DNA of 64,000 bases, taken from positions 30,092-94,091 of the forward strand of contig JAKFUG010000042.1 of NCBI GenBank assembly GCA_021732785.1. Reading direction: 5' to 3'. Each line of letters opens with the position of its first letter. Position 1 is the stretch's first letter. The notes under the pieces were generated by a model that worked only from the letters and a program-made list of their open reading frames with translations, was not told the DNA's origin and did no database searches. This document shows positions 1-64,000 of this stretch, piece by piece. The DNA is from Planctomycetaceae bacterium (GTDB lineage Bacteria; Planctomycetota; Planctomycetia; Planctomycetales; Planctomycetaceae). The position numbers and the translations under genes were made by a program.

Positions 1-237
1 CGGCAGCAGGGTCGCGAGTCCCATCATCATGCCGAGCAGCGCGGCACCCAGTCCGGACCAGCCGCCGACGGCAGCGCCGTAAACGAGACCGGAGAGGACC
101 ATCGGGTAGGTCAACCAGTTGGGCACGCGGAGCTGCTTGCCGTCGATCCAGGCGGCCCAGATGAGGAGACCGCTGACGAGTTTGACTTCCCAGTGCTGGG
201 CGAGCCACGTTTCCATGGAGAGCAGAGACCAATCCAT
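1..237 (-). CDS. Prepilin peptidase (TadV/CpaA-type, family A24), second copy, cut by window edge
   Basis: Only the N-terminal 79 codons are inside the window; the gene runs off the left edge. The sequence is base-for-base identical to the first 237 bases of the complete prepilin peptidase gene at 934-1500, so the visible protein part is identical too, including the first catalytic aspartate motif (WIDGKQLR, D32). The second motif (GAGDVK) lies beyond the edge. By family, this is an inner-membrane aspartyl protease that removes the leader of Flp pilins. It sits 184 bp downstream of a Flp pilin gene, the same order as in the second cassette. An identical copy at a contig edge could be a real recent duplication or gene conversion, or an assembly artefact. 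Confidence 0.85.
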   Translation of the reverse strand, partial: MDWSLLSMETWLAQHWEVKLVSGLLIWAAWIDGKQLRVPNWLTYPMVLSGLVYGAAVGGWSGLGAALLGMMMGLATLLP

Positions 238-339
238 TGTCGCGAAACCTTTCGTAGATCAGGGGAATGATCGCCTGTGCTGTGAGGACAGCCGCGACCC
301 ACACAGAGACCGATTCTCTCTGCAAGGGTGGTGACTGTG
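1..339. repeat. Perfect 339-bp direct repeat, copy 1
   Basis: Bases 1-339 equal bases 1264-1602 at every position I compared. Identity stops abruptly after base 339 (1602 in the other copy). The repeat covers the 5' part of the prepilin peptidase gene plus 102 bp upstream of it, and it may extend left beyond the window. The pilin genes beyond it are also similar but clearly diverged. Confidence 0.97.
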
Positions 340-421
340 AGCCTTTCATCGGAAGTCAGTCGCCGGGCGGAATTCGGCCCGCCCGGCGGCATGAAACTTC
401 GTCCGCTGACGCCGCGCACGC

Positions 422-595
422 TTACTTGAGAGCGTCTGCCGAGGCCTGGAATTTACCGGAGGCGTTGGTGCCGATGGCCTGAATGGCGGTGAGGCACACG
501 ATGACGATCAGCGCGAGCATGACCGCGTATTCGACAGCCGTCGGGCCGTCTTCCGAGACGAGAAACTTCTTGATACTCGTGGCAAACTGATTCAT
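422..595 (-). CDS. Flp/Fap-type pilin (57 aa), first copy
   Basis: A 57-residue protein with the layout of a Flp (Tad pilus) pilin: a short basic leader, a prepilin processing site (SEDG/PTAVEY, cleavage expected after G17, glutamate at +5 of the mature protein followed by tyrosine), then one hydrophobic helix (AVMLALIVIVCLTAIQAIG) and a short polar tail ending SADALK. The start is set by the purine-rich stretch AGAGGGGG just upstream of ATG. It is a paralogue of the pilin at 1838-2011, differing mainly in residues 2-6 and a few C-terminal positions. It is followed by a prepilin peptidase gene on the same strand. Other Tad genes are not in the window. Confidence 0.9.
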   Translation of the reverse strand: MNQFATSIKKFLVSEDGPTAVEYAVMLALIVIVCLTAIQAIGTNASGKFQASADALK

Positions 596-776
596 CGGTA
601 AACCCCCTCTGTGCTTGGGGATGACGGTCCTGATGAATGGACCTCATCCTTTTCCGTGGGGGCGTGGCGATGTCGAAGGCAACGTTGCCTTCGTGCGCTC
701 GCTCTGCCAGAAACCCACGAACCCCCTGTCGAACCGAACGCCCGGACTTGTTCCGTAGCGAATCAAACGACGATGT

Positions 777-788
777 AAACCTAGGTCA
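777..788 (-). promoter_or_regulatory. Shared palindromic element (ACCTAGGT core) upstream of pilin 1
   Basis: The 12-mer AAACCTAGGTCA lies 182 bp upstream of the pilin 1 start codon. The same 12-mer lies 164 bp upstream of the pilin 2 start (2175-2186), although the surrounding upstream sequences do not align. Its core ACCTAGGT is a perfect palindrome, so it could bind a dimeric regulator. The regulatory role is inferred from its position only. Confidence 0.4.
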
Positions 789-850
789 TGCCGGAACTGT
801 GTCAAGCAAAATTCAAAGATGAAAAGAGCGTTATTTTTGAAAAGAAAAAT

Positions 851-883
851 GCGTTGTCCTTGTCAGAATGACAAGGACAACGC
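851..883 (-). terminator. Rho-independent terminator of the prepilin peptidase gene
   Basis: A perfect 15-bp hairpin (GCGTTGTCCTTGTCA with its complement, loop GAA). On the minus strand it is followed at once by a T-rich tract (ATTTTTCTTTTC). It lies about 50 bp past the stop codon of the peptidase at 934. Confidence 0.9.
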
Positions 884-933
884 ACGCGGTGATTCGCAGG
901 TCTGTCAGCGGTGAAAGCAAAGGACAAGCGTCT

Positions 934-1500
934 TTAGATCAATCCGGCGTAGACGAAGTAGATGATGGAACCGATGCAGATGGGGATGCCGTAGGGCAGC
1001 AGCAGCATGGTGTGTTTTCGTTCGGCGGCGATGGTGGCGAGTTGCCGCGGATCTTTGATGGTCAGCCATTCCATGGCGATGAGCCAGAAGTTCTGGTAGT
1101 GGTGTCCGAGTTTCTTGCGGTAGGCCGCCATCGCGACGGCCATGATGGCTCCGACAATCACGGAGACACAGAAGGCGTACCACGTGGTGGCCGCGCCGAC
1201 CCAGGCCCCCATGCCGGCCATCAGTTTAACGTCGCCCGCGCCCATGCCGCCGACGGCATACAACGGCAGCAGGGTCGCGAGTCCCATCATCATGCCGAGC
1301 AGCGCGGCACCCAGTCCGGACCAGCCGCCGACGGCAGCGCCGTAAACGAGACCGGAGAGGACCATCGGGTAGGTCAACCAGTTGGGCACGCGGAGCTGCT
1401 TGCCGTCGATCCAGGCGGCCCAGATGAGGAGACCGCTGACGAGTTTGACTTCCCAGTGCTGGGCGAGCCACGTTTCCATGGAGAGCAGAGACCAATCCAT
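934..1500 (-). CDS. Prepilin peptidase, A24 family, TadV/CpaA type (188 aa)
   Basis: Integral inner-membrane aspartyl protease expected to cleave the leader of the Flp pilins encoded next to it. The two catalytic aspartates are visible: D32 in WIDGKQLRVPN and D89 in the family signature GAGDVKLM. At 188 residues with several hydrophobic segments and no N-terminal methylase domain it matches the short TadV/CpaA form, not PilD. The ATG at 1500 is preceded by GAAAGG at suitable spacing. The gene follows pilin 2 on the same strand with 337 bp between them, and ends at a strong terminator. Its first 237 bases are duplicated exactly at the left edge of the window. Confidence 0.92.
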   Translation of the reverse strand: MDWSLLSMETWLAQHWEVKLVSGLLIWAAWIDGKQLRVPNWLTYPMVLSGLVYGAAVGGWSGLGAALLGMMMGLATLLPLYAVGGMGAGDVKLMAGMGAWVGAATTWYAFCVSVIVGAIMAVAMAAYRKKLGHHYQNFWLIAMEWLTIKDPRQLATIAAERKHTMLLLPYGIPICIGSIIYFVYAGLI

Positions 1501-1602
1501 TGTCGCGAAACCTTTCGTAGATCAGGGGAATGATCGCCTGTGCTGTGAGGACAGCCGCGACCCACACAGAGACCGATTCTCTCTGCAAGGGTGGTGACTG
1601 TG
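1264..1602. repeat. Perfect 339-bp direct repeat, copy 2
   Basis: Identical to bases 1-339 (offset 1263). It contains the 5' end of the complete prepilin peptidase gene and its upstream region. Past 1602 the two cassettes diverge: 82 bp separate the repeat from the pilin stop in copy 1, and 235 bp in copy 2. Confidence 0.97.
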
Positions 1603-1618
1603 CCCGGTCTTCAGATTA

Positions 1619-1726
1619 TCAACGAAGCCCAAAGCTGAGATGAAACAGGCTGATGGCGCCCAGCAGGAGCGTGATCACCGTTTCCACCAGCATCCCGCCG
1701 GCAATTTCTGTCCAGAATGGCAACAT
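1619..1726 (-). CDS. Possible 35-aa membrane peptide between pilin 2 and prepilin peptidase
   Basis: A short frame encoding a mostly hydrophobic peptide: a polar start (MLPFWTEIAGG), then a likely transmembrane helix (MLVETVITLLLGAISLFHL), ending SFGLR. It lies in the 235-bp spacer that cassette 2 has and cassette 1 lacks. There is no clear Shine-Dalgarno site, and such a short hydrophobic frame can arise by chance. I list it because Tad loci often carry tiny membrane proteins. Confidence 0.25.
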   Translation of the reverse strand: MLPFWTEIAGGMLVETVITLLLGAISLFHLSFGLR

Positions 1727-1837
1727 CAACGCGCCCGATTTTGTGAGAGAGCAGGACGGGGGATACAGAGCCGGTCGTCCTGCAAAGCGAACTTGACAGG
1801 ACGACCGGGTGTTCAACATCGAGGCGATCACGCCTGC

Positions 1838-2011
1838 TTACTTGAGAGCGTTGGCCGAGGCCTGGAACTTGGCGGAGGCGTTGGTGCCGATGGCCTGAAT
1901 GGCAGTGAGACACACAATGACGATCAGCGCGAGCATGACCGCGTATTCGACAGCCGTCGGGCCGTCTTCCGAGACGAGAAACTTCTTGATGCTGTTCGTG
2001 AACTTGACCAT
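1838..2011 (-). CDS. Flp/Fap-type pilin (57 aa), second copy
   Basis: Structural subunit of a Tad/Flp pilus, 57 residues. Features: basic leader (MVKFTNSIKKFLVSEDG), cleavage expected after G17, mature start PTAVEY with glutamate at +5, one hydrophobic helix, tail ending SANALK. Residues 7-49 are almost identical to those of the pilin at 422-595. The reading frame is open further upstream, but that extension has no pilin features; the ATG at 2011 has GGAGTG about 10 bases upstream and gives the family length. The prepilin peptidase at 934-1500 follows on the same strand. Confidence 0.92.
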   Translation of the reverse strand: MVKFTNSIKKFLVSEDGPTAVEYAVMLALIVIVCLTAIQAIGTNASAKFQASANALK

Positions 2012-2319
2012 GTCCGACACTCCGCTTTGGCGAGTCCGCCCGCAGGCAACGCTCGCACTGTTTTGACGAGAGACTTCAGTCCGTGAACCGCACCACGCGG
2101 CCAACGGTGAAATCTCGGCACCCCTTGGGAACGTGCGCGGCGGGTGCGTTTCCGCCCCATTTCCGCGACACCTGAAACCTAGGTCACACAAAGAGGCTGT
2201 CAAATCGGATTTCGAAAGATTTTTTCCGCGGCGATTTTCCCACCCGCCGGATTGGTATGGAGCCCGCCCTCATTTTGGCCGGGGACGGATTTTTCCCGCC
2301 GTTTTCGCTCTGCGAGACG
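2012..2319. other. Intergenic region between comEC and pilin 2
   Basis: A 308-bp region upstream of pilin 2 and downstream of comEC. It holds the 12-bp motif described at 2175-2186 and AT-rich patches (for example GATTTTTTCC around 2218). No gene or clear terminator is seen. Confidence 0.6.
2175..2186 (-). promoter_or_regulatory. Shared palindromic element (ACCTAGGT core) upstream of pilin 2
   Basis: Second occurrence of AAACCTAGGTCA, 164 bp upstream of the pilin 2 start. See 777-788. The flanks of the two sites are unrelated, which argues that the motif is kept for function and is not a leftover of the duplication. Confidence 0.4.
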
Positions 2320-4764
2320 CTACCGCGGCCGATAGGTTTCCACGTGGATTTGTCCGTCCGACGTGATGCGGCAGCGCACACGGCCGGTTTGGGCGGTGCT
2401 GTGCCGTTGCGTTTCCGGCGGGAAGTTGGACTTCACGCGATCCAGAATGTCGCGATCCGCAGCGCTCGCGACCACCCATGTCGGATTGGTCCATGCGCCG
2501 AGTTCCGCCGGATTAGCATTGCGGCTGCCGTGATGCGGAGACAACAGCAAATCGACCGGCCGTCGCGGCGAACCGAGCAGCGCTGCCAACCCGTCACGTT
2601 CCAGATCACCGGTAAGCAGAATCCGCCGCCCGGCGTACGAAATGAGCAGCACCAGACTATTGGCATTGTCCCGCTCACCACGAAACCCCACCGCGGGATG
2701 CAGCACTTCCATGTCCATGGCCGGATCGAGAACGATGTGGTCACCCGCGGCAATCAATTGGCCATCGCCGGCCTGTTCGCCCCAGGTCGACACCACGGCG
2801 CTGGCGGTCGGTGTACGACTGCGGAGAAAGGTTTCGTGGATCAGCAACGTCCCGCAGGAGAGCCGGTCGGTGAGCATCGGCACGGCATTGCAGTGATCAC
2901 TATCCGCATGCGACACCACCAGCGCATCGAGCCGACGCCGCTTTCGTTGCCAGACGGCCTGACACACGGCATTCGCCGCCTGCTCCGGGTTGCCGAGACT
3001 CCCGGCGTCATACGCCAACAGTTTTCCCGACGGCGTCTCGATGATCACCGCCAGTCCGTGCCCCACACCGAGGATGTCGCATGTCAGTCCCGATGGCCCG
3101 GCGGAAACCAACCCGGAAAACAATCCCACGTTGATCCAGATCAACACCGCGAAAACCACAGCCCGCACGGCTCGGCGACCTTGGCAAAGTCCCCACAGCA
3201 GGCACGCATAAAATCCGAGAACCCACCATCCGTCCGGCCCGGCCACATAGCCGTGCCCCGAATCCCACGAGGCGGTCCATTGCGTTGCCAGCACCAACCC
3301 CTGCAGCAACAATTCGAACACGAACAGAAACGCGGGACTTAAGCCCGGCGCAACGGCGAGGACAGCCAGCCAGAGGTACCCCATCCAAAGCATCAGCCAC
3401 ACGTACGGCCCCATGAACACATTGAGCACGAAACCCACCGGCGAGCACAAATGAAACCGCCACAACACCAGCGGCAACGTGACGAACCACACCGCGGCAG
3501 TCGTCAGGTTGGCTTGCCATATCCACGAGCCGAGTGGTTGCCACAGCATGCGCCGCCACTTTTCGCGGGCGGTCAAATCGGGGGAAAGCCGCGCTGGGAC
3601 CGCCCCGTCAACAAGGTAAGGCACGACATGCGCCAACGCCGCCACGGAGAGAAACGACAACTGGGCGCCGGGGTTGAACAGGTCGGCAGGATTGGCGGCG
3701 AGCAGAAACGTGAGGGTCAACGATAATCCCTGCAATGGACTGATCCGGCGGCCGATCAATTCCGCGAATTGCACGAGCGCCGCGAATGTCGCCGCGCGCA
3801 CGATGGGCGGATTGGCATCGGTCAGCCAGACATAACCGCCGAGGCCCGCAAAGACGACAATCGCCGTCCAGCGGTACGACAATCCCAATCCCCGCGCTCC
3901 GCGGACCAGGCCAATCCAGATCACGCCGACGTTGACCCCCGAGATCGCGAGGACGTGCAGTGTGCCGCTTTCCATAAACGCCAGCCGCAAGTCGCCCGGC
4001 AATTGCGTGCGCGTGCCGAGCAGCAACGCCTCGGCGACCGCGGGGGTGGTGGTGAACGTGCTTTTGGCGAGGGCGGCACGAGTGTGCTGTCGCAATTCGT
4101 GACGAAGATTGCTGATTCGGTCCCGCCACCGGGGGGCAAACGCGTCTACTTGAATGGCTTCCCCGGAGCCGACGCGCAAGACGGCCTCCATGCCTTGGCT
4201 GCGCAACCAATCCTGATATTCAAAATCGCCGGGATTGAGTCCCGTCCGCGGTGGCATCAGACGACCGTTGATTGTCACCGCGGTTCCCGCCAGCAGCGTG
4301 GTCATCGGACCATCCACCACAATGCGCACGCGTCCGGAAAGTGGTCGAGGATCACCACCCGGTTGCGGAAGTTGCTGGCAATCGAGCAAGGTGACCGTTT
4401 CGAGCTTATCGCCGCGGTTCACCGTCCAGCTTGGCTCGAGAATCATTCCTTTCAGCGTGATGGGGCGGCTTTCGTCCTCCACGAGATGGGCGACGCTATC
4501 AGCCAATCGCGTGAACCAGCGGACGTGATGCCAACCGCCAAACGCGGCGGTCCAGGCGACGAAGAGACACACGGCGGTGTGCCGCACGGAAGCCCCCCAC
4601 ATCACGCCCATCGCGGAAACGGCAATCACCAGCCACCACAAAAGTGGGACTTCCAGCGACCGATCGAGAATAATCCCCGCGACCGCGGCCCCGGCAAGCC
4701 CGGCTGCCGGCGCACGGCCCGTTGCGGTTCGCTGCAGTCCGCCGGGATCGAGAAAGGAGAGCAT
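2320..4764 (-). CDS. comEC: DNA internalization-related competence protein ComEC/Rec2
   Basis: Polytopic membrane channel thought to carry single-stranded DNA across the inner membrane in natural transformation. The about 814-residue protein shows the full domain order: N-terminal membrane/soluble region (LVEDESRPITLKGMI...), the Competence membrane domain (LLLGTRTQLP, ALAISGVNVG-type segment, many hydrophobic helices), and a C-terminal metallo-beta-lactamase domain with metal-ligand motifs VVSHADSDHC, LTGDLERD and LSPHHGS. The frame opens 20 codons earlier at 4824, but that extension is polar and has no ribosome binding site. I prefer the ATG at 4764; neither start has a strong site. Upstream lies the divergent ExbB operon. 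With the nearby pilus genes this could form part of a DNA uptake route, which is inference only. Confidence 0.9.
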   Translation of the reverse strand: MLSFLDPGGLQRTATGRAPAAGLAGAAVAGIILDRSLEVPLLWWLVIAVSAMGVMWGASVRHTAVCLFVAWTAAFGGWHHVRWFTRLADSVAHLVEDESRPITLKGMILEPSWTVNRGDKLETVTLLDCQQLPQPGGDPRPLSGRVRIVVDGPMTTLLAGTAVTINGRLMPPRTGLNPGDFEYQDWLRSQGMEAVLRVGSGEAIQVDAFAPRWRDRISNLRHELRQHTRAALAKSTFTTTPAVAEALLLGTRTQLPGDLRLAFMESGTLHVLAISGVNVGVIWIGLVRGARGLGLSYRWTAIVVFAGLGGYVWLTDANPPIVRAATFAALVQFAELIGRRISPLQGLSLTLTFLLAANPADLFNPGAQLSFLSVAALAHVVPYLVDGAVPARLSPDLTAREKWRRMLWQPLGSWIWQANLTTAAVWFVTLPLVLWRFHLCSPVGFVLNVFMGPYVWLMLWMGYLWLAVLAVAPGLSPAFLFVFELLLQGLVLATQWTASWDSGHGYVAGPDGWWVLGFYACLLWGLCQGRRAVRAVVFAVLIWINVGLFSGLVSAGPSGLTCDILGVGHGLAVIIETPSGKLLAYDAGSLGNPEQAANAVCQAVWQRKRRRLDALVVSHADSDHCNAVPMLTDRLSCGTLLIHETFLRSRTPTASAVVSTWGEQAGDGQLIAAGDHIVLDPAMDMEVLHPAVGFRGERDNANSLVLLISYAGRRILLTGDLERDGLAALLGSPRRPVDLLLSPHHGSRNANPAELGAWTNPTWVVASAADRDILDRVKSNFPPETQRHSTAQTGRVRCRITSDGQIHVETYRPR

Positions 4765-4949
4765 GGGATTCGCTTCACAAACCCGTTGACGTGAAGGCCG
4801 GTCGCACGTTTTGAGAGGAATCATGGCAGACCCGCCGCCGATGCGGTATCGTCGAAGACCGAAATCTCTCCGACAAGCGCAGACGTTTTCCGGTCATCCT
4901 GTCGCAGCGACATCCAAATTCGCCGTTCCTCGAGGGTTCGTGATTCGCG

Positions 4950-5573
4950 ATGAATTCCCACCAGTTCGTCAATTTGCTGGAGGACTCTTCGTATGGGTTC
5001 CTCGCACTCAACTTTTTGTGGGGGATGTATTGCGTCATCCTGATCTGGCGACGGATCGGGCAACTCCGTTTCCGTTCCATCGAAGCGGAAACGGAATTCA
5101 TTGACACGTTGCAGGGCCACCTTAAGACCGGCAACTATGAAGCCGCCACGAAACAATGCGATTACGATTACCGCGCCTTGCCGCGATTGTGCTTGTTGAT
5201 GCTGGCCAATCGAACGCTGACCTACCCGCAACTCCGGCAACTGGTCTCGTCGAGCCTCCAGCGCAACATTCTGGCTGACCTCGAATATCGCATCAGTTGG
5301 ATTGTCACCGTGATCAAAAGCGGACCGCTGCTCGGTTTGTTCGGCACCGTGTTAGGGATGATGGGCGCGTTTGCCCGCATCGGCACAGGCGAAAAAGTGC
5401 AACCCTCACAGATCGCCGATGAAATCAGTATCGCTTTGATCTGTACGGCCATGGGGCTGGGAACGGCGATTCCGCTCGGCTATATCCTTTCGGCATTGAA
5501 CATTCGTGTGCGATCGTTGCAGGACTCGCTCGAAGCCAGCGTCGCCCGGGTGCTCGAACACTTCCGTCATTAA
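4950..5573 (+). CDS. MotA/TolQ/ExbB proton channel family protein
   Basis: Predicted inner-membrane proton channel subunit (207 aa). One membrane helix near residues 15-35 (YGFLALNFLWGMYCVILIW), a cytoplasmic middle part, then two helices in the conserved region (SWIVTVIKSGPLLGLFGTVLGMMGAF and ISIALICTAMGLGTAIPLGYIL). The GLFGTVLGMM and TAMGLGTAIP stretches are the hallmark of TolQ/ExbB/MotA. It heads a three-gene plus-strand operon with two ExbD-type partners (gaps of 20 and 4 bp). No TonB or TolA gene is in the window, so the energised outer-membrane partner is unknown. Confidence 0.9.
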   Translation: MNSHQFVNLLEDSSYGFLALNFLWGMYCVILIWRRIGQLRFRSIEAETEFIDTLQGHLKTGNYEAATKQCDYDYRALPRLCLLMLANRTLTYPQLRQLVSSSLQRNILADLEYRISWIVTVIKSGPLLGLFGTVLGMMGAFARIGTGEKVQPSQIADEISIALICTAMGLGTAIPLGYILSALNIRVRSLQDSLEASVARVLEHFRH

Positions 5574-5593
5574 ATACTGTCCTTACGATTCCC

Positions 5594-6070
5594 ATGTCGC
5601 ACGCTGCTTTCCATTCCGAAGAGGACGAACCGCTGTCGCGGCGGAAGCCGATGCACGATGAAGCCAAGTTCGACATCACCGCGATGATCGACCTGGTTTT
5701 CATGATGAACATCTTCTTCCTCGTGACCACGGTGGGAGCGGCGCTTGCCGAAATGGATTTGCCGGTGGCCAAGCACGTGGTGGCGGCCGATCTCGATGCC
5801 GCGGTGGTCTTCTCGCTCACGGTGGATGCCAACGGTGGTGGCACCTTTCTCTATGTCGGCGATGGCGTTGATGGCGAACCGATCACCAGTCCCGAAGAGC
5901 AGACCAAGGCCATTCGCACCGCCGTGGAAGCCGGACTGGGCGACCAGAAGACGACCGTGCTCATTAAAGCCGAAAAGAATGTCCGGCTGCGCGATCTCAA
6001 TCGGGTGGCGTCCGCGGCCTCGGCCATTCAGGGCGTGGAATTGAAGCTCGCTGTGATCGAGATGGAGTGA
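5594..6070 (+). CDS. ExbD/TolR family biopolymer transport protein
   Basis: Second subunit of the proton-driven complex, 158 aa. A short cytoplasmic N-terminus is followed by a single membrane helix with the essential aspartate (FDITAMIDLVFMMNIFFLV, D33), then a periplasmic domain with the typical pattern ending in LNRVASAASAIQGVELKLAV. It lies 20 bp after the ExbB gene and 4 bp before a second ExbD gene. Two different ExbD proteins after one ExbB suggests a hetero-oligomeric ring or two alternative partners. Confidence 0.9.
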   Translation: MSHAAFHSEEDEPLSRRKPMHDEAKFDITAMIDLVFMMNIFFLVTTVGAALAEMDLPVAKHVVAADLDAAVVFSLTVDANGGGTFLYVGDGVDGEPITSPEEQTKAIRTAVEAGLGDQKTTVLIKAEKNVRLRDLNRVASAASAIQGVELKLAVIEME

Positions 6071-6074
6071 CGGA

Positions 6075-6686
6075 ATGGCACGCCCTTTTCGTTGTCCCGA
6101 ATGCAAGCATCCCCTTTCGCTCACACCGCATGAACGAAGGGCCGGGGTCGTGCTCTGCGCGAAATGCGGAGCACCGGTCGCTTTGCCGAAAGAGCAATCT
6201 CATTCCAACGTGCAAGCTGCGGCGGAGGGGAATGACGGCCCCCTGGGAAGACCGGGGCAGGAGATCGATCAGGAAGAGCTGATCGACATGACCGCCATGG
6301 TCGACATTGTGTTCTTCCTGCTGATTTTCTTTCTTGTGACATCGATGCACGCGCTGAATTCGTCCATCCCGCTTCCGGCACCCGATGCGCAAAAGGGGGC
6401 GGGCAGCAATTTGCAGACGCTGACCGATTTCGAAGAGAGCGCGGATTATGTGGTGGTGAATATCGACCGCAACGACGCCGTGCAAGTGGATGGTCTTCCC
6501 GTGGGTGGTCCCGATGATCTGCTGTTACGGTTGCAGGAACTCCGTCGCGCTCCCGCCGGACCAAACAAAATGCTGGTGGTCGGCCACGGCGATGCCTCGC
6601 ACGGCGCTGCTGTGATGGTGCTCGATGCCGGTCACGAAGCGGGTATGGACCGCGTACGGCTGTCGATTCAAGGCGATGTGGATTAA
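6075..6686 (+). CDS. ExbD/TolR family protein with N-terminal zinc ribbon
   Basis: 203 aa. Residues 1-35 form a putative zinc ribbon: C7-P-E-C10 and C28-A-K-C31 spaced by 17 residues. After a polar linker, residues 66-90 form the ExbD membrane helix with its aspartate (DMTAMVDIVFFLLIFFLV, D77), followed by a periplasmic domain (ADYVVVNIDRNDAVQVDG ... GMDRVRLSIQ). The ribbon would lie in the cytoplasm. ExbD proteins normally have only a short cytoplasmic tail, so the fusion is unusual and could sense zinc or redox state, or bind a cytoplasmic partner. The gene is 4 bp downstream of the first ExbD gene and ends the operon. Confidence 0.88.
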   Translation: MARPFRCPECKHPLSLTPHERRAGVVLCAKCGAPVALPKEQSHSNVQAAAEGNDGPLGRPGQEIDQEELIDMTAMVDIVFFLLIFFLVTSMHALNSSIPLPAPDAQKGAGSNLQTLTDFEESADYVVVNIDRNDAVQVDGLPVGGPDDLLLRLQELRRAPAGPNKMLVVGHGDASHGAAVMVLDAGHEAGMDRVRLSIQGDVD

Positions 6687-6695
6687 CCATCGCCA

Positions 6696-7865
6696 CTACG
6701 GCGCGACCAGCAATCCGAGAATCGTCTGTGCATACAATCGGTGGCCGCAATCATTCGGGTGATTGAGCCCGTTGCCGATTAGATCGAGATCGTGCTTGTT
6801 CTTGAGCAGTTCCGTCCAGACAGCGGTGACGTCAGCCAGCGCGATGCCCGGACCGGTGAGTTCCTTCAGCACATCCCGATATGCCGCAAACATTTCTCGC
6901 GGCGTATGGACCCATTCGGCATTGCCGAGCATCGGGGCGACGAGAATCATTTCCGTTTCCGGTGCCGCGGCGTGGACACGGTCGATGAAGCTCTTCGTCT
7001 GCTCTTTGAACCAGCCGGGATTGCGGCGGCCGACATCGTTCATCCCGTAGGCAACAAGAATGAGATTCGGCTTTTCTTCGAGCAACTTGTCGAGATCGCT
7101 GTTGCCATTCACAATGCTCCACCCGCCGACGGCCCGGTTTTTCAGCGTGATGGGGGCATTGTAGGACTTCTGCAACTGAGCTGCGACCAGTTCCGGAAAT
7201 GCGGGCATGTGTGGGGCAAACTTCCACAGGCCCGACGCGTCGCCCCCTGCGGAAATGCTGTCGCCGCTGACACCAAGGGTGAGCGGTTGGCCTTCCCGTA
7301 AGCGGGCGAATGTCCGCGGCAAGGCACTGGCTGCCAATGCCGGTTTCGTCGCTGACCATTCCCCACCCGCCCGGCGGTAGGTGATTTCGACCTGCCGATC
7401 GTGGAACCAGCTTCCGGTGTGATACATCAGGCTTTGATCGGGATTGCCCACGCGATGTTTGTAACTGTCGGGCGATCCCGTCGGGACATAAAGATCGGCC
7501 GCTTTGATCAGCGGGAACTTGGTCGTCGTCGGGAAGACAAGCGTCTTCTTGTCGCCTCCCAGTTGAAAGTCGTTGCCGAGTTGAAAGGTCTGTTTCCCAT
7601 CTGCGGATTGGACTGTCAGGATCTCATCGGCCGCGAACGCTAACCGGCCAATGGCAGGCTCGCCGTCTTTCGCCTCCAGCAAAATCGTGCTTTCGCGATA
7701 AACCACCGCCGACACCCACGGCGGCTGCAATAAATGCAGCTCGGGCAGCATGTTGATGGTCGCCGCGCGTGCTTCATCCGTGGGAACATCGGCGGCGTTT
7801 GCAGTCATGGAAAGCGTCACAAAGCCCATGACGAACCAGCAACCAGCGAACAAGAGACGCAGCAT
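6696..7865 (-). CDS. Secreted SGNH/GDSL-family hydrolase
   Basis: 389 aa with a signal peptide (MLRLLFAGCWFVMGFVTLSMTANAA). The C-terminal half is an SGNH hydrolase: block I GVSGDSISAGG (nucleophile S203), the NLILVAYGMNDVG block, and GLNHPND carrying the catalytic Asp/His pair near the end. The N-terminal half (about 30-190) looks like a beta-rich accessory domain. Likely substrate is an acyl or acetyl ester on a polysaccharide, as for other extracellular planctomycete members; this is inference. The frame is open another 126 codons upstream, but that part reads through the tRNA-Gly gene in antisense and is not coding; ATG at 7865 begins the signal peptide. It converges with the ExbD operon (9 bp). 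Confidence 0.87.
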   Translation of the reverse strand: MLRLLFAGCWFVMGFVTLSMTANAADVPTDEARAATINMLPELHLLQPPWVSAVVYRESTILLEAKDGEPAIGRLAFAADEILTVQSADGKQTFQLGNDFQLGGDKKTLVFPTTTKFPLIKAADLYVPTGSPDSYKHRVGNPDQSLMYHTGSWFHDRQVEITYRRAGGEWSATKPALAASALPRTFARLREGQPLTLGVSGDSISAGGDASGLWKFAPHMPAFPELVAAQLQKSYNAPITLKNRAVGGWSIVNGNSDLDKLLEEKPNLILVAYGMNDVGRRNPGWFKEQTKSFIDRVHAAAPETEMILVAPMLGNAEWVHTPREMFAAYRDVLKELTGPGIALADVTAVWTELLKNKHDLDLIGNGLNHPNDCGHRLYAQTILGLLVAP

Positions 7866-8003
7866 GGAAGCACTTTCGGTGTCAAACGGGAATGGCGGTA
7901 GATCGATTAAGGCAAGCGATTCCGAAACATCATTCAACTTCCGTATGTTACGTCGGCGGGCCGGAACTGTCTCGTGACAGCATGACATTGATCTCGCACA
8001 CGC

Positions 8004-8032
8004 TTGACCGATTCCGGGTGGAATGATAGTTT
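8004..8032 (+). promoter_or_regulatory. Sigma-70-like promoter for tRNA-Gly
   Basis: TTGACC, 17-bp spacer, then TAGTTT as a weak -10. Transcription would begin a few bases before the tRNA at 8046, which fits a short leader. Pattern-based call only. Confidence 0.45.
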
Positions 8033-8045
8033 CAGCCAATCTGCC

Positions 8046-8116
8046 GCGGGTGTAGTTCAATGGTAGAATGAAAGCTTCCCAAGCTTTAGGCGAGGGTTCG
8101 ATTCCCTTCACCCGCT
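8046..8116 (+). tRNA. tRNA-Gly (anticodon CCC)
   Basis: A 71-nt cloverleaf: acceptor stem GCGGGTG pairing with CACCCGC, D-arm GTTCAATGGTAGAAT, anticodon stem AAAGC/GCTTT with loop TTCCCAA (anticodon CCC), T-arm AGGGTTCGATTCCCT, discriminator T. The 3' CCA is not encoded, so it would be added by nucleotidyltransferase. This isoacceptor reads GGG codons. Confidence 0.97.
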
Positions 8117-8418
8117 TTAATTGCAAGTGCTGCTGATCGTTCTGGTTGCGGTATCCCGTCTCCTGGGGATGGTGTGGCTTTCCTGATCGGGAAACGTGTC
8201 TATCGGACACGTTTTGTCGAGGATAGTCCGCTTCGCAACTCAACCGCGGGGAATCTTGCCCACGGTTCGATCCAGGAAACCGAACGCGTGCGCGTTTCGA
8301 CTCCTCTGGGTTGTCTCCCTTTCGTCTGGCGAAAACGCGCGAACCTGTTTTTACGGTTCCGCGTCCAAGGTGCCAGGTGATTCGATTCCCCCAACCATTC
8401 CACAGAAAGGAGGACGAG
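8117..8418. other. Intergenic region after tRNA-Gly
   Basis: About 300 bp with a short hairpin terminator at 8192-8214 and then no recognisable gene until the short ORF at 8419. The rest carries no feature I can name. Confidence 0.6.
8192..8214 (+). terminator. Probable terminator downstream of tRNA-Gly
   Basis: Hairpin AAACGTGTC, loop TATCG, GACACGTTT, then TTGTCG. The stem is 9 bp and the T-run forms part of it. It lies 75 bp past the tRNA end. Confidence 0.5.
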
Positions 8419-8499
8419 ATGCCAACTTCTTACCCATGTTGCAAACGCTGTGATCGACCCCTGTGGATGGTCCACTTGGGTCACGCTCTTTTGACGTGA
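8419..8499 (+). CDS. Possible 26-aa Cys-containing leader peptide
   Basis: A 26-codon frame with a near-perfect ribosome binding site (AAAGGAGG, 6 bases before ATG), the strongest in this part of the window. The peptide begins MPTSYPCCKRCDRP and has a CC-K-R-C cluster. It ends 44 bp before the unknown gene at 8543. It could be a regulatory upstream ORF or a small metal-binding peptide. There is no family match I can name, and such short frames carry a real risk of being chance. Confidence 0.35.
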   Translation: MPTSYPCCKRCDRPLWMVHLGHALLT

Positions 8500-8542
8500 T
8501 GTCTTTGAGGATTCACGTCGTCTTTCCGTGAAAGATTCTCAA

Positions 8543-9343
8543 ATGGACGTGAATGTTCTCCAGCGGCAATTCGCCCGCATTGGTGCTCGCGCACAAGTGC
8601 GCTGGATGGACGGCCGCCGAATTCGCGGAGCGATGGCGCTCGATATCGGACGGGATCGCTTCGGCGAGTTGTTCGATATCCAAGTGTCAAATGAGGCTCC
8701 GGCCGATGTGGAAGTCCTGCACCTCGAACCGAAGCAGCGGCATCTGTTGCTGATGTCCCGATCAGAAACGGACGAGAAGCACAAGTTCCTGTGCGGTCAC
8801 GATGAACGCCATTGGTTCGTCGCGGCGGTACCGGAAAAGAGTGCGGTCTCAACGGTCCGCACGGCGATGGAAGCGCTGAAGCCGCAGGAAATCGTGGGTC
8901 GGCAGCGACGGTTGCAAGTCCGACAGAAGAACTGGAACCGCCGACGGAATGATGCGTTCATCCGTCAGGGGGAATGGTTCTTCGTGCCGGATCCGCAATT
9001 GATCATCAACTCGAAACTCGTGTTGACGAACGAGCCATTGCGACGCGGCGGTGGTAAGCCGCATATGGTCGAGTTTCTCTACCGTTCGGGTGGCGAAGTC
9101 GTCTATGTGTCTGCCCAGAAGCCGAACGGTTTGACGCAGGGGCAATTCAACGTGCTCCTGTCGCGCAAGCCGGAAGCGAAGCACTGGGCGTGGTCGACGC
9201 TGCGGCGGAACCCATCGGTGTACGTGAAGGGCCGCGTGCGACATGCCGATCATGCTACGATCACGTTGCGCGATTGGCACCGGGTGCTGATGAATACGGA
9301 AACGCAAGCGGCCGCCATGCGACACGTGGCGTTTCTGGATTGA
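8543..9343 (+). CDS. Hypothetical protein of unknown function (266 aa)
   Basis: I do not recognise this protein. It is soluble by appearance, with no signal peptide or membrane helix. It is rich in arginine and tryptophan, with a beta-rich N-terminal part (ARIGARAQVRWMDGRRIRG), a basic stretch near residues 130-150 (RQRRLQVRQKNWNRRRN) and a C-terminal region with VYVKGRVRHADHATITLRDW. The basic character would fit nucleic-acid binding, but no motif proves it. The start could be GTG at 8528 or ATG at 8543; neither has a good ribosome binding site, whereas the tiny ORF just upstream does, which suggests translational coupling or leader control. A clean terminator follows at 9354. Confidence 0.7.
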   Translation: MDVNVLQRQFARIGARAQVRWMDGRRIRGAMALDIGRDRFGELFDIQVSNEAPADVEVLHLEPKQRHLLLMSRSETDEKHKFLCGHDERHWFVAAVPEKSAVSTVRTAMEALKPQEIVGRQRRLQVRQKNWNRRRNDAFIRQGEWFFVPDPQLIINSKLVLTNEPLRRGGGKPHMVEFLYRSGGEVVYVSAQKPNGLTQGQFNVLLSRKPEAKHWAWSTLRRNPSVYVKGRVRHADHATITLRDWHRVLMNTETQAAAMRHVAFLD

Positions 9344-9353
9344 TTGACTTAAG

Positions 9354-9389
9354 GCGAAGGGACGGAGAATGCTTGATCCGTCCCTTCGC
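9354..9389 (+). terminator. Terminator-like perfect hairpin after the hypothetical gene
   Basis: A 13-bp perfect stem (GCGAAGGGACGGA and its complement) with a 10-base loop, 10 bp after the stop codon. There is no long T-run, only TTGTG, so termination is likely but may be partial. Confidence 0.65.
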
Positions 9390-9476
9390 TTGTGAGTTAC
9401 TCGCATCACAACCATCGACTGCTGCGTGAGAGTTTCTCAGCGCCCCGTGATAGTGCATCGTCACGTCATGATTTTC

Positions 9477-9584
9477 GGGTGATCGTGCGCGGGAATAGTG
9501 AGTAGCGAATAGGGAATAGCCAAGGCAAAACAGCGATTTCGAAGAACTTTCTGGCTATTCGCAATTCCTTATTCGCGATCACCC
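9477..9584. repeat. Imperfect intergenic palindrome
   Basis: The left arm GGGTGATCG ... GGGAATAGCCA and the right arm TGGCTATTCGCAATTCC ... CGATCACCC are imperfect inverted copies of each other around a spacer of about 20 bp. It resembles the other intergenic palindromes of this window in size and position but not in sequence. Only one copy is seen here. Confidence 0.5.
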
Positions 9585-9650
9585 CTTCCGTAAGGGATTC
9601 CCCCCCCCCAGTTCGATGACGATCGGCGAGCGAACGCTCCCTCACAACAA

Positions 9651-9683
9651 AGAAGCCCAGTCAAACAGCGTGACTGGGCTTCT
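9651..9683 (-). terminator. Rho-independent terminator of the TPR protein gene
   Basis: Perfect 13-bp stem (AGAAGCCCAGTCA and its complement), 7-base loop. On the minus strand it is followed by TTTGTTGTG. It lies 27 bp past the stop codon at 9710. Confidence 0.85.
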
Positions 9684-9709
9684 GGTTCTATTGGATATCG
9701 GTTTGGACA

Positions 9710-11548
9710 TTAACGGCGAGCGAATTCCAATCCGGGATCGTTTGCGGGACCGTCAATCACGGCAAAGTGGAAGCCGTTGCTCTTGGGTTCCACTTTGCCG
9801 ACCATGCCCCCGCCGTCCTGGAATTCAAGCGCTAAGGTGCTCCCTTCCAACGTGTACTTGCCGGTGAACTCGCGGGGTTGATCCCCTTGCTTCACATTCC
9901 ACAGGAAGGTGCCGTCGTCACGCAAATTGAGGGTGATCCGTCCCTGATTTGCAGTGGCAGCTTCATAGTTTCCCACAGGCTGCGGCAAGACCGGCGTTGA
10001 AGACTGCGTTGGTGGAGTGGCGGGCGGCAACGCATTGGGCTCTGTTGCCGGTGCGGTCCCGCCATCGGCAGGCTGCGATTCCGGGGGTGTGAGCAGCCGA
10101 ATCATTTGCCGCGACACGGCATCGTTGGAGGAGAGATCGGCCGCTTTCTGAAATTGTTGGCGAGCCGAATCGGTATGCCCCGCTGTCATATATTGATAGG
10201 CCAGTAGGAAGTGCCCGTTCGGTTCATCGGGATTTTGTCGAACCGAATTCTCTAACGCCCGCAGTTGCGGGGTATATGTGTCCACAGAAGGATACAATGA
10301 GATCAGCGAAGACCAGTTCATGCCTGGGCCTACTGACAACACTGCATACACGGCCGCAGAGGCTTCCGGATAGCGTTGCATCGCGAAGAGCGTCAGCCCC
10401 CGGAATTCGTGGAGTGACGGATCATTCGGATTTTTGGCGACCGCAATATCAATCTGCTGAAGGGCAGTCTGATAATCGCCGTTGCGGAAGGCATCGCGTG
10501 CCGCCTGGAAAGCCGCGGCGACATCATCGGGCGGCGTAGACGGTACGCCCGGATCAACACTCGCTACGTAGGCAATGGGTTGGCTGTAATTGTAGCCATA
10601 GCCGGCTCCACTGCCATAATAGGGGTTCAGGTACGAGCCGTACCCGGTATTGTAATACAATCCACCCAAAGCCCACGAAGTCAGCCCGATTGCCGCCCAC
10701 GGACCCCACGGACGGTTGTACCAGCCATAACGGCCATACGGACCGTATCCGCCGTACCCACCGTATCCATATCCGCCATAGCCATATCCGCCGCCATAAC
10801 CATAGCGGCTATAGGCGAAGCCCGGTCCCCATACGTTCCAGTTTCCGCGGTTCCAGCCGTTGTAACGGTATGGATTCCAGTGATTGGGATAATTGTTGTT
10901 GCGGTTATTAAAGTTGTTATTGCCGACGCGGGCATTGATGTTGTTGTTCGTATTGAAGTTGTTGTTGATCCGGTTGCCGAGAGCATCCGGACGATTCACA
11001 GTCACCCGATTGGGGTTGTTCAAGTCAGGATGGTTCAGCGGATTGTTGGTTCGGTTGAGAGCGTTCCCCACCGCATTTTGTCCGGGATTGAGACCGGTGA
11101 CATTGGGCCGATTGAGCCCGTTGGCCGCATTCCCCGGCAACGACCGATTGGTCAGGGGCGTTTGACCCACGTTCGGCGTGTGGTTCGGGATGTTTTGTGG
11201 CAGATTGCCCCGCAAATTGGGCACGTTCTGGCCGAGAGACTGCCGTGGCGTTTGAAGTTGCGGTGTCGATCTTACCGAAGGAATATTTGGCACACTGCGG
11301 TTGATGGCCGGCGCACTGGGGCGACTGAACGACGGGACGCTCCCCAAGTTGCCTCGCGGGACGCTGCCACCGCCTCGAAATGCTCCGCCTCCGATGGAGC
11401 CGCCGCCGCCGCCATGAAAGCCTCCACCTCCCCCACCGTGAAAGCCGCCACCACTATGACCTCCGCCGCGCTGGGCAAAGGACGGGGTGGCGAGTAATGC
11501 GAGAGCCACGAAGGTGGCTCCCAACCGATGAATTGTTCGAACAGTCAT
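9710..11548 (-). CDS. Secreted Gly/Asn/Tyr-rich TPR protein
   Basis: 612 aa. A signal peptide (VRTIHRLGATFVALALLATPSFAQ) is followed by low-complexity blocks: Gly/His-rich (about 25-60), Pro/Asn-rich (60-230) and Gly/Tyr-rich with YGYGGYGYGGYGGYG repeats (about 245-290). From about residue 345 there are tetratricopeptide-like helices (AAFQAARDAFRNGDYQTALQQI; ALENSVRQNPDEPNGHFLLAYQYMTAGHTDSARQQF), then a short beta domain (ITLNLRDDGTFLWNVKQGD). By pattern this is an extracytoplasmic scaffold or cell-envelope protein; I know no enzyme motif in it. The ATG at 11548 has AAAGGAG upstream. It follows the SnoaL-like gene by 74 bp on the same strand and is probably co-transcribed with it. Confidence 0.85.
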   Translation of the reverse strand: MTVRTIHRLGATFVALALLATPSFAQRGGGHSGGGFHGGGGGGFHGGGGGSIGGGAFRGGGSVPRGNLGSVPSFSRPSAPAINRSVPNIPSVRSTPQLQTPRQSLGQNVPNLRGNLPQNIPNHTPNVGQTPLTNRSLPGNAANGLNRPNVTGLNPGQNAVGNALNRTNNPLNHPDLNNPNRVTVNRPDALGNRINNNFNTNNNINARVGNNNFNNRNNNYPNHWNPYRYNGWNRGNWNVWGPGFAYSRYGYGGGYGYGGYGYGGYGGYGPYGRYGWYNRPWGPWAAIGLTSWALGGLYYNTGYGSYLNPYYGSGAGYGYNYSQPIAYVASVDPGVPSTPPDDVAAAFQAARDAFRNGDYQTALQQIDIAVAKNPNDPSLHEFRGLTLFAMQRYPEASAAVYAVLSVGPGMNWSSLISLYPSVDTYTPQLRALENSVRQNPDEPNGHFLLAYQYMTAGHTDSARQQFQKAADLSSNDAVSRQMIRLLTPPESQPADGGTAPATEPNALPPATPPTQSSTPVLPQPVGNYEAATANQGRITLNLRDDGTFLWNVKQGDQPREFTGKYTLEGSTLALEFQDGGGMVGKVEPKSNGFHFAVIDGPANDPGLEFARR

Positions 11549-11622
11549 TTCCAAGCTCCTTTCACCGATAATCGGTGTTTTTCTCAAGTGAAATTCATTG
11601 TGAGTGTTCGTCAGCATCTCAC

Positions 11623-12690
11623 TTACTTCGATGTTGTTGGTTCAGATGCGGCTTCACTGAGCGATTCCGGTGCAGGTCCGCGCCGGACCATCATCACGGG
11701 TTCGCCATCGTCGATGAGCACGCCACCAATCACGCGGTCCCGGGCTTCCATCTCGGCGTGATCGCTGCTGAGTCGTTTCATTCGATGCGTGGACGTCGTG
11801 GTTCGACCATCCGCGAGGACACCGGTCAGTTTGACGATCCACGTTTCTTCATTCCGGGCCCAAACACCGCTGGCAAACCCGCCCTCGGAGTCGAACACCC
11901 AGGACCGGAGTTGCTTCAGTTGCGGATCCCAGGCGATATGCACCGTTCCATCGAGTGTGCCTTCCTCGGGGGTGTCCACATGAAACTGGCCGACAATAAA
12001 CTGCTCGTTGGACGACCAGCGATAAGACGTGCTGACAACGGATTCGTCGCTTTCATCAATCCAGTCGCCAATCAGCCATGCAATCTGGGCCAGGTGGTTA
12101 TCGACGGCAGCTTCCGTAGGCAGATCGCGGGCGCTGATCATCTTCCAAGCGTTCTCTTCTTTCGAATACACGACGGCGTAACGCGCGACTTCTTCCGCTT
12201 CTCCGGGAGCATGCACGATGCGCGTCGTGCCCTCTTCGATGGCGACCGCCTTTCCGAGGACCCGGATCGATTCGATTTGAATCGTCATCTTGGCTTCGGG
12301 GCTCCGTTCGAAGACATTTTTGAAGATTTTGGAAATCTCCTTCGTGCCTTGAGAGACTTCGCCGCCGATACTAATGATTTCCCCATTGGTGCTGAAGAAT
12401 GCCGTCAGAGCGTCAGCGTCGTGTTGATTGAACGCTTCTTCCACATCGCGAACGATCTTGCGAATCGCCTGCTCATCGGGAGACGCCTTTTTCGCATCTT
12501 CATTTTCAGCGCGACGGTCAGGTAGTGCGTCTTTATCGTTCGCGTCGACCTCAGGCTTAGAGGCCTTCTGAGCCGCGGGCTTGTCCTTTTCTTTCGCCGA
12601 TGTCTCTTTTTTGACTTGGCTTTCCGCTGCATAGAGCACCAACGTGCCTGCCAGCAAAGTCATCATCATTCCCACGACGCGCAGCGACAT
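11623..12690 (-). CDS. Secreted SnoaL/NTF2-like (SgcJ/EcaC-type) protein
   Basis: 355 aa. N-terminal signal peptide (MMMTLLAGTLVLYAAES), a highly charged linker (Lys/Glu/Ala-rich, about 25-70), then an NTF2-like cone domain of the SgcJ/EcaC type (EQAIRKIVRDVEEAFNQHDADALTAFFSTNGEIIS ... YAVVYSKEENAWKMISARDLP, about 72-195). The C-terminal 160 residues (IAWLIGDWIDESDES ... VWARNEETWIVKLTG) form a beta-rich domain common in uncharacterised planctomycete proteins. The family can bind small ligands or catalyse simple reactions, but no catalytic site is clear here. The ATG has AGGAG about 8 bases upstream. It lies first in a two-gene run with the TPR protein. Confidence 0.82.
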   Translation of the reverse strand: MSLRVVGMMMTLLAGTLVLYAAESQVKKETSAKEKDKPAAQKASKPEVDANDKDALPDRRAENEDAKKASPDEQAIRKIVRDVEEAFNQHDADALTAFFSTNGEIISIGGEVSQGTKEISKIFKNVFERSPEAKMTIQIESIRVLGKAVAIEEGTTRIVHAPGEAEEVARYAVVYSKEENAWKMISARDLPTEAAVDNHLAQIAWLIGDWIDESDESVVSTSYRWSSNEQFIVGQFHVDTPEEGTLDGTVHIAWDPQLKQLRSWVFDSEGGFASGVWARNEETWIVKLTGVLADGRTTTSTHRMKRLSSDHAEMEARDRVIGGVLIDDGEPVMMVRRGPAPESLSEAASEPTTSK

Positions 12691-13261
12691 CTTCCTACTC
12701 CTGATAAGCGGCTTCCGTGCTCAGACGCGAACTCTGAGACACACCAGTACGTTCGTGCGCAGCAACGACTGAACCGAGTCCGATGCCGAATTCGCGGCAT
12801 CGTCGTGCGCACACTGCGGTACGATTCGTTGCATGCGGCGTGCCGCGGAGTCAGAACCGTCGAATATGACGAGAATGCTCGCGATTGTCAGAAAGAGGAC
12901 GCGCACGATGAGTGCCGGTCACGCACGGTGGTAGATCAGCTTCCACCAGAGTGGGTGAGAGATTACCGATCATGCCCCTTTGTCACAGCAACGTAAGCAT
13001 GCTGACGTGATCACACACTGGGCAGCGACACGGTGGGCAAAGAAAGAAGCGGCATCTCATCTTGGAGACGGACCGGCAGTATTGATGCGCTAAATCACGG
13101 ACGTTCATTTGGGAGTTTGTCAGCAAGGTCTGACGTTCACCTCGGCCCTTCCGGGCGACCAGCGCATTCGGCAACGAGCCAACTCCTGGCCCGCGCGGTT
13201 CTTCGCCGTCCGCATGCTGAGTGCGTGACGGCGAAGTCCGCCTCGGGCGGAATTTGCGGTC
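12691..13261. other. Intergenic region, 571 bp
   Basis: No convincing gene. A 61-codon minus-strand frame (12721-12906, GTG start) begins with a hydrophobic stretch but has no ribosome binding site. Near the right end, 13201-13236 forms a long hairpin (CTTCGCCGTC paired with GACGGCGAAG plus an inner CGCA/TGCG) that may terminate the oxidoreductase gene on the minus strand; there is no T-run. Confidence 0.55.
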
Positions 13262-14632
13262 CTACAGATTGATCTCGAACCCCTTGCGATTTTCACGCGC
13301 GAGGAACGAATTCGCTTGAGTGTCGCCAATGATTTCTCGCTTGGCGGGATCCCACTTGAGTTCCCGGCCGAGACGCATGGCGATGTTCGACAGGTGGCAA
13401 ATCTCCAGCATGCGGTTGTGCGACCAGACATCGGAAATCGGCTGTTTTCGGGACTTCATGCCTTCGATGAAGTTCGCCGTATGGTTCGCGCTCACCTTCC
13501 CGCCATAGACTTTTTCGATCGCGTCTTCCGGCAAGGGCTTGTCCTTCAGCTCTTCCACCGGCTTGCCGGCGATCTTCCCACGGTTGACGAAGAACCGTCC
13601 CTCGGTTCCTTCGAACAGAATGCCATTGTCGCCTTCGCTGGTGATGATCATCTCCACATCGTTGGGCATCTGCACGCGGATGGTAAAGTCGGTCGCGGCA
13701 TTGTACTGATCGTCCACAACGGGATTGCCATCTTTGTATTCGACGGGCAATTTGTAGTTGACCGGCGTGACTTTGCTCGGCCCCGTATCGGTCGCACCGA
13801 GGGCCCAGCAGGCGATGTCGACATGATGGGCCCCCCAGTCGGTGAGCTTTCCGCCCGAGTATTCGTGCCAGTTTCGGAACGAGTAATGGCAGTTGCTGTA
13901 GAGGGGCACTCCGCCGCCGTAGCCCTGTCGGAGTTCCGGCAGCGCGCGATAGGGAACCCTGGCGGCCGGTCCGAGCCAGAAGTCCCAGTCAATCCCCTCG
14001 GGAACCGGAGCGACCGGAATGACGGGCGAGGCTTCCATACTGTTGATGCCGCAGGTCACTTTCTTCACGGTGCCAATGCGGCCATGGCGAATCAACGCGA
14101 TCGCCTGCAAGAACCGTTGATCGGCCTCGGTGCGCTGCATTGTACCGACCTGAAACACGCGGCCCGTTTCCTTCACAACCTTCTCGATCAGCTTGCCTTC
14201 ATTGATCGTCAGCGTGAGGGGCTTTTCGCAGTAGACATCTTTGCCGGCGTACATCGCTTCAATGGCGATCTTGGTGTGCCAGTGATCGGGTGTGGCGATC
14301 ATCACCGCGTCGATGTCTTTCCGTTCGAGAATCTTGCGATAGTCTTTGTAAGCATCCGGTTTCTTGCCCTGCTGCTTCTCGACCTTGGCAACATTTTCTG
14401 CCAGCACATTCGCATCGACGTCGGCCAGCGCTGCGAAATCGGCGAATCCGAACGACTTACTGGTAATGGCCCAGCCCTGGTTGCGCAGGCCAATGGTCGC
14501 GAACACCGGCCGTTCGCTCGCGGCTTGAAAACCGAAGGCCCGGTTGGCTGAAGGAAGCAGAATGCCTGCAGCGCCGGCGGCTGCGATGCCTTGAAGGAAC
14601 TGCCGCCGCGTTGGTTGCTGAGATGTGGCCAT
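13262..14632 (-). CDS. Tat-exported Gfo/Idh/MocA family oxidoreductase
   Basis: 456 aa. A twin-arginine signal (TRRQFLQGIAAAGAAGILLP) indicates folded export with bound cofactor. The NAD(P)-binding Rossmann part contains ALADVDANVLAENVAK and the family motif YCEKPLTLT (the EKP lysine acts in catalysis in known members). The C-terminal alpha/beta domain includes GGKLTDWGAHHVDIACW, the usual substrate-side histidines. Members act on sugars or inositol; the substrate here is unknown. The frame extends 38 codons upstream but without signal features; ATG at 14632 places the RR motif at residues 9-10. It diverges from the LuxR-type regulator at 15111. Confidence 0.88.
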   Translation of the reverse strand: MATSQQPTRRQFLQGIAAAGAAGILLPSANRAFGFQAASERPVFATIGLRNQGWAITSKSFGFADFAALADVDANVLAENVAKVEKQQGKKPDAYKDYRKILERKDIDAVMIATPDHWHTKIAIEAMYAGKDVYCEKPLTLTINEGKLIEKVVKETGRVFQVGTMQRTEADQRFLQAIALIRHGRIGTVKKVTCGINSMEASPVIPVAPVPEGIDWDFWLGPAARVPYRALPELRQGYGGGVPLYSNCHYSFRNWHEYSGGKLTDWGAHHVDIACWALGATDTGPSKVTPVNYKLPVEYKDGNPVVDDQYNAATDFTIRVQMPNDVEMIITSEGDNGILFEGTEGRFFVNRGKIAGKPVEELKDKPLPEDAIEKVYGGKVSANHTANFIEGMKSRKQPISDVWSHNRMLEICHLSNIAMRLGRELKWDPAKREIIGDTQANSFLARENRKGFEINL

Positions 14633-15110
14633 GAAAGAAAATCCGTAGTTGTGGAACTGAACGTCATTGACCGGGAGGGAAACGCCAAAGATAACAGAAA
14701 TTGTCGTCCGGATGAACATCTCGATTGGAAACCGGCGGGACTGCAATTCCGTGAGTCACCCCGTTCTTCGAGAGTCTTCCCAGGGCTTGTATTGGTCGTC
14801 GCCATGCAAAGGCATTCTTGCGTTTTCTCGGAATGCAGTTGGTTTGGGAGTGGTTGATCGGCGACCACTCCGTTCGATCTGCGGCCATTTTCCGAGAGGC
14901 TTGCGACCTCGCTGCGCCCGCGCATTGGTCTGAAAATCCGACAGGATCGCCCAATTTCCCGCGTGTGAAGCGGTCGATCCAATTTTCTCACATTTGGATG
15001 CGGCATTTGCTTCCCGAGGCTGGCAATTCCGTCTGGAAGGGTGGTTTCAGCAACCGCCCGAGCAGCGATTTTCCATCGCCTGCCATCGATTTGAAACGAG
15101 GAGACGACGC
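14633..15110. other. Divergent intergenic region between oxidoreductase and LuxR-type regulator
   Basis: 478 bp containing the upstream regions of both genes. I see no clear promoter match, small gene or repeat. A GAGGAG ribosome binding site for the regulator ends it. Confidence 0.6.
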
Positions 15111-15950
15111 ATGAATCTTGAGAGTGGTACCATTCCGTCCGTTCGAACACCGCAAGCCTTGAAAACGCCCACCGAAGTGAATCCCACTCCTCGTTTTGAC
15201 CATGCGAAGTACGATGAATCCTCCGAACTGACTCATCGCCCGCCGGCGTACCGAATGGTGGAAAATACGGCTTTGGAAACGGCCGTTTCTTCCGAGCGCA
15301 GAAGACCCATCACCGTCGTGGTTGTCGACAGCAATCGGGCCGTGGCGGAATTGCTGGGGGACTGCTTGTCGCATCATTCGTGGGTCGAAGGGACCCGTGT
15401 CTGCGATACGGTTGCGGAAGCGCTCCAGTGGATTGGAGCCGCGTCGGTCCCGCTGATTGTCTCCGAGGTTTCCTTTCGGGATCAAACGGGCTTCTATCTG
15501 GCGCAGGAAGCCCGCCGACAATGTCCGAACGCGAAAATTGCGATCTGGGCCGACCGTTTATCGGACAGTATGCTCGACCAATTCTTGCGGCTGCCCGTGC
15601 AGGGGGGCTTCCTGAAGCAGGATTCGCTGGCCTCTCTCGTGACCGGGTTGGCGAATATCGCTCAGGGAAAAACGCACTTCTCGACCCTGGTCCGACAACG
15701 GTTTGTGGACGGCGTTGCCCGGCCGGGAGCGGTTCGCGGTGCCGTGGCATTGAAGGGGTTTTCTCCCCGGCACCTGAACGTGCTGTTGCGACTGGCCGAG
15801 GGCGATTCGGTCAAGATGATCGCGATGGCACTCGGGGTTTCCGTGAAGACGATTGACTGCCTCAAATACCGCATGATGAAACAACTGCAACTGCACGACC
15901 GCGTGGAACTCGCCCGCTGGGCCATCGGCGAGGGATTGATCACCGCATAA
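15111..15950 (+). CDS. LuxR/NarL-type response regulator with atypical receiver
   Basis: 279 aa. Residues 1-65 are a poorly ordered extension. Residues 66-185 form a receiver domain (ITVVVVDSNRAVAELLGD ... GGFLKQDS), and residues 214-275 a LuxR-type helix-turn-helix (FSPRHLNVLLRLAEGDSVKM, then SVKTIDCLKYRMMKQL). In the receiver, the position that normally holds the phosphorylated aspartate is glutamate (LIVSE119VSFRDQTG), and the second acidic-pocket residue is serine (D73-S74). The switch lysine K169 is kept. This suggests a phosphate-independent or permanently active regulator. The ATG is set by GAGGAG. It precedes the giant hybrid kinase by 460 bp on the same strand. Confidence 0.88.
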   Translation: MNLESGTIPSVRTPQALKTPTEVNPTPRFDHAKYDESSELTHRPPAYRMVENTALETAVSSERRRPITVVVVDSNRAVAELLGDCLSHHSWVEGTRVCDTVAEALQWIGAASVPLIVSEVSFRDQTGFYLAQEARRQCPNAKIAIWADRLSDSMLDQFLRLPVQGGFLKQDSLASLVTGLANIAQGKTHFSTLVRQRFVDGVARPGAVRGAVALKGFSPRHLNVLLRLAEGDSVKMIAMALGVSVKTIDCLKYRMMKQLQLHDRVELARWAIGEGLITA

Positions 15951-16412
15951 TCGCGGTGATTCCGTTGGCATCTCGACACATCGCCCATCACGTTCCGGTT
16001 CTCGATCACCCGGAATGTTCTCGCATCCGGTTTCTTCGAGGGAACCGCGCCACAATGCCCAGCGGTTGCCGGCCGGAATTCTTCGTTCATGCACGTCTGA
16101 GCAGCCTCGATTTTCGAGAGCCCTGTTTGACGCTTTACCGGCCAATTTGAACGTTGCGAAATCAGCGCCACAGTTCACTTCGGCACGTCTTCACGGTTCA
16201 GATTGTCGTCTGAAACGCGCATCCTTCCGCCTGCGGGTTGCGGCGATGAATTCCGTCGCAAATCTTCTTGAGAAAACCTCTTCGGCGCTCAGCATTCGAC
16301 GCTAATCGACTTCGACGTCCGAGCTTCTCCCCGTGTTGTGAGGTGTCTTCCTCTGTTGGCACGCCGGATGCGTAGTGCGGCCACAGCGAATCACCGCTTT
16401 GGAATCACGATC
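15951..16412. other. Intergenic region upstream of the CheB/CheR hybrid
   Basis: 462 bp. No gene with a ribosome binding site, no clear hairpin or repeat. It presumably holds the promoter of the hybrid kinase. Confidence 0.5.
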
Positions 16413-19400
16413 ATGGCCGAATCTCCCGAACCGATCCCTGATGCGGCAACCGTTTCGAGTAAGCCCACGCACATTGTGGGTGTGGGTGCCTCCGCCGGTG
16501 GTCTGGAAGCCCTGGAACGAATGTTTCAAAATATGCCGACCGAAACCGGTATGGCGTTTGTCATCGTGCAGCACCTTTCGCCCGATTTCAAAAGTCTCAT
16601 GGACGAATTGCTGGCAAGATGGACGAGTTTGCCCATTCATCGCGTGCAAAACGGAATGGAAGTCGAAGCGAATTCGATTTACCTGCTTCCGCCGCGGAAA
16701 GAAATGATTATCTCAGCCGGGAAACTTTTGCTCACGGATAAAGATCCCGAGCATGGGTTGTCCCTTCCGATTGATCATTTTTTGCGTTCCCTCGCCCAGG
16801 ACTGCGGTGCGGCGTCCGTTGCCGTCATTCTGTCGGGAACCGGCAGCGACGGTTCCCGTGGTTTGGAAGACATTAAACTGGCGGGCGGGCTCGTCATCGC
16901 GCAATCCGTCCGGTCGGCCAAGTTCGATGGCATGCCCAACGCCGCTCGCGAGACGGGGTTCGTGGATCTCACACTCGACCCCGAAGAGATCGGCGACGCC
17001 CTGCGCGATTACCGATCCAGCATTGATGTGGAACAGTTTGCTGCCGATCATACGCACACGGTCGCCGATGAAGATTCGCTCTCCGCGATTTTCCGTCTGC
17101 TGCGCGATCGGTATGGAATCGATTTCTCGCATTACAAATTGAACACGGTCGTTCGTCGGACCGAGCGCCGCTTGCAGATCGCGCACGTCGAATCGGTGCA
17201 GGAGTATGCCGCCCTGGTCGCAAATGATACCGAGGAACTGGATGCCCTGTATCGCGATCTACTGGTGGGGGTCACCCGTTTCTTTCGTGATCCCGACGCT
17301 TACCACAGTCTGGAACAACATCTCGATGACATCATCGCGACAAAGAAGCCGGACACCGAACTGCGGACGTGGATTGCGGGTTGTGCCACGGGGGAGGAAG
17401 CCTACTCGCTGGCGATTCTGCTACACGAACGCGTGCAAGCCAGCGGTATCCCGTTGACGATCCGCGTCTTCGCCACCGATGTGCATCGACGCTCGCTGGA
17501 AGTCGCCGGGGAAGCGGTCTATCGTCCGGAAAGCCTGACGGAAATCCCGCCGCATCGCATCGAGCAATTCTTCAATCGTCTCGATCACGGTTACGCCTTG
17601 AAGCAGGTGATTCGCCAGTCGGTCGTGCTCGCCCAGCACAACATCATCAAAGATGCGCCCTTCACGCGGATGGACCTGATTTCCTGCCGGAATCTGCTGA
17701 TCTATCTCCAACCCATTGCGCAGAAAAAAGCGATTTCGCTGTTCCACTTCGGCCTGCGGATGGGGGGCTTGCTGTTTCTCGGACCGAGTGAATCGCCCGC
17801 GGAACTGGAAGAAGAATTCGATATTCTCGACGCACATTGGAAGATCTATCGCAAGCGCCGCGATGTCCGATTGCCGGTCGACTTGCGAATCACCCCCACC
17901 ATCCCGGGCCGGCTGGTTCGCGCCTCGGGATTGCCGGAAATTTCTACCGGAGGCTCGCGCTCCATTGATGCCATGCTGCTCGGCACGTACGACTCGCTGC
18001 TCTCCGAGTACATGCCACCGGCCTTGCTGATCAATCAACGACACGAATTGCTGCATGTGTTCGGCGACGCCGGGCGCTTCCTGCAACACAAGGCGGGACG
18101 AACCGGGAGAAACATTCTCGAACTGATGGAATCGCCCCTGCGGTTGGCCATCTCCGGTGCGATTCAGCAGATTCACAACAAACGCAAGCAGGAGATGAAG
18201 CTCCGCGGGATCAAGGTCGACACACCGACGGGCCAGGAACGGATCGCCGTCACTGTCCGTACGGTGGTCAATCAACGGACGCAATCGGCGGATCTGCTGA
18301 TTCTGCTGGAAACGATGCACGATAATGCGTCGGCGGTAATTCCGCCTCCGGACGCCCACGAGGCCACACCGCTCAACCCGGCCTCCGCCGAACAGATCGA
18401 ATCGCTCGAAGCCGAACTGCGGTACACGAAAGAAAACCTGCAGGCGACGGTCGAGGAGTTGGAGACCAGCAACGAAGAACTGCAAGCCAGCAACGAAGAA
18501 CTCGTGGCGTCGAACGAAGAACTGCAAAGCACGAACGAGGAACTCCATTCGGTCAACGAAGAACTCTACACCGTGAATGCCGAACATCAGCGCAAGATTC
18601 ACGAATTAACCGTGCTGACGGACGACATGGAAAACCTGCTGGCAAGCACGCAGGTCCACACGATCTTCCTCGATCGCGAACTGCGGATTCGCAAGTTCAC
18701 ACCTCACATTGCCGAAGTCTTCAGCTTCGTGACCAGCGATCTCGGCCGGTCGTTCGATAGTTTTTCCCACCGGTTATTGCGCGACAAATTGTCCGCGGAG
18801 GTGGCACAGGTGCTCCAGACCGGCGAACCGATCGAAGCCGAAGTGCAGGACATCACCGACCATTGGTATTTGATGCGAATTCTGCCGTACCTCACCAAAG
18901 GACAATTGGAAGGCGTCGTGTTAACACTCGTCGACATCGATTCGTTGAAGAGTGCGCAGCAGGACCTGGCCCGCCGCGAATTCGAATTGCGGATGATCGC
19001 CGACCGTGTTCCCTCACTCATCAGTTGCGTGGACCGGAATCTCCGCTACACCTATGTCAACCAGCGTTACAGCGAGCTCTTTGGCAAGTCACCCGAAGAG
19101 ATCGTCGGAACTTCCATGGTGGACTTGCTCGGCGAGAAACAATTCGAGGAGATTCGGCCGCAGATCGAAGAGGCCTTGTCGGGAACTCCCGTCGAATTTG
19201 AAAAGCGTTTCGAACTTCCCAACGGTCGCCGCTTCTGGGCCATCGTCAGTTATTCGCCCGACACGACCGGCAGCAACGGCCTCGTCTCCGGTCTGTTTGT
19301 CTGCAAGCATCTCGTCACCGCCATTAAGGAAAGCGAACAGCGCTTCGAACGGGCTGTCCGCGGCACCACCGACGGCATCTGGGATTGGGACATCACCACC

Positions 19401-20840
19401 GGGCGCGTGTATTACTCGCCACGGTTCGTGGAACTGGTGGGGCTCGACCCCGAGGCAACGCCCTTCCTCAAAGCGGACGTCGATCGCCGGATTCATCCCG
19501 ATGACCTGCCGCGCGTGCAGGCGGCGGAGCAATCCCTCTTGCGCGATAACCAACCGTACGACGTCGAATATCGCATGCAGGATCGGGACCGGAACTATGT
19601 CTGGTTCCGGGGCCGTGCGGAAGTGGAACGCGATGCCGAGGGACACCCGCTGTATGTTTCCGGTTCGGTGCAGAATGTCGAGATGTACCGCGCATTGGTT
19701 GCCGAAAAGCAACTGCAGGTCACACAGCGCGATCGCTTTCTGGCCACGTTATCGCACGAACTGCGGAATCCACTGGGTGCCGTCGTTAACGGCTGCCGCG
19801 TGCTCAACAAGGTGACGGGGCTCGCAGATGAGGTGATCCCGATCGTCGATGCCATCTCGCGGCAATCGCAGCACATGGCCGCCTTGCTGGAAGATCTACT
19901 CGATGTGGCCCGGATCACCGAGGGGAAAATCGAGATTCGCAAGCAGATTTTTGATCTCCGCGAAGTGATCGGCCCGGCGATTGAATCCGTTCAACCGCTG
20001 CTCGATTCGCGGCAGCAAAAACTCGATTTGCACTTGCCGGAAGAACCTGTGCCGGTGGCAGGGAATGCCGTGCGATTGCGGCAGGTGGCGTCTAATCTGC
20101 TCTCGAACGCTTCAAAGTACAGTCCGCAAGGAACGCGGGTGAAACTGCAACTCGAACGCGTGAACCACCATGCCGAGATGCGTGTGATCGACGAAGGAGA
20201 CGGCATTCCCCCCGAGATGCTGCGCCGCGTTTTCGAACCGTTTGAGCAACTCGGCCGGACACACGATCGGACCGATGGAGGCATGGGGCTCGGCTTAACG
20301 CTCTCGCAACGTCTCATTCACCTGCACGGCGGCTCGATTCAAGCGAAGAGCCAGGGTGCCGGTCGCGGCAGCGAGTTCATCGTTCAACTCCCCACCATTG
20401 AAGCGGTTAAAGTCGAAACGGACCTGCATTCTTCCCGACGGACGCGCGGCAACAAACTCCGCATCGTTGTGGTGGAAGATAATGCCGATGCCCGCGAACT
20501 TCTGGGCCGATTGCTCGAGCACGAAGGGTACGAAGTCCGTTCGGCGGGAACGGGTCCGAAAGGCTTGGAAATCATCCAGGAAGCCAGCCCCGACGTGGCC
20601 CTGGTCGACGTCGGCCTTCCGGGAATGGACGGCTACTCCATTGCCCGCGCAATCCGTCGCCAACCAGAATATAACGGCATTTACCTGGTCGCCCTCACCG
20701 GCTACGGGCAATCATCCGACCGTCAACAGGCGAAAGAAGCGGGCTTCAACTCCCACTTCACCAAACCCGTTGACTTCCAGGAACTCAGTCAACTGCTGAA
20801 CCAGTTCGAGCCCCAGCCGACAACTTCGGACTCGGCATAA
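16413..20840 (+). CDS. CheB-CheR-PAS-histidine kinase-receiver hybrid protein
   Basis: 1475 aa. Domains in order: CheB methylesterase (about 18-205; triad S27 in GASAGG, H54 in VQHLSPD, D147 in GTGSDGSRG); CheR methyltransferase (about 225-500; SAM site [13 protein letters not shown] near 320); a long coiled coil (about 660-745, with repeated SNEELQ-type units); three PAS domains (about 745-1100, including [22 protein letters not shown]); HisKA (SHELRNP, H1115); HATPase (about 1215-1330, [13 protein letters not shown]); and a C-terminal receiver (D1399 in [11 protein letters not shown]). It combines receptor-modifying and kinase activities in one soluble protein. No chemoreceptor or CheA gene is near, so it probably acts outside classical chemotaxis. 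The ATG at 16413 is chosen because the CheB fold begins soon after. Confidence 0.93.
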
Positions 20841-20887
20841 ATACGCGGATTCCGCACGATTCGCCGACGCCCGCTGGTCTACCAGCA

Positions 20888-23281
20888 CTAATGGGCATAC
20901 AAACGTGGCAGCTTGCTCGCGCGGGCGATTGCGATTTCGTTCAGAATACTGTCTTCGACTTGCGCGTCAGGCGTCAATCCTGCGAGGTATTGTAAACGCA
21001 GATTGCAATCGCGATTGCGATCGGCCTTCAAGAGCCATTCGGTCAGATCGGCACCGGTGGCAACGAACGTTTCTTCCAATTGCTGCGGGCTGCCGAGATC
21101 AATTTCTGCCAGCGTTTGCCGCAATTGTTGAGGCGATCGAACCAGCCGTTCCATCATGCGTGTAAAATCGGGAGGGTGGCCCGCGTTGCGACCGACGACG
21201 ACAAGATCGTAAGCATTCCGCCGGCTTTGTCCGCTGAATAGCAGCGATTCGGGAAAGACGTCGAGCATTGTGGCCAGTTCGCATTGCACGGCCGCATGGT
21301 TACTTTCATACAACGGAACCCATTGCGTTACGACGCCATCGGGGTTCAAGCGCCGGCGGCAGAGTTCATAGAATTCGCGCGTGTAGAGCGTTGCCGATCC
21401 GCGCACCCAGGGGTGAATCGGATCGGTGGTGATGACATCGAACGTTTCTTTCGTAGTGGCGAGGAAGTGCCGGGCATCGTCGAAGACGATTTCTGTTTTC
21501 GGATGATTGAGAACGCCCTGGTTGTACTGATCGAACAGAACACGGTTGGCTTCGACCACGGCGGGTTCGATTTCACAGAGCACAATGCGCTCGACGGACG
21601 GATGCAACAGGAAGGACCCCGCGGTCATGCCGCTGCCGCAGCCCACCACCAGCACCGTGCGGGGATAGGGGTGCGCCACGGCGGGAAGATGGCCGAGCAA
21701 CCGCTGTGTCCGCATGTCGCTGAGCGTGTTCGTGGCTTCAATGCGGCCGGAAACATGAAAGCAGCGATTGCCCTGTTGCGATTCCATGACCGCAATCGCG
21801 GAATCTAATCCTTCACGCACGAAGAGGACTTCGCGATCAGTGTTCCACCATTGCACATAATTCCCGTGGGCGATAAGTGCCGCGGGGGTCGCGGGAAGAA
21901 TGCAGACGAATCCGAGGACCACCGCCAGACCAGCAGGGGCCGCCCACCATGCGGTTGTCAGAATTCGAAGGTTCCCAAGGTGACCGGACGTCATCGTTGT
22001 TGAGCGTAATGATTGGTGCAGCAAACAAAGTCCACACCCGCCCGAGATCGCCGTGAGAATTTGCTGGGCGACGTGGCTGCCCCACCACGGGTGAATCATC
22101 AGACTGATGGTTAACGATCCGACGATGGCCCCAAACGTATTCGCTGCGTAGAGGCGGCTGACAATCCGTGTGGAATTCTGCGCGGGTGCATTTTCCATGG
22201 CCGCGGCAATGGCCAGCGGGAACGTGGCCCCCCACAGGCACGTGGCGGGTAACAAGGCCAGCATGGCCCGCAGGATGTCGTAGCCCATTCGGTCCCACAG
22301 GGTGGAATTGGCGACATGGTACGAAAACATGCCGGGCAGGACGCCGACGATCATCATCGCGGTGTATGGGATGGCGACCATGAGCAGAAGTTGCGTCACC
22401 GCCAGCCAGAACAGGGGAGATTGGATGCGCCGTGTCGCGGCAGCGGCAAAGGAACTTCCCAAGCCGAGGCCGCACAAAAACACCGCCAGCAGGATGGAAA
22501 AGGTGTAGGTTGTCGATCCCAGCAACAAAGCCAGCAAGCGCGTCCAGACGACTTCCGCTCCCAGCGCGGTCATCCCCGAACAAGCGACGGCGAACATCGT
22601 CCAACGGAGTGATGGCGACGAATTCAGGATCGGCTGCGACGCTTCAATCACAGGGCTGGCCGGTAATGCCATTGTTCGGCTGAGTGACAACGCCACGACG
22701 GCGCACACCATGTTCAAGGAGATCGCCACCCCCGTCGCCACGGTGACATCGAACACGCGCAGCAGGTACAAACCGGCACCGAGGCAGCCGCAGACGGCAC
22801 CCAGCGTGTTCGCCCCGTAAAAGAGACCGAGTCGCGAGGCACCGGCCGGTGTCGCGGCGATCCCGCGGGATACGGCGGGTAATGTCGCGCCCATGAGAAT
22901 TGTCGGCGGGCAAAGCACGCACAACGCCGTGATGGCCCGGTACGGAAGATCGCTCATTCCCGGCGATCCCCACAGGGCGTAGAAATCTCCCAGTCGCGGC
23001 AGGATGAACAGGCTGGCCACGCCGGTGACTGCGATGGCCACCTCCAGAACCGCATAATCGAACAACGGATGCCGTGACGATCGGGCAAAGCGCAGGTAGA
23101 GCAGGCTGCCCAGTCCCATCCCGCCCATGAAACTCGTGAGGAGAATTCCCAGCGTGACGGACGTGGCCCCCAGCACCAGCCCCAACTGTTGAAACCAGAC
23201 GATTTCATAAATCAGCGCCGCACACCCGCTGGCGAGAAACACCCCCGTCAGTACCGCCGATTGCCACTTCGTCCATTCCAT
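20888..23281 (-). CDS. Polytopic membrane protein with C-terminal spermidine-synthase-like domain
   Basis: 797 aa. Residues 1-475 hold about 12 or more hydrophobic helices arranged as two related halves (SGCAALIYEIVWFQQLGLVLG and SGMTALGAEVVWTRLLALLLG share the A-x-E-x-V-W pattern). Residues 500-760 form a polyamine-synthase-like Rossmann domain (TVLVVGCGSGMTAGSFL; ERIVLCEIEPAVVEANR; EIVFDDARHFLATTKETFDVITTDPIHPW). Such fused spermidine-synthase family transporters are common in Planctomycetota; the true substrate is not established. GGGAGG lies about 8 bases before ATG 23281. It converges with the hybrid kinase (47 bp) and diverges from the DUF1571 gene. Confidence 0.87.
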   Translation of the reverse strand: MEWTKWQSAVLTGVFLASGCAALIYEIVWFQQLGLVLGATSVTLGILLTSFMGGMGLGSLLYLRFARSSRHPLFDYAVLEVAIAVTGVASLFILPRLGDFYALWGSPGMSDLPYRAITALCVLCPPTILMGATLPAVSRGIAATPAGASRLGLFYGANTLGAVCGCLGAGLYLLRVFDVTVATGVAISLNMVCAVVALSLSRTMALPASPVIEASQPILNSSPSLRWTMFAVACSGMTALGAEVVWTRLLALLLGSTTYTFSILLAVFLCGLGLGSSFAAAATRRIQSPLFWLAVTQLLLMVAIPYTAMMIVGVLPGMFSYHVANSTLWDRMGYDILRAMLALLPATCLWGATFPLAIAAAMENAPAQNSTRIVSRLYAANTFGAIVGSLTISLMIHPWWGSHVAQQILTAISGGCGLCLLHQSLRSTTMTSGHLGNLRILTTAWWAAPAGLAVVLGFVCILPATPAALIAHGNYVQWWNTDREVLFVREGLDSAIAVMESQQGNRCFHVSGRIEATNTLSDMRTQRLLGHLPAVAHPYPRTVLVVGCGSGMTAGSFLLHPSVERIVLCEIEPAVVEANRVLFDQYNQGVLNHPKTEIVFDDARHFLATTKETFDVITTDPIHPWVRGSATLYTREFYELCRRRLNPDGVVTQWVPLYESNHAAVQCELATMLDVFPESLLFSGQSRRNAYDLVVVGRNAGHPPDFTRMMERLVRSPQQLRQTLAEIDLGSPQQLEETFVATGADLTEWLLKADRNRDCNLRLQYLAGLTPDAQVEDSILNEIAIARASKLPRLYAH

Positions 23282-23637
23282 CGGACCGCCCTCCCTGGGA
23301 AAGATCCGTGGCAGGCTACCACTCCGCGGAAAAAGCACCTAGTGCAGTCTGAAAACGGGAGTTGTGGCAAACTGTGCGGATTGTGGCGAATTGTGTCACG
23401 ACGCGAGGAATCCGCAATCGGTTGAGTCTGGCTGTTGCACCGGTTTCATTTTTTTCTCCGTGATGACCCGTCGATATTTCTTCTGTGGTGCCGAATGGTA
23501 CCCGCCGCCTGCGTCAGGAAGTCGCCCCTCTTTCCTCGCGTCTCCCCTCTGATGGACGCGAAACTGTAGCCGCGATTGCCCTCGGCGCGACGGTCTTCCA
23601 GACAACGTTCATTTGAGATCTCGCGCCGGAGGTACGC
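23282..23637. other. Divergent intergenic region with a tandem near-repeat
   Basis: 356 bp between the spermidine-synthase-like gene and the DUF1571 gene. It contains the direct near-repeat at 23362-23395, 80-114 bp upstream of the minus-strand start. Otherwise nothing recognisable. Confidence 0.55.
23362..23395. promoter_or_regulatory. Direct near-repeat, possible operator
   Basis: TTGTGGCAAACTGTG (23362-23376) and TTGTGGCGAATTGTG (23381-23395) match at 13 of 15 positions with starts 19 bp apart, close to two helical turns. Tandem sites like this often bind a regulator. No other evidence. Confidence 0.3.
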
Positions 23638-24609
23638 ATGCGGCACTGGCTCTTCCCGTTCGCCCGATGGACCGCAGAACGGAAGGCCAATGGAATGGCT
23701 GGCTTGATCGCCCTCACGGCCTTGGGCGTGCTTTATCTCGAGATTCCCCCCACGCCGGCCGGTGCGAATGCTGTCTCCCGCGCCGGTCACAAAAATCGCC
23801 CGGTTGTGATTGCGATGACGCAACCAACTCAGGCGATGGCAAGCGTGAGCGAATCGGCCAACTCCGCCGATGCTGCGTCATCGCCCGAAGAGCAGATGCG
23901 TCAGACGCTGAAGCTGAAAATGACGTTGCTGGAAAAGGGTCGCACGTACCTCGAATCGATTCCGGACTACACGGCTCAATTCGTGAAGCAGGAACTGGTC
24001 CACGGCGAACTGCTTGAAGAACAGTCGATCAATTTCAAGTGCCGTCATCGACCGTTCAGCGTCTATCTGAAATGGGAAACGGGCGACGAAGGTCGCGAAG
24101 TCCTGTTCATCGAAGGCCAGAACGAAGACGAAATGATCGTTCACGGCGGCGGTTGGAAGGCCCGGTTGCCGGCGCTGTCGATTTCGCCGACGAGCTCACT
24201 GGCGTTGAAGGAATCGCGTTATCCGATCACCAATGCGGGGTTGCTCGAACTCGCGAAGACGATGCTGCAGGTGCATCAACAGGACATCAAGGCCAACGCG
24301 ATTGCTCGATGTGAGAAACTGGCGGACCAGGAATTCGACGGACGGCCGTGCGAAGCGTTCCTCGTGGAATACCGCGATCCGCAGGTTTCTCCGACGTATC
24401 GCAAGTCGATCACATTGCTCGACAAAGAATGGCATGCCCCCGTGTATGCTCGTAACTTTGGCTGGGCCAACGAAAGTTCGACCGCCACGGGTGATCAGTT
24501 AGATGAAGAAACGCTGATCGAATACTATACCTATGCGGACATTCACTTCCGTCAGCAACTCGCGGAAGTGGACTTCGATCGGACGAACGAAGACTACCGC
24601 TTCAAATAA
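23638..24609 (+). CDS. DUF1571 domain-containing protein
   Basis: 323 aa. An N-terminal membrane segment or uncleaved signal (MAGLIALTALGVLYLEIP, about 20-37) leads to an extracytoplasmic part. Residues about 95-320 carry the DUF1571 pattern (YLESIPDYTAQFVKQELVHGELLEEQSINFKCRHRPFSVYLKW in outline; then GREVLFIEGQNEDEMIVHGG). DUF1571 resembles LolA-like outer-membrane lipoprotein sorting folds in general shape, but its role is not known. GGAGG lies 6 bases before ATG. A terminator follows directly. Confidence 0.85.
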   Translation: MRHWLFPFARWTAERKANGMAGLIALTALGVLYLEIPPTPAGANAVSRAGHKNRPVVIAMTQPTQAMASVSESANSADAASSPEEQMRQTLKLKMTLLEKGRTYLESIPDYTAQFVKQELVHGELLEEQSINFKCRHRPFSVYLKWETGDEGREVLFIEGQNEDEMIVHGGGWKARLPALSISPTSSLALKESRYPITNAGLLELAKTMLQVHQQDIKANAIARCEKLADQEFDGRPCEAFLVEYRDPQVSPTYRKSITLLDKEWHAPVYARNFGWANESSTATGDQLDEETLIEYYTYADIHFRQQLAEVDFDRTNEDYRFK

Positions 24610-24644
24610 CGCCAACGGGGTGCGCTCCTGCCCGTTGCCCCCCC

Positions 24645-24690
24645 GAGACAACGCTCATTTTCCATCGGGAAAGCGAGCGTTGCCTCGTTT
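24645..24690 (+). terminator. Terminator after the DUF1571 gene
   Basis: CAACGCTC pairs with GAGCGTTG, with an outer GAG/CTC and an inner TTTTCC/GGGAAA stem, followed by GTTTTACG. It lies 35 bp after the stop codon. Confidence 0.7.
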
Positions 24691-24845
24691 TACGAGGGGC
24701 ACGAGAGCCAGAAGGTTTTACTGGCTGACGCTGCGCGATCGCCATCTCCCTCCTTGTTTCGGCAGCCGTGCAAACCTACGATGGTGGTGAGGCGACAGGC
24801 GGCGATGCGTCGTTCATTCGCCGAAAGAGGGGCTGTGAGGATTCC

Positions 24846-25259
24846 ATGGACGAACCGGCGAAGACAATTCTGATTATTGACGACGATCGCGAGATCGCGT
24901 CCACCATTCAAACGGTGCTCACGCATGCCGGGTATCGGGTGTTTCTCGCGATCAACGGCGTCGAAGGGCAAAAGCAGATTGAGTCCCTGAAGCCGGATCT
25001 GGTCATTACCGACATGATGATGCCGCGCATGGGCGGCTTTCCCGTGCTGGAATTCCTCAAGACGCTCACCGATCCGCCCAAGGTGATCATGATGACCGCG
25101 AACGAGGGAAGTCGACACAAAGCCTACGCTGAAATGCTCGGCGTTGTCGACTATCTCCGCAAGCCGTTTCCCATGGAAGTGCTGCTGGACTCGATCAACC
25201 GCGCATTAGCGCCGTCCGACTCGAAACCCACCAAAAAGGCGGCACGCAAGAAGACGTAA
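24846..25259 (+). CDS. Stand-alone response regulator (receiver domain)
   Basis: 137 aa, a single CheY-like receiver with all key residues: acidic triad IIDDDRE (12-14), phosphoacceptor D56 ([12 protein letters not shown]), T84, and K106 in LRKPFP. A lysine-rich tail ([12 protein letters not shown]) follows and may bind nucleic acid or membrane. There is no output domain, so it probably acts through protein contact, possibly with the hybrid kinase 4 kb upstream (inference). The frame is open 26 codons further upstream, but GAGG just before the ATG at 24846 and the family start favour this choice. Confidence 0.88.
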
Positions 25260-25288
25260 TCGCTTTCCGGTGGCATCTTTGACCGGAG

Positions 25289-25558
25289 TCAGTTCGTCTT
25301 GTAACCCAGGCTGTTCTCGATGTCGCGGGCCTGCTTCGACATCAGCAGCGGTTTGAGAGGGTCGTGCTCATCTTCGAGCGGACGGTTCCCGCGGCCTTCC
25401 TTGCCCACCATGTTCCAGCGGTCGGGCTCTTCTTCCACCTTCGGTTCGTGTTGACCGGAAGCCAGGCTGCCTTTGTTGCCCAGCATCGAGCACCCGGTTG
25501 TTCCGAGGCAGGCGACGAGACATCCCAACCAGCAGACATTGAGGGCGATCTTGCGCAC
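25289..25558 (-). CDS. Small lipoprotein of unknown function
   Basis: 89 aa. A signal peptide with lipobox (VACLGTTGC, cysteine at residue 23) predicts lipid anchoring. The mature part is short, charged and probably disordered (GQHEPKVEEEPDRWNMVGKEG ... KPLLMSKQARDIENSLGYK). No domain is recognised. It converges with the response regulator (29 bp). Similar tiny lipoproteins ending with a YK/YN tail are seen in planctomycetes, but I cannot name the family. Confidence 0.78.
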   Translation of the reverse strand: MRKIALNVCWLGCLVACLGTTGCSMLGNKGSLASGQHEPKVEEEPDRWNMVGKEGRGNRPLEDEHDPLKPLLMSKQARDIENSLGYKTN

Positions 25559-25713
25559 GGACAGGTCTCCGGATCAAAGACGGGAGCAGGACCGGCGGTC
25601 GGCATGCAAGACGTTGGCCGCCGAGGGAAGTATCGTGCATGATGGGGAAACGTGGCGAGAGCACCCTGGTGGTCTACCCCGTCGGAACGCTTTGATTTTC
25701 TGAGAGTCTGGAT

Positions 25714-26433
25714 ATGAACCTGCCGGAACTGCCGCTCGATGTGCTGGTTGTCGCCCCGCATCCCGATGACGCGGAAATCAGCCTCGGAGGAACCATCCTG
25801 CAAAGCCGGGCTCAGGGTCTGCGCGTCGGCATTCTTGAACTGACGAACGGCGAGCCCACGCCGAATGGTTCGCCGGAAATTCGCGCCCGTGAAACCGCAG
25901 CCGCAACGGCGATTCTGGGGGTGGAATGGCGCGGCAATCTCGGACTCAGCAACCGCAGTCTCGAAAATACGCTCACGGCTCGGCGCGAACTGGCGACCGT
26001 CTTTCGGCTCACGCGTCCCAAAGTGATCTTCGCTCCGTATTGGGAAGACGCCCATCCGGACCATGTGGCCGCCAGCAGTTTGTGCGATGCCGCGCGGTTC
26101 TGGGCGAAACTCAGCCGGACCGATATGCCAGGCGAACCTTATCACCCGCCGCACATTTTTTACTACTGGAGCATTCACCTGCGGATTCACCCGGCCCCCG
26201 CGGGAGTGCTCGATATCAGCCCGGTGATCGATCGCAAGATGGACGCGATCCGCTGCTACGAAAGCCAGTTTCTGATTGGCAAATCGCCGGAGTTCCCCAC
26301 GGCGCTCGATGACATCTACGATCGCGCGCGGTATTGGGGCTGGTCGATCGGTGCCAAATTCGGCGAACCCTTTGCGAGTCGCGAGCCGCTACGGATTTCC
26401 AACCTGTTGTCATGGGCGCGGCCGGGCCAGTGA
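25714..26433 (+). CDS. bshB1: PIG-L family deacetylase, probably bacillithiol biosynthesis BshB1
   Basis: 239 aa, close to the usual BshB1 length. The zinc-binding motif PHPDDAE (H16, D18, D19) is at the N-terminus and the third ligand region HPDH ([10 protein letters not shown]) is near residue 115. The stretches [21 protein letters not shown] and CYESQF match the BshB1 subgroup of N-acetylglucosaminyl-malate deacetylases, which make GlcN-malate for bacillithiol. bshA and bshC are not in the window. It could alternatively be another PIG-L de-N-acetylase. Soluble and cytoplasmic, monocistronic. Confidence 0.82.
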
Positions 26434-26461
26434 TCGGTCGGCGCGACCCATAAAATGACCA

Positions 26462-26492
26462 CGGCCCGATTGCATTGATCGCAATCGGGCCG
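26462..26492. terminator. Bidirectional terminator between bshB1 and the autotransporter gene
   Basis: Perfect 12-bp stem (CGGCCCGATTGC and its complement), 7-base loop. It is flanked on the left by TAAAATGACCA, giving a T-rich tail on the minus strand. It lies 28 bp after bshB1 and 29 bp after the minus-strand gene. Confidence 0.75.
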
Positions 26493-26521
26493 CAGTCGTA
26501 CTTGTTAACCCATCACCGTGG

Positions 26522-29500
26522 TTACGGTTGCGGGGCCGTGTTGACGATGATCGAGCCGTTGGCCTGACCATTGAACGGGAAGATAAACCAGGGGAAACCG
26601 ACCCCGTTCAGGTTGTCGATGGTAATCACGTTGTTGACGGTGCCGTTGAAGTTGATGACCCCGGAGGTGGCGAGGAATTCGATCCCGTGTTCATCCCGGA
26701 AGCCATCGTTGTCGGTGAAGTTAAATGTGTTGCCGTTGATGTTGAAGAACGCGGGAGCCGAGACCGCCTGTACGGTCAACCCGCGGGCCTGATCGCCCGC
26801 GGCATTGATGATGTTGTTGTTGATGGTCGAAGTGGTGTTGGCTCCGTAGGTGAGAATCATCCCGGCCGAGCCAAAACCCCCGAGGGTGATATTGTTGGTG
26901 TTTGCCAGCAGGCTGGTCGGTCCCTGCATGTTGACGTTCAGAGCCGTATTCAGCGCCCCGGGACCTTGCAACACGTTGTTGGTCACGGTGACGAGTGACA
27001 GATCCGATGTGAACGGATCCAGGTCGGTGGTAAATCCATCAACGATATTAATACCAGTAGTAAAGTTCCCCAGGAACGTAATTTGGTTGGTGTCGATCAA
27101 GAGCGATTCCGGTCCCGACCAGGCCACGTTGACCGCGGATTGAGCAACGGGATTCGGCACGTTCAGCAGTACGGTGCTGTTCGTCAGCGTCAAACTCATC
27201 GCCGCACCGAAACCCGTTGCCCTCGTCGAGACGCGGATGGCATCCGATACGTTTTCCGTGACATTCAGTTGGTCGAGGAAGAAGACATAGGAATCCTGCA
27301 GTGTATCGGCGTCGATTCCATCTGGCAGGATCAACCCCCCTTCCAGAAAGATTTCCGGAGAACCTGCGGCCCCGTCGTTCTGCAGGAAGCGGGTGTTGAC
27401 AATCGACACAAAGGGGACGTTGAGCGAATGAACGCCCGATGCGCCCGATTGAACGATGCTGGACGAGAAGACTGACAATGTCGTGGCGGTTGCCGGATTC
27501 AATAACCCGGTGACAGGGTCTGTCAAGCCAGACACATCGTTGCGGACAAAGATCCCGTCGGTGGTCCCGAAGATCCCGTTCTGAACGAAGTTCATCGCGC
27601 GAATGGAGATCGCACCGGTATTGCTGGCGAAAATCCCTTCGTTGCTACTTTGAACGATGTTGCCCCCGGCACCGACGATGTCGGTCCCCGGATCGATGAT
27701 CAGTGACAGCCCGGTTCCACCGGCCGTGTTATCGACCATGCGAATGCCTTCGTCACCCGATTGAGTCGATGAGACGCTGGTAAACCGCATGCTGGTGACG
27801 GAGTTCTCCACGTTGATCGCAGAGTCGAACGTGCTCGTCAGGGTTCCCGCCTGCACGAACAGCCCGCCGGTGACGGGATCGGTGGTGCGCACCCCGGCAT
27901 TCAACGCGAAGAGCCCTTCGCCGAATGTACTGTCGATATTCAGGGTTTGAACCGAGACCGTGCCCGGATTGTCGGTGACCGACATCCCGCCCACGGTGTT
28001 CACGAGACCGTTCGCAGTGATACCACCCAGCGAACCGGTAATCGTCAACGTCTGGAAGTTAATGGTGCTCGGATTGGAATCAATCACGACGGCCGTATCA
28101 AACGACGGTCCCAGGTTGTTGTTCTGGACGTCGAAGTTATTCGCGATCGAAGTCAGGCCGCGGAAAATCACGTCTCCCTGCTCGCCGATGATCGAGATTC
28201 CGGTGTTGCCGCGATCGTCGATCGCCACCGTATTGAAGCTGACCGACGATTGGTCGTCGCGGATATCGATGCTGATCCCGGAGAAGTCCGCGATGCTCGT
28301 GATGCCCAGCACGTTGAAATTGCCGGTGTTGTCGGCCACCAGCGGGTCGGCATTGCCGATGCTGATGGCAATCCCGCCGACGCGATTCTGAGGAACCGGA
28401 GGCAAGGGCAACGGCGGCGTGACCAGCAACTCCGTACCGCCCGTCAGCGTGATATCTCGGAAGATGGCATCGCCCGAACTGGCCTGGTAACTGATCGCAG
28501 CCTGATTCGGTGCGCCCGCGCCATTGATAATCGACAGCGAATTGTTGAACCGTATGTCGCCGATGTTGTCGTGGAGCGAGACGCCGCCCACCGACCGATT
28601 CGTGATGCTGACGGCATCGTTGAAAATCGTTCGTCCGGAATTGGCGAGCGTCAGGATTTCAATCCCCTCACCGTCCGGGTTGTCGAGGAAGACGGCCCGG
28701 CTGAAGCTGAAGACGCCGCCGCTGCCGTTGATGTTGATGCCGTCGACTCCGGGTGTCGTGTTCGAGATGCGGACGTCACCAAAGGTCGCGGCGCCGCGGG
28801 CAGTGTTGATCGCAATTCCGCCAGCGTTGTTGTAGATAATCGACGACGGCGTGGCCCCGAAGAGGTCCACCAAACCGCCGGTCGTGCTATCGATCTGGAC
28901 CGCATTTCCGCCGGCGTTCGCGAAGTTATATTCGATATCCGCCGTCGCCGCCGTACCATCCCCTTCGAAGGTGATGAGCGGGGCGCCACCGACGACGTGC
29001 AGCCCCACCTGCGCGGCATTGAGAATGTGCGTGCGATCGAAGGAAACGGTATTCACGTTGGTCAACAGCACGCCGTCGGCTCCGGCGAAGTTGATGTCGA
29101 CCTGGCGAACGACGACATTGTCGACCGAATCGCCAAAGATGCCATTGCCGGTCGTACCGGAAGTCGAGACCGTTTCGTTGCCGAGGCGGAAACCGCTGAA
29201 TTCCGCGTTCGACGCCAGGGTCACGCCATCGCCGATGATGTTGGTGAAGATCGGTCGCAACTCGGCCACGGCCGGGCTCGGATCGTCATTGGCTCGCGGC
29301 AGATTCACCAGTCCGAATGGCTGAATATTGATCTGGTGGACGACGCCATCCGCTTCACCCAGTACGCGAACGTTCGGTTCGAGCACCACACTCGTGTTCG
29401 TATACGCGCTATTAGTATGCACGAAGATAATGTCACCTGGGTAAGGCGACACCGGCACATTAAACGGCGGATTCGTGAAGACGTGCGCCTGGGCCTGCGC

Positions 29501-30592
29501 GATCGTCAGGAAGGGGTCTTCAACCGTTCCCAGGAAGGGCCCGACATTCGGATTCGCCGGATCGTTGGCGACGTGTTCCACAAGATACGGAGTTCCGTCT
29601 GGTTTGAGGGCCACGATCCCGGTTTCCAGCACATCGTTCCGCGCGACCACCGCCGTGTATTGACGTTGAACCGGCGTTGTCATGCGGCTGAACTGCGTCC
29701 GCGGTCGATTGGTGTCTTCGCGGAATCCGCCGTATTGCAGCGCGACGCTGAAGACCACATTGGTGTCGAACTGCTTATCGTTGGTGACTTCCAGCGACAT
29801 GGCGATGTTGGGAGTCACTTCCCCTTGAAGGCGACCTTTCCAGCCCGATGTGCTGCCCACTTTGGGACCGTTGAAATGGTACCAACCGGCAAACATCCGC
29901 ACGTCGTGGCCTTCGGCAAAGCGGCCTGGCAAGGGGACACCGACTTCGTGGTCGAGTCCCCGCATCTGCGTGCCGAACGTTCGGATCTGGTCGTACAGAA
30001 TCTGATTGCCCTCGAATCGAATCGAGTTTTGCAGGAAGCGAAGCCCCAACTCTGCCTGGTCTCGGGAAACTGGAAAATACGTATTCAGCCGCGAATCCCA
30101 GTTTCGGCCGAGCGTTTCGAACCCCATCCCCGCCTGGCGGAACAACGCGCCCGAGGTATTGTCGTAGTCGTAGTAGGCGTTGATGCCGACGATGCGGTCC
30201 CACTGGCGAATGTAATGACGGTAACCCGTTCCAACGCTGGCAGCCCATCCGTCCCGGTCGCTGCGTAAGCCCCGCGCATTGCCGAAGAGCATGCCATCTT
30301 CCAGGAAGAAATAGGGCATGACTTCCACGGGAGCGATGCCGCTTTGGCGACCGATCCCAGGGCCCGTCACATACCCGGCACGCCATAAAGCCCCCAGGGA
30401 CGAACCGCGCTGGCCGGTCACCTGGTCGCTATAGAAGATGCTATCTTCCAGCGCACTGCGGGATGGGTCATTGGACTCTTGCCCTAAGCCGAGGCTGGGC
30501 CAGATCGCCAGCCACAGGGCGATGCCGATCCAGGCGCAACGCCAGCCAAGGGGCATTAAGTCACTCGTTCGACGCGGATTGAACCACTGCAT
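26522..30592 (-). CDS. Inverse autotransporter beta-domain protein with large beta-helix passenger
   Basis: 1356 aa. Signal peptide (CAWIGIALWLAIWPSLGLGQ), then an outer-membrane beta-barrel of the inverse-autotransporter (intimin/invasin-like) type, about residues 40-310 (GTGYRHYIRQWDRIVGINAYYDYDNTSG-like core; FAGWYHFNGPKVGS; QGEVTPNIAMSLEVTNDKQFDTNVVFSVALQYG). The rest, about 330-1356, is a passenger with many Asn/Val/Ile-rich rungs typical of right-handed parallel beta-helices (NGIFGDSVDNVVVRQVDINFAGADGVLLTNVN), plus a DUF1565-like start (GTVEDPFLTIAQAQAH). The frame continues 84 codons upstream but ATG 30592 has AAAGGTG before it and begins the signal. Probable surface adhesin or polysaccharide-binding protein. 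Confidence 0.83.
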   Translation of the reverse strand: MQWFNPRRTSDLMPLGWRCAWIGIALWLAIWPSLGLGQESNDPSRSALEDSIFYSDQVTGQRGSSLGALWRAGYVTGPGIGRQSGIAPVEVMPYFFLEDGMLFGNARGLRSDRDGWAASVGTGYRHYIRQWDRIVGINAYYDYDNTSGALFRQAGMGFETLGRNWDSRLNTYFPVSRDQAELGLRFLQNSIRFEGNQILYDQIRTFGTQMRGLDHEVGVPLPGRFAEGHDVRMFAGWYHFNGPKVGSTSGWKGRLQGEVTPNIAMSLEVTNDKQFDTNVVFSVALQYGGFREDTNRPRTQFSRMTTPVQRQYTAVVARNDVLETGIVALKPDGTPYLVEHVANDPANPNVGPFLGTVEDPFLTIAQAQAHVFTNPPFNVPVSPYPGDIIFVHTNSAYTNTSVVLEPNVRVLGEADGVVHQINIQPFGLVNLPRANDDPSPAVAELRPIFTNIIGDGVTLASNAEFSGFRLGNETVSTSGTTGNGIFGDSVDNVVVRQVDINFAGADGVLLTNVNTVSFDRTHILNAAQVGLHVVGGAPLITFEGDGTAATADIEYNFANAGGNAVQIDSTTGGLVDLFGATPSSIIYNNAGGIAINTARGAATFGDVRISNTTPGVDGININGSGGVFSFSRAVFLDNPDGEGIEILTLANSGRTIFNDAVSITNRSVGGVSLHDNIGDIRFNNSLSIINGAGAPNQAAISYQASSGDAIFRDITLTGGTELLVTPPLPLPPVPQNRVGGIAISIGNADPLVADNTGNFNVLGITSIADFSGISIDIRDDQSSVSFNTVAIDDRGNTGISIIGEQGDVIFRGLTSIANNFDVQNNNLGPSFDTAVVIDSNPSTINFQTLTITGSLGGITANGLVNTVGGMSVTDNPGTVSVQTLNIDSTFGEGLFALNAGVRTTDPVTGGLFVQAGTLTSTFDSAINVENSVTSMRFTSVSSTQSGDEGIRMVDNTAGGTGLSLIIDPGTDIVGAGGNIVQSSNEGIFASNTGAISIRAMNFVQNGIFGTTDGIFVRNDVSGLTDPVTGLLNPATATTLSVFSSSIVQSGASGVHSLNVPFVSIVNTRFLQNDGAAGSPEIFLEGGLILPDGIDADTLQDSYVFFLDQLNVTENVSDAIRVSTRATGFGAAMSLTLTNSTVLLNVPNPVAQSAVNVAWSGPESLLIDTNQITFLGNFTTGINIVDGFTTDLDPFTSDLSLVTVTNNVLQGPGALNTALNVNMQGPTSLLANTNNITLGGFGSAGMILTYGANTTSTINNNIINAAGDQARGLTVQAVSAPAFFNINGNTFNFTDNDGFRDEHGIEFLATSGVINFNGTVNNVITIDNLNGVGFPWFIFPFNGQANGSIIVNTAPQP

Positions 30593-31151
30593 CGAAACAC
30601 CTTTGCGGGTACGGACATTCACGGCCGGCGCCGTGACCAGGCCGAATCTATGCGGACACAATGTGATCTCGGGAGAGAGACGGCGGGTTTTAGCGGGCCG
30701 TACTTCCCCGATCAATGTGAATCCCCCGCCGCAAGTCCGGTTTACCCCCCAGAACGGGGCATTCCGACCGGAATTGCAAAAAGTGCATCTGCAAATCGGC
30801 GGAAATTGCCACCGCAACGCCCAAAAACGCCGCTGAAAGAGCATGCCCGCACGACATCTCGTGCTCCGGGACGGAAGGGACTGTCCCTAATGGGTCAGTT
30901 TGAAGAGTCGGGGCGGGGGCTCCGCCCGATGAATGTGAAAATCAACCGAAAATCATCGGTCGGGGCCCCCGCCCTGACGCCTTTCCATTCAAACGGACTC
31001 ACCAGGAGACTGTCAGAGCCGTGCGGGAGAGTGACCCGCGAATCGCCGCCGCGCTCTTCCACGCACATTTATAGAGTACGACGGCCTCTTTCCAGCACAA
31101 ATCCCGCTGAAAAACCGTTCGGAACCGGGGTCCGCTTGCCGGCGATGTCGT
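30593..31151. other. Intergenic region, 559 bp, holding palindromic repeat A1
   Basis: Upstream region of the autotransporter gene and downstream region of an oxidoreductase. It holds repeat A1 (30895-31003). Left of that is a C-rich stretch (ATCCCCCGCCGC, TTTACCCCCCAG) without a recognised gene. Confidence 0.6.
30895..31003 (+). repeat. Palindromic intergenic repeat, family A, copy 1
   Basis: Outer arms CAGTTTGAA and TTCAAACGGACTCACC, inner GC-rich arms (AGTCGGGGCGGGGGC and GGGGCCCCCGCCC) around a spacer ATGTGAAAATCAA. This copy is the most diverged in its stem but keeps pairing through changes on both sides and G-T pairs. Spacer orientation taken as forward. Confidence 0.9.
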
Positions 31152-32189
31152 TCACAAGGGCACAGAAACGACTTCATTGGTGGCCGCGCTGCGGGCGACC
31201 GCCTCAGTGAATTCCATTCCCGCCACACCAATCTCAAAAGTGTTGAGCCGGACAGGTTCTTCTTTCCGGATCGCCGCCATGAATTCCTCTTCCACACGCC
31301 AGCGCCCACAGCGTTCCGGGGGAATTTCGACGCGGCGCATCGTGGCATCGCCCGAACGGCCAATCCACAATTGTTCGCCGTCGGGTTCAAACCGCACCTT
31401 GATCGTTCCCAACGATCCATACAGGTGAATCTGCTTGCCGGGGCCGAACAGCGAGATTCCACTGAAATGGTACAGCCCGCGGATTCCCTCGGCGGCTTGG
31501 GTTAACACGTGCGCGTGGTCCGGCACGGTAACGGGAATTTTTTTGGGACTCGCCGGGTCCCAGCGTTCGGGTTCAAAAATCTGTGACTGGCAGAAAACTC
31601 GCGTCGGTGCGGGAAGCCAGCGCATCGCGGTTTCATGCAAAATTCCCAGCGAAAGCGTGTTCAGGCCGCTCTTTTCCCGATCCTGCCGCCAGTGCAGCGG
31701 GCGGCTGTAATCGTGGAATCGGTGATCCACTCCCAACACGACGTAATCCCGCAGCGTGCCGAGGAACCCATCGCCGATCATGTCCACAATTCTCTGACCG
31801 ACGGTGAGTCCGAACGGGCTGGGAACCAACATGGCGACACAATCGGGATGCGCCATCGCCGCGGCCTGCATGGCCCGGGCTTCGGCAAGATTGCGGGCCA
31901 TGCGGGCTTCTGTGAGGACATGCTTCCCCACCGCGAGTGCTGCACAAGTCACAGGCGCATGCAAATCGGGCCAGGTCCCGACGACCACGGCGTCAATCTG
32001 CGGATCGGCGACTAACGCTTCCCAGGACGGAAACTGCCGCGGAATCTGGAGTTGGCCCGCGGCTTTGGCGGTGGATTCGGGGGTGCTGTTCGCTACGCCG
32101 GTAATTTCCACGCCAGCAATGGCTCGCAAGCCCGGAATATGGCGTGTCCGCGTGTTTTCCCCGGCCCCCACAATTCCCACTCGAATCAT
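31152..32189 (-). CDS. Gfo/Idh/MocA family oxidoreductase (cytoplasmic)
   Basis: 345 aa with a typical nucleotide-binding start (IRVGIVGAGENTRTRHIPGL) and no export signal. The usual EKP motif is replaced by TEARMARN (HVLTEARMARNLAEAR), so the catalytic lysine-proline pair is missing; R or other residues may substitute, or the activity may be altered. The C-terminal domain includes GVDHRFHDYSRPLHWRQ and LGILHETAMRWLP. The GTG at 32204 is possible, but the ATG at 32189 has GAAGGTG at good spacing. Substrate unknown. Confidence 0.85.
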   Translation of the reverse strand: MIRVGIVGAGENTRTRHIPGLRAIAGVEITGVANSTPESTAKAAGQLQIPRQFPSWEALVADPQIDAVVVGTWPDLHAPVTCAALAVGKHVLTEARMARNLAEARAMQAAAMAHPDCVAMLVPSPFGLTVGQRIVDMIGDGFLGTLRDYVVLGVDHRFHDYSRPLHWRQDREKSGLNTLSLGILHETAMRWLPAPTRVFCQSQIFEPERWDPASPKKIPVTVPDHAHVLTQAAEGIRGLYHFSGISLFGPGKQIHLYGSLGTIKVRFEPDGEQLWIGRSGDATMRRVEIPPERCGRWRVEEEFMAAIRKEEPVRLNTFEIGVAGMEFTEAVARSAATNEVVSVPL

Positions 32190-32404
32190 CCCGCGCACCT
32201 TCACAGATGACCTTCCGCAATCCCTACGCCCCTCAGGCGAGCTCCCCAGTTTAGCCTCCCGTTCGTCCGCAGGCTACTTGAGGCAACACGGACAGTCTTC
32301 AATTGGGGCTGCGGGGTCAAGCTCGGAGGAAAGTCCGCCTCGATGCCGGTGCCAACATCTGTTCGTAAGGTCAGTTTTTGGTGAGTGGGAGCTGTTGTGC
32401 AAGG

Positions 32405-33154
32405 TTACTCGGCGCGAATCACCTTCTGCAGAATGTAGAGATCGATTACCTCGGGCTGATCGACATTGTACCCCGCTGCGATCCGCAGATCAGAGTCAAC
32501 ATAGCGATTCCATAACCGCCCCTGGACACCATTAGGCCCCGGAACCTCGATCACCGGAAGCTTGCCCGCATCAACGGCCCGAACCAGCAAGGAGAGGGGT
32601 AACACCTTCGGGATATGGCCGAAAAACACGCCATTGAAAACGAAGGTCAATGCGATCACATTCCGTTTGGGTTGTCCCGCAGTTCCCGCACCAGCGGGAT
32701 CAACAATGGTATACGCTCCCTTGAGGTAGTTCTGCAAAGTGAGCTTCGCGCTGAACAGAGTCAGTTCAAACTCCGAGACGTTGTAATAGAAGCCGTTCTC
32801 GACCACCTGAAAAATGCGATCGCGCGGTTGTTGGAGCGAGACCGGACCAAAGTCGAAATTGAACGAAATATCCGGGTCGTCGTACCACAGATTTTTCCAT
32901 GGAACCTGCGTCAGAGCCACTTCGTTCACTGGGCGGTTGTCGACGTACCAGGCTTCTAATTGTGCAATCAACGGCTCCAGTTCCGCCCGAATGGCGGGTA
33001 TATTTTCTATGTTGGAAGTGTTAGCCGCAGTGATTTCAATGATCTGCTGCTTCACGGCTTGCAGTTCCGGTGGCAAATCGGCGGCTGTCGCCACAGAACC
33101 AATTCCGACGATGGCGGTCGCCCATACTGCCGTAACAGAGAGAAATTGAAGCAT
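32405..33154 (-). CDS. Secreted PAP/fibrillin-like protein
   Basis: 249 aa. Signal peptide (MLQFLSVTAVWATAIVGIGSVATAA), then a helix-rich segment (LPPELQAVKQQIIEITAANTS) and a beta-rich domain. The C-terminal stretch (NRYVDSDLRIAAGYNVDQ, then DLYILQKV) matches the lasting signature of the plastid lipid-associated (PAP/fibrillin) family, Y-x-D-x-D-L-R-I...G...L-x-x-L-x-K; an aromatic-rich strand VPWKNLWYDDPD may be the W..LY motif. In plants and cyanobacteria these lipocalin-like proteins bind lipids or carotenoids. Distant and not proven by motif alone. The GTG at 33193 is an alternative start; ATG 33154 begins the signal. Confidence 0.65.
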   Translation of the reverse strand: MLQFLSVTAVWATAIVGIGSVATAADLPPELQAVKQQIIEITAANTSNIENIPAIRAELEPLIAQLEAWYVDNRPVNEVALTQVPWKNLWYDDPDISFNFDFGPVSLQQPRDRIFQVVENGFYYNVSEFELTLFSAKLTLQNYLKGAYTIVDPAGAGTAGQPKRNVIALTFVFNGVFFGHIPKVLPLSLLVRAVDAGKLPVIEVPGPNGVQGRLWNRYVDSDLRIAAGYNVDQPEVIDLYILQKVIRAE

Positions 33155-33517
33155 GCTGACGCTCGTGAAAAATTTCAGGAAACGGAATCGCACAGCAGAT
33201 TGTAGTCGGGATCAGCGTTTCGGCCAGTTTTTTGCCACGCAACCCCCCCGATTTCGATATCGACCGGTGGTCAACGGGCGTGTTTCAACATGGGTCTCAT
33301 CCGCATTCCCGGAATCCTCAACTCGTTTTGAAACGTGCCGCTCATCACGCGCCGTTCATTGTGAGGATCGGTCTCAAGGGCTGCAAACTCACGGACGATG
33401 AAGCCTGACAGACCATGGAATGAGTCGGTCCTGTGCCGTGTCGGCCGCGCGATGGTCGTCATCGTACACGTAAGACTCACCCGGGTCAGCGTGAGCCGCG
33501 AACCTGCCGGCAACGAA
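33155..33517. other. Intergenic region between thrS and the PAP/fibrillin-like gene
   Basis: 363 bp. A minus-strand frame of 93 codons (33271-33552) overlaps the end of thrS and has no ribosome binding site. I do not accept it as a gene. Otherwise nothing is recognised. Confidence 0.5.
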
Positions 33518-35701
33518 TCAATACTCGTTCGCTTGCTCCGTCCCGGCATCAAAAGATTGGAAGGTCGATTTTTTCACCTGTCGGATGACCTTCTGGTCGA
33601 TCTCGGCTCGCAGTTTGGCGATGGCGTCGGCGATCGGCATGGCCCCGAGTTCACCGTCGATGCGATCACGGACGGAAACGGTGCCGTTTTCGACATCGCG
33701 GCCGCCGACGACGAGCATGTATGGGATCAACTCCACCTGCGCGTCACGAACCTTGGCGTTGATCTTGCTGCTGCGGAGATCGCACGAGACGCGGAAACCG
33801 GCCGCGCGGAATTGTTGCTCGACCTGCTTGGCGTATTCCTCGAACTTCTCGCCGATGGACATCACGCGGACCTGTTCCGGCGCGAGCCACAACGGGAACG
33901 CCCCGGCAAAGTGCTCGATGAGCATGCCGGTGAAGCGTTCCATTGACCCGAACGGAGCGCGGTGAATCATCACCGGCCGGTGTGATTGGTTGTCCGCGCC
34001 AATGTATTCCAGTTGGAAGCGTTCGGGCAGATTGTAATCGAGTTGGACAGTGCCGAGTTGCCATTCGCGACCGATGGCGTCGCGGACCATGAAGTCGGTT
34101 TTCGGCCCGTAAAACGCCGCTTCGCCGGGGCATTCGGTATAGTTCAGACCCGAGTCTTGCAGCACTTTCCGCAAGGTGCTCTGTGCCTGTTCCCACAATT
34201 CGGGTGAGCCAACGTACTTGTCCGACGCCGGGTCGCGGCTGGAAAGCTGCACACGGTAGTCGTCGAGGCCGACACTGCCGAGCACGAATTTCACAAGGTC
34301 GAGAGTGTCCTTGAATTCCTGTTCGACTTGCTCCGGAGTGCAGAACAGGTGCGCATCATCCTGGGTGAGGCCGCGGACGCGCAGCATCCCGTTCAATTCG
34401 CCCGATTGCTCATGGCGATAGACAGTCCCGAACTCAGCCAGCCGTACGGGTAAGTCGCGGTAACTGCGCGGTTGGGCTTTGTAGATTTGAATGTGATGCG
34501 GGCAGTTCATCGGTTTGAGGAGATAGCGTTCGTTCTGCTTTTCCCAGGCGCGTAGAAATTCGATTCGTTCGGTTTTTGATCCGCTCAGCGGCAAGCGTGA
34601 CAGGTCGACACCCAAAACGCGCGCAGAATCGTGGAGCTTCGCTTCGTCGGCGGCGGTGAGGGAATCCTCCTGCAGCTTGCGAATCCAGAAGTCGACGAGT
34701 TGCCCGCCGTCATGACCGTACAGCGGCGCGAACTGCGAATCCCGGTAGTACGGAAAATGGCCGCTGATTTCGTAGAGTTCCACCCGCGCGATATGCGGGG
34801 TGTAAACCGGCTGGTAACCCCGTTTGAGAAGTTCCTGCTTGATGAAATCTTCGAGCAGCGACCGAACGGTGGCCCCCTTCGGCATCCAGAGGCACAACCC
34901 CTGGCCGACATCGCCGCTGATGGTGAAGAGCCCGAGTTGCTTGCCCAGCACGCGATGGTCGCGGCGTTTGGCTTCGTTGACCTGTTCGAGGTAGGCATCG
35001 AGGTCCTTCTGCGAGAACCACGCGGTGCCATACACCCGCTGTAATTGCTGGCCGGAGGCGTCACCCTTCCAGTAAGCCCCGGCGACCGACAACAGCTTGA
35101 ACGCTTTGATCCGCTTGGCATCGGGCACATGCGGGCCGCGGCAGAGATCGACGAATTCGCCCTGCCGATAAAAACTCACGCTGCCATGATCGGCGAGACC
35201 GGTCCGAATGTGTTCCGCTTTGAGTTTCTGCGACATTCCTTCCACGAGCGCCACGGCTTCATCGCGACCACACAGAAACCGCTCGAACGGTTCGGCAGCG
35301 TTAGCGAGTTTCGCCATCTCGGCTTCGATCCGCGGGAAATCGTCCTCGCTGAGTTGATGCGACAACGCCATGTCGTAGTAGAAACCGTGGCCGGTGGTCG
35401 GACCGAAGGCCAACTCCACGCCGGGGAAGAGCCGCATCACCGCGCGGGCCATCAGATGGGCACATGAATGCCGCAGCAGACCAAGCGCTTGCGGGTCTTT
35501 TTCGGTGAGAATCTGCACCGGGACCGGACGGATTTCGGTGACTTCCGCGAGCGGCTTCATCAGATCGATGGTCGCCCCGGCGGCAATCGCACCCAGCGCG
35601 GATTGGGCCAGTCGTGGGCTGATTTTCTGAGCGACATCGAAGGCGGTGGCGTGATCGGCGAACTCGTGAACCGAGCCGTCGGGCAGAGAGACAGACAACA
35701 T
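33518..35701 (-). CDS. thrS: Threonine--tRNA ligase
   Basis: Charges tRNA-Thr with threonine in the cytoplasm. 727 aa, a little longer than the common 640. Domains: TGS (1-65, [28 protein letters not shown]), editing/SAD domain (about 75-280; [17 protein letters not shown], and [12 protein letters not shown] with the conserved cysteine), class II catalytic core (about 290-600; motif 2 [29 protein letters not shown], zinc site MNCPHH, motif 3 APFGSMERF) and anticodon-binding domain (to the end, [21 protein letters not shown]). The upstream open frame adds 35 basic residues without family support; ATG 35701 starts the TGS domain. A good promoter lies about 115 bp upstream. Confidence 0.97.
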
Positions 35702-35813
35702 GGGCAAAACGCTTTCGGGAACGTCCCGCTCCGCAACCGCCCGGCGACGACCCGCACGAATGAGTCGTCGCCTGAAAGTCCGGAATGATCGGAACTTGCG
35801 ACACAAGACCGGG

Positions 35814-35843
35814 CTTATACCGCACCGCGCACGGCACCGTCAA
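35814..35843 (-). promoter_or_regulatory. Sigma-70-like promoter of thrS
   Basis: On the minus strand: TTGACG, 18-bp spacer, TATAAG. Close to consensus in both boxes and about 115 bp upstream of the thrS start codon. Confidence 0.6.
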
Positions 35844-35959
35844 TCGCGGAGCAAGTCCCACGACGTGGCGACAGCGTTTCGCCGGACTTCACGAAGCGGT
35901 CATTCCTGACGGACATCGTCATAGAGACACAATCGAAGTGTCAGGTTCGAGTCGTGGGC

Positions 35960-36060
35960 CAGTTTGAATGCAAAGACGTCGGGGCAGGGGCCCCGACCTA
36001 TCATTTGAGTTGATTTTTCACATCCATAGGTCGGGGCCCCGCCCCGACTCTTCAAGCTGA
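35960..36060 (-). repeat. Palindromic intergenic repeat, family A, copy 2
   Basis: Outer arms CAGTTTGAA-like and TTCAAGCTGA; inner arms GTCGGGGCAGGGGCCCCGAC and its near complement; spacer reads GTTGATTTTTCACATCC, which is the reverse complement of the spacer in copies 1 and 3. The element is therefore inserted in the opposite direction here. Confidence 0.92.
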
Positions 36061-36068
36061 ATCACGTG

Positions 36069-36563
36069 TCAGGTTCGGCCGACTTGGGCGGAATGATCAA
36101 TGGGTTTCCATGTCGAAAACGTCGCGGCTTGTCCAAGGTGCTCGCCATTGGAAGAAATGAGATTCCACACAGTGGCCTGTTCGATCAGGAACCGCTTACC
36201 GGTGGAACTGATGCGGATGCCGCGGTAATCGTTCACAAAGCCGTCGCGTGCCGTCCGTTCCAGCAGGCGGGCCCGCTCGTCGCGATGCAACGGCTCGGCG
36301 GTTAACCGTGAGGGCATCGTCAACAGCGTCGGAATGTCGACTTCCCACAGTTTCAATGCGATCTGATTGCCATAGTTCAAAATGGGATCGGCCTGCGTGC
36401 CATGCGAGACGGCCACAAACGGAGCGTGATACAACGCGGCGGCTTGGTCCTCCACCGACCCCGCGCGCGGCAGGAGTTGTTCCCCAACCCAGCGATGATA
36501 CGAATCGAGCAGGATTTGCGTGTGGGTGATCCAGTTGTGGTCGCGCCAGGGGGTGATTGTCAC
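36069..36563 (-). CDS. MEKHLA domain-containing protein
   Basis: About 164 aa made almost wholly of a MEKHLA domain, a PAS-related domain first noted in plant HD-ZIP III proteins: HTQILLDSYHRWVGEQLLP, APFVAVSHGTQADPILNYGNQIALKLWEVD, PSRLTAEP, RIRFL-type stretch YRGIRISSTGKRFLIEQATVWNL and GEHLGQAATF. It is cytoplasmic with no signal. The start is uncertain: the frame opens at a TTG (36623) but I prefer GTG at 36563, which has GGAA upstream and matches family length. It follows the sulfatase gene by about 75 bp on the same strand. Ligand and role are unknown. Confidence 0.82.
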   Translation of the reverse strand: MTITPWRDHNWITHTQILLDSYHRWVGEQLLPRAGSVEDQAAALYHAPFVAVSHGTQADPILNYGNQIALKLWEVDIPTLLTMPSRLTAEPLHRDERARLLERTARDGFVNDYRGIRISSTGKRFLIEQATVWNLISSNGEHLGQAATFSTWKPIDHSAQVGRT

Positions 36564-36638
36564 GAGATCATTCCGGGAGTCGGAGGGCACGCGGTGGAAT
36601 CGGCGCGGGGCGCGAAACCGCAAGCGGTGTCGGGACGG

Positions 36639-39002
36639 TCAGGGTTGCGAACCGGCTTTGGCTTGTTTGATCGTAAAATCGATCAACTCCTGACAACGGA
36701 AGAAGCCTTCCCAGAAGTTATGGCCCTGACCAGCGGGGACTATGATCGACACGGCGTCCTTCGCCCCGGCGGCTTCGTAACGCTTCACGAACTCCGCGGT
36801 GTTTTCTTTGAGGGGGACCACCGTATCGACGTCACCATGAATGATAAACACCGGGATTTTCTTCGCTGCAAGGATGCCGACTTTTTCAATCGGGTTGTGC
36901 TCCGCGAGTTTTTCCTGCAACGCAGCCGGTGTGAGACCGTAAGCCGGGGCGGCACGATCCAGACCGGGGTAAGTGCGAAAATCGAACACGGGATAAATTC
37001 CCGCGATTCCGGCGACTTTGTCCGGATTCGCGGTTGCCCAACTCGTCACCCACAATCCGCCGCGGCTGCGACCGAGCAGGCACGGTTTCTTCGCGAAACC
37101 ACGTCGCATCGTGAGTTCGTTGTACATCGCCGTGAACAACTCGCGACCGGCGGGGCTGCCGTACCCTTCGCCGACATCAATTCCCGCGACGGCGACACCG
37201 GCAGCGAGAAATTGTTCGTGCATCCATTTCTCGTGGCTGTCCGGATACCCCGCCAGCGCCGGGGCGTAAAACACCCACGGCTGCGGCTTCGTTCGTTTGG
37301 CTTCGTCGGGCCAGAGAATGAACGCCGGACGGCCCGCGACGAGAAACGATTCCCCCGGCAGAATTAACTGCTTGACCGGTTTGTCAACGTCCGCCGTTTT
37401 GGGAAGATCGGCCTTCGCGAGTTGGTAAAACTCCGTGGCACGGCGCTCCCACTGTTGCGCGAGGTCTTTCACCAACTCGGGCCGCTTTTCCGCGAGATTC
37501 GTCGTCTCAGCGCGATCGGCTACCAGATCGAACAATTCCCACGGTTGGTCCTTCGCCGCGACGAGTTTCCAGTCACCGCGACGGATCGCCCGATGGCCCT
37601 CATGCTCCCACCACAAGTCTTCATGAGCGACGACACCATCACGGGCAAACGCCGGCACGAGACTGTGCCCTGGCAACGGCGGCGCGGGGTTCGCGGGATC
37701 GGACGGCCGTGTTGCACCGGTGATTTCCAATACCGTCGGCACGAGATCGATGAGGTGTCCAGGCGTGTGACGCAATTCGCCTTTGGACTTGATCCCCGCG
37801 GGCCAGTGGACCACGAGGGGTGTGCTGATGCCTCCTTCGTGGACCCACGTCTTGTGACGTCGATTCGGCGTGTTGGCCACGGTGGACCAACCCGGTCCAA
37901 GGCAGAGATGCGTGGCTCCCGATCCCGGCGGGGCATCGGGATCGTGACCATCACCCCGGACCATGATTTCCGCACTGGCACCGTTATCGGACAGGAAGCA
38001 GATCAGCGTGTTTTCCCACGCCTTCATCGACCGCACTTGTTCAAGAACGCGGCCGATCTCCCGGTCCATGCGATCGACCATCGCCGCATGGATCGACATC
38101 TTGGTCGCCTGGAACTGCTGTTGTGCGGTTGTCATTTCTTCCCAGGGAAGCGGCCGATTCACTTCGTTCGGGCCGAGAATCTCAAACGCTTTCGGGAAGT
38201 CGTACGGTGGCCCAATGTCGCGTTCCACAGCGGACAGGGGCCCCTTCGTCAGCCCGATGTCTTGTTGCCGTTTCCAGCGGTCCGCGCGGAGCACTTCCCA
38301 GCCTGCCGTGTATGTGTCCTTGTAACGGGCGATATCTTCCTGCGGAGCATGCAGCGGGAAGTGCGGGGACGTGAATGCCACATACGAAAAGAACGGCTGC
38401 TCACCATAGTTCTGGCGATGATCCTGCAGACAGCGAATCGCATGATCGGCAACCGCCGTCGTGGCGTAATATCCCGAATCGGCGGCGGGTGAAGGAATCG
38501 GCTTGTCGTCTTCGGTCAACTGCTTCGGTTGGAAAAAGCGATTCTGATCTTCGAGGAGGTAAGACCGATCAAACCCAGTCGCGAGGGGGCGGCTGTCGAC
38601 ATGCCACTTCCCGGAGATGTACGACCGATAGCTCGCCGGACGCAACATCTCCGGCAGCAACCTGGCCCACGCCGGACGGTTTCCCTGACTGCCGCTCGGC
38701 AAGCCGGGCACCTTATCCCGTCGCACCTGCTGCGCGTAATATCCGGTCAACAACGCTGCACGGGACGGCCAGCACCGGGCCGTGTTGTAGAACTGCGTAA
38801 ACCGCAACCCGTCGGCCGCAAGTTTGTCCAATTGCGGCGTCGCGATTTCGCCGCCGTAACAACCGAGATCGGAGTAGCCGAGGTCGTCCGCGAGAATGAT
38901 CAGCACATTCGGTTTCGCCGGGGCCGCGAGACTCGTTGTCGGCAGCCACAATGATAGAACGATCCACGTCCAGAGAATTGCATTGCAACGCATGAGGTTC
39001 AT
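36639..39002 (-). CDS. Sulfatase fused to a C-terminal alpha/beta hydrolase
   Basis: 787 aa, exported (signal MNLMRCNAILWTWIVLSLWLPTTSLAA). Residues 28-530 are a type I sulfatase: metal site ADDLGYSDLG, and CWPSRAALLTG (C77-x-P79-S-R), whose cysteine is turned into formylglycine. Further sulfatase motifs are SGKWHV, HFPLHAP and LSDNGAS. Residues about 545-787 form an alpha/beta hydrolase: nucleophile elbow LLGRSRGGLW, acid in IIHGDVDTVVP, histidine in GQGHNFW. Joining a sulfatase and an esterase-like domain suggests one enzyme that strips both sulfate and acyl groups from a polysaccharide; substrate unknown. The MEKHLA gene follows on the same strand. Confidence 0.88.
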   Translation of the reverse strand: MNLMRCNAILWTWIVLSLWLPTTSLAAPAKPNVLIILADDLGYSDLGCYGGEIATPQLDKLAADGLRFTQFYNTARCWPSRAALLTGYYAQQVRRDKVPGLPSGSQGNRPAWARLLPEMLRPASYRSYISGKWHVDSRPLATGFDRSYLLEDQNRFFQPKQLTEDDKPIPSPAADSGYYATTAVADHAIRCLQDHRQNYGEQPFFSYVAFTSPHFPLHAPQEDIARYKDTYTAGWEVLRADRWKRQQDIGLTKGPLSAVERDIGPPYDFPKAFEILGPNEVNRPLPWEEMTTAQQQFQATKMSIHAAMVDRMDREIGRVLEQVRSMKAWENTLICFLSDNGASAEIMVRGDGHDPDAPPGSGATHLCLGPGWSTVANTPNRRHKTWVHEGGISTPLVVHWPAGIKSKGELRHTPGHLIDLVPTVLEITGATRPSDPANPAPPLPGHSLVPAFARDGVVAHEDLWWEHEGHRAIRRGDWKLVAAKDQPWELFDLVADRAETTNLAEKRPELVKDLAQQWERRATEFYQLAKADLPKTADVDKPVKQLILPGESFLVAGRPAFILWPDEAKRTKPQPWVFYAPALAGYPDSHEKWMHEQFLAAGVAVAGIDVGEGYGSPAGRELFTAMYNELTMRRGFAKKPCLLGRSRGGLWVTSWATANPDKVAGIAGIYPVFDFRTYPGLDRAAPAYGLTPAALQEKLAEHNPIEKVGILAAKKIPVFIIHGDVDTVVPLKENTAEFVKRYEAAGAKDAVSIIVPAGQGHNFWEGFFRCQELIDFTIKQAKAGSQP

Positions 39003-39018
39003 CCCGTTGTTCTGTACG

Positions 39019-39082
39019 AGCCCGGAGCGCGAGCGATGGGTGCATTCCGATCAAAAGGAACCCGTCGCTCGCGCTTCGGGCT
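39019..39082. repeat. Palindromic intergenic repeat, family B, copy 1
   Basis: AGCCCGGAGCGCGAGCG..GGGT pairs with ACCC..CGCTCGCGCTTCGGGCT with few mismatches and a loop of about 18 bp. It lies between the sulfatase start and the esterase stop. The second copy is at 48993-49068. Confidence 0.88.
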
Positions 39083-39089
39083 GGCGAAT

Positions 39090-40016
39090 CTATCGCGTCG
39101 GCTCCAACGCCGTGTTCGTGACCGTCGGCACAACCTTCTGCAGCTTCAACCATTCGGCGGCGGGTTCGACCCACGTGTGAATTGCGGTGCCGCTCACTGG
39201 CCGGAGACCGTATCCGTGACCGCCCGCCTGATAGACATGCAGTTCCGCCGGGACTTTCAGTTCCTTGAGCTTGGCATAGAACCAGAGTGAGCCCATGGAT
39301 GAGGAACCGTCATCGTGCGTATGAACGAGAAACGTCGGCGGCGTTTGCGTGGTGATCGGAAAGTCCGCCGAGAGTTGTTGCGTCGTGTCGTCGAGCAATT
39401 TCCACGGATAAATCAGCATCGCAAAATCGGGCCGACACGATGTGACATCAATGGCATCGACCACCGTGTAAGCGCGATTGCCAAAGCGCGTGGCGGTCAA
39501 TGCGGCGAGATTCCCCCCGGCGGAAAAGCCCATTAGGCCAATCCGTTGGGGATCGTATTTCTGTTCGGCAGCCTGGGCACGAATGACACTCATGGCACGC
39601 TGGGCGTCCTGCAAGGGACGTTGCCAGATCGGCGTGCTCATGTCCTTGGTGCGATAGCGCAAGACGACGCCGGTGATCCCCTGTTCGTTCAGCCATTCCG
39701 CGACTTCCGAACCTTCTTTATCGACAACCACGTAGTTGTAGCCGCCGCCGGGCATGATCAGGACCACCGCCCCATTTTTCTTGTTGTCCGGCGGTTCGTA
39801 GAAGGAGAGCGTGGGGTGCGTGATGCTTCCCATCCGCGTGGTGGTGGGCCGCTCTACGATTTTCGTCGGGATTGCCGTACCGACATTCTTGGCGGTCTCT
39901 CCGGGGGCCATTCCCGGCCAGACATCCAGAATCCGGTCGGGATCGCGTCCCCACGCCGCGCTCATGCAGACCAGCATCAATCCATTGCAGAGCCACAGTT
40001 GCCAACAACACCGCAT
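39090..40016 (-). CDS. Secreted alpha/beta hydrolase (acetyl-xylan-esterase-like)
   Basis: 308 aa. Signal peptide (MRCCWQLWLCNGLMLVCMSAAWG). Serine hydrolase features: oxyanion region VLIMPGGGYNYVVVDKEG, nucleophile elbow GLMGFSAGGNLAAL, acid in THDDGSSSMGS, histidine in QAGGHGYGLRP. The RYRTKDMSTPIWQRPLQDAQRAMS stretch is typical of the BD-FAE/axe-type esterases found in planctomycetes. It probably removes acetyl groups from polysaccharides. ATG 40016 has AAAGGA upstream; the open frame to 40106 is not needed. It lies directly upstream, in transcription order, of the sulfatase gene's neighbour set only in the sense that it ends 87 bp before the sulfatase start on the same strand reading; no overlap. 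Confidence 0.86.
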   Translation of the reverse strand: MRCCWQLWLCNGLMLVCMSAAWGRDPDRILDVWPGMAPGETAKNVGTAIPTKIVERPTTTRMGSITHPTLSFYEPPDNKKNGAVVLIMPGGGYNYVVVDKEGSEVAEWLNEQGITGVVLRYRTKDMSTPIWQRPLQDAQRAMSVIRAQAAEQKYDPQRIGLMGFSAGGNLAALTATRFGNRAYTVVDAIDVTSCRPDFAMLIYPWKLLDDTTQQLSADFPITTQTPPTFLVHTHDDGSSSMGSLWFYAKLKELKVPAELHVYQAGGHGYGLRPVSGTAIHTWVEPAAEWLKLQKVVPTVTNTALEPTR

Positions 40017-40330
40017 CCGTCGATTCCTTTCACGGGAGAAGTTCCGCGTCACCGGATGACACCACCATCCCATTGTGTTCGCCCCATCATCCGCAGTCCG
40101 CACCATGAATTCCAGTCGCAGAGTTGTACCCGGAACCGCGGATCGTGGTTCAGTTTAAAGAGTCGGGGCAGGGACCCCGACCTATGGATGTGAAAATCAA
40201 TTGGAAATCATAGGTCGGGGCCCCTGCCCCGACATTTTTGAATTCAAACGGACTCACTACCGAACCGCGAAACCTCCTTCGCAATCGCCGGGGCCGCGGG
40301 CTACGATGCGTCATCAAGGAGAATGCTGAT
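40017..40330. other. Divergent intergenic region with repeat A3
   Basis: 314 bp between the esterase (minus) and the HtrA-like gene (plus). Most of its middle is palindromic repeat A3. The ribosome binding site AAGGAG of the HtrA-like gene is at its right end. Confidence 0.6.
40151..40257 (+). repeat. Palindromic intergenic repeat, family A, copy 3
   Basis: Outer arms CAGTTTAAAG and ATTCAAACGGACTCAC; inner arms AGTCGGGGCAGGGACCCCGA and its near complement; spacer GGATGTGAAAATCAATTGG. It lies 74 bp upstream of the HtrA-like start codon and also upstream of the esterase gene. Spacer orientation is forward. Confidence 0.93.
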
Positions 40331-41467
40331 ATGGCATGTGTGCAGCGACCAATCTGGGTGGCCGTGGGTTGTGCTCTCGGTTTCATGGCGACCGCGGCAA
40401 CGGCGATGGAGGCCAAGCCAGCCCCGCCGATGGCCGCCGCCACCGTGCAGGATCTCGTAATCCGCGTGAAGCCCTCGGTCGTGGTCATTACCTTTACGGG
40501 TCGTGAAAACGATCGTCAGGGATTGGGTTCTGGATTTATCGTCAGCTCCGATGGCTTGATCGCCACCAATCTCCACGTCATCGGCGAAGCGCGACCGATC
40601 TCGGTCCAGCTCAGCGACGGTCGCAAATTCGATGTCACCGCCATTGAGGCCACCGAACGGCATCACGACTTGGCGTTGTTGCGGATCGATGCGAAAGACC
40701 TTCCCGCTTTGCCACTGGGCAATTCGGATGAATTGAAAGATGGCGAAGCGATTGTGGCGATCGGTAATCCGCTCGGATTGGAACGGAGCGTGGTCGCCGG
40801 GGTGTTGTCGGGGCGGCGGGAAGTCGAAGGCCGCACGATGTTGCAGATCGCGATGCCCATCGAACGGGGCAACAGCGGCGGTCCCATTCTCGATCTCGCA
40901 GGCCGCGTGCATGGTCTGGTCACGTTGAAATCCTTGAAGACCGAGAATCTCGGCTTTGCGGCTCCGGTCAATCAACTCAAGCCGCTCATCGAAAAGCCCA
41001 ATCCTGTCGCGATGGCGAAATGGTTGACCATTGGCGTGCTCGATCCCGACTTGTGGAAGCCGCTGCCGGGTGGCCGCTGGCGACAACGGGCCGGTCGCGT
41101 GCAGGTGGATGGCCGCGGCGGTGGACTGGGCGGCCGCTGTGTCTGTCTCTCGACGGTGGCGGTTCCCGATGAATCCTACGAAGTCGCCGTGAACGTGAAG
41201 TTCTCGCCGAACGATGGCGCGGCCGGACTCGTCTTCGCAGCCGATGGCGGCGATAAGCATTACGGTTTCTATCCGAGCAATGGCGAACTGCGGCTGAGTC
41301 GTTTCGATGGCCCGGACGTTTATGCCTGGACCGTATTGCAGCAGGTCCGCTCGCCGCATCTGCGTAAGGACGACTGGAACACGCTCAAAGTCCGCGTCGA
41401 GCCGATGCCGAATGGTTGCTCGAAAAACAGCCGGAGGGGTTGTCGCGCGAAGCGATTGAGGAATTAA
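40331..41467 (+). CDS. HtrA/DegP-like trypsin protease with C-terminal jelly-roll domain, probably frameshifted
   Basis: 378 aa. Signal peptide (WVAVGCALGFMATAATAMEA). S1C protease domain with H in SDGLIATNLHVIG, D in HHDLALLRID, and S in PIERGNSGGPIL; no PDZ domain. The second half (about 235-360) looks like a LamG/concanavalin-type domain (ESYEVAVNVKFSPNDGAAGLVFAADGGDKHYGFYPS). It breaks off at WNTLKVRVEPM, where the family would continue. After that the current frame gives an odd basic tail (CSKNSRRGCRAKRLRN). The +2 frame carries a coding-like end (AEWLLEKQPEGLSREAIEE...) to 41505. An internal deletion plus frameshift is likely, so the end may be non-native. AAGGAG precedes ATG. Confidence 0.82.
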   Translation: MACVQRPIWVAVGCALGFMATAATAMEAKPAPPMAAATVQDLVIRVKPSVVVITFTGRENDRQGLGSGFIVSSDGLIATNLHVIGEARPISVQLSDGRKFDVTAIEATERHHDLALLRIDAKDLPALPLGNSDELKDGEAIVAIGNPLGLERSVVAGVLSGRREVEGRTMLQIAMPIERGNSGGPILDLAGRVHGLVTLKSLKTENLGFAAPVNQLKPLIEKPNPVAMAKWLTIGVLDPDLWKPLPGGRWRQRAGRVQVDGRGGGLGGRCVCLSTVAVPDESYEVAVNVKFSPNDGAAGLVFAADGGDKHYGFYPSNGELRLSRFDGPDVYAWTVLQQVRSPHLRKDDWNTLKVRVEPMPNGCSKNSRRGCRAKRLRN

Positions 41468-41505
41468 ATCGCGCGATTGCACGCGAAGCGGCACGCGGGG
41501 AGTAG
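41407..41505 (+). pseudogene. Out-of-frame C-terminal remnant of the HtrA-like gene
   Basis: In the frame shifted by two relative to the protease gene, codons 41407-41505 read as an amphipathic helix-forming end (AEWLLEKQPEGL, then SREAIEELNRAIAREAARGE, stop). It overlaps the end of the protease gene and has no start of its own. It looks like the original C-terminus of a longer protein whose middle part was lost. Confidence 0.5.
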
Positions 41506-41562
41506 GGTGATCCGGAGTCGTGTCGGCGCGGGCGCGAAACCGCATGCGCGGGAAGAAATCTT

Positions 41563-42570
41563 TCAGACCGATTCGGCGATCATCGCATTGACGGCTTCGG
41601 CGCTGCCGAAGGCGAAGAGTGAATCGCCGGCGTGGATGACCGCGGACGCCGGCGGGGGCATCAGTCGCTCCCCATCGGCGCGGCGGATGCCGATGATCAT
41701 CACTCCCCGCTCGCCAAGGGCTGTGTCCATGAGACGCTTACCGGCCAGCGGGCTGTTTTCGCTGACTTGAATGTCGGCCAATTCCAGTTGGCTCCCATGT
41801 TGATCGGTCACTTCCAGAAAGTCTTCAACGCTGGGATTCAGCATGAATCGGGCCATTTTTGTCGCCCCGCTGCTGTACGGGCTGACCACGCGATTCGCGC
41901 CGGCGCGTTCCATTTTTTCTACTGCCTTTTCATCACCCGCGCGGGCGATGATCTGCAATTTTGCGTTGAGCAATCGGGCCGATAGCACCACGTAGACGTT
42001 GTCCGCATCGGTCGGCAAAACCGCGGCCAGGGATTTGGCAAAGACGATTCCCGCACGACACAGCACTTCATCGTCGGTGGCATCACCGACGATATGCAGC
42101 CACCCTCGTTCGCGGCTGACCGATTGCATTCGCTCGGCGCTGTTATCAACGATCACAAACGGTCGTTTGCGGGAGTGAAGGTGCTGCGCGATGGTCTGTC
42201 CCATTCGGCCATATCCACACACGATGTAATGGTCGCGCAGCCGATCAATCTCCCGGTCCATTCGTCGTCGCTCCATCAAGCCGCGAAATTGCAGGGACAG
42301 AATCAATTGACCCAGCACACCGACACAATACGAGAAGACGCCGATCCCTGCCATCAAATAGAAAATGACGAACAGTTTGGTCGCGTCAGCAAGAACCAGG
42401 TCGGGGCGCGTCGCTAATCCCACAGTCGTCATGACGATGACCGCATAGTAGGCGCAGTCCAGCCACGGCCAGCCTTCGCACAAGCGGAACCCGCACGTAC
42501 CGATGACCGGAAAGAGAACCAGCACGCCGATCACAACGGCGATTTGTCTCATCGTACTCCACAGTTCCAT
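41563..42570 (-). CDS. Potassium-channel-like protein with RCK (TrkA-N/TrkA-C) domains
   Basis: 335 aa. Two membrane helices (IAVVIGVLVLFPVIGTCGF; LFVIFYLMAGIGVFSYCVGVLGQL) flank a pore loop. After this come the TrkA-N NAD-binding fold (DHYIVCGYGRMGQTIAQHL ... FVIVDNSAERM) and a TrkA-C ligand-binding end (VSENSPLAGKRLMDTALG). By family it is a K+ channel gated by RCK domains. The pore signature, normally T-V-G-Y-G-D, reads TTVGLATRPD here, so selectivity may be altered or lost. It is 30 bp downstream of hpnE on the same strand. Confidence 0.86.
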   Translation of the reverse strand: MELWSTMRQIAVVIGVLVLFPVIGTCGFRLCEGWPWLDCAYYAVIVMTTVGLATRPDLVLADATKLFVIFYLMAGIGVFSYCVGVLGQLILSLQFRGLMERRRMDREIDRLRDHYIVCGYGRMGQTIAQHLHSRKRPFVIVDNSAERMQSVSRERGWLHIVGDATDDEVLCRAGIVFAKSLAAVLPTDADNVYVVLSARLLNAKLQIIARAGDEKAVEKMERAGANRVVSPYSSGATKMARFMLNPSVEDFLEVTDQHGSQLELADIQVSENSPLAGKRLMDTALGERGVMIIGIRRADGERLMPPPASAVIHAGDSLFAFGSAEAVNAMIAESV

Positions 42571-42600
42571 CGAGAGCAGACATCTGGACGCGGCGACACT

Positions 42601-43995
42601 TTACAGTCCGAACAACCAGTGGGATAGCCCGGATGTTGGCAAATCGACGGCGACGAGTTTCGCCGGTCGACCGAGATGTGCGAGCACATTTTCGGCGGCG
42701 AGAAAGCCACTGCGGACGGCTCCTTCCATCGTGGCGGGCCAGCCGGTTTGCGTCCAATCGCCCGCGAATTGCAGACGCGGAATTGGCGATTGTTGCGGCG
42801 GTCGCAAATCGTCCGATCCCGGCGTGACGGAGAAAACCGCGCGATGTTCGGTCACCAGTCGCCAATGTTGTAACCGGGCATCATTCACTACGGGCCAGAC
42901 GGTAGCCAACTCCGCAAGCACCTGATCACGGATGCTTTCGCTGGATTGTTCGAGCACCTGCCGACTGGCGCTGATGACCACCTGATAGTAATACGGACCG
43001 TCGCCTTCAGTGCGCGTGAGCGAACGGTTGAAAACCCACTGCACGAGCCCCGACACAAACACCGCGTGCGGCAGATTCATCAGCGGTCGATCCACCCAGA
43101 AATGTACGCTGGAAATGGGGGCGGAGTCTAAATGGGACAACTTCGTGATCACGTCCGCGGAATCCCACGGCTTCGGCAGCATCGCCGCGACACGATGCCA
43201 AGGCACCGCAAGAATCACATGATCGGCGGTGATCCGTTCGCCCGATTTCAACTGCACGCCGGTCACGGTGTCGTGTGAGACTTCGATCCGTTCCACACCG
43301 GCTTGTCGCCGTACCGTGCCGCCGTGGGCTTCGATCCACTCCGGCACGCGGCGACCAAACAATTCATCCAGCGATTCCGTTGGAATGTCGACCGCCCATC
43401 CGTCGCGATGCCGCAGGAAGCCGTCCACAAACACCTTCCGTGCGGCAACCACGCTGATGCGGTCGAGTGATTCGCTGAGCGCACTCACCAACACGACGGT
43501 CCAGAACCGCTCGATCGCACGCGGCGTCTGACGGTGGGAACGCAACCATTCGGAAAACGGTCGCGGGTCGAGTGCGGACGACTTCGCCGCGAGGGCTTTC
43601 AATCCGAACGCCAGAGACAGCTTGTCCCGCCATGTGAGATAAGACAATCCCGCAAAAGACCCCGCTAGATGCAGCGGCGCGGGGAGCGCACTCACCGCGA
43701 AGCGATGCACGCGGCCATTGTCCGGGTTGATGAAATACAACTCGCGCTGTCGTTCGAAGCAGCTTTCAATCTCGGTCGTTTTGCAGAACTTGTGGAAGCT
43801 GGTACAGCAGCCCATCGCGACGTGCTGACAGTTGTCGACCCACTGTTCGCTGTGTCCATCGGGGAAGGAACTGGCGCGGCCGCCGAGCCGTGGGCGGGAT
43901 TCCAGTACCGTGCAACGGACGCCGTTCTCGCAGAGCGCCACCGCAGCCGCCAGTCCGGCGAGACCGCCCCCGACGATGAGCACGTGATCCGACAT
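42601..43995 (-). CDS. hpnE: Hydroxysqualene dehydroxylase HpnE
   Basis: FAD-dependent amine-oxidase-fold enzyme that reduces hydroxysqualene to squalene for hopanoid or sterol-type lipid synthesis. 464 aa. N-terminal dinucleotide fold VLIVGGGLAGLAAAVALCE with ESRPRLGGRASSF; C-terminal FAD contact LQFAGDWTQTGWPATMEGAVRSGFLAAENVL. Internal HpnE features include GCCTSFHKFCKT and RFWTVVLVSALSESLDRISV. The start ATG 43995 directly precedes the Rossmann motif; the 16 extra upstream codons lack support. The partners hpnC and hpnD, usually beside it, are not in the window. The SRPBCC gene lies 59 bp upstream on the same strand. Confidence 0.9.
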   Translation of the reverse strand: MSDHVLIVGGGLAGLAAAVALCENGVRCTVLESRPRLGGRASSFPDGHSEQWVDNCQHVAMGCCTSFHKFCKTTEIESCFERQRELYFINPDNGRVHRFAVSALPAPLHLAGSFAGLSYLTWRDKLSLAFGLKALAAKSSALDPRPFSEWLRSHRQTPRAIERFWTVVLVSALSESLDRISVVAARKVFVDGFLRHRDGWAVDIPTESLDELFGRRVPEWIEAHGGTVRRQAGVERIEVSHDTVTGVQLKSGERITADHVILAVPWHRVAAMLPKPWDSADVITKLSHLDSAPISSVHFWVDRPLMNLPHAVFVSGLVQWVFNRSLTRTEGDGPYYYQVVISASRQVLEQSSESIRDQVLAELATVWPVVNDARLQHWRLVTEHRAVFSVTPGSDDLRPPQQSPIPRLQFAGDWTQTGWPATMEGAVRSGFLAAENVLAHLGRPAKLVAVDLPTSGLSHWLFGL

Positions 43996-44021
43996 TCGGC
44001 GAGGGGTTCCAACAACGCGAA

Positions 44022-44046
44022 CTGGTGATTCGGCAAAGCGCAAGCG
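44022..44046. repeat. 25-bp direct repeat, copy 1
   Basis: Shares all 25 bases (beginning CTGGTGATTCGGCAAAGCG) with 44595-44619. It lies between the SRPBCC gene stop and the hpnE start. Confidence 0.9.
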
Positions 44047-44054
44047 GGGTATGT

Positions 44055-44540
44055 TTACTTCTGCTCACCGAGAAAGTGCTGCATGCGCTCGTGACGATAG
44101 CGGAATATCGTCGTTAAATCCCGCTTCACCATCAGCCAGTGGACGAACGCGCCGCCGGGGACTGCGTAATCGACCGTATCTTTCACCAGCGTGCCGCCGT
44201 CCTGCGCTTCGAATTCGTGCAGATGATGCCACAGACGGTAGGGCCCGACGAGTTGCCGATCGACAAACCGCCGCGGCGGCTCCCACTCGCTGATCTCGCT
44301 CCGCCATCGCACCGGCAGGCCGTGCAACCGGAGCTTGTAATCGATGGTGGTCCCCGGAGACATCGGAATGGGTTTCGGCGTGACGACATGAAACTGCAGC
44401 CACGGCGGCGTGATGTCTTCCAGCTTGTACGCATCGGCGAAGAAACCGAAGACTTCGTCGATGCCACGCGGCAACCACTGTTCCGTGCGGAGTTGGTAGG
44501 CACCGCGAATCGTGGGATGTTTCTCTATGGTCGGCAGCAT
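44055..44540 (-). CDS. SRPBCC family (START-like) protein
   Basis: 161 aa, one helix-grip domain. Typical cyclase/dehydrase-type pattern: WLPRGIDEVFGFFADAYKLEDITPPWLQFHV, then IDYKLRLHGLPVRWRSEISEWEPPRRFVDRQLVGPYRLWHHLHEF, and a C-terminal helix after GGTLVKDTVDYAVP. This fold binds lipids or hydrophobic ligands; its position next to hpnE would suit handling of isoprenoid lipids, but that is inference. The ATG at 44540 is preferred to the 23 codons upstream, which are basic and match no family. Confidence 0.85.
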   Translation of the reverse strand: MLPTIEKHPTIRGAYQLRTEQWLPRGIDEVFGFFADAYKLEDITPPWLQFHVVTPKPIPMSPGTTIDYKLRLHGLPVRWRSEISEWEPPRRFVDRQLVGPYRLWHHLHEFEAQDGGTLVKDTVDYAVPGGAFVHWLMVKRDLTTIFRYRHERMQHFLGEQK

Positions 44541-44594
44541 AAATGTCCGTCTCGGCCGTCGCTTGTGCTTGGGGAAGATCTTATTGGACGCGAT

Positions 44595-44619
44595 CTGGTG
44601 ATTCGGCAAAGCGCAAGCG
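44595..44619. repeat. 25-bp direct repeat, copy 2
   Basis: Identical to 44022-44046. It lies between the beta-lactamase-fold gene stop and the SRPBCC start, the same relative location as copy 1. Confidence 0.9.
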
Positions 44620-44629
44620 TGGGGAGTGA

Positions 44630-45835
44630 TTACTTCTTCAATGCGTCCACGGCAATTTGTTGCACCGCCCGACGTAGTTCATGACCGTCACCGCCGGGCA
44701 TGGCGGCCCGAGCGACGAGAATGATCACGAACAAATCCTGCTGGGGATCGATCCATCCCTGTGTACCGAACGCACCACCGTGGCCGTAGGTTCCCGCCGA
44801 CAACATCGCCGTCACGCCCTTCGGTTCTTTCACGACGGCAAAGCCGTAGCCGAAGCACATGCCGTCGACAAAACCCGTCGTGAGATCCCCCGTTTGGTTT
44901 TTAGTCATCTCGGCCAGCGTCGCCGCTTTGATAATCCTTCGACCGTTGATTTCTCCGCCGTTTAACAGGCAGCGGTATAATTTCGCGAGATCGGTCGCCG
45001 TCGAACACAACCCGCCCGCGGGCATTGGATGCCGGGCGTTGAGTTCCAGTCCGATGAGCGGCCGCGGGACTTCCACCAGCTTGTCATCCTTCGATTCATA
45101 CACAACGGCGATGCGCGGCCGTTGGTCGGGGCGAATGAAGCACTCCGTGTCGTGCATGCCCAGCGGGTGAAAAATGTTCCGTTTCAGATAGAGATCGAAC
45201 GGCTGCTGCGTGACCACTTCCACAATGCGACCGAGCGTGTCGATCCCCGCGTTACAGTACGACCATTTGCTGCCCGGTTCGAAATCGAGCGGCCGCTGCG
45301 ATTGCATGTAGATTGACTCGGCGAGGGTGAGATGCCGCGTGAAATAGAGTTCACCGAATTTTTCCGGATATCCGCCCGGCATACCCGAGGTATGGGTGAG
45401 CAGATCACGAATGGTGATCGGCCGGGCTGGCTTCTTCAGCGTGATGTTGCCGAGCGGGTCCAACGGGCCTTTCAACATCTGGCCGGTGAATTCGGGCAGA
45501 TACTTTTCGACGGGATCGTTGACATTCAATCGCCCCGCATCCTGCAATTGCAGCACGCTCAGCGCGACGATCGGTTTGGTCATCGAGGCGATGCGGAACA
45601 CCGTATCGGCGGTCATGTTCTCATCCGTCGCCAGATTGCGCGAACCAACGACTTCAGTGTGCGCGATGCCGAGTTTCGAGCCGATTGTGACCACGGCCCC
45701 CGAGACAACATGATCGTCCACCGACTTCTTGATCGCCGCTCGCAGTTCGGACAGCTTGCCGCCATCGAATTCCGCCGCAATGGCCTGCGATGCGAAAGTG
45801 ATCAGCGTGATTGAGGCAAGAAGCAGTCGAGACAT
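44630..45835 (-). CDS. Secreted beta-lactamase-fold serine hydrolase (class C/esterase family)
   Basis: 401 aa with signal peptide (MSRLLLASITLITFASQAIAA). Catalytic motifs: S-x-x-K in RIASMTKPIVAL, Y-x-N in WSYCNAGIDTLG, and H-G-G in YGHGGAFGTQGWID. It belongs to the large beta-lactamase/PBP4-like esterase group that includes EstB; most members hydrolyse esters or peptides and not antibiotics. GAGG lies upstream of ATG 45835. It ends just before repeat copy 2 of the 25-bp pair. Confidence 0.9.
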   Translation of the reverse strand: MSRLLLASITLITFASQAIAAEFDGGKLSELRAAIKKSVDDHVVSGAVVTIGSKLGIAHTEVVGSRNLATDENMTADTVFRIASMTKPIVALSVLQLQDAGRLNVNDPVEKYLPEFTGQMLKGPLDPLGNITLKKPARPITIRDLLTHTSGMPGGYPEKFGELYFTRHLTLAESIYMQSQRPLDFEPGSKWSYCNAGIDTLGRIVEVVTQQPFDLYLKRNIFHPLGMHDTECFIRPDQRPRIAVVYESKDDKLVEVPRPLIGLELNARHPMPAGGLCSTATDLAKLYRCLLNGGEINGRRIIKAATLAEMTKNQTGDLTTGFVDGMCFGYGFAVVKEPKGVTAMLSAGTYGHGGAFGTQGWIDPQQDLFVIILVARAAMPGGDGHELRRAVQQIAVDALKK

Positions 45836-45924
45836 GGTGCGACCTCGGTGGTGTAAATGGGACATCGCGAAGAATGCCCATTCTGACGAGATCGCTTCGG
45901 ATCAACAACGAAACTGGAGTGGGG

Positions 45925-46024
45925 CAGTCTGAATTCAGAGAGTCGGGGCAGGGGCCCCGACCTATGAATGGAAAACGAACCAAAAATCATAGGTCGGGGC
46001 CCCTGCCCCGACTCTTCAATCTGA
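45925..46024 (+). repeat. Palindromic intergenic repeat, family A, copy 4
   Basis: Outer arms CAGTCTGAATT and TTCAATCTGAC; inner arms AGTCGGGGCAGGGGCCCCGA and a perfect complement continuing to ACCTATGA/TCATAGGT; spacer ATGGAAAACGAACCAAAAAT. The stem here is a perfect match of about 28 bp. It lies between the DUF1501 stop and the beta-lactamase-fold gene start. Confidence 0.93.
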
Positions 46025-46051
46025 CCCGCGATCCATGAAACCACAAACGGC

Positions 46052-47551
46052 TCAGGCGAGCATTTCGTTGATGACACGGCTGCTGTCGGGGAGCAGCGGG
46101 ATCGGGCGACCGGTTTGATCGGGCAGGATCGAATGCGGGTCGATGCCCAGCAGATGGTACATCGTCGCGAGCGCATCTTTCGGACCAACGGGAGTGGAGA
46201 CGACTTCCCCAGCGTGCTTGTCCGTTGCGCCGACAACCCGCCCGCGAGCCACGCCGCCACCGGCAAAGAGTGCGGAATAGGCTTGCGACCAGTGATCGCG
46301 GCCGCCGCCTTTCGCGTTGTTGATCTTGGGTGTGCGGCCGTGTTCGCTGAGACAGACCACCAGCGTGTCTTCCAGCATCCCGCGCTGCTCCAAATCGAGA
46401 ATCAATCCCGCATAACCGCGATCAAAGCTCGGCAGCAACTGGTCGGTCATGCGCGGGTAATGATTCCAGTGGGTATCCCACGCATCACCGGCGAGGCCGT
46501 ATTCATCCCAGAAGACGCTGACCAACCGCGTCCCCGCTTCCAACATGCGGCGTGCGGCGAGACACCCCTGTCCGAAAAGGGACATGCCGTAGAGATCGCG
46601 CGTCGCCTGCGATTCCCGGCGGACATCCAATGCTTCGGAAACCTTCGGCGATTGGATCAGCGAGTACGCCATCTGCTGCGTTTCGGACAGACTCTGCACG
46701 CGCTCCGATTCCGCAAACGCGCGGCGGGCGGCGTCGAACTGATCCACCAGGCTACGGCGGCGATGCAAACGGTCGAGCGTTAACTCCTGCGGCAATGTGG
46801 TTGACGACAACCGGAAATGGCTTTCCGGATTGCAGGCGACATACGGATCCCAGATTTCGAGGTCCATATCACGGAGCGTTTTCTGGACCGACCGTGACGC
46901 CTTGCCATCGTACTCCGTCCAGACCGGGTTGTACTTCGATCCGAGAAACGCGGCATATGGACCCGCTCGATAGACTTCGCCGGTGCGTTGCGAACTGAAG
47001 GGAAACGGCAACGCGACGTTTTGCGGAAATGTCGGCAGCCCGCCGCGCTGCTTGCGGTCCATGTATTCGACGGCGCAACCAAAATACGGGTGATGTTTGG
47101 GATCGCTCGGTGCGAGTTCCATGTTCACGTCGATCTGCGGCGTACCGGTCATCGCCCAGGCCACGCCGTGGATTGGATATTCGTGATGCAGCGAGCGCAC
47201 GACGGTTACGCGGTCCATCATCTTCGCCATCTGCGGCATGTGCTCGCAGACATCCAAGCCTGGCAGCGATGACGGAATCGGTTGCATCGTGCCGCGGATT
47301 TCCAGCGGCGCGTTCGGCTTCATGTCGACGGTTTCGAGTTGGCTCGGCGAACCGTAGAGAAAGATGACGATGCAGCGTTTCGCACGGCCGAAGTTATCGG
47401 GCAGCGAAATTCCCGCCTGAGCAGTGGACCGATCGGCTGCGAGCATGTTCGACAAGGACAGCCCGGCAAGACTGCTGCCGCCGACTTCGAGGAAGTCGCG
47501 ACGCGTCAATCCGGTGCATAACCGCTTGCTCGATCCGAGGACGTTCAACAT
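46052..47551 (-). CDS. Tat-exported DUF1501 domain protein
   Basis: 499 aa, a hallmark planctomycete family related to alkaline phosphatase/sulfatase-like folds. Tat signal (TRRDFLEVGGSSLAGLSLSNM), then the DUF1501 pattern: KRCIVIFLYGSPSQLETVDMKPNAP, LPGLDVCEHMPQMAKMMDRVTVVRSLHHEYP, RLVSVFWDEYG, WDTHWNHYPRMTDQLLPSFDRGYAGLI, DTLVVCLSEHGRTPKIN and GGRDHW. The function is unproven. ATG 47551 has GGGAG upstream. Such genes are usually paired with a DUF1549/DUF1553 gene encoding a large cytochrome-like protein, but none is present here. Confidence 0.92.
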   Translation of the reverse strand: MLNVLGSSKRLCTGLTRRDFLEVGGSSLAGLSLSNMLAADRSTAQAGISLPDNFGRAKRCIVIFLYGSPSQLETVDMKPNAPLEIRGTMQPIPSSLPGLDVCEHMPQMAKMMDRVTVVRSLHHEYPIHGVAWAMTGTPQIDVNMELAPSDPKHHPYFGCAVEYMDRKQRGGLPTFPQNVALPFPFSSQRTGEVYRAGPYAAFLGSKYNPVWTEYDGKASRSVQKTLRDMDLEIWDPYVACNPESHFRLSSTTLPQELTLDRLHRRRSLVDQFDAARRAFAESERVQSLSETQQMAYSLIQSPKVSEALDVRRESQATRDLYGMSLFGQGCLAARRMLEAGTRLVSVFWDEYGLAGDAWDTHWNHYPRMTDQLLPSFDRGYAGLILDLEQRGMLEDTLVVCLSEHGRTPKINNAKGGGRDHWSQAYSALFAGGGVARGRVVGATDKHAGEVVSTPVGPKDALATMYHLLGIDPHSILPDQTGRPIPLLPDSSRVINEMLA

Positions 47552-47644
47552 CCGGCCCGCTCCCGCCAAAAATACATCAAGGACAGTTTATGGCATCGGC
47601 GAGCGTGCAGCAATACCATTGGCGTTTAATCATAGACTCTGAAC

Positions 47645-47722
47645 GTAGGGTTTGCCGAGCCTTCGAGGCGAACCGGATTGTTTGACAAGATTGGTTCGCC
47701 TCGAAGACTCGGCAAACCCTAC
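47645..47722. repeat. Palindromic intergenic repeat, family C (single copy here)
   Basis: GTAGGGTTTGCCGAG and CTTCGAGGCGAACC pair with GGTTCGCCTCGAAG and CTCGGCAAACCCTAC, one mismatch in 30 bp, with a loop of 18 bp. It lies between the ABC permease stop and the DUF1501 start. Confidence 0.88.
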
Positions 47723-47753
47723 CTACTGCAAAGCGGCAAACGGCGGGACGATG

Positions 47754-48977
47754 CTATGTCTCGGTGCGGAAGCGGAGCCAACCGATGCTGAAGAACGCGG
47801 TGGCGAAGCAGAGCAGCACGGCACAGTAGGTTGCGATCACGCGGACATCGATCACGTCGACGGTCAGCACGGACTCGAACGCCTGCAAGGCCCAGGCGTG
47901 GGGTGTGCCGAGGCTGAGTTTTTTCATCAAGGGTGGCAACCACATCCGCGGGATGAAACACCCGCTGATGCCGCCGAGGATGAGGACCATCGACGTGCCA
48001 TATGCGGAGACCTGCTGGTCGGTCTTCACCCAGGTGGCGAGCATCAGTCCCAACGACGTTGCCGCCGCGGAGGTGCACAAAATCACGGGGATCAGGTAAA
48101 GCGGTTCCGGTCCCAGCGACATCGTGAACAGCAACCGGCCACTCAGAAACAACGCCGCGGTTTGAATCACCGAGCAGATGTAAAACGGCAGCGTCTTCCC
48201 GACGAGGACTGACACGCGTGAGATCGGTGCCAACCGCAGTCGTCGCAGAGTGCCGATGTCGCGTTCGGCAATGAACGACCGGGCCATGATGTTGATCAGG
48301 AAGAAGACAAACATCACCGTGAAACCGGGAACGAGGAACTGATAGACCTTGTTCGGTTCCGCCTTCGGTGCTTCCGCAACTGCGACGGGCGGTTTGGGAT
48401 GCTTCCGGGCTTCAAGAATCTCCTTGGCCTTCGCCTTAAGAAAATTATTCTTCATCGCCACGACCGGGAAAATGGCGCGATAAAGTTCACTGACCAGGAA
48501 GTATTTCGTCAGACCGCCTTCGGCGACGGAGGACTTCACGTCCATCTTCACGTCCATCGCTTTCAGTTGCTCTTCATGACTGGCTTCCTCGTTGCCAAAG
48601 AGATTGTCGGTCGTCATTTCATCGACGCGCTCTTCAAAATCCGGACCGATGGTCACCACCGCCGCGACTTCGTTCTTGCGCAGCGCGGTTGCGGCTTTTT
48701 CGTCGGCAGTTCCTTTCGGGACATCGTTGAAGATCTCGATCCGAATGTCTTTGTATTCCTGGTATTGTCCCAGGACCATCGTCGACGTTTCGCTGTTATC
48801 GTGGTCGACAAAGCCGATGGTGTATTGCTGCTTGTCGCCGCCGGTGAAGAGTTGCCCGGTGGACATCCCGAGGATGGCGATGAAGCCCATTGGCAACAGA
48901 ATGAGCAGCACGAGCGCGCGGCGATCCCGGACCAGCAGTTTCAGGTCTTTCCGGGTGATCTCCAGCGCGCCGCCCAC
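47754..48977 (-). CDS. ABC-2 type transporter permease
   Basis: 407 aa, built like the ABC-2 exporters of the NatB/YhgE-type. One helix near the N-terminus (RRALVLLILLPMGFIAILGM), a large extracytoplasmic domain (about 50-225), then five helices (VYQFLVPGFTVMFVFFLINIMARSF; SVIQTAALFLSGRLLF; LILGGISGCFIPRMW; ATYCAVLLCFATAFFSIGWL). The start is GTG 48977, with AGAGGA just upstream; the frame stays open into the ATPase gene but that part is antisense-like noise. It pairs with the ATPase at 49076-50005, and repeat B2 lies in the 98 bp between them. Substrate unknown. Confidence 0.88.
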   Translation of the reverse strand: MGGALEITRKDLKLLVRDRRALVLLILLPMGFIAILGMSTGQLFTGGDKQQYTIGFVDHDNSETSTMVLGQYQEYKDIRIEIFNDVPKGTADEKAATALRKNEVAAVVTIGPDFEERVDEMTTDNLFGNEEASHEEQLKAMDVKMDVKSSVAEGGLTKYFLVSELYRAIFPVVAMKNNFLKAKAKEILEARKHPKPPVAVAEAPKAEPNKVYQFLVPGFTVMFVFFLINIMARSFIAERDIGTLRRLRLAPISRVSVLVGKTLPFYICSVIQTAALFLSGRLLFTMSLGPEPLYLIPVILCTSAAATSLGLMLATWVKTDQQVSAYGTSMVLILGGISGCFIPRMWLPPLMKKLSLGTPHAWALQAFESVLTVDVIDVRVIATYCAVLLCFATAFFSIGWLRFRTET

Positions 48978-48992
48978 GGTTGTTGTCCTCTT

Positions 48993-49068
48993 ACAAGCCC
49001 GAAGCGCGAGCGCCGGGTTCTTTGTTCGATACAAATTCAAGAACCCGGCGCTCGCGCTTCGGGCTTGT
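48993..49068. repeat. Palindromic intergenic repeat, family B, copy 2, inside the ABC operon
   Basis: A perfect 28-bp inverted repeat (ACAAGCCCGAAGCGCGAGCG... and its complement) around a 20-bp loop. It fills the gap between the ABC ATPase stop and the permease start, ending 2 bp before the permease ribosome binding site. Confidence 0.93.
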
Positions 49069-49075
49069 TCGTCGC

Positions 49076-50005
49076 TCAATCGCGTAACTTGGTACCGGTC
49101 AGTTGCAGGAACAATCGTTCCAGGTTCGTTTGCTGCGTTTCGATCCGTTCGACTTTCGCACCCGCCGCTTCGATCTTTTCGAGGACTTCCCGCAGCCGAT
49201 GGGCACGATCGTCGCCGTCGCCGGGAACGACGAGCGTCTGTCGGCCCTCGTCGCTGGTTTGAATGGTCGCCAGGCCCGTGACTTCCCCGTTGAGGTGTCC
49301 CGAACCCAGCGCAATATGGACATCGGCGGACATGCCACGCAAGAGATTTTCGACGGAGTCGTAAGCCAGCATTTTGCCGTGGTCGATGATCGCCACGCGC
49401 TGGCACATCGACTGGACTTCTTCCATGTAGTGACTGGCGTAGATCACGCCGACGCCAGCCGCGGAGACATTCCGTACGCAATCGAGCAGGTGCGCTCGCG
49501 ATTGCGGATCGACGCCGACGGTCGGCTCGTCGAGGATCAACACTCGCGGTTGATGGAGCAGCGCGATGGCAAAGTTGAGGCGGCGTTTCATCCCGCCGGA
49601 ATACTCGCCCGACTTTCGCGCCGCGGCGTCCGTCAGGCCGACCTGATTCAACACGTCTTCGCAGCGACTTTGCAGAGTGTTGCCGCGCAGACCGTAAAGA
49701 CGGCCGAAGAACCGCAAGTTTTCCCACGAGTTCAACTCCGGGTAAACCGCGAGGTCTTGCGGGACGACGCCCAATTCACGGCGGTCAGCGGGTTTGGACG
49801 GCTGAAACCGACGACCGTCGAGCAACACTTCGCCACCATCGGACGGCAGCAAGCCCGCGATCATCATCATCGTGGTCGACTTACCGGCACCGTTGGGGCC
49901 GAGCAACCCAAACACTTCACCGGCATGCAGCGCAAAGCTGACATCTTCGACCGCGAGATGGTCGCCATAGCGTTTCTGCAGATGTCGCACTTCGAGCAAA
50001 GGCAT
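49076..50005 (-). CDS. ABC transporter ATP-binding protein
   Basis: 309 aa, cytoplasmic ATPase for the permease that follows. Walker A GPNGAGKST, Q-loop VVPQDLAVYPELN, signature YSGGMKRRLN, Walker B VLILDEPTVGVDP, switch histidine in YASHYMEEVQ. The C-terminal 75 residues (SADVHIALGSGHLNGEV ... LERLFLQLTGTKLRD) are a regulatory extension as found in ABC-2 drug/NatA-like ATPases. ATG 50005 begins MPLLEVRHLQKRYG; the upstream 19 codons lack support. It is about 60 bp downstream of the transferase gene at 50065 on the same strand. Confidence 0.93.
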   Translation of the reverse strand: MPLLEVRHLQKRYGDHLAVEDVSFALHAGEVFGLLGPNGAGKSTTMMMIAGLLPSDGGEVLLDGRRFQPSKPADRRELGVVPQDLAVYPELNSWENLRFFGRLYGLRGNTLQSRCEDVLNQVGLTDAAARKSGEYSGGMKRRLNFAIALLHQPRVLILDEPTVGVDPQSRAHLLDCVRNVSAAGVGVIYASHYMEEVQSMCQRVAIIDHGKMLAYDSVENLLRGMSADVHIALGSGHLNGEVTGLATIQTSDEGRQTLVVPGDGDDRAHRLREVLEKIEAAGAKVERIETQQTNLERLFLQLTGTKLRD

Positions 50006-50064
50006 CCGACGAAAATCTTTCCCATTTCGTCGCCAGTCGCGATGCCCGGCTTCGTTCGGCAAAT

Positions 50065-50649
50065 TCAGCCGACAAGCGCAAAGTGCATCGCTGTGCCAAT
50101 GGCGGCACTGGCGAATCCGACACGCAAATTATCGTTGATCCGGGACGGCAGCGATTCCAGAATCCCCGCGATGAACACCGTGACGCCCGCAACGGCCGCC
50201 GCAATCATCCACGAAACCCCCGGACGCGATTCGCCCCAATACACAACTGTACCAAGAATACCACCCATCCCCCAGAAACAGAGGAGTCCTGTGACCGTCT
50301 TCCCCGAATTCCACGGTAATGGACGACCGCCCAACAGCAAACCTCCCACAGTCGCCGAACCATCGCCAAACGCGAGAATCGCTAACGTCAGCAGACACAA
50401 CTCTTCGCGACCGCGGCTGACGCACATTGAGAGGAGGACGGGAAAGGCATAACCCAGAATCGAGCCTCGGCCATCGTCTTCGCCGGGGCGGGCAAAGGCG
50501 GCGAATTGTCGCAGCCCATTGATGACGACCATCGCCGTCACGCCAATGACGGCATAGAAGAGGTACGGTCCCCACGGATCGGGATGGGGAATGGCCCACA
50601 GCACGAACGGGAACAATCCGGGGAGCATGTGCAGCAAACGCCGCCGCAT
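50065..50649 (-). CDS. Membrane protein of the phosphatidate cytidylyltransferase / dolichol-kinase-like family
   Basis: 194 aa with about six hydrophobic helices. The start MRRRLLHMLPGLFPFVLWAIP and the C-terminal loop LAFGDGSATVGGLLLGGRPLPWNSGKTVTG resemble the CTP-dependent phosphatidate cytidylyltransferase/SEC59-type kinase group (D-G-x-A/S followed by G-K-T-x-x-G). These add CTP-derived groups to isoprenoid or lipid substrates. Exact activity is not certain. The open frame extends 87 codons upstream but is proline-rich and without family features; ATG 50649 is chosen. It heads a possible three-gene operon with the ABC genes. Confidence 0.75.
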   Translation of the reverse strand: MRRRLLHMLPGLFPFVLWAIPHPDPWGPYLFYAVIGVTAMVVINGLRQFAAFARPGEDDGRGSILGYAFPVLLSMCVSRGREELCLLTLAILAFGDGSATVGGLLLGGRPLPWNSGKTVTGLLCFWGMGGILGTVVYWGESRPGVSWMIAAAVAGVTVFIAGILESLPSRINDNLRVGFASAAIGTAMHFALVG

Positions 50650-51272
50650 TTCGGCACCCTGAAGACGAGCCCATCCCGGCGGTAATGCCGATCGGACGCC
50701 TTCATGGGGGACGGGAAAAACCCGCAAGGGCCAGGCGGTTGTCAGGGCTTCCGTTTCGGAATTCAGGCGGCGTGCACCCATCGTGGGTAGAGCTTTCGCA
50801 CTCGAGACGAGGGAACCGCGTCTTCCTCCAGGCGGCGGGGCCCGCGATCGCGCTCCGCGTGATCGCACTGGCAGACTCACCACGTCATCGGCGGAATTGG
50901 TCCGTGACATCGCGCACGATTGCCATTGCAGGTCTGTTTGGCATCGCAGGCAAAGTTTCTGATTTCCACAACGTTGACGCAGAACGCAAGGTCACCCTTC
51001 AAACGTTGAATCGTACGGCGTACGTCAAGTTTACCGCCGCGCCGTTCGCAAGTTCTCGCTCTCATTTTCTTGAGCGTGTCCGATTTTTCTGCGGAGCGTT
51101 TCTGGTCAAAAAAATCGACATCGGACCGAAAACGGGGCATCTGGAAGCGAATCGAGCGGAAGCGAACGGCGGGGACCGATCGGGCGACGATCGCGGAAAG
51201 ATGTGGTACCATTTTGCGACCCCTCGATCCCTTGAGTCAATCTGCTCAAAAAATGATATCTGGAGTCTCGTA
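50650..51272. other. Long divergent intergenic region upstream of the GH2 gene
   Basis: 623 bp between the lipid transferase (minus) and the GH2 gene (plus). A 67-codon plus-strand frame ends exactly at the GH2 start (TAATG at 51271), but has no ribosome binding site or family features. No repeat or promoter match is clear. Confidence 0.5.
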
Positions 51273-53717
51273 ATGCGCTCAACAACGTGGACAAATACCC
51301 GGAGGTTTTCACCCGCAATTCCCTTGCTCGTCGTGGCCGGCATGATGGGGCCACTTGGTGCGGCGGAATGGCAGCCGAAAACCGCGCCGTTGATGACGCG
51401 ATGGGCGAAGGACGTCACTCCGGAGAAGGTGCATCCCGAGTACCCGCGCCCGCAGATGGTCCGTGAGCACTGGTTGAATCTCAACGGCCTGTGGAATTAC
51501 GCGATCGTCGGTAAAGACGTCGACAAGCCAACCGCGTGGGACGGGCAGATTCTCGTGCCGTTCCCGGTCGAATCCGCCTTATCCGGCGTGATGCAAACAG
51601 TCGGCCCGGACAAAAAACTGTGGTATCGTCGTACGTTTTCCGTGCCGAAGGACGCCGCGTGGAAAGACCAGAACGTCCTGTTGCACTTCGGTGCCGTGGA
51701 TTGGGACACCACTGTCTGGGTCAACGGCAAGGAAGTTATGAAACATCGCGGTGGATTTGATCCGTTCTCGGCGGACATCACCGCGCACCTCAAAGCCGGC
51801 GGCGATAACGAAATTATCGTTTCCGTCTTCGACCCCAGCGACGCCGGTTACCAGCCGCGCGGGAAGCAGGTGCAGCAACCCAACGGCATCTGGTACACGC
51901 CCACCACTGGTATCTGGCAAACCGTGTGGCTGGAACCCGTGCCGAAGACGTACATCCGCGGCGTGACGATTTCCACCGATCTTGATCAGACCAATTTGAC
52001 CATCAAGACCGACGTGGCGAACCCGCAACCGGGTTGGAGGATCGGCATCTGTGTGGCCTCGCAACCGAAAGCGATGCCGAATCAACCACCGATCCAGGGA
52101 TTTCACGGCCGCAGTTGGCAGTTCGATCTTCAGGAAGCACACGAGATTCACATCGACACGCGCGGAGTGAACATTGCCCCGCACTTCTGGTCACCAGACC
52201 ATCCCCATTTGATCGACGTGTATGTGGCGCTCGTGGCGGACAAGGACGCCGATCTGCTGGGTTTCGCTCAGGAGTGGATGCCCAAAATCGATATTCCCGG
52301 TGAGAAACCGGCTGCCGCAGTTCCGCTGAAAGATTGGGTGAAAAGTTATACCGCTCTTCGCAAAATCTCGGTCGGCAAGGACAACAAAGGCGTCACCCGC
52401 GTCCTGCTCAACAACAAACCGCTGTTCCAGTACGGCACGCTTGACCAAGGCTTCTGGCCGGATGGTCTCTACACCGCACCCACCGATGCCGCGATGAAAT
52501 ACGACATTGAGATCACGAAGCAGTACGGCTTCAACATGATCCGCAAGCATGTGAAGGTGGAACCGGCGCGGTGGTACCACTATTGCGACCAACTCGGCAT
52601 GCTCGTCTGGCAGGACATGCCCAGCGGCGACCGGAATGCTCAATGGGATCCGTTCGGCAAGTTCGACCGGACGGAATTGAAACGCTCCAAAGAGTCGGAC
52701 CTCAACTTCCGTGAAGAATGGAAGCACATCATCGACTCCCGCCGTCACTTTCCGTCCATCGTGATGTGGGTACCGTTCAACGAAGGTTGGGGCCAGGCGG
52801 ACACGGTCGCAATCACCAAATGGACCAAAGAGTACGACCCAACGCGGCTCGTGAATTGCGCGTCTGGTGGAAACGACTTCCCCGTCGGCGATGTTGTGGA
52901 CGTGCATCGCTATCCCGGGCCGTTCGCGCCCAAGCCGGAAGAACATCGGGCGGCGGTTCTTGGAGAATACGGCGGGCTCGGCTTGCCGTTGAAGGGGCAC
53001 ACCTGGCAAGGGGAAAAGAACTGGGGTTATCGCAGCTTCACCACTCAGGAAGCATTAACCGAAGCGTATCTCGACCTGATCGACAAATTGCAACCGATGA
53101 TCGACCGCGATGGCCTTTCCGCGGCGATTTACACGCAAACGACCGATGTCGAAATCGAAGTCAACGGCCTGCTGACGTATGACCGTGCCATCGAAAAACT
53201 GCCGGTTGCGATGCTCGCGGAAGCTCACAAATCGTTGTGGAGGCCGTCGGCGAGAACAAAAACCCAGATTTTGTTGCCGACCGCGGAAGAAGCGGACACC
53301 GAGTGGAAATACACCCTCGATAAGCCGGCCGACCACTGGATTAAGCCGGAGTATCCCGCCGTCACGTGGGAAGCCGCGCGAGGCGGTTTCGGTGAACCTT
53401 CCACACCGGGAAGCAAGGTGAAAACAAATTGGAAATCGCCAGACATCTGGTTGCGGCGTGAGTTCACACTCGACACATTGCCAACAGGCGAACTTCGCGT
53501 GCGACTGCATCACGATGAAGACACAGAAGTCTATCTCAATGGCGTGCTGTTGAAGAAACTGGCCGGCTATTCGACGGACTATCTCACATATCGAGTCACT
53601 GCCGAAGGAGCGAAAGCGCTCAAGACCGGCCGCAATGTGCTCGCGGTGCATTGTCACCAGACCGGCGGCGGGCAATACATTGATGTCGGATTGGAAATCG
53701 TCACACCGTCGCCATGA
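51273..53717 (+). CDS. Secreted glycoside hydrolase family 2 protein (beta-galactosidase/glucuronidase-like)
   Basis: 814 aa. Signal peptide (FSPAIPLLVVAGMMGPLGAA). GH2 sugar-binding domain (REHWLNLNGLWNYAIVGKD ... LWYRRTFSVPKDAAWKDQNVLLHFGAVDWDTTVWVNGKEVMKHRGGFDPFSADIT in outline), immunoglobulin-like middle, and TIM-barrel with acid/base glutamate in VMWVPFNEGWGQ and nucleophile in AAVLGEYGGLG. A C-terminal beta domain (about 690-814) with IWLRREFTLDTLPTGELRVRLHHDEDTEVYLNG is a second carbohydrate-binding-like module. It hydrolyses beta-linked galactose, mannose or glucuronate ends; the exact sugar is not fixed. GGAG upstream of ATG; the frame upstream is not coding. Confidence 0.93.
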   Translation: MRSTTWTNTRRFSPAIPLLVVAGMMGPLGAAEWQPKTAPLMTRWAKDVTPEKVHPEYPRPQMVREHWLNLNGLWNYAIVGKDVDKPTAWDGQILVPFPVESALSGVMQTVGPDKKLWYRRTFSVPKDAAWKDQNVLLHFGAVDWDTTVWVNGKEVMKHRGGFDPFSADITAHLKAGGDNEIIVSVFDPSDAGYQPRGKQVQQPNGIWYTPTTGIWQTVWLEPVPKTYIRGVTISTDLDQTNLTIKTDVANPQPGWRIGICVASQPKAMPNQPPIQGFHGRSWQFDLQEAHEIHIDTRGVNIAPHFWSPDHPHLIDVYVALVADKDADLLGFAQEWMPKIDIPGEKPAAAVPLKDWVKSYTALRKISVGKDNKGVTRVLLNNKPLFQYGTLDQGFWPDGLYTAPTDAAMKYDIEITKQYGFNMIRKHVKVEPARWYHYCDQLGMLVWQDMPSGDRNAQWDPFGKFDRTELKRSKESDLNFREEWKHIIDSRRHFPSIVMWVPFNEGWGQADTVAITKWTKEYDPTRLVNCASGGNDFPVGDVVDVHRYPGPFAPKPEEHRAAVLGEYGGLGLPLKGHTWQGEKNWGYRSFTTQEALTEAYLDLIDKLQPMIDRDGLSAAIYTQTTDVEIEVNGLLTYDRAIEKLPVAMLAEAHKSLWRPSARTKTQILLPTAEEADTEWKYTLDKPADHWIKPEYPAVTWEAARGGFGEPSTPGSKVKTNWKSPDIWLRREFTLDTLPTGELRVRLHHDEDTEVYLNGVLLKKLAGYSTDYLTYRVTAEGAKALKTGRNVLAVHCHQTGGGQYIDVGLEIVTPSP

Positions 53718-53754
53718 AGATTGAATGCCCGCGCCTTCCCCCACAAAACTCATC

Positions 53755-53783
53755 TTGACGTAGGAGCGGTTGCGGCCTAGCAT
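53755..53783 (+). promoter_or_regulatory. Sigma-70-like promoter upstream of ispE
   Basis: TTGACG, 17-bp spacer, TAGCAT. It lies about 160 bp before the ispE start codon, leaving a longish leader. Confidence 0.4.
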
Positions 53784-53941
53784 CCCAGTCGACACGTCAG
53801 GTTCTCGAATGGTGTCGGCCGCATTCGCGGTGATGTCACAATTCATGACTCCCGGTGCCAGTGGTCCCATAACGGGCTGGCTGGCTCACTTCGGAACGGG
53901 AGACTGCCGCGTTCAGAAAGGGTTCACGGAATCGAACCGCG

Positions 53942-54841
53942 ATGCTCTTCCGGCGAATAAACTCAGGTTGGACCGCCCAGGCGCCCGCAAAGGTGAACCT
54001 GTTTCTGCGTGTTGTTGCCCGCCGACCGGATGGCTTTCACGAGTTAGAAACCGTGATGGCTAAACTTTCGCTGGCGGATGAACTGCATTTCGAGCCTCTG
54101 GCCGGAAATACCATCGCGCTGGCTGTGCGACTAGCCTATCCGCGGTCACTGGGTGCGATGGAAATCCCCCCGACCGCAGACAACCTCGTCTACAAAGCCG
54201 CCGATTTACTCCGCCGCGAAACCGGAACGACGCGCGGCGTCGGCATCACGCTCACCAAACGGGTTCCGGCAGCAGCGGGATTGGGAGGGGGATCGAGTGA
54301 CGCCGCCACAACGCTGCTCGTCTTGAATCAGATGTGGGAACTCGGATTAAGCAACATGGATTTGTGTGGTCTGGCGGCGCGGTTAGGGAGCGATGTGCCA
54401 TTTTTCGTCGCGGACAATGCCTGTGCCTTATGCACAGGGCGGGGCGAAAAGTTGGAACCGATCGTCCCGCGGCAGTGTCTGCATTTAGTATTGGCCAAGC
54501 CAGCGAGCGGGCTTTCGACGGCGGCAGTCTACAAAGGCTGCACGCCAGAGCCCCATGGTCCGCAGGCAGAAAAATGGTTGCAGGATTGGCAAGAAGGAGG
54601 CGTGCTTCAGGCGGCACAGGGTTTGCATAACTCGCTCCAGACGCCGGCGGAACACCTCAATGCCGACGTCACGGGAATCAAGGATCGATTCTCGCGACTT
54701 CCTGTGTGCGGCCATCAATTGACCGGAAGCGGATCGGCTTATTTCGGAATCTGTCGCGACGCACGACAGGCCCGCCGTTTCGCCGCAGTCTTGCGTCAAC
54801 AGGGAGTTCCCTGGGCGGTCGCGGTGACCACCAGGGTATAG
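53942..54841 (+). CDS. ispE: 4-diphosphocytidyl-2-C-methyl-D-erythritol kinase
   Basis: Catalyses the ATP-dependent phosphorylation of CDP-methylerythritol in the MEP route to isoprenoids. 299 aa, usual length. GHMP kinase features: N-terminal APAKVNLFLRVVARRPDGFHELETV, ATP-binding loop PAAAGLGGGSSDAA, and C-terminal GHQLTGSGSAYFGI. It is followed 110 bp later by spoVG on the same strand, a neighbourhood also seen in Firmicutes. It supplies precursors for the hopanoid or squalene chemistry suggested by hpnE. Confidence 0.95.
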   Translation: MLFRRINSGWTAQAPAKVNLFLRVVARRPDGFHELETVMAKLSLADELHFEPLAGNTIALAVRLAYPRSLGAMEIPPTADNLVYKAADLLRRETGTTRGVGITLTKRVPAAAGLGGGSSDAATTLLVLNQMWELGLSNMDLCGLAARLGSDVPFFVADNACALCTGRGEKLEPIVPRQCLHLVLAKPASGLSTAAVYKGCTPEPHGPQAEKWLQDWQEGGVLQAAQGLHNSLQTPAEHLNADVTGIKDRFSRLPVCGHQLTGSGSAYFGICRDARQARRFAAVLRQQGVPWAVAVTTRV

Positions 54842-54951
54842 ATGCACCGCAAGGAAGCATGACAGCGTGCGTAAGAGACTTCGAGGACCTTGGCTTCCTT
54901 GCCACGAAGACAGGGGACGCCGCGGGTAAGACACCCAGAAGGAGCAGGGAC

Positions 54952-55572
54952 GTGGAGATTACTGAGATTCGCATCAAGCTGATGAGCGATCCCAACGATC
55001 GCCTGCAGGCTTTCTGTTCGATCACATTCGACGGATGCTTCGTCATTCGCGATCTGAAAATCATTCAGGGAACAAAAGGTTCCTTTGTGGCAATGCCCAG
55101 CCGCAAGCTCACCGACCGTTGCCCGCGGTGCTCTGCCAAAAATCATCTCCGTGCCCGATTCTGCAGCGATTGCGGCACACGATTGCTCGAAGAACGGGCA
55201 ATCAAGGCCGATGACGGACGCGCAAAACTCTATGCGGATATTGCCCATCCCATCAATTCCGACTGCCGCGACATGATCCAGCGGAAAGTCGTGGTCGCTT
55301 ATGGCATCGAACTCGAACGCTCGAAGTTGCCCGGCTACATCTGCTCGTACGACGATTACGGCGAAGAATGCTTCGCCGCACTAGGAGACGATACCGAGGA
55401 AATTCTGGATCTGCCCCGTGTTGCTCCCGCGGAGATGACGCGCCGGCGCGAAGGCGTTCCCGGCTATCCCTCCGGTGCCCATCTCCGCAACGGTCGCGAC
55501 AATGGCCGCATGGTTGCGGCTCATCGCGTGGATGCAACCGAAGAGGATAATTTCGGAGCGGGCCTGATTTAG
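54952..55572 (+). CDS. spoVG: SpoVG family protein with zinc ribbon
   Basis: 206 aa. The N-terminal 85 residues are a SpoVG domain (VEITEIRIKLMSDPNDRLQAF, SITFDGCFVIRDLKIIQG, FVAMPSRKLTD). A zinc-ribbon-like insertion follows immediately: C57-P-R-C60 ... C71-S-D-C74. The C-terminal part (REGVPGYPSGAHLRNGRDNG) is disordered. SpoVG in Bacillus and others is a small nucleic-acid-binding regulator of about 95 aa, so this long zinc-bearing form is a variant found in planctomycetes. GTG start with AAGGAG upstream at 54940; ATG-free. Position after ispE is conserved with Firmicutes. Confidence 0.9.
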   Translation: MEITEIRIKLMSDPNDRLQAFCSITFDGCFVIRDLKIIQGTKGSFVAMPSRKLTDRCPRCSAKNHLRARFCSDCGTRLLEERAIKADDGRAKLYADIAHPINSDCRDMIQRKVVVAYGIELERSKLPGYICSYDDYGEECFAALGDDTEEILDLPRVAPAEMTRRREGVPGYPSGAHLRNGRDNGRMVAAHRVDATEEDNFGAGLI

Positions 55573-55657
55573 TCGTTGCGCCGATTTGTCATTCAATTGA
55601 CGGCGTTTTCGCGATAGAATTTCCGTTGCGGGACACTCTCGCACTCGGGGAGAAATC

Positions 55658-56224
55658 GTGATGCTGACTTTCCTGCACCGTTCACACTTCGCGGGTTTCG
55701 TTGTGGTCTTGTTTCTGCCTTTGCCACAGACGGCGGTGGCTCAAGCGGTGGCTGTGCAACAGCCTGTGGTGCGAACGATGGGCGTCTCGACGACGGTGTC
55801 GGTCCCGGATCGCGGTACCACTTATCTGGGCGGCATGAATTCCGCGGCTTCCGGTCGCATTTCGCCGGGGCCGTTTCGTCCGGGAACGAATTCCGGGTTG
55901 GAGCGTTCCGGATCGTCGATGAGTGTTTCGGTCTTCGTCCACGATCTTCAGGCGATGGACGAAGCGCTCCTGAATCAGGGGCCGACGACTCCTTCCGAGA
56001 GCGATATGTGGTCCGCGCGGTTGAATCAGCGGCGCGCACAATCGAATGCCGGTGTTAATTCGGCTGTTGTCGAAGATACCGCAAGTCAGGCCGCGCGCTA
56101 CGAACAGCTTGCCCGGGAGGCGGAATCGCGGCGCAAGTTTTCTATCGCCCGCATGCACTGGCAGGTCGCTGCCAAACTCGGTTCCCCCGTGGCACGGCAG
56201 CGCTTGACCGCCCTCCAACCGTAA
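55658..56224 (+). CDS. Hypothetical secreted protein (188 aa)
   Basis: Signal peptide (HFAGFVVVLFLPLPQTAVAQ). The mature part is Ser/Gly/Thr-rich, then ends in an alpha-helical region resembling a single TPR/Sel1-like unit (YEQLAREAESRRKFSIARMHWQVAAKLGSPVARQRLTAL). No enzyme motif. GGGGAGA precedes GTG-ATG; either could be the start. It converges with the Gly-rich gene, separated by a bidirectional terminator. Function unknown. Confidence 0.75.
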   Translation: MMLTFLHRSHFAGFVVVLFLPLPQTAVAQAVAVQQPVVRTMGVSTTVSVPDRGTTYLGGMNSAASGRISPGPFRPGTNSGLERSGSSMSVSVFVHDLQAMDEALLNQGPTTPSESDMWSARLNQRRAQSNAGVNSAVVEDTASQAARYEQLAREAESRRKFSIARMHWQVAAKLGSPVARQRLTALQP

Positions 56225-56248
56225 GCAGATGCTGGACGTCCAATGAAA

Positions 56249-56279
56249 ACGGCCCGGAGAAAGAGCTTCTCCGGGCCGT
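56249..56279. terminator. Bidirectional terminator
   Basis: Perfect 13-bp stem (ACGGCCCGGAGAA and its complement), 5-base loop. Plus side is followed by CTCATTTTG, and minus side by TTTTCATTGG. It separates the convergent genes ending at 56224 and 56309. Confidence 0.88.
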
Positions 56280-56308
56280 CTCATTTTGCGATCACTGCAT
56301 TGGAAACA

Positions 56309-57226
56309 TTAGTTCGCAGCGGCCGTCGTCCGACCGGATCGAACGGGTTCCGCTGGCTTGGTTTCCGGAGCTTCTTCGGAACGCTTTTTGGCGTTCGCCA
56401 ACAGGGCTTGTGCTCCCAACAATTGTGCGTGTGTGAAATACGGCGTCGGTTGGGCACCCCCGGTGTGCTGGACCGCCTTGTTCGCCAATTGGTCAAAGCT
56501 CATTTTATCCGTCAGATGCCAGGCCGCGGCTTGCGCGGCTTGCGCGTCGACCTTGCCGGAACCGACGGATGTCAGCAGTTCCTTGAGGACAGGGTCATCG
56601 GAGAATTTCTCCACCGGAACGAGGACGTACTCGGCCTTGACACTCGGTTCCGGTTTGCCGTGTTGGAGACAAACGGAGTTGAAAGGGATCAGGCCGATTT
56701 GTTCGGGAGGAATGCTCGCGGCCCCGCCACCGAAGAATCCACCACCGCCGCCTTGTTGACCGCCGCCGAAGCCGCCGCCGCCACCGAGTCCACCGCCGCC
56801 GCCGAAGCCGCCGCCGGTTTGCTGTTGTCCGCCGCCTTGTCCGCCGCCCAATCCGCCTTGTCCGCCGCCGAACCCACCTTGTCCGCCGCCGCCAAAGCCA
56901 CCGCCACCAAATTGCGCGAGGTGTTTCGGAACCCCGACCGCCGCCTGGGGCAGCTTCACGGTCAACGTCTTATCGGTTGTATTTTCAATGAGCACATTTC
57001 CACCAAAGGAGTTTTGGGGAATGAGCTTCACTTTCAACTGGCCCGATTCCACACCTTGGAAGAGTTCTACCTCTTCCGCATTGGGATCGTACGTCAGCTT
57101 TCGCAGCGGCCGTTTCACATTCTGCTTGCCAGCGGCCCACGTGGACGAGCCGCCACTCAGAACCAAGCATGTCGCAGCAATCGCGACCGAAACCGCACCT
57201 AGCACGGCGATCGAACGGCGGACCAT
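56309..57226 (-). CDS. Secreted Gly-rich protein of unknown function
   Basis: 305 aa. Signal peptide (AVLGAVSVAIAATCLVLSGG), a beta-rich part (about 35-100, QLKVKLIPQNSFGGNVLIENTTDKTLTVKLP), then a glycine block of about 60 residues (GGGGFGGGGQGGFGGG type), then an alpha-helical C-terminal domain (PVLKELLTSVGSGKVDAQAAQAAAWHLTDKMSFDQLANKA). The family is seen in planctomycetes without a known role; a cell-wall or outer-surface scaffold is plausible. AAAGGGT before ATG. Confidence 0.82.
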   Translation of the reverse strand: MVRRSIAVLGAVSVAIAATCLVLSGGSSTWAAGKQNVKRPLRKLTYDPNAEEVELFQGVESGQLKVKLIPQNSFGGNVLIENTTDKTLTVKLPQAAVGVPKHLAQFGGGGFGGGGQGGFGGGQGGLGGGQGGGQQQTGGGFGGGGGLGGGGGFGGGQQGGGGGFFGGGAASIPPEQIGLIPFNSVCLQHGKPEPSVKAEYVLVPVEKFSDDPVLKELLTSVGSGKVDAQAAQAAAWHLTDKMSFDQLANKAVQHTGGAQPTPYFTHAQLLGAQALLANAKKRSEEAPETKPAEPVRSGRTTAAAN

Positions 57227-57846
57227 CGCACACCCTTTCAGAAGAATTCACGGGACAGGACCGCCTCGCACGACTCTCGCAGCCGTCCGACGTGGTCAGT
57301 TATCTTAAACCTCGCCGTCCTCGGCGAGCAACGAAAAGTTTCTTGTCGACAAAGAATTCAGCCATTCTCTGTCGGTTCTGTCGCAGCCTCCGACTTCACC
57401 GGTGAGGCTGCCGTCCTTGCGCCACCGTCCGTGCCGGATGATCGTCTCACCGTTTTCGTCCACGTCACACACAAATCCGCAGTCGGACGCCAAGTCGCCG
57501 TGCAGTCGGGAGAACCGTTCGTGTCCGGCCAGCAAAAACGCATTGCCCATCAGACTTTACGCCGACAGCACAGCGGGCAGGAAAGGCACAGTCGTCAATC
57601 TGCCAAGGTCCACACCGCTCCCCTCGCGGCTTCACACCCGAGGCTGGCAACGTAATTTGATGAACGAAATCAACAGAATTTGTTCAATTCCACGGAAAGA
57701 ACTTCGGCGGCGGGTTAACGCTCCGAGCTTAAGAGCGACGACAACGCGGTATCGAAAGTGCATGTAAAGCGATTTACAGCGAGTATCAATCAGAGTATCT
57801 TGATGCGAAAGCGCGTCCTCGAAATCCTCCACTGCCGGAAACAAAG
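57227..57846. other. Intergenic region, 620 bp, upstream of the second DUF1501 gene
   Basis: Holds the promoter candidate at 57773-57801. A minus-strand frame of 81 codons (57305-57550) has a fairly protein-like composition but no ribosome binding site. I do not call it. Confidence 0.5.
57773..57801 (+). promoter_or_regulatory. Sigma-70-like promoter of the DUF1501 gene
   Basis: TTTACA, 17-bp spacer, TATCTT, ending 45 bp before the start codon at 57847. Confidence 0.4.
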
Positions 57847-59241
57847 ATGGCGAGCCGCCACGCGCACCCGCATGCTTTCACCGCTTTGAATGCCCGTGAC
57901 CACGAAGGCTTGGTCGTTTCCGGGCGACGGAGCATGCTCAAAGCCAGTCTCGCCGGGATGGCCGGATTGACGCTTCCCGGTCTGCTGGCGGCGAAAGACG
58001 CGACTCCGGCCGGTAGCCCGTCTTTACGTCAGAAGAGCGTGATTCTCCTCTGGATGACCGGCGGTCCGAGCCATATCGACACGCTCGATCCCAAGCCGGA
58101 CGCGCCGATCGAAATCCGCGGGCCGTTCGATGTTATTCCCACGGCCTTGCCCGGTGTCCAAATCTGCGAGTATCTGCCGAAGTATGCGGCGATGCTTAAC
58201 GACTTCACGATGATTCGATCGGTCGATTGCCGGCACTCGAATCACGAACCGAATATGGTGATGCAGACCGCGAATCTCGCCGCAGAACCGCGCGAAAACA
58301 AGGAAGCCGAAAAGTTCCCGGCGCTGGCGTCGCTGATTGCCAAACATCGCGGCGACAGTTCGCGCGAGATTCCGCCGTATGTCGTGCTCAATATGAAGTC
58401 CCGCAGCCATCTCGCGTGGGGTGGTTATCTTGGAAAGGCGTACGATCCGTTTCAGGGAAACGATGTCGCTTCCCTGTTCCAATTGCCCGGCGAATTGACA
58501 CACGAACGGCTCGTCAATCGCCGGGATTTGTACGCCCATCTCGATCGCATGCGGCGGGATCTTGACCTTGGAGGGTCACTCGAAGCGGCGGATCGGTTCA
58601 CGCAGCAGGCGGTTGACATTGTGATGGGGGCCCGGGCCCGCGATGCGTTCGACATTTCCCGCGAGTCACAAACCACCCGCGATCGTTACGGCAAGCATGA
58701 ATGGGCCCAGCAAGTCATGCTCGCCCGGCGATTGGTCGAATCCGGCGTGAGTTTCGTCACCATCGATCTCAGCAACCACGGGGCATCCGGCACGTGGGAT
58801 ACGCACGGCGACAACATCCCCCCGTATGGCGGCATCTGGAATGGACTCCGTCCGTTGTTACCGGTGTTCGACCATCTCTTCACGACACTCGTCGGTGATT
58901 TGAAAGAGCGTGGCTTGCTCGACGATGTGCTGGTGATCGCCATGGGGGAATTCGGCCGGACGCCACAGATCGGCACGCAGGGCAGTTCCGACGGCCGCAA
59001 TCACTGGCCGGTGGTGATGTCGATGACGCTCGCCGGCGGCGGGATGAGGCACGGTCAGGTGATCGGCAGCACCGACCGCGACGGTGGACAGATCAAAGAA
59101 CGTCCGGTCACTCCGGGTGATCTCGCCGCAACGATCTTCCGTCACATGGGCGTGCCCGAGAACCTCATGTACAACGACAACCGCGGCCGCCCCCGCAACG
59201 TCTTCGAAAGCGGGGCTTCGATTCGTGAGTTGTTCGGATAG
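57847..59241 (+). CDS. DUF1501 domain protein (second)
   Basis: 464 aa. N-terminal Tat-like signal with GRRSMLKASLAGMAGLTLPGLLAA. DUF1501 core: KSVILLWMTGGPSHIDTLDPKPDAP, LPGVQICEYLPKYAAMLNDFTMIRSVDCRHSNHEP, VSFVTIDLSNHG, WDTHGDNIP, DDVLVIAMGEFGRTPQIG and GRNHWP. It is shorter than the other copy at 46052, with the same motif order, and only distantly similar. No DUF1549/DUF1553 partner gene is adjacent. Proposed phosphatase-like fold; substrate unknown. Confidence 0.92.
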   Translation: MASRHAHPHAFTALNARDHEGLVVSGRRSMLKASLAGMAGLTLPGLLAAKDATPAGSPSLRQKSVILLWMTGGPSHIDTLDPKPDAPIEIRGPFDVIPTALPGVQICEYLPKYAAMLNDFTMIRSVDCRHSNHEPNMVMQTANLAAEPRENKEAEKFPALASLIAKHRGDSSREIPPYVVLNMKSRSHLAWGGYLGKAYDPFQGNDVASLFQLPGELTHERLVNRRDLYAHLDRMRRDLDLGGSLEAADRFTQQAVDIVMGARARDAFDISRESQTTRDRYGKHEWAQQVMLARRLVESGVSFVTIDLSNHGASGTWDTHGDNIPPYGGIWNGLRPLLPVFDHLFTTLVGDLKERGLLDDVLVIAMGEFGRTPQIGTQGSSDGRNHWPVVMSMTLAGGGMRHGQVIGSTDRDGGQIKERPVTPGDLAATIFRHMGVPENLMYNDNRGRPRNVFESGASIRELFG

Positions 59242-59410
59242 CCCACGCTATCGCATTCGCACTGTTATTGCCGCCGATAAGCTGGCTCCTGCCACGAACC
59301 GCAAGAATGGTTGCGGCGAGTTCGGGCAACCACGGAGTTTTTACTGCATGGGAGTGACTGGTGAGGTTGCTAAAGTCCAACCGTCGTCGGCGGCATTGGA
59401 CGGCCACCAA

Positions 59411-60094
59411 TCATTCGTTGAACTTCGCGGCGGCCGCACGTCGTGGCGCGTAGTTAGCATCGTCGCCCCAAATTTTTTCTTGAAAACTCGCCCGTCCGGA
59501 ACCGACACGGCACGCTTGATGATGTGCCGGCTGCTTTTTGTAGAAGTCCTGATGATACTCTTCCGCGGGGTAGAACATTTTCGCCGACACAATCGGAGTG
59601 ACGATCGGCTTTTTGAAGCGTCCCGTAGCACCAAGCCGCTCCTTCGAGGACTCGGCAGCGCGACGTTGGTCCTCATCGTGAACAAAGATGGCCGTGCGAT
59701 AGGAATTTCCGCGATCGGCAAATTGTCCGCCGGCATCGGTCGGGTCGACATTCCGCCAGAAAACTTCCAGCAAGTCATCGTAGCTGACGCGTCGCGGATC
59801 GTATCGGACCTCAATCGCTTCCACATGACCGGTTGGCGATTGCGAGACCTGCTTGTACGTCGGGTTCTTGACGAAACCGCCGGTATATCCCGAGACCACG
59901 GTCATCACGCCGGGAATTTTCTCGAAGGGCTCCTCCATCGACCAGAAGCAGCCTCCTGCAAACGTGGCGACAGCGAGAGGCGATTGGCCCGGCGTTTCAC
60001 GAGCGGTTTCGCCCGAAAACAGGTGAGAATTCACAACCAATCCACCCATCAGCAATACGGTCAGCATCGCGGTGGATTTTGTAAAATTTGACAT
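59411..60094 (-). CDS. msrA: Peptide-methionine (S)-S-oxide reductase MsrA, exported
   Basis: 227 aa. Repairs oxidised methionine. A hydrophobic N-terminal segment (AMLTVLLMGGLVVNSHLF) suggests export or a membrane anchor. Catalytic motif AGGCFWSMEEPF with C49, then GYTGG, PTGHVEAIEVRYDP, and GNSYRTAIF; the extra C-terminal Cys used for recycling in some members is seen in HHQACRVG. ATG 60094 has TAAGGAG at the right spacing; GTG 60103 would sit on the binding site. Extracytoplasmic MsrA fits a role in protecting surface proteins. Confidence 0.93.
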   Translation of the reverse strand: MSNFTKSTAMLTVLLMGGLVVNSHLFSGETARETPGQSPLAVATFAGGCFWSMEEPFEKIPGVMTVVSGYTGGFVKNPTYKQVSQSPTGHVEAIEVRYDPRRVSYDDLLEVFWRNVDPTDAGGQFADRGNSYRTAIFVHDEDQRRAAESSKERLGATGRFKKPIVTPIVSAKMFYPAEEYHQDFYKKQPAHHQACRVGSGRASFQEKIWGDDANYAPRRAAAAKFNE

Positions 60095-60446
60095 GCCACG
60101 CACTCCTTAATTACACGTCCGACATCATTGTCCTGTGAGTTCAGTATCGATGGATACGCGGAAATCCGTCGAAAACGGTCGTCGTCGGACCTTTCACCGA
60201 CTGAGATGCACCAACCACCCCGAAGGTGACACGACGCCTCCTGGTGCTTTCGCCTGCGGCCAGCGCGGTCTCGCGTTCATGGCGGTTCGCGAATCAGTCG
60301 GTCCGAACCGACTCGGGCCGGAATTCAAACATAAGTTTGGCGGCATCGATATCGCTGGTGTGTCACTGGCTCTGCCAGTGTTCTGAAGATCGTCGTGAAA
60401 TTCCGAAGAGCACTGGTGGAGCCAGTGGCACACGGAGAAGAAGACA
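60095..60446. other. Intergenic region upstream of msrA with palindrome D
   Basis: 352 bp. Contains palindrome D (60358-60433). No other gene or clear promoter. Confidence 0.6.
60358..60433. repeat. Palindromic intergenic repeat, family D (single copy here)
   Basis: GTGTGTCACTGGCTCTGCC.AGTG pairs with CACT.GGTGGAGCCAGTGGCACAC, mismatched at three positions, around a loop of about 30 bp. It lies between msrA (minus start) and the methyltransferase stop. I recall similar sequence in other planctomycete genomes, but cannot check this here. Confidence 0.8.
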
Positions 60447-61463
60447 TCACGCGGCGCGAACGGCATCATGCTTCGAAGATCGCGGTTTCACACCGCGGCC
60501 GACGATCAAGCCGTCGCGCACGGCAACTGTCTTTTCTAACCCGGCTTCCTGCAACCATTGGACAAGTGTGGCCAGGCGGCAGGGTTGATGATGCGGTGCG
60601 GTCAAGCGATCACACATGGCGAGCCGGGCTCGATCGCGCAGGGCATCCGGCGTGCAGGTTTCCAGTGCATCGGGCGGAGCAATCGGTAGCAGTCGTTGCA
60701 GCCGACGGCCAATGCCGGGCACTTTGCCAAGCGCGAGTTGCACCGGGAAGAGTGCATTCACCAGCGTCTGTCCGATCGCCATCGCGCGGGTCGGCGGCAT
60801 GCGTGTCGTGAACCACCGTAACCACGCCGTCGGGCCGATCTGCCGGAACCATCGTGGGGGGGCAATGTCGATTGCCAGTTGTCCTCCTTCGCGGAGTTGC
60901 GCCGGCAACGCCATCAAAGCGCGATGGGCATCCGGTGTCCGATGCAGCACGCCGAAACCGTACACGCCGTCAAACAATTCGGCGCGAAACGGCAGCGAGA
61001 AGACATCGGCCTGCACCAGATGCAATCGGGGATGATCGCCCAGGTTGCGCTGGCAGACATCAATTGCCGAGGAGTAATCGACCGCGACGACATGGGCCCC
61101 GCTCTGCAAGGCGATCTCGGTGAAGCGACCAGACCCGCAACCGATTTCGAGCAGCCATCGATCTTTTAAATCCGCGGCGGACCAACCCGTCATGCGATGA
61201 AAGCGATCCCGCGAGTGATGCGTTCCCAGCGCACTGTCCAGGAGCGCGTGACGGAAAGTGTCCCACAGCGCACCAAAGCTGTCTGCGTAATTGTTGACCG
61301 GGGCGAAACGCGGGATGCCATTCACCAGCGGATAACGCACGACGCACCGCCAGCAGTCGAGCCAGCCGCCGCGGACGTCCTCCGGAGTGCCGTCTTCGAT
61401 CTGCAACCCCAGCCGTCCCCGACATTGAGGGCATCGCAGACGGTCATTCAAGGCTGGTCGCAT
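60447..61463 (-). CDS. Class I SAM-dependent methyltransferase with N-terminal zinc-ribbon-like part
   Basis: 338 aa. N-terminal CPQC ... CWRC pair (Trm112/UbiE-like zinc motif, residues 11-45) followed by GIPRFAP. A Rossmann methyltransferase domain (WLLEIGCGSGRFTEIALQSGAHVVAVDYSSA ... LHLVQADVFSLPFRAELFDGVYGFGVLHRTPDAHRAL). The pattern fits a methyltransferase acting on a polyketide, quinone or sugar; the target is not evident. ATG 61463 is chosen because the zinc motif begins shortly after. Upstream is the WecA-like gene on the same strand with 227 bp between. Confidence 0.87.
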   Translation of the reverse strand: MRPALNDRLRCPQCRGRLGLQIEDGTPEDVRGGWLDCWRCVVRYPLVNGIPRFAPVNNYADSFGALWDTFRHALLDSALGTHHSRDRFHRMTGWSAADLKDRWLLEIGCGSGRFTEIALQSGAHVVAVDYSSAIDVCQRNLGDHPRLHLVQADVFSLPFRAELFDGVYGFGVLHRTPDAHRALMALPAQLREGGQLAIDIAPPRWFRQIGPTAWLRWFTTRMPPTRAMAIGQTLVNALFPVQLALGKVPGIGRRLQRLLPIAPPDALETCTPDALRDRARLAMCDRLTAPHHQPCRLATLVQWLQEAGLEKTVAVRDGLIVGRGVKPRSSKHDAVRAA

Positions 61464-61638
61464 GCTTCCGCCGCCCCGTCTTCCAGGCCATCCCCATGAT
61501 GGCCGGGTGTCAATTCGAACCGGCATTTTCTGCCAGATGCAGGATGGGACTTGTAGCGGCGCGGCGGAATTGCCTCAAGAGCGGATTCCGATGTTTGAGT
61601 CCGATTTCGACGAGAAAACAAGGGGTCTATCAGCAGAA

Positions 61639-61662
61639 AGGCCCAACCGTTTGGCTGGGCCT
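61639..61662 (-). terminator. Terminator of the WecA-like gene
   Basis: AGGCCCAACC pairs with GGCTGGGCCT (one mismatch), loop GTTT, 29 bp past the stop codon; on the minus strand it is followed by TTTCTGC. Confidence 0.65.
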
Positions 61663-61690
61663 CTGAGGAAAATAGCGAATGCAGAAACGC

Positions 61691-63223
61691 CTATGCCACT
61701 TGGCGATCTGGAACGAGTTGCGGCCGACTGGGCATTTGTAGGATGACTTCCGGCTCGTCCACACTCAGCGGCATTTCCTGACAGACGCGTGCGAACAAGC
61801 GGAAGAGATCGTCCAGACGTTGGAGCGGGGCACTCGCCGGTGATTGCCCGGAGGCTTCCAGCGTGGCGATCAGTCCATCTTCGCGGGGAACCGAATAGAC
61901 GAACTGCCACGCGCTTCCTCGCGGATCGAGTGATTCCTCATTGCCTTGCCAATCGAGCACAAGTTCGGCTCGGCCATCGTCCGCGGTGCAGCAGCGGAGC
62001 GCAAGACTGGTCCCCCCCATTTCTTCGACGCGCTGGGAAACCTTCTGCCAGATTTCCAATCGTGAACGGGGATCAAAGCGATCGATCCGAGCCAGCAGAA
62101 ATCGTGTGCGCAAGACACCCGATGTATCCGCAAGGAGGACGCCCAGTTCCTGGATATGCCGGAAGAACAGGACGGTTTCCTGATAACCAAACACTCGTCC
62201 GACAATCAACATCGCCAATACCGAACCGCAAATGGCCAGTCCGGCAAATTCGTTGTCGAGCATCGACGCTGTGAGCGCGGCCGCCGACATGACGAGACAC
62301 AACCCGCCGATCGCAAGGAGCGCCTGCTTGCGGGACAAACCGTGATCTTGCAGTCGATGATGAATGTGTCCGCGGTCGCCTTCACCGATCCCGCGACCAT
62401 TCAGTTTGCGACGGACGATTGCCATGAAAGTGTCGAAGATGGGCACACTGATCAGCACGATCGGCACGGCGAGCGTGTATCCGGTTGCCGACTTCGACGT
62501 CGCCTGGATTGATAACGCCCCGACGAGAAAGCCGATCGTCAAACTGCCGCCATCGCCCATGAAAATCCGTGCCGGCGGCCAGTTTTGTGTCAGGAATCCC
62601 GCAATACTGCCCGCCGCGACCAAAGCGATCACCGCGGCGCCATATTGTTCCTGCATACCGAATAAAGCCGCGACGGTGAGCAGCGAAATCGTTCCCACCG
62701 TTCCGGCGAGGCCATCCAGACCGTCGATCAGGTTGATGACGTTGGAGCAGGCCACCAGCCACAAAATCGTGAAGGGAATGGAGACCAGTCCCAAGCTGAT
62801 TTCCATGCCGAGCACATGCACGGAGTCGATCGCGGTGGTCATGAAGGCGAACGGCAAACTGGCGAAAATCTGCCCGATCAGTTTGGTCCGCGGCCGCAGG
62901 GCGATACGGTCGTCGATCACCCCCAGAATGCAGAAAAGCCCGGCAGAAATGAACAATGGGACGGCTAACTGCACCGTCATCGGGTCGTACAACCATTCCT
63001 GTTTCAGCACGGCCGCAACGCCCATGACGATTAACATCGCCGAGGAAAAAGCCGCGCCGCCGATCACAGGCGTGGGTCGCTTGTGGAGCTTGCGACCGCC
63101 GTCGGGTTTGTCGACCAGGCCAATCCGTGGCGCAAGAAAGCGGGCCAGCCCTGTCAATGCTGCGCTGAGAGCCAGAGCCGCCATCGGCGCAACCACCCAG
63201 GGTGCCGTCAGCAATCCTTGCAT
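61691..63223 (-). CDS. WecA/MraY-family undecaprenyl-phosphate glycosyl-1-phosphate transferase
   Basis: 510 aa, longer than WecA (about 360). Residues 1-335 hold about ten membrane helices with the family motifs GVIDDRIALRPRTKLIGQ (DD pair), NLIDGLDGLAG, and GEGDRGHIHHRLQDHG (HIHHRL). These transfer a sugar-1-phosphate, usually GlcNAc-1-P, to undecaprenyl phosphate and begin a surface polysaccharide or teichoic-acid-like pathway. The C-terminal 150 residues (about 360-510, RFLLARIDRFDPRSRLEIWQKVSQRVEEMGGTSL) form a soluble extension of unknown role, often seen in planctomycetes. Ends near a terminator; the methyltransferase follows on the same strand. Confidence 0.9.
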   Translation of the reverse strand: MQGLLTAPWVVAPMAALALSAALTGLARFLAPRIGLVDKPDGGRKLHKRPTPVIGGAAFSSAMLIVMGVAAVLKQEWLYDPMTVQLAVPLFISAGLFCILGVIDDRIALRPRTKLIGQIFASLPFAFMTTAIDSVHVLGMEISLGLVSIPFTILWLVACSNVINLIDGLDGLAGTVGTISLLTVAALFGMQEQYGAAVIALVAAGSIAGFLTQNWPPARIFMGDGGSLTIGFLVGALSIQATSKSATGYTLAVPIVLISVPIFDTFMAIVRRKLNGRGIGEGDRGHIHHRLQDHGLSRKQALLAIGGLCLVMSAAALTASMLDNEFAGLAICGSVLAMLIVGRVFGYQETVLFFRHIQELGVLLADTSGVLRTRFLLARIDRFDPRSRLEIWQKVSQRVEEMGGTSLALRCCTADDGRAELVLDWQGNEESLDPRGSAWQFVYSVPREDGLIATLEASGQSPASAPLQRLDDLFRLFARVCQEMPLSVDEPEVILQMPSRPQLVPDRQVA

Positions 63224-63530
63224 GGCATCTGACCTTGTGTCACGAATCGTTCAGCACCAGCGTGATCGCGCACGGCGATCCGATCGGCTGTCCGACATCG
63301 TGGAGCCGCGACGTCTTCATCCATGAAGAAGCCGAAACTCAGTGTATTGTCGATTGGGAACGGATCTAAGGAGAGCGGAACGGGCTCGCAGATCACGAGT
63401 CCGCACGAACGGACATCTTCCTCTCCGGCTCTCACCAAAGAGGTGGCGGAGTATATGCGCCACTCCATTCCGGTCAAGTTCAGATCGGCAACTTGTGCTG
63501 ATTAGCGTCGCGTCTCTCAGCCATCCCAAT
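63224..63530. other. Intergenic region between the WecA-like gene and the Cys-rich gene
   Basis: 307 bp. It contains the upstream part of the WecA-like gene and the 3' end of the Cys-rich gene, both on the minus strand. No feature is seen. Confidence 0.5.
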
Positions 63531-63965
63531 TTAGGGGGCCGGCGGCACGGCTACGGCCGAGCGGCAATCGGTACAGAGGTATTCCACCACCCACTTGGGC
63601 ACGACTTCTTCTTTCTCCGTGACCGTTTTGATCAGCTTCGTGCGCGTTTTCACGTCGGCACATTGCGGGAACCAGAGCCAGTTCCGCTTCTTGTTATACG
63701 GTTCGTCGCCGCAGTTCTCATTTCCAGCGGAACCATCCTGACAACGCGTCCGTTCGCTCGGTCCCGGGATGCAAAAATCTTCGTGTTGATAGGAATACGT
63801 GGTCTTGGGAACCTTCTTGGTTTCACAGACCATGCGGCAAACTTTTTGCGGGGCGCACGCGCAGCCGCAACCTTCGCAGCACGACCGCGGGGTTCCGGCC
63901 CCGAGCCATCGCGGAAAACTGCACACCATTGCGGCTGCGATGACGAGCCATTGCCGTCGGATCAT
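63531..63965 (-). CDS. Cys-rich secreted protein of unknown function
   Basis: 144 aa. Signal peptide (RRQWLVIAAAMVCSFPRWLGAG), then a cysteine-rich stretch (CCEGCGCACAPQKVCRMVC) and several further cysteines (FCIPGPSERTRC, ENCGDEP, PQCADVKTRTKLIKTVTEKEEVVPKWVVEYLCTDC). The repeated K-T-x-V-x-K pattern is common in planctomycete-specific Cys-rich surface proteins. Start may be GTG 63977 or ATG 63965; neither has a strong ribosome binding site. Disulfide-linked cell-wall or surface role is suggested by composition only. Confidence 0.75.
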   Translation of the reverse strand: MIRRQWLVIAAAMVCSFPRWLGAGTPRSCCEGCGCACAPQKVCRMVCETKKVPKTTYSYQHEDFCIPGPSERTRCQDGSAGNENCGDEPYNKKRNWLWFPQCADVKTRTKLIKTVTEKEEVVPKWVVEYLCTDCRSAVAVPPAP

Positions 63966-64000
63966 GCTAGGTCTCACTGGCAGGGGCTTGGGTTTAGAAG

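Follow-up and report, generated by a model that had tools for sequence, protein, structure and literature searches.

A conserved Cys4 head on the second ExbD protein of a planctomycete ExbB-ExbD-ExbD operon: a probable zinc-binding ribbon with a plausible docking or switch role

The ExbB/ExbD family comprises proton-driven motors, whose switching and placement in the cell are little understood, and the envelope machinery of the culturable planctomycetes is poorly known as well. In the stretch of 64,000 nucleotides from a Planctomycetaceae bacterium that we have analysed (hereafter, the window), three consecutive genes encode one ExbB protein and two different ExbD proteins, and the second ExbD, which we refer to as ExbD2, carries four cysteines in front of its membrane helix. 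The question that this locus raises is what such a cysteine head does on an ExbD subunit: it may belong to the proton channel, it may connect the motor with something else in the cell, or it may have no role that is specific to the motor.

The three genes are located on the forward strand of the window: ExbB, a MotA/TolQ/ExbB proton channel protein of 207 residues, at 4950..5573 (PF01618, 1.5e-21); ExbD1, an ordinary, short-tailed ExbD of 158 residues with its membrane aspartate in the motif DITAMID, at 5594..6070 (PF02472, 2.5e-12); and ExbD2, with 203 residues, at 6075..6686 (PF02472, 4.5e-19). All three proteins score above the Pfam cut-offs; ExbD2 reaches 69.2 bits against a gathering score of 25.4, which places it in the ExbD/TolR family, and the ExbB that is found two genes upstream provides an ExbB/TolQ partner. 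The reading frame of ExbD2 extends from the ATG at 6075 to the stop codon at 6684-6686, with coordinates, strand and frame as first described, and the sequence GGAG occurs at 6064-6067, 7 bases 5' of the start codon.

Four parts can be distinguished along the ExbD2 protein: the Cys4 ribbon head (residues 1-40, 6075..6194), a linker (residues 41-65, 6195..6269), a helix (residues 67-96, 6273..6362) with the membrane aspartate Asp77 in the motif IDMTAMVD, and the periplasmic ExbD domain (residues 113-203, 6411..6683), all on the forward strand. The cysteines of the head, C7, C10, C28 and C31, are the sole cysteines of the protein, their codons being located at 6093-6095, 6102-6104, 6156-6158 and 6165-6167. 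In the AlphaFold2 model, the head has block means of pLDDT of 84-89 and the periplasmic domain of 88-97, a helix is formed by residues 67-96, and disorder is predicted for the linker that follows the ribbon, with pLDDT below 50 at residues 43-61. The Foldseek search of the PDB has returned five matches at E up to 0.001, all of them periplasmic domains of ExbD/TolR proteins (including 8p9r and 5by4). ExbD2 thus combines a single membrane helix, with the conserved aspartate, and a periplasmic alpha/beta domain, as ExbD/TolR proteins do, and it is most likely a true ExbD-type subunit of a motor that is driven by the proton motive force and that contains one ExbB and two different ExbD proteins; in such a motor, ExbB would assemble with both ExbD1 and ExbD2, and the head of ExbD2, following the topology of ExbD proteins, would be located in the cytoplasm.

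The preliminary description of the locus had reported a Cys4 head before the membrane helix of ExbD2, had proposed a search for the same fusion in other genomes, and had named the lack of conservation of the cysteines in orthologues as the outcome that would speak against it. The comparison of the close ExbD2 loci has instead revealed the fusion and all four cysteines, in the pattern CxxC-x16/17-CxxC, in 47 of the 49 loci that score above 55 bits, which are not all independent (L055 and L056, for example, are near copies). This set consists of the locus of the window, 29 loci from a protein search of 392 genomes of the phylum, where the best 30 loci were kept, and 19 loci from a collection that covers 84,980 species and was scanned for patterns, these being taken from the window protein and favouring near relatives; the copies L002 and L005 of the window's ExbD2 were dropped, and ExbD matches below 55 bits were left out. 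One of the two exceptions, L047, is cut off by the end of its contig, and the other, L048, lacks the head: the frame at 3965-4462 on the forward strand of this locus encodes an ExbD2 of this type, with 158 bits and no ribbon, and its ExbB and ExbD1 are kept.

In an alignment of 28 proteins, including that of the window (A1, mean column identity of 30%), Met1 and the four cysteines are the only invariant positions of the head, with F5 being conserved at 90% or more, and D71, T73, M75 and D77 are invariant around the membrane aspartate; the invariance of the cysteines is partly given by construction, here as in alignment A4, since the rows were picked from the 47 loci that have the motif. In alignment A5 (19 rows), where L048 is included, the four cysteines are conserved at 90% or more. 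A pattern search has located the aspartate motif in 87 of the 93 ExbD2 cores. The profile of A1 has matches at 1e-10 in 354 of the 397 genomes of the class, and those of the weaker matches that were inspected are either ordinary ExbD proteins or have a different head; inspection by eye of the other six of the seven ExbD matches in the window's genome has found no such head, nor is there a ribbon match in them. Among the matches listed for the 392 genomes of the phylum, none from another class starts before position 26 of the profile; in the class itself, however, the matches of proteins with long linkers begin only at positions 33-73, and a distant ribbon outside the class would therefore be missed. 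Outside the phylum, the pattern scan has yielded 15 loci, all from Bacteroidota, whose ExbD cores are preceded by 11-35 residues. On this comparison, the Cys4 pattern of ExbD2 is no chance pattern.

Pfam alone is insufficient for the identification of the head, as every zinc-finger or zinc-ribbon match of ExbD2 is below its cut-off (zf_UBZ with 20.5 against 25.6 bits and Zn_ribbon_3 with 17.5 against 27 bits), and the ribbon is secured by the comparison of the loci, where the two CxxC knuckles that characterise a Cys4 zinc ribbon are conserved; the head is probably a zinc-binding ribbon module. When the ribbon profile is compared with the PDB, the best matches are the lysine biosynthesis protein 5k2m (2.3e-5) and LysW (3.2e-5), followed in third place by the AgmX/GltJ ribbon of Myxococcus (7zok, E 7.5e-5), and further by RNA polymerase subunit P (9e-5) and YebS (0.016). 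LysW, RNA polymerase subunit P and YebS have CxxC-CxxC ribbons like that of the ExbD2 head, but their functions differ; since the ribbon is a common fold, and GltJ ranks slightly below LysW in the comparison with the profile, the match with GltJ is suggestive only. The ribbon is also found elsewhere in the window's genome: among the 150 of 463 candidates that were scored, it occurs at E below 1e-5 in 17 frames, one of which is ExbD2, and in 15 of the 17 it is followed by a strongly hydrophobic stretch. It is not special to ExbD, may be less specific than its appearance implies, and may serve something unspecific, e.g. stability or the handling of membrane proteins.

The comparison of ExbD2 proteins that share the core has revealed other heads at the place of the ribbon. 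Among 93 distinct cores above 100 bits, a non-random sample that was pooled from several searches and in which identical cores were collapsed, the head is a ribbon in 64, a kinase in 9, GYF-like in 9 and of another kind, short or cut off in 11, three of the last group being cut at the N-terminal side (L047, L142 and L147). A tenth kinase-headed ExbD2 occurs at 99 bits, and 20 further proteins at 60-100 bits comprise 8 with a GYF-like head and 12 with none or a short one; L159 (61 bits) has been counted as headless in this census, though a ribbon is visible on reading. The kinase-headed proteins come from ten genomes (L141, L144-L146, L148-L150, L153, L154 and L157), which represent four genera within the family of the window, and have a Ser/Thr kinase with HRD and DFG motifs in place of the ribbon; in the single chain that was scanned, PF00069 (1.1e-48) and the ExbD family PF02472 (1.6e-19) are matched within one chain. 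In other families, the head is short or weakly resembles a GYF domain: Pfam GYF_2 gives values of 0.011 and 0.0084, under the cut-off, in two of the alternative heads that were scanned, the four PDB matches of the GYF-like heads include no GYF structure, and the class itself rests on a purpose-built profile that was made from some of the same heads and that is unrelated to the ribbon profile. On this census, the head of ExbD2 is a swappable module, which can be a ribbon, kinase, GYF-like domain or short tail. The segment that separates it from the membrane helix is also variable: in the 64 ribbon proteins, 39-265 residues (median 77) are located between the last cysteine and the DxTxMxD motif, with the 39 residues of the window protein being the shortest.

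The genes around ExbD2 have been compared in 61 loci, one genome being represented by both L039 and L134, while L208 and L224-L227, with ExbD cores below 85 bits, were left out. The operon of ExbB, ExbD and ExbD that had been read from the window recurs in them: ExbB adjoins ExbD2 in 59 of the 61 loci and a second ExbD is located directly upstream of ExbD2 in 60. Two sequence patterns of ExbB, GxxGT[VLI]xGM and TxxGL, are both present in 46 of the 59 ExbB proteins, and one of the two is present in the other 13. Across Planctomycetia, the trio is part of a recurring gene block, in the order toroid/HEAT-like gene (c8), TonB-shaped gene (c5), ExbB, ExbD1, ExbD2 and propeller gene (c4); with many loci being short, the propeller gene is found downstream of ExbD2 in at least 45 of the 61 loci, the TonB-shaped gene in at least 43 and the toroid/HEAT-like gene in at least 18. 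As far as the loci were read, neither the propeller nor the TonB-shaped gene occurs in 13 of the 61, of which 12 have the trio alone and one (L200) has nothing recognised; no propeller gene has been called in the left-out loci L224-L227. At L200 (genome G639), a single open frame of 2,326 residues (4174-11151, forward strand) contains both the ExbD2 core and the Cys4 motif, and no recognised ExbB adjoins it.

The three partner proteins differ in how well they can be recognised. The toroid/HEAT-like protein matches SQHop_cyclase_C (7.3e-8) in L052 and HEAT_2 (4.4e-7) in the copy of the window's genome. The propeller protein, with about 1,000-1,300 residues, has a cytoplasmic head, a PQQ/BamB-like propeller and, in most cases, also a membrane helix; some copies have weak TPR matches. 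The TonB-shaped protein consists of a transmembrane helix, a disordered linker and a C-terminal domain, has no Pfam match, and its model is of low confidence (mean pLDDT of 52), with a best Foldseek E of 0.06 and a best VIA Z of 3.0, values that speak neither for nor against a TonB or TolA fold. The window's genome has all three partner genes next to one another on contig C2 (337042-343254; L133, 12043-18255, minus strand), where c5 and c4 do not enclose an ExbB-ExbD pair, and the trio on contig C19; in a genome of the same genus (L084), the propeller gene adjoins the trio. The simplest reading is that the gene block was split in the lineage of the window and that its parts were kept.

The cytoplasmic head of the propeller protein is of the FHA type in the ribbon genomes of the window's family, as in L080 (FHA PF00498, 5e-8), and it is a small helical domain in other families; in the propeller protein of the window's own genome, the only Pfam match is Yop-YscD_cpl (0.001, under the cut-off), and FHA itself is not among the matches. 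This head varies together with that of ExbD2: an FHA-type or helical head is present in 27 of the 28 systems with a ribbon-type ExbD2, both are missing in all nine systems with a kinase-type ExbD2, and a helical head is present in five of the six systems with other ExbD2 heads, in a count where the split block of the window enters once and the genome of L039 and L134 twice, where ExbD cores below 85 bits and propeller proteins below 900 residues (including that of the kinase locus L194, which is cut) are left out, and where the head classes rest on seeds from the same set. In the unrooted tree of the propeller proteins, from which L039 was dropped as the same genome as L134, the nine kinase systems form one fully supported clade, which a branch with full support groups with the 14 FHA rows on one side of the tree, its exact place among the FHA rows being only moderately supported; the covariation of kinase and FHA is therefore one event, and not nine. 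Most simply, the ribbon was replaced and the FHA domain was lost on one branch. The covariation has no statistical force, and it suggests that the ribbon and the FHA domain work together.

The preliminary description had offered two roles for the head, namely that it gates the channel or that it links the channel to a cytoplasmic partner. If the ribbon closed the ExbB/ExbD proton channel at its cytoplasmic mouth, as a gate or plug that zinc or the redox state might open, its place before the membrane helix would be suitable, and in the window protein the ribbon is closer to the DxTxMxD motif than in any other of the 64 ribbon proteins; a linker of such variable length that is predicted to be disordered argues against this, as do the related motors in which a kinase, GYF-like domain or short tail has taken the place of the head while the motor genes are kept, and the occurrence of the same head on many other frames. 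Owing to the variability of the linker and the replacement of the head, channel gating has been dropped as the leading idea and is considered improbable: this half of the earlier proposal is opposed by the comparison, and the half that concerns a partner is the better supported one. Also unlikely, though to be taken seriously, is a generic planctomycete N-terminal module, which would contribute to stability, folding or membrane targeting and would have no role specific to the motor. The 17 genomic places of the ribbon and the hydrophobic stretch that follows it in 15 of them are what such a module would leave, but of the seven ExbD matches in the genome only one has the ribbon, it has been kept in 47 of 49 relatives, and one clade has exchanged it for a kinase rather than simply losing it.

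The other two alternatives concern the gene and the motor. If the ribbon were a relic, or a misannotated upstream extension with the real start nearer to the membrane helix, an ExbD2 that persists without it, as in L048, would be expected; the ATG with GGAG 7 bases upstream and the cysteine pattern in 47 of 49 loci leave this with a negligible probability. The trio could also be an ordinary Ton or Tol energiser, as its families and fold are those of ExbB and ExbD. The equivalog cut-offs for TolR, ExbD and TolQ/ExbB are not reached, however (ExbD1 has 19.6 of 152.95 bits and ExbD2 has 22.4 of 127.3 bits in the comparison with TIGR02803 for the Ton energiser and TIGR02801 for TolR), and on these scores ordinary membership has been rejected; the partner genes are also unlike those of the Tol-Pal and Ton loci as these are generally known, and we regard this alternative as very improbable.

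We lean, by a modest degree, towards a docking or switch role for the head of ExbD2 in a proton-driven envelope motor. One ExbB and two different ExbD proteins would power a planctomycete envelope machine, whose partners would be the TonB-shaped protein, the beta-propeller protein with its FHA-type or small helical cytoplasmic head, and the toroid/HEAT-like protein. The Cys4 ribbon, presumably with zinc bound, would hang in the cytoplasm on its flexible linker, outside the proton path, and would either recruit a cytoplasmic partner or receive a signal that turns the motor on or off or positions it, probably as part of signalling by Ser/Thr kinases and phosphothreonine. The flexible tether and the interchangeable head make docking or switching more likely than gating, and Ser/Thr phosphorylation is proposed as the signal because a kinase is the alternative head and the partner is of the FHA type; the head would then probably plug the motor into the signalling of the cell, and would not be a part of the channel. 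The wider claim, that the block encodes an undescribed trans-envelope proton motor of Planctomycetia with an ExbD of interchangeable signalling heads (ribbon, Ser/Thr kinase or GYF-like), is evenly poised in our judgement; if it is true, the pore subunit itself is where the control of the motor acts, and in some lineages the controlling element is a kinase that is covalently built into this subunit. As the subunit with the pore helix bears a conserved head, swapped for a whole kinase in one clade, the switching of such a motor becomes directly testable in the planctomycetes that can be cultured.

A heteromeric complex, as suggested in the preliminary description, is plausible, given the second ExbD gene directly upstream of ExbD2 in 60 of the 61 loci; such an arrangement has, however, been described before. 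In the AglRQS-Glt system of Myxococcus xanthus, one ExbB-type protein (AglR) is accompanied by two ExbD-type proteins (AglQ and AglS), the membrane partner GltG has a cytosolic FHA head joined to a TonB domain and interacts with AglR in a two-hybrid test, and TPR proteins are present too (PMC3169522). In a 2022 review, the choice between hetero- and homodimers of AglQ and AglS is undecided, and a further review lists GltJ among the effectors of MglA (PMC12288465). The planctomycete trio resembles this system in its one ExbB and two ExbD proteins, and differs from it in two respects: the related ribbon of the Myxococcus gliding machinery is located on a separate adaptor, GltJ (= AgmX), whereas the planctomycete ribbon is located on ExbD itself, and the FHA domain is joined to a TonB domain there and to a propeller here. 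The zinc finger and the GYF domain of GltJ reportedly form a switch that is read by MglA, a result attributed to Attia et al. in 2024. In the window's genome, PF08477, the only family that was searched for a Roc-type (MglA-like) small GTPase, gives 23.7 bits at best against a cut-off of 27, so the partner of the ribbon may be another protein.

In PVC bacteria, Planctomycetes included, TolQ occurs with paired TolR and with vWA force transducers, as stated in PMC12204202, section 8 of which mentions no heads on TolR/ExbD proteins. The block described here has propeller, FHA-type and toroid partners instead, no vWA domain is among the Pfam matches of the partner proteins that were scanned, and its ExbD2 is headed. 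With the Ton (ExbB-ExbD-TonB) and Tol (TolQ-TolR-TolA) systems, the trio has in common the ExbB/ExbD families, the membrane aspartate and the periplasmic fold; unlike them, it has two distinct ExbD proteins, a putatively cytoplasmic Cys4 head and different partner genes. Thus, an ExbB with two ExbD proteins is already known, and so are FHA or ribbon heads on the partners of such motors; as far as the literature was searched, what is new is the conserved ribbon, or kinase, on the ExbD subunit itself. No ribbon or kinase fused to ExbD was found among the listed titles and beginnings of abstracts, which mostly covered papers outside subscription, and the combination of ExbD, zinc ribbon and Planctomycetes gave no match there.

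Additional observations were made in the same genome (G000). On contig C50 (5716-6868), two neighbouring frames of 333 and 343 residues (L231 and L234) encode ribbon-headed membrane proteins, which are 44% identical over 330 columns and are tandem paralogues. On contig C16 (53352-53432, L259), a weak ribbon match (E 0.08) heads a frame with protein-kinase motifs, so that a cysteine head beside a kinase occurs in the window's genome too. The trio is neighboured on the opposite strand by a ComEC/Rec2-like and an SGNH-hydrolase-like frame, and near the start of the window, a CpaA-like prepilin peptidase frame (934-1500) and a Flp-pilin-like frame (1838-2203) are located on the minus strand, all four being named from their translations.
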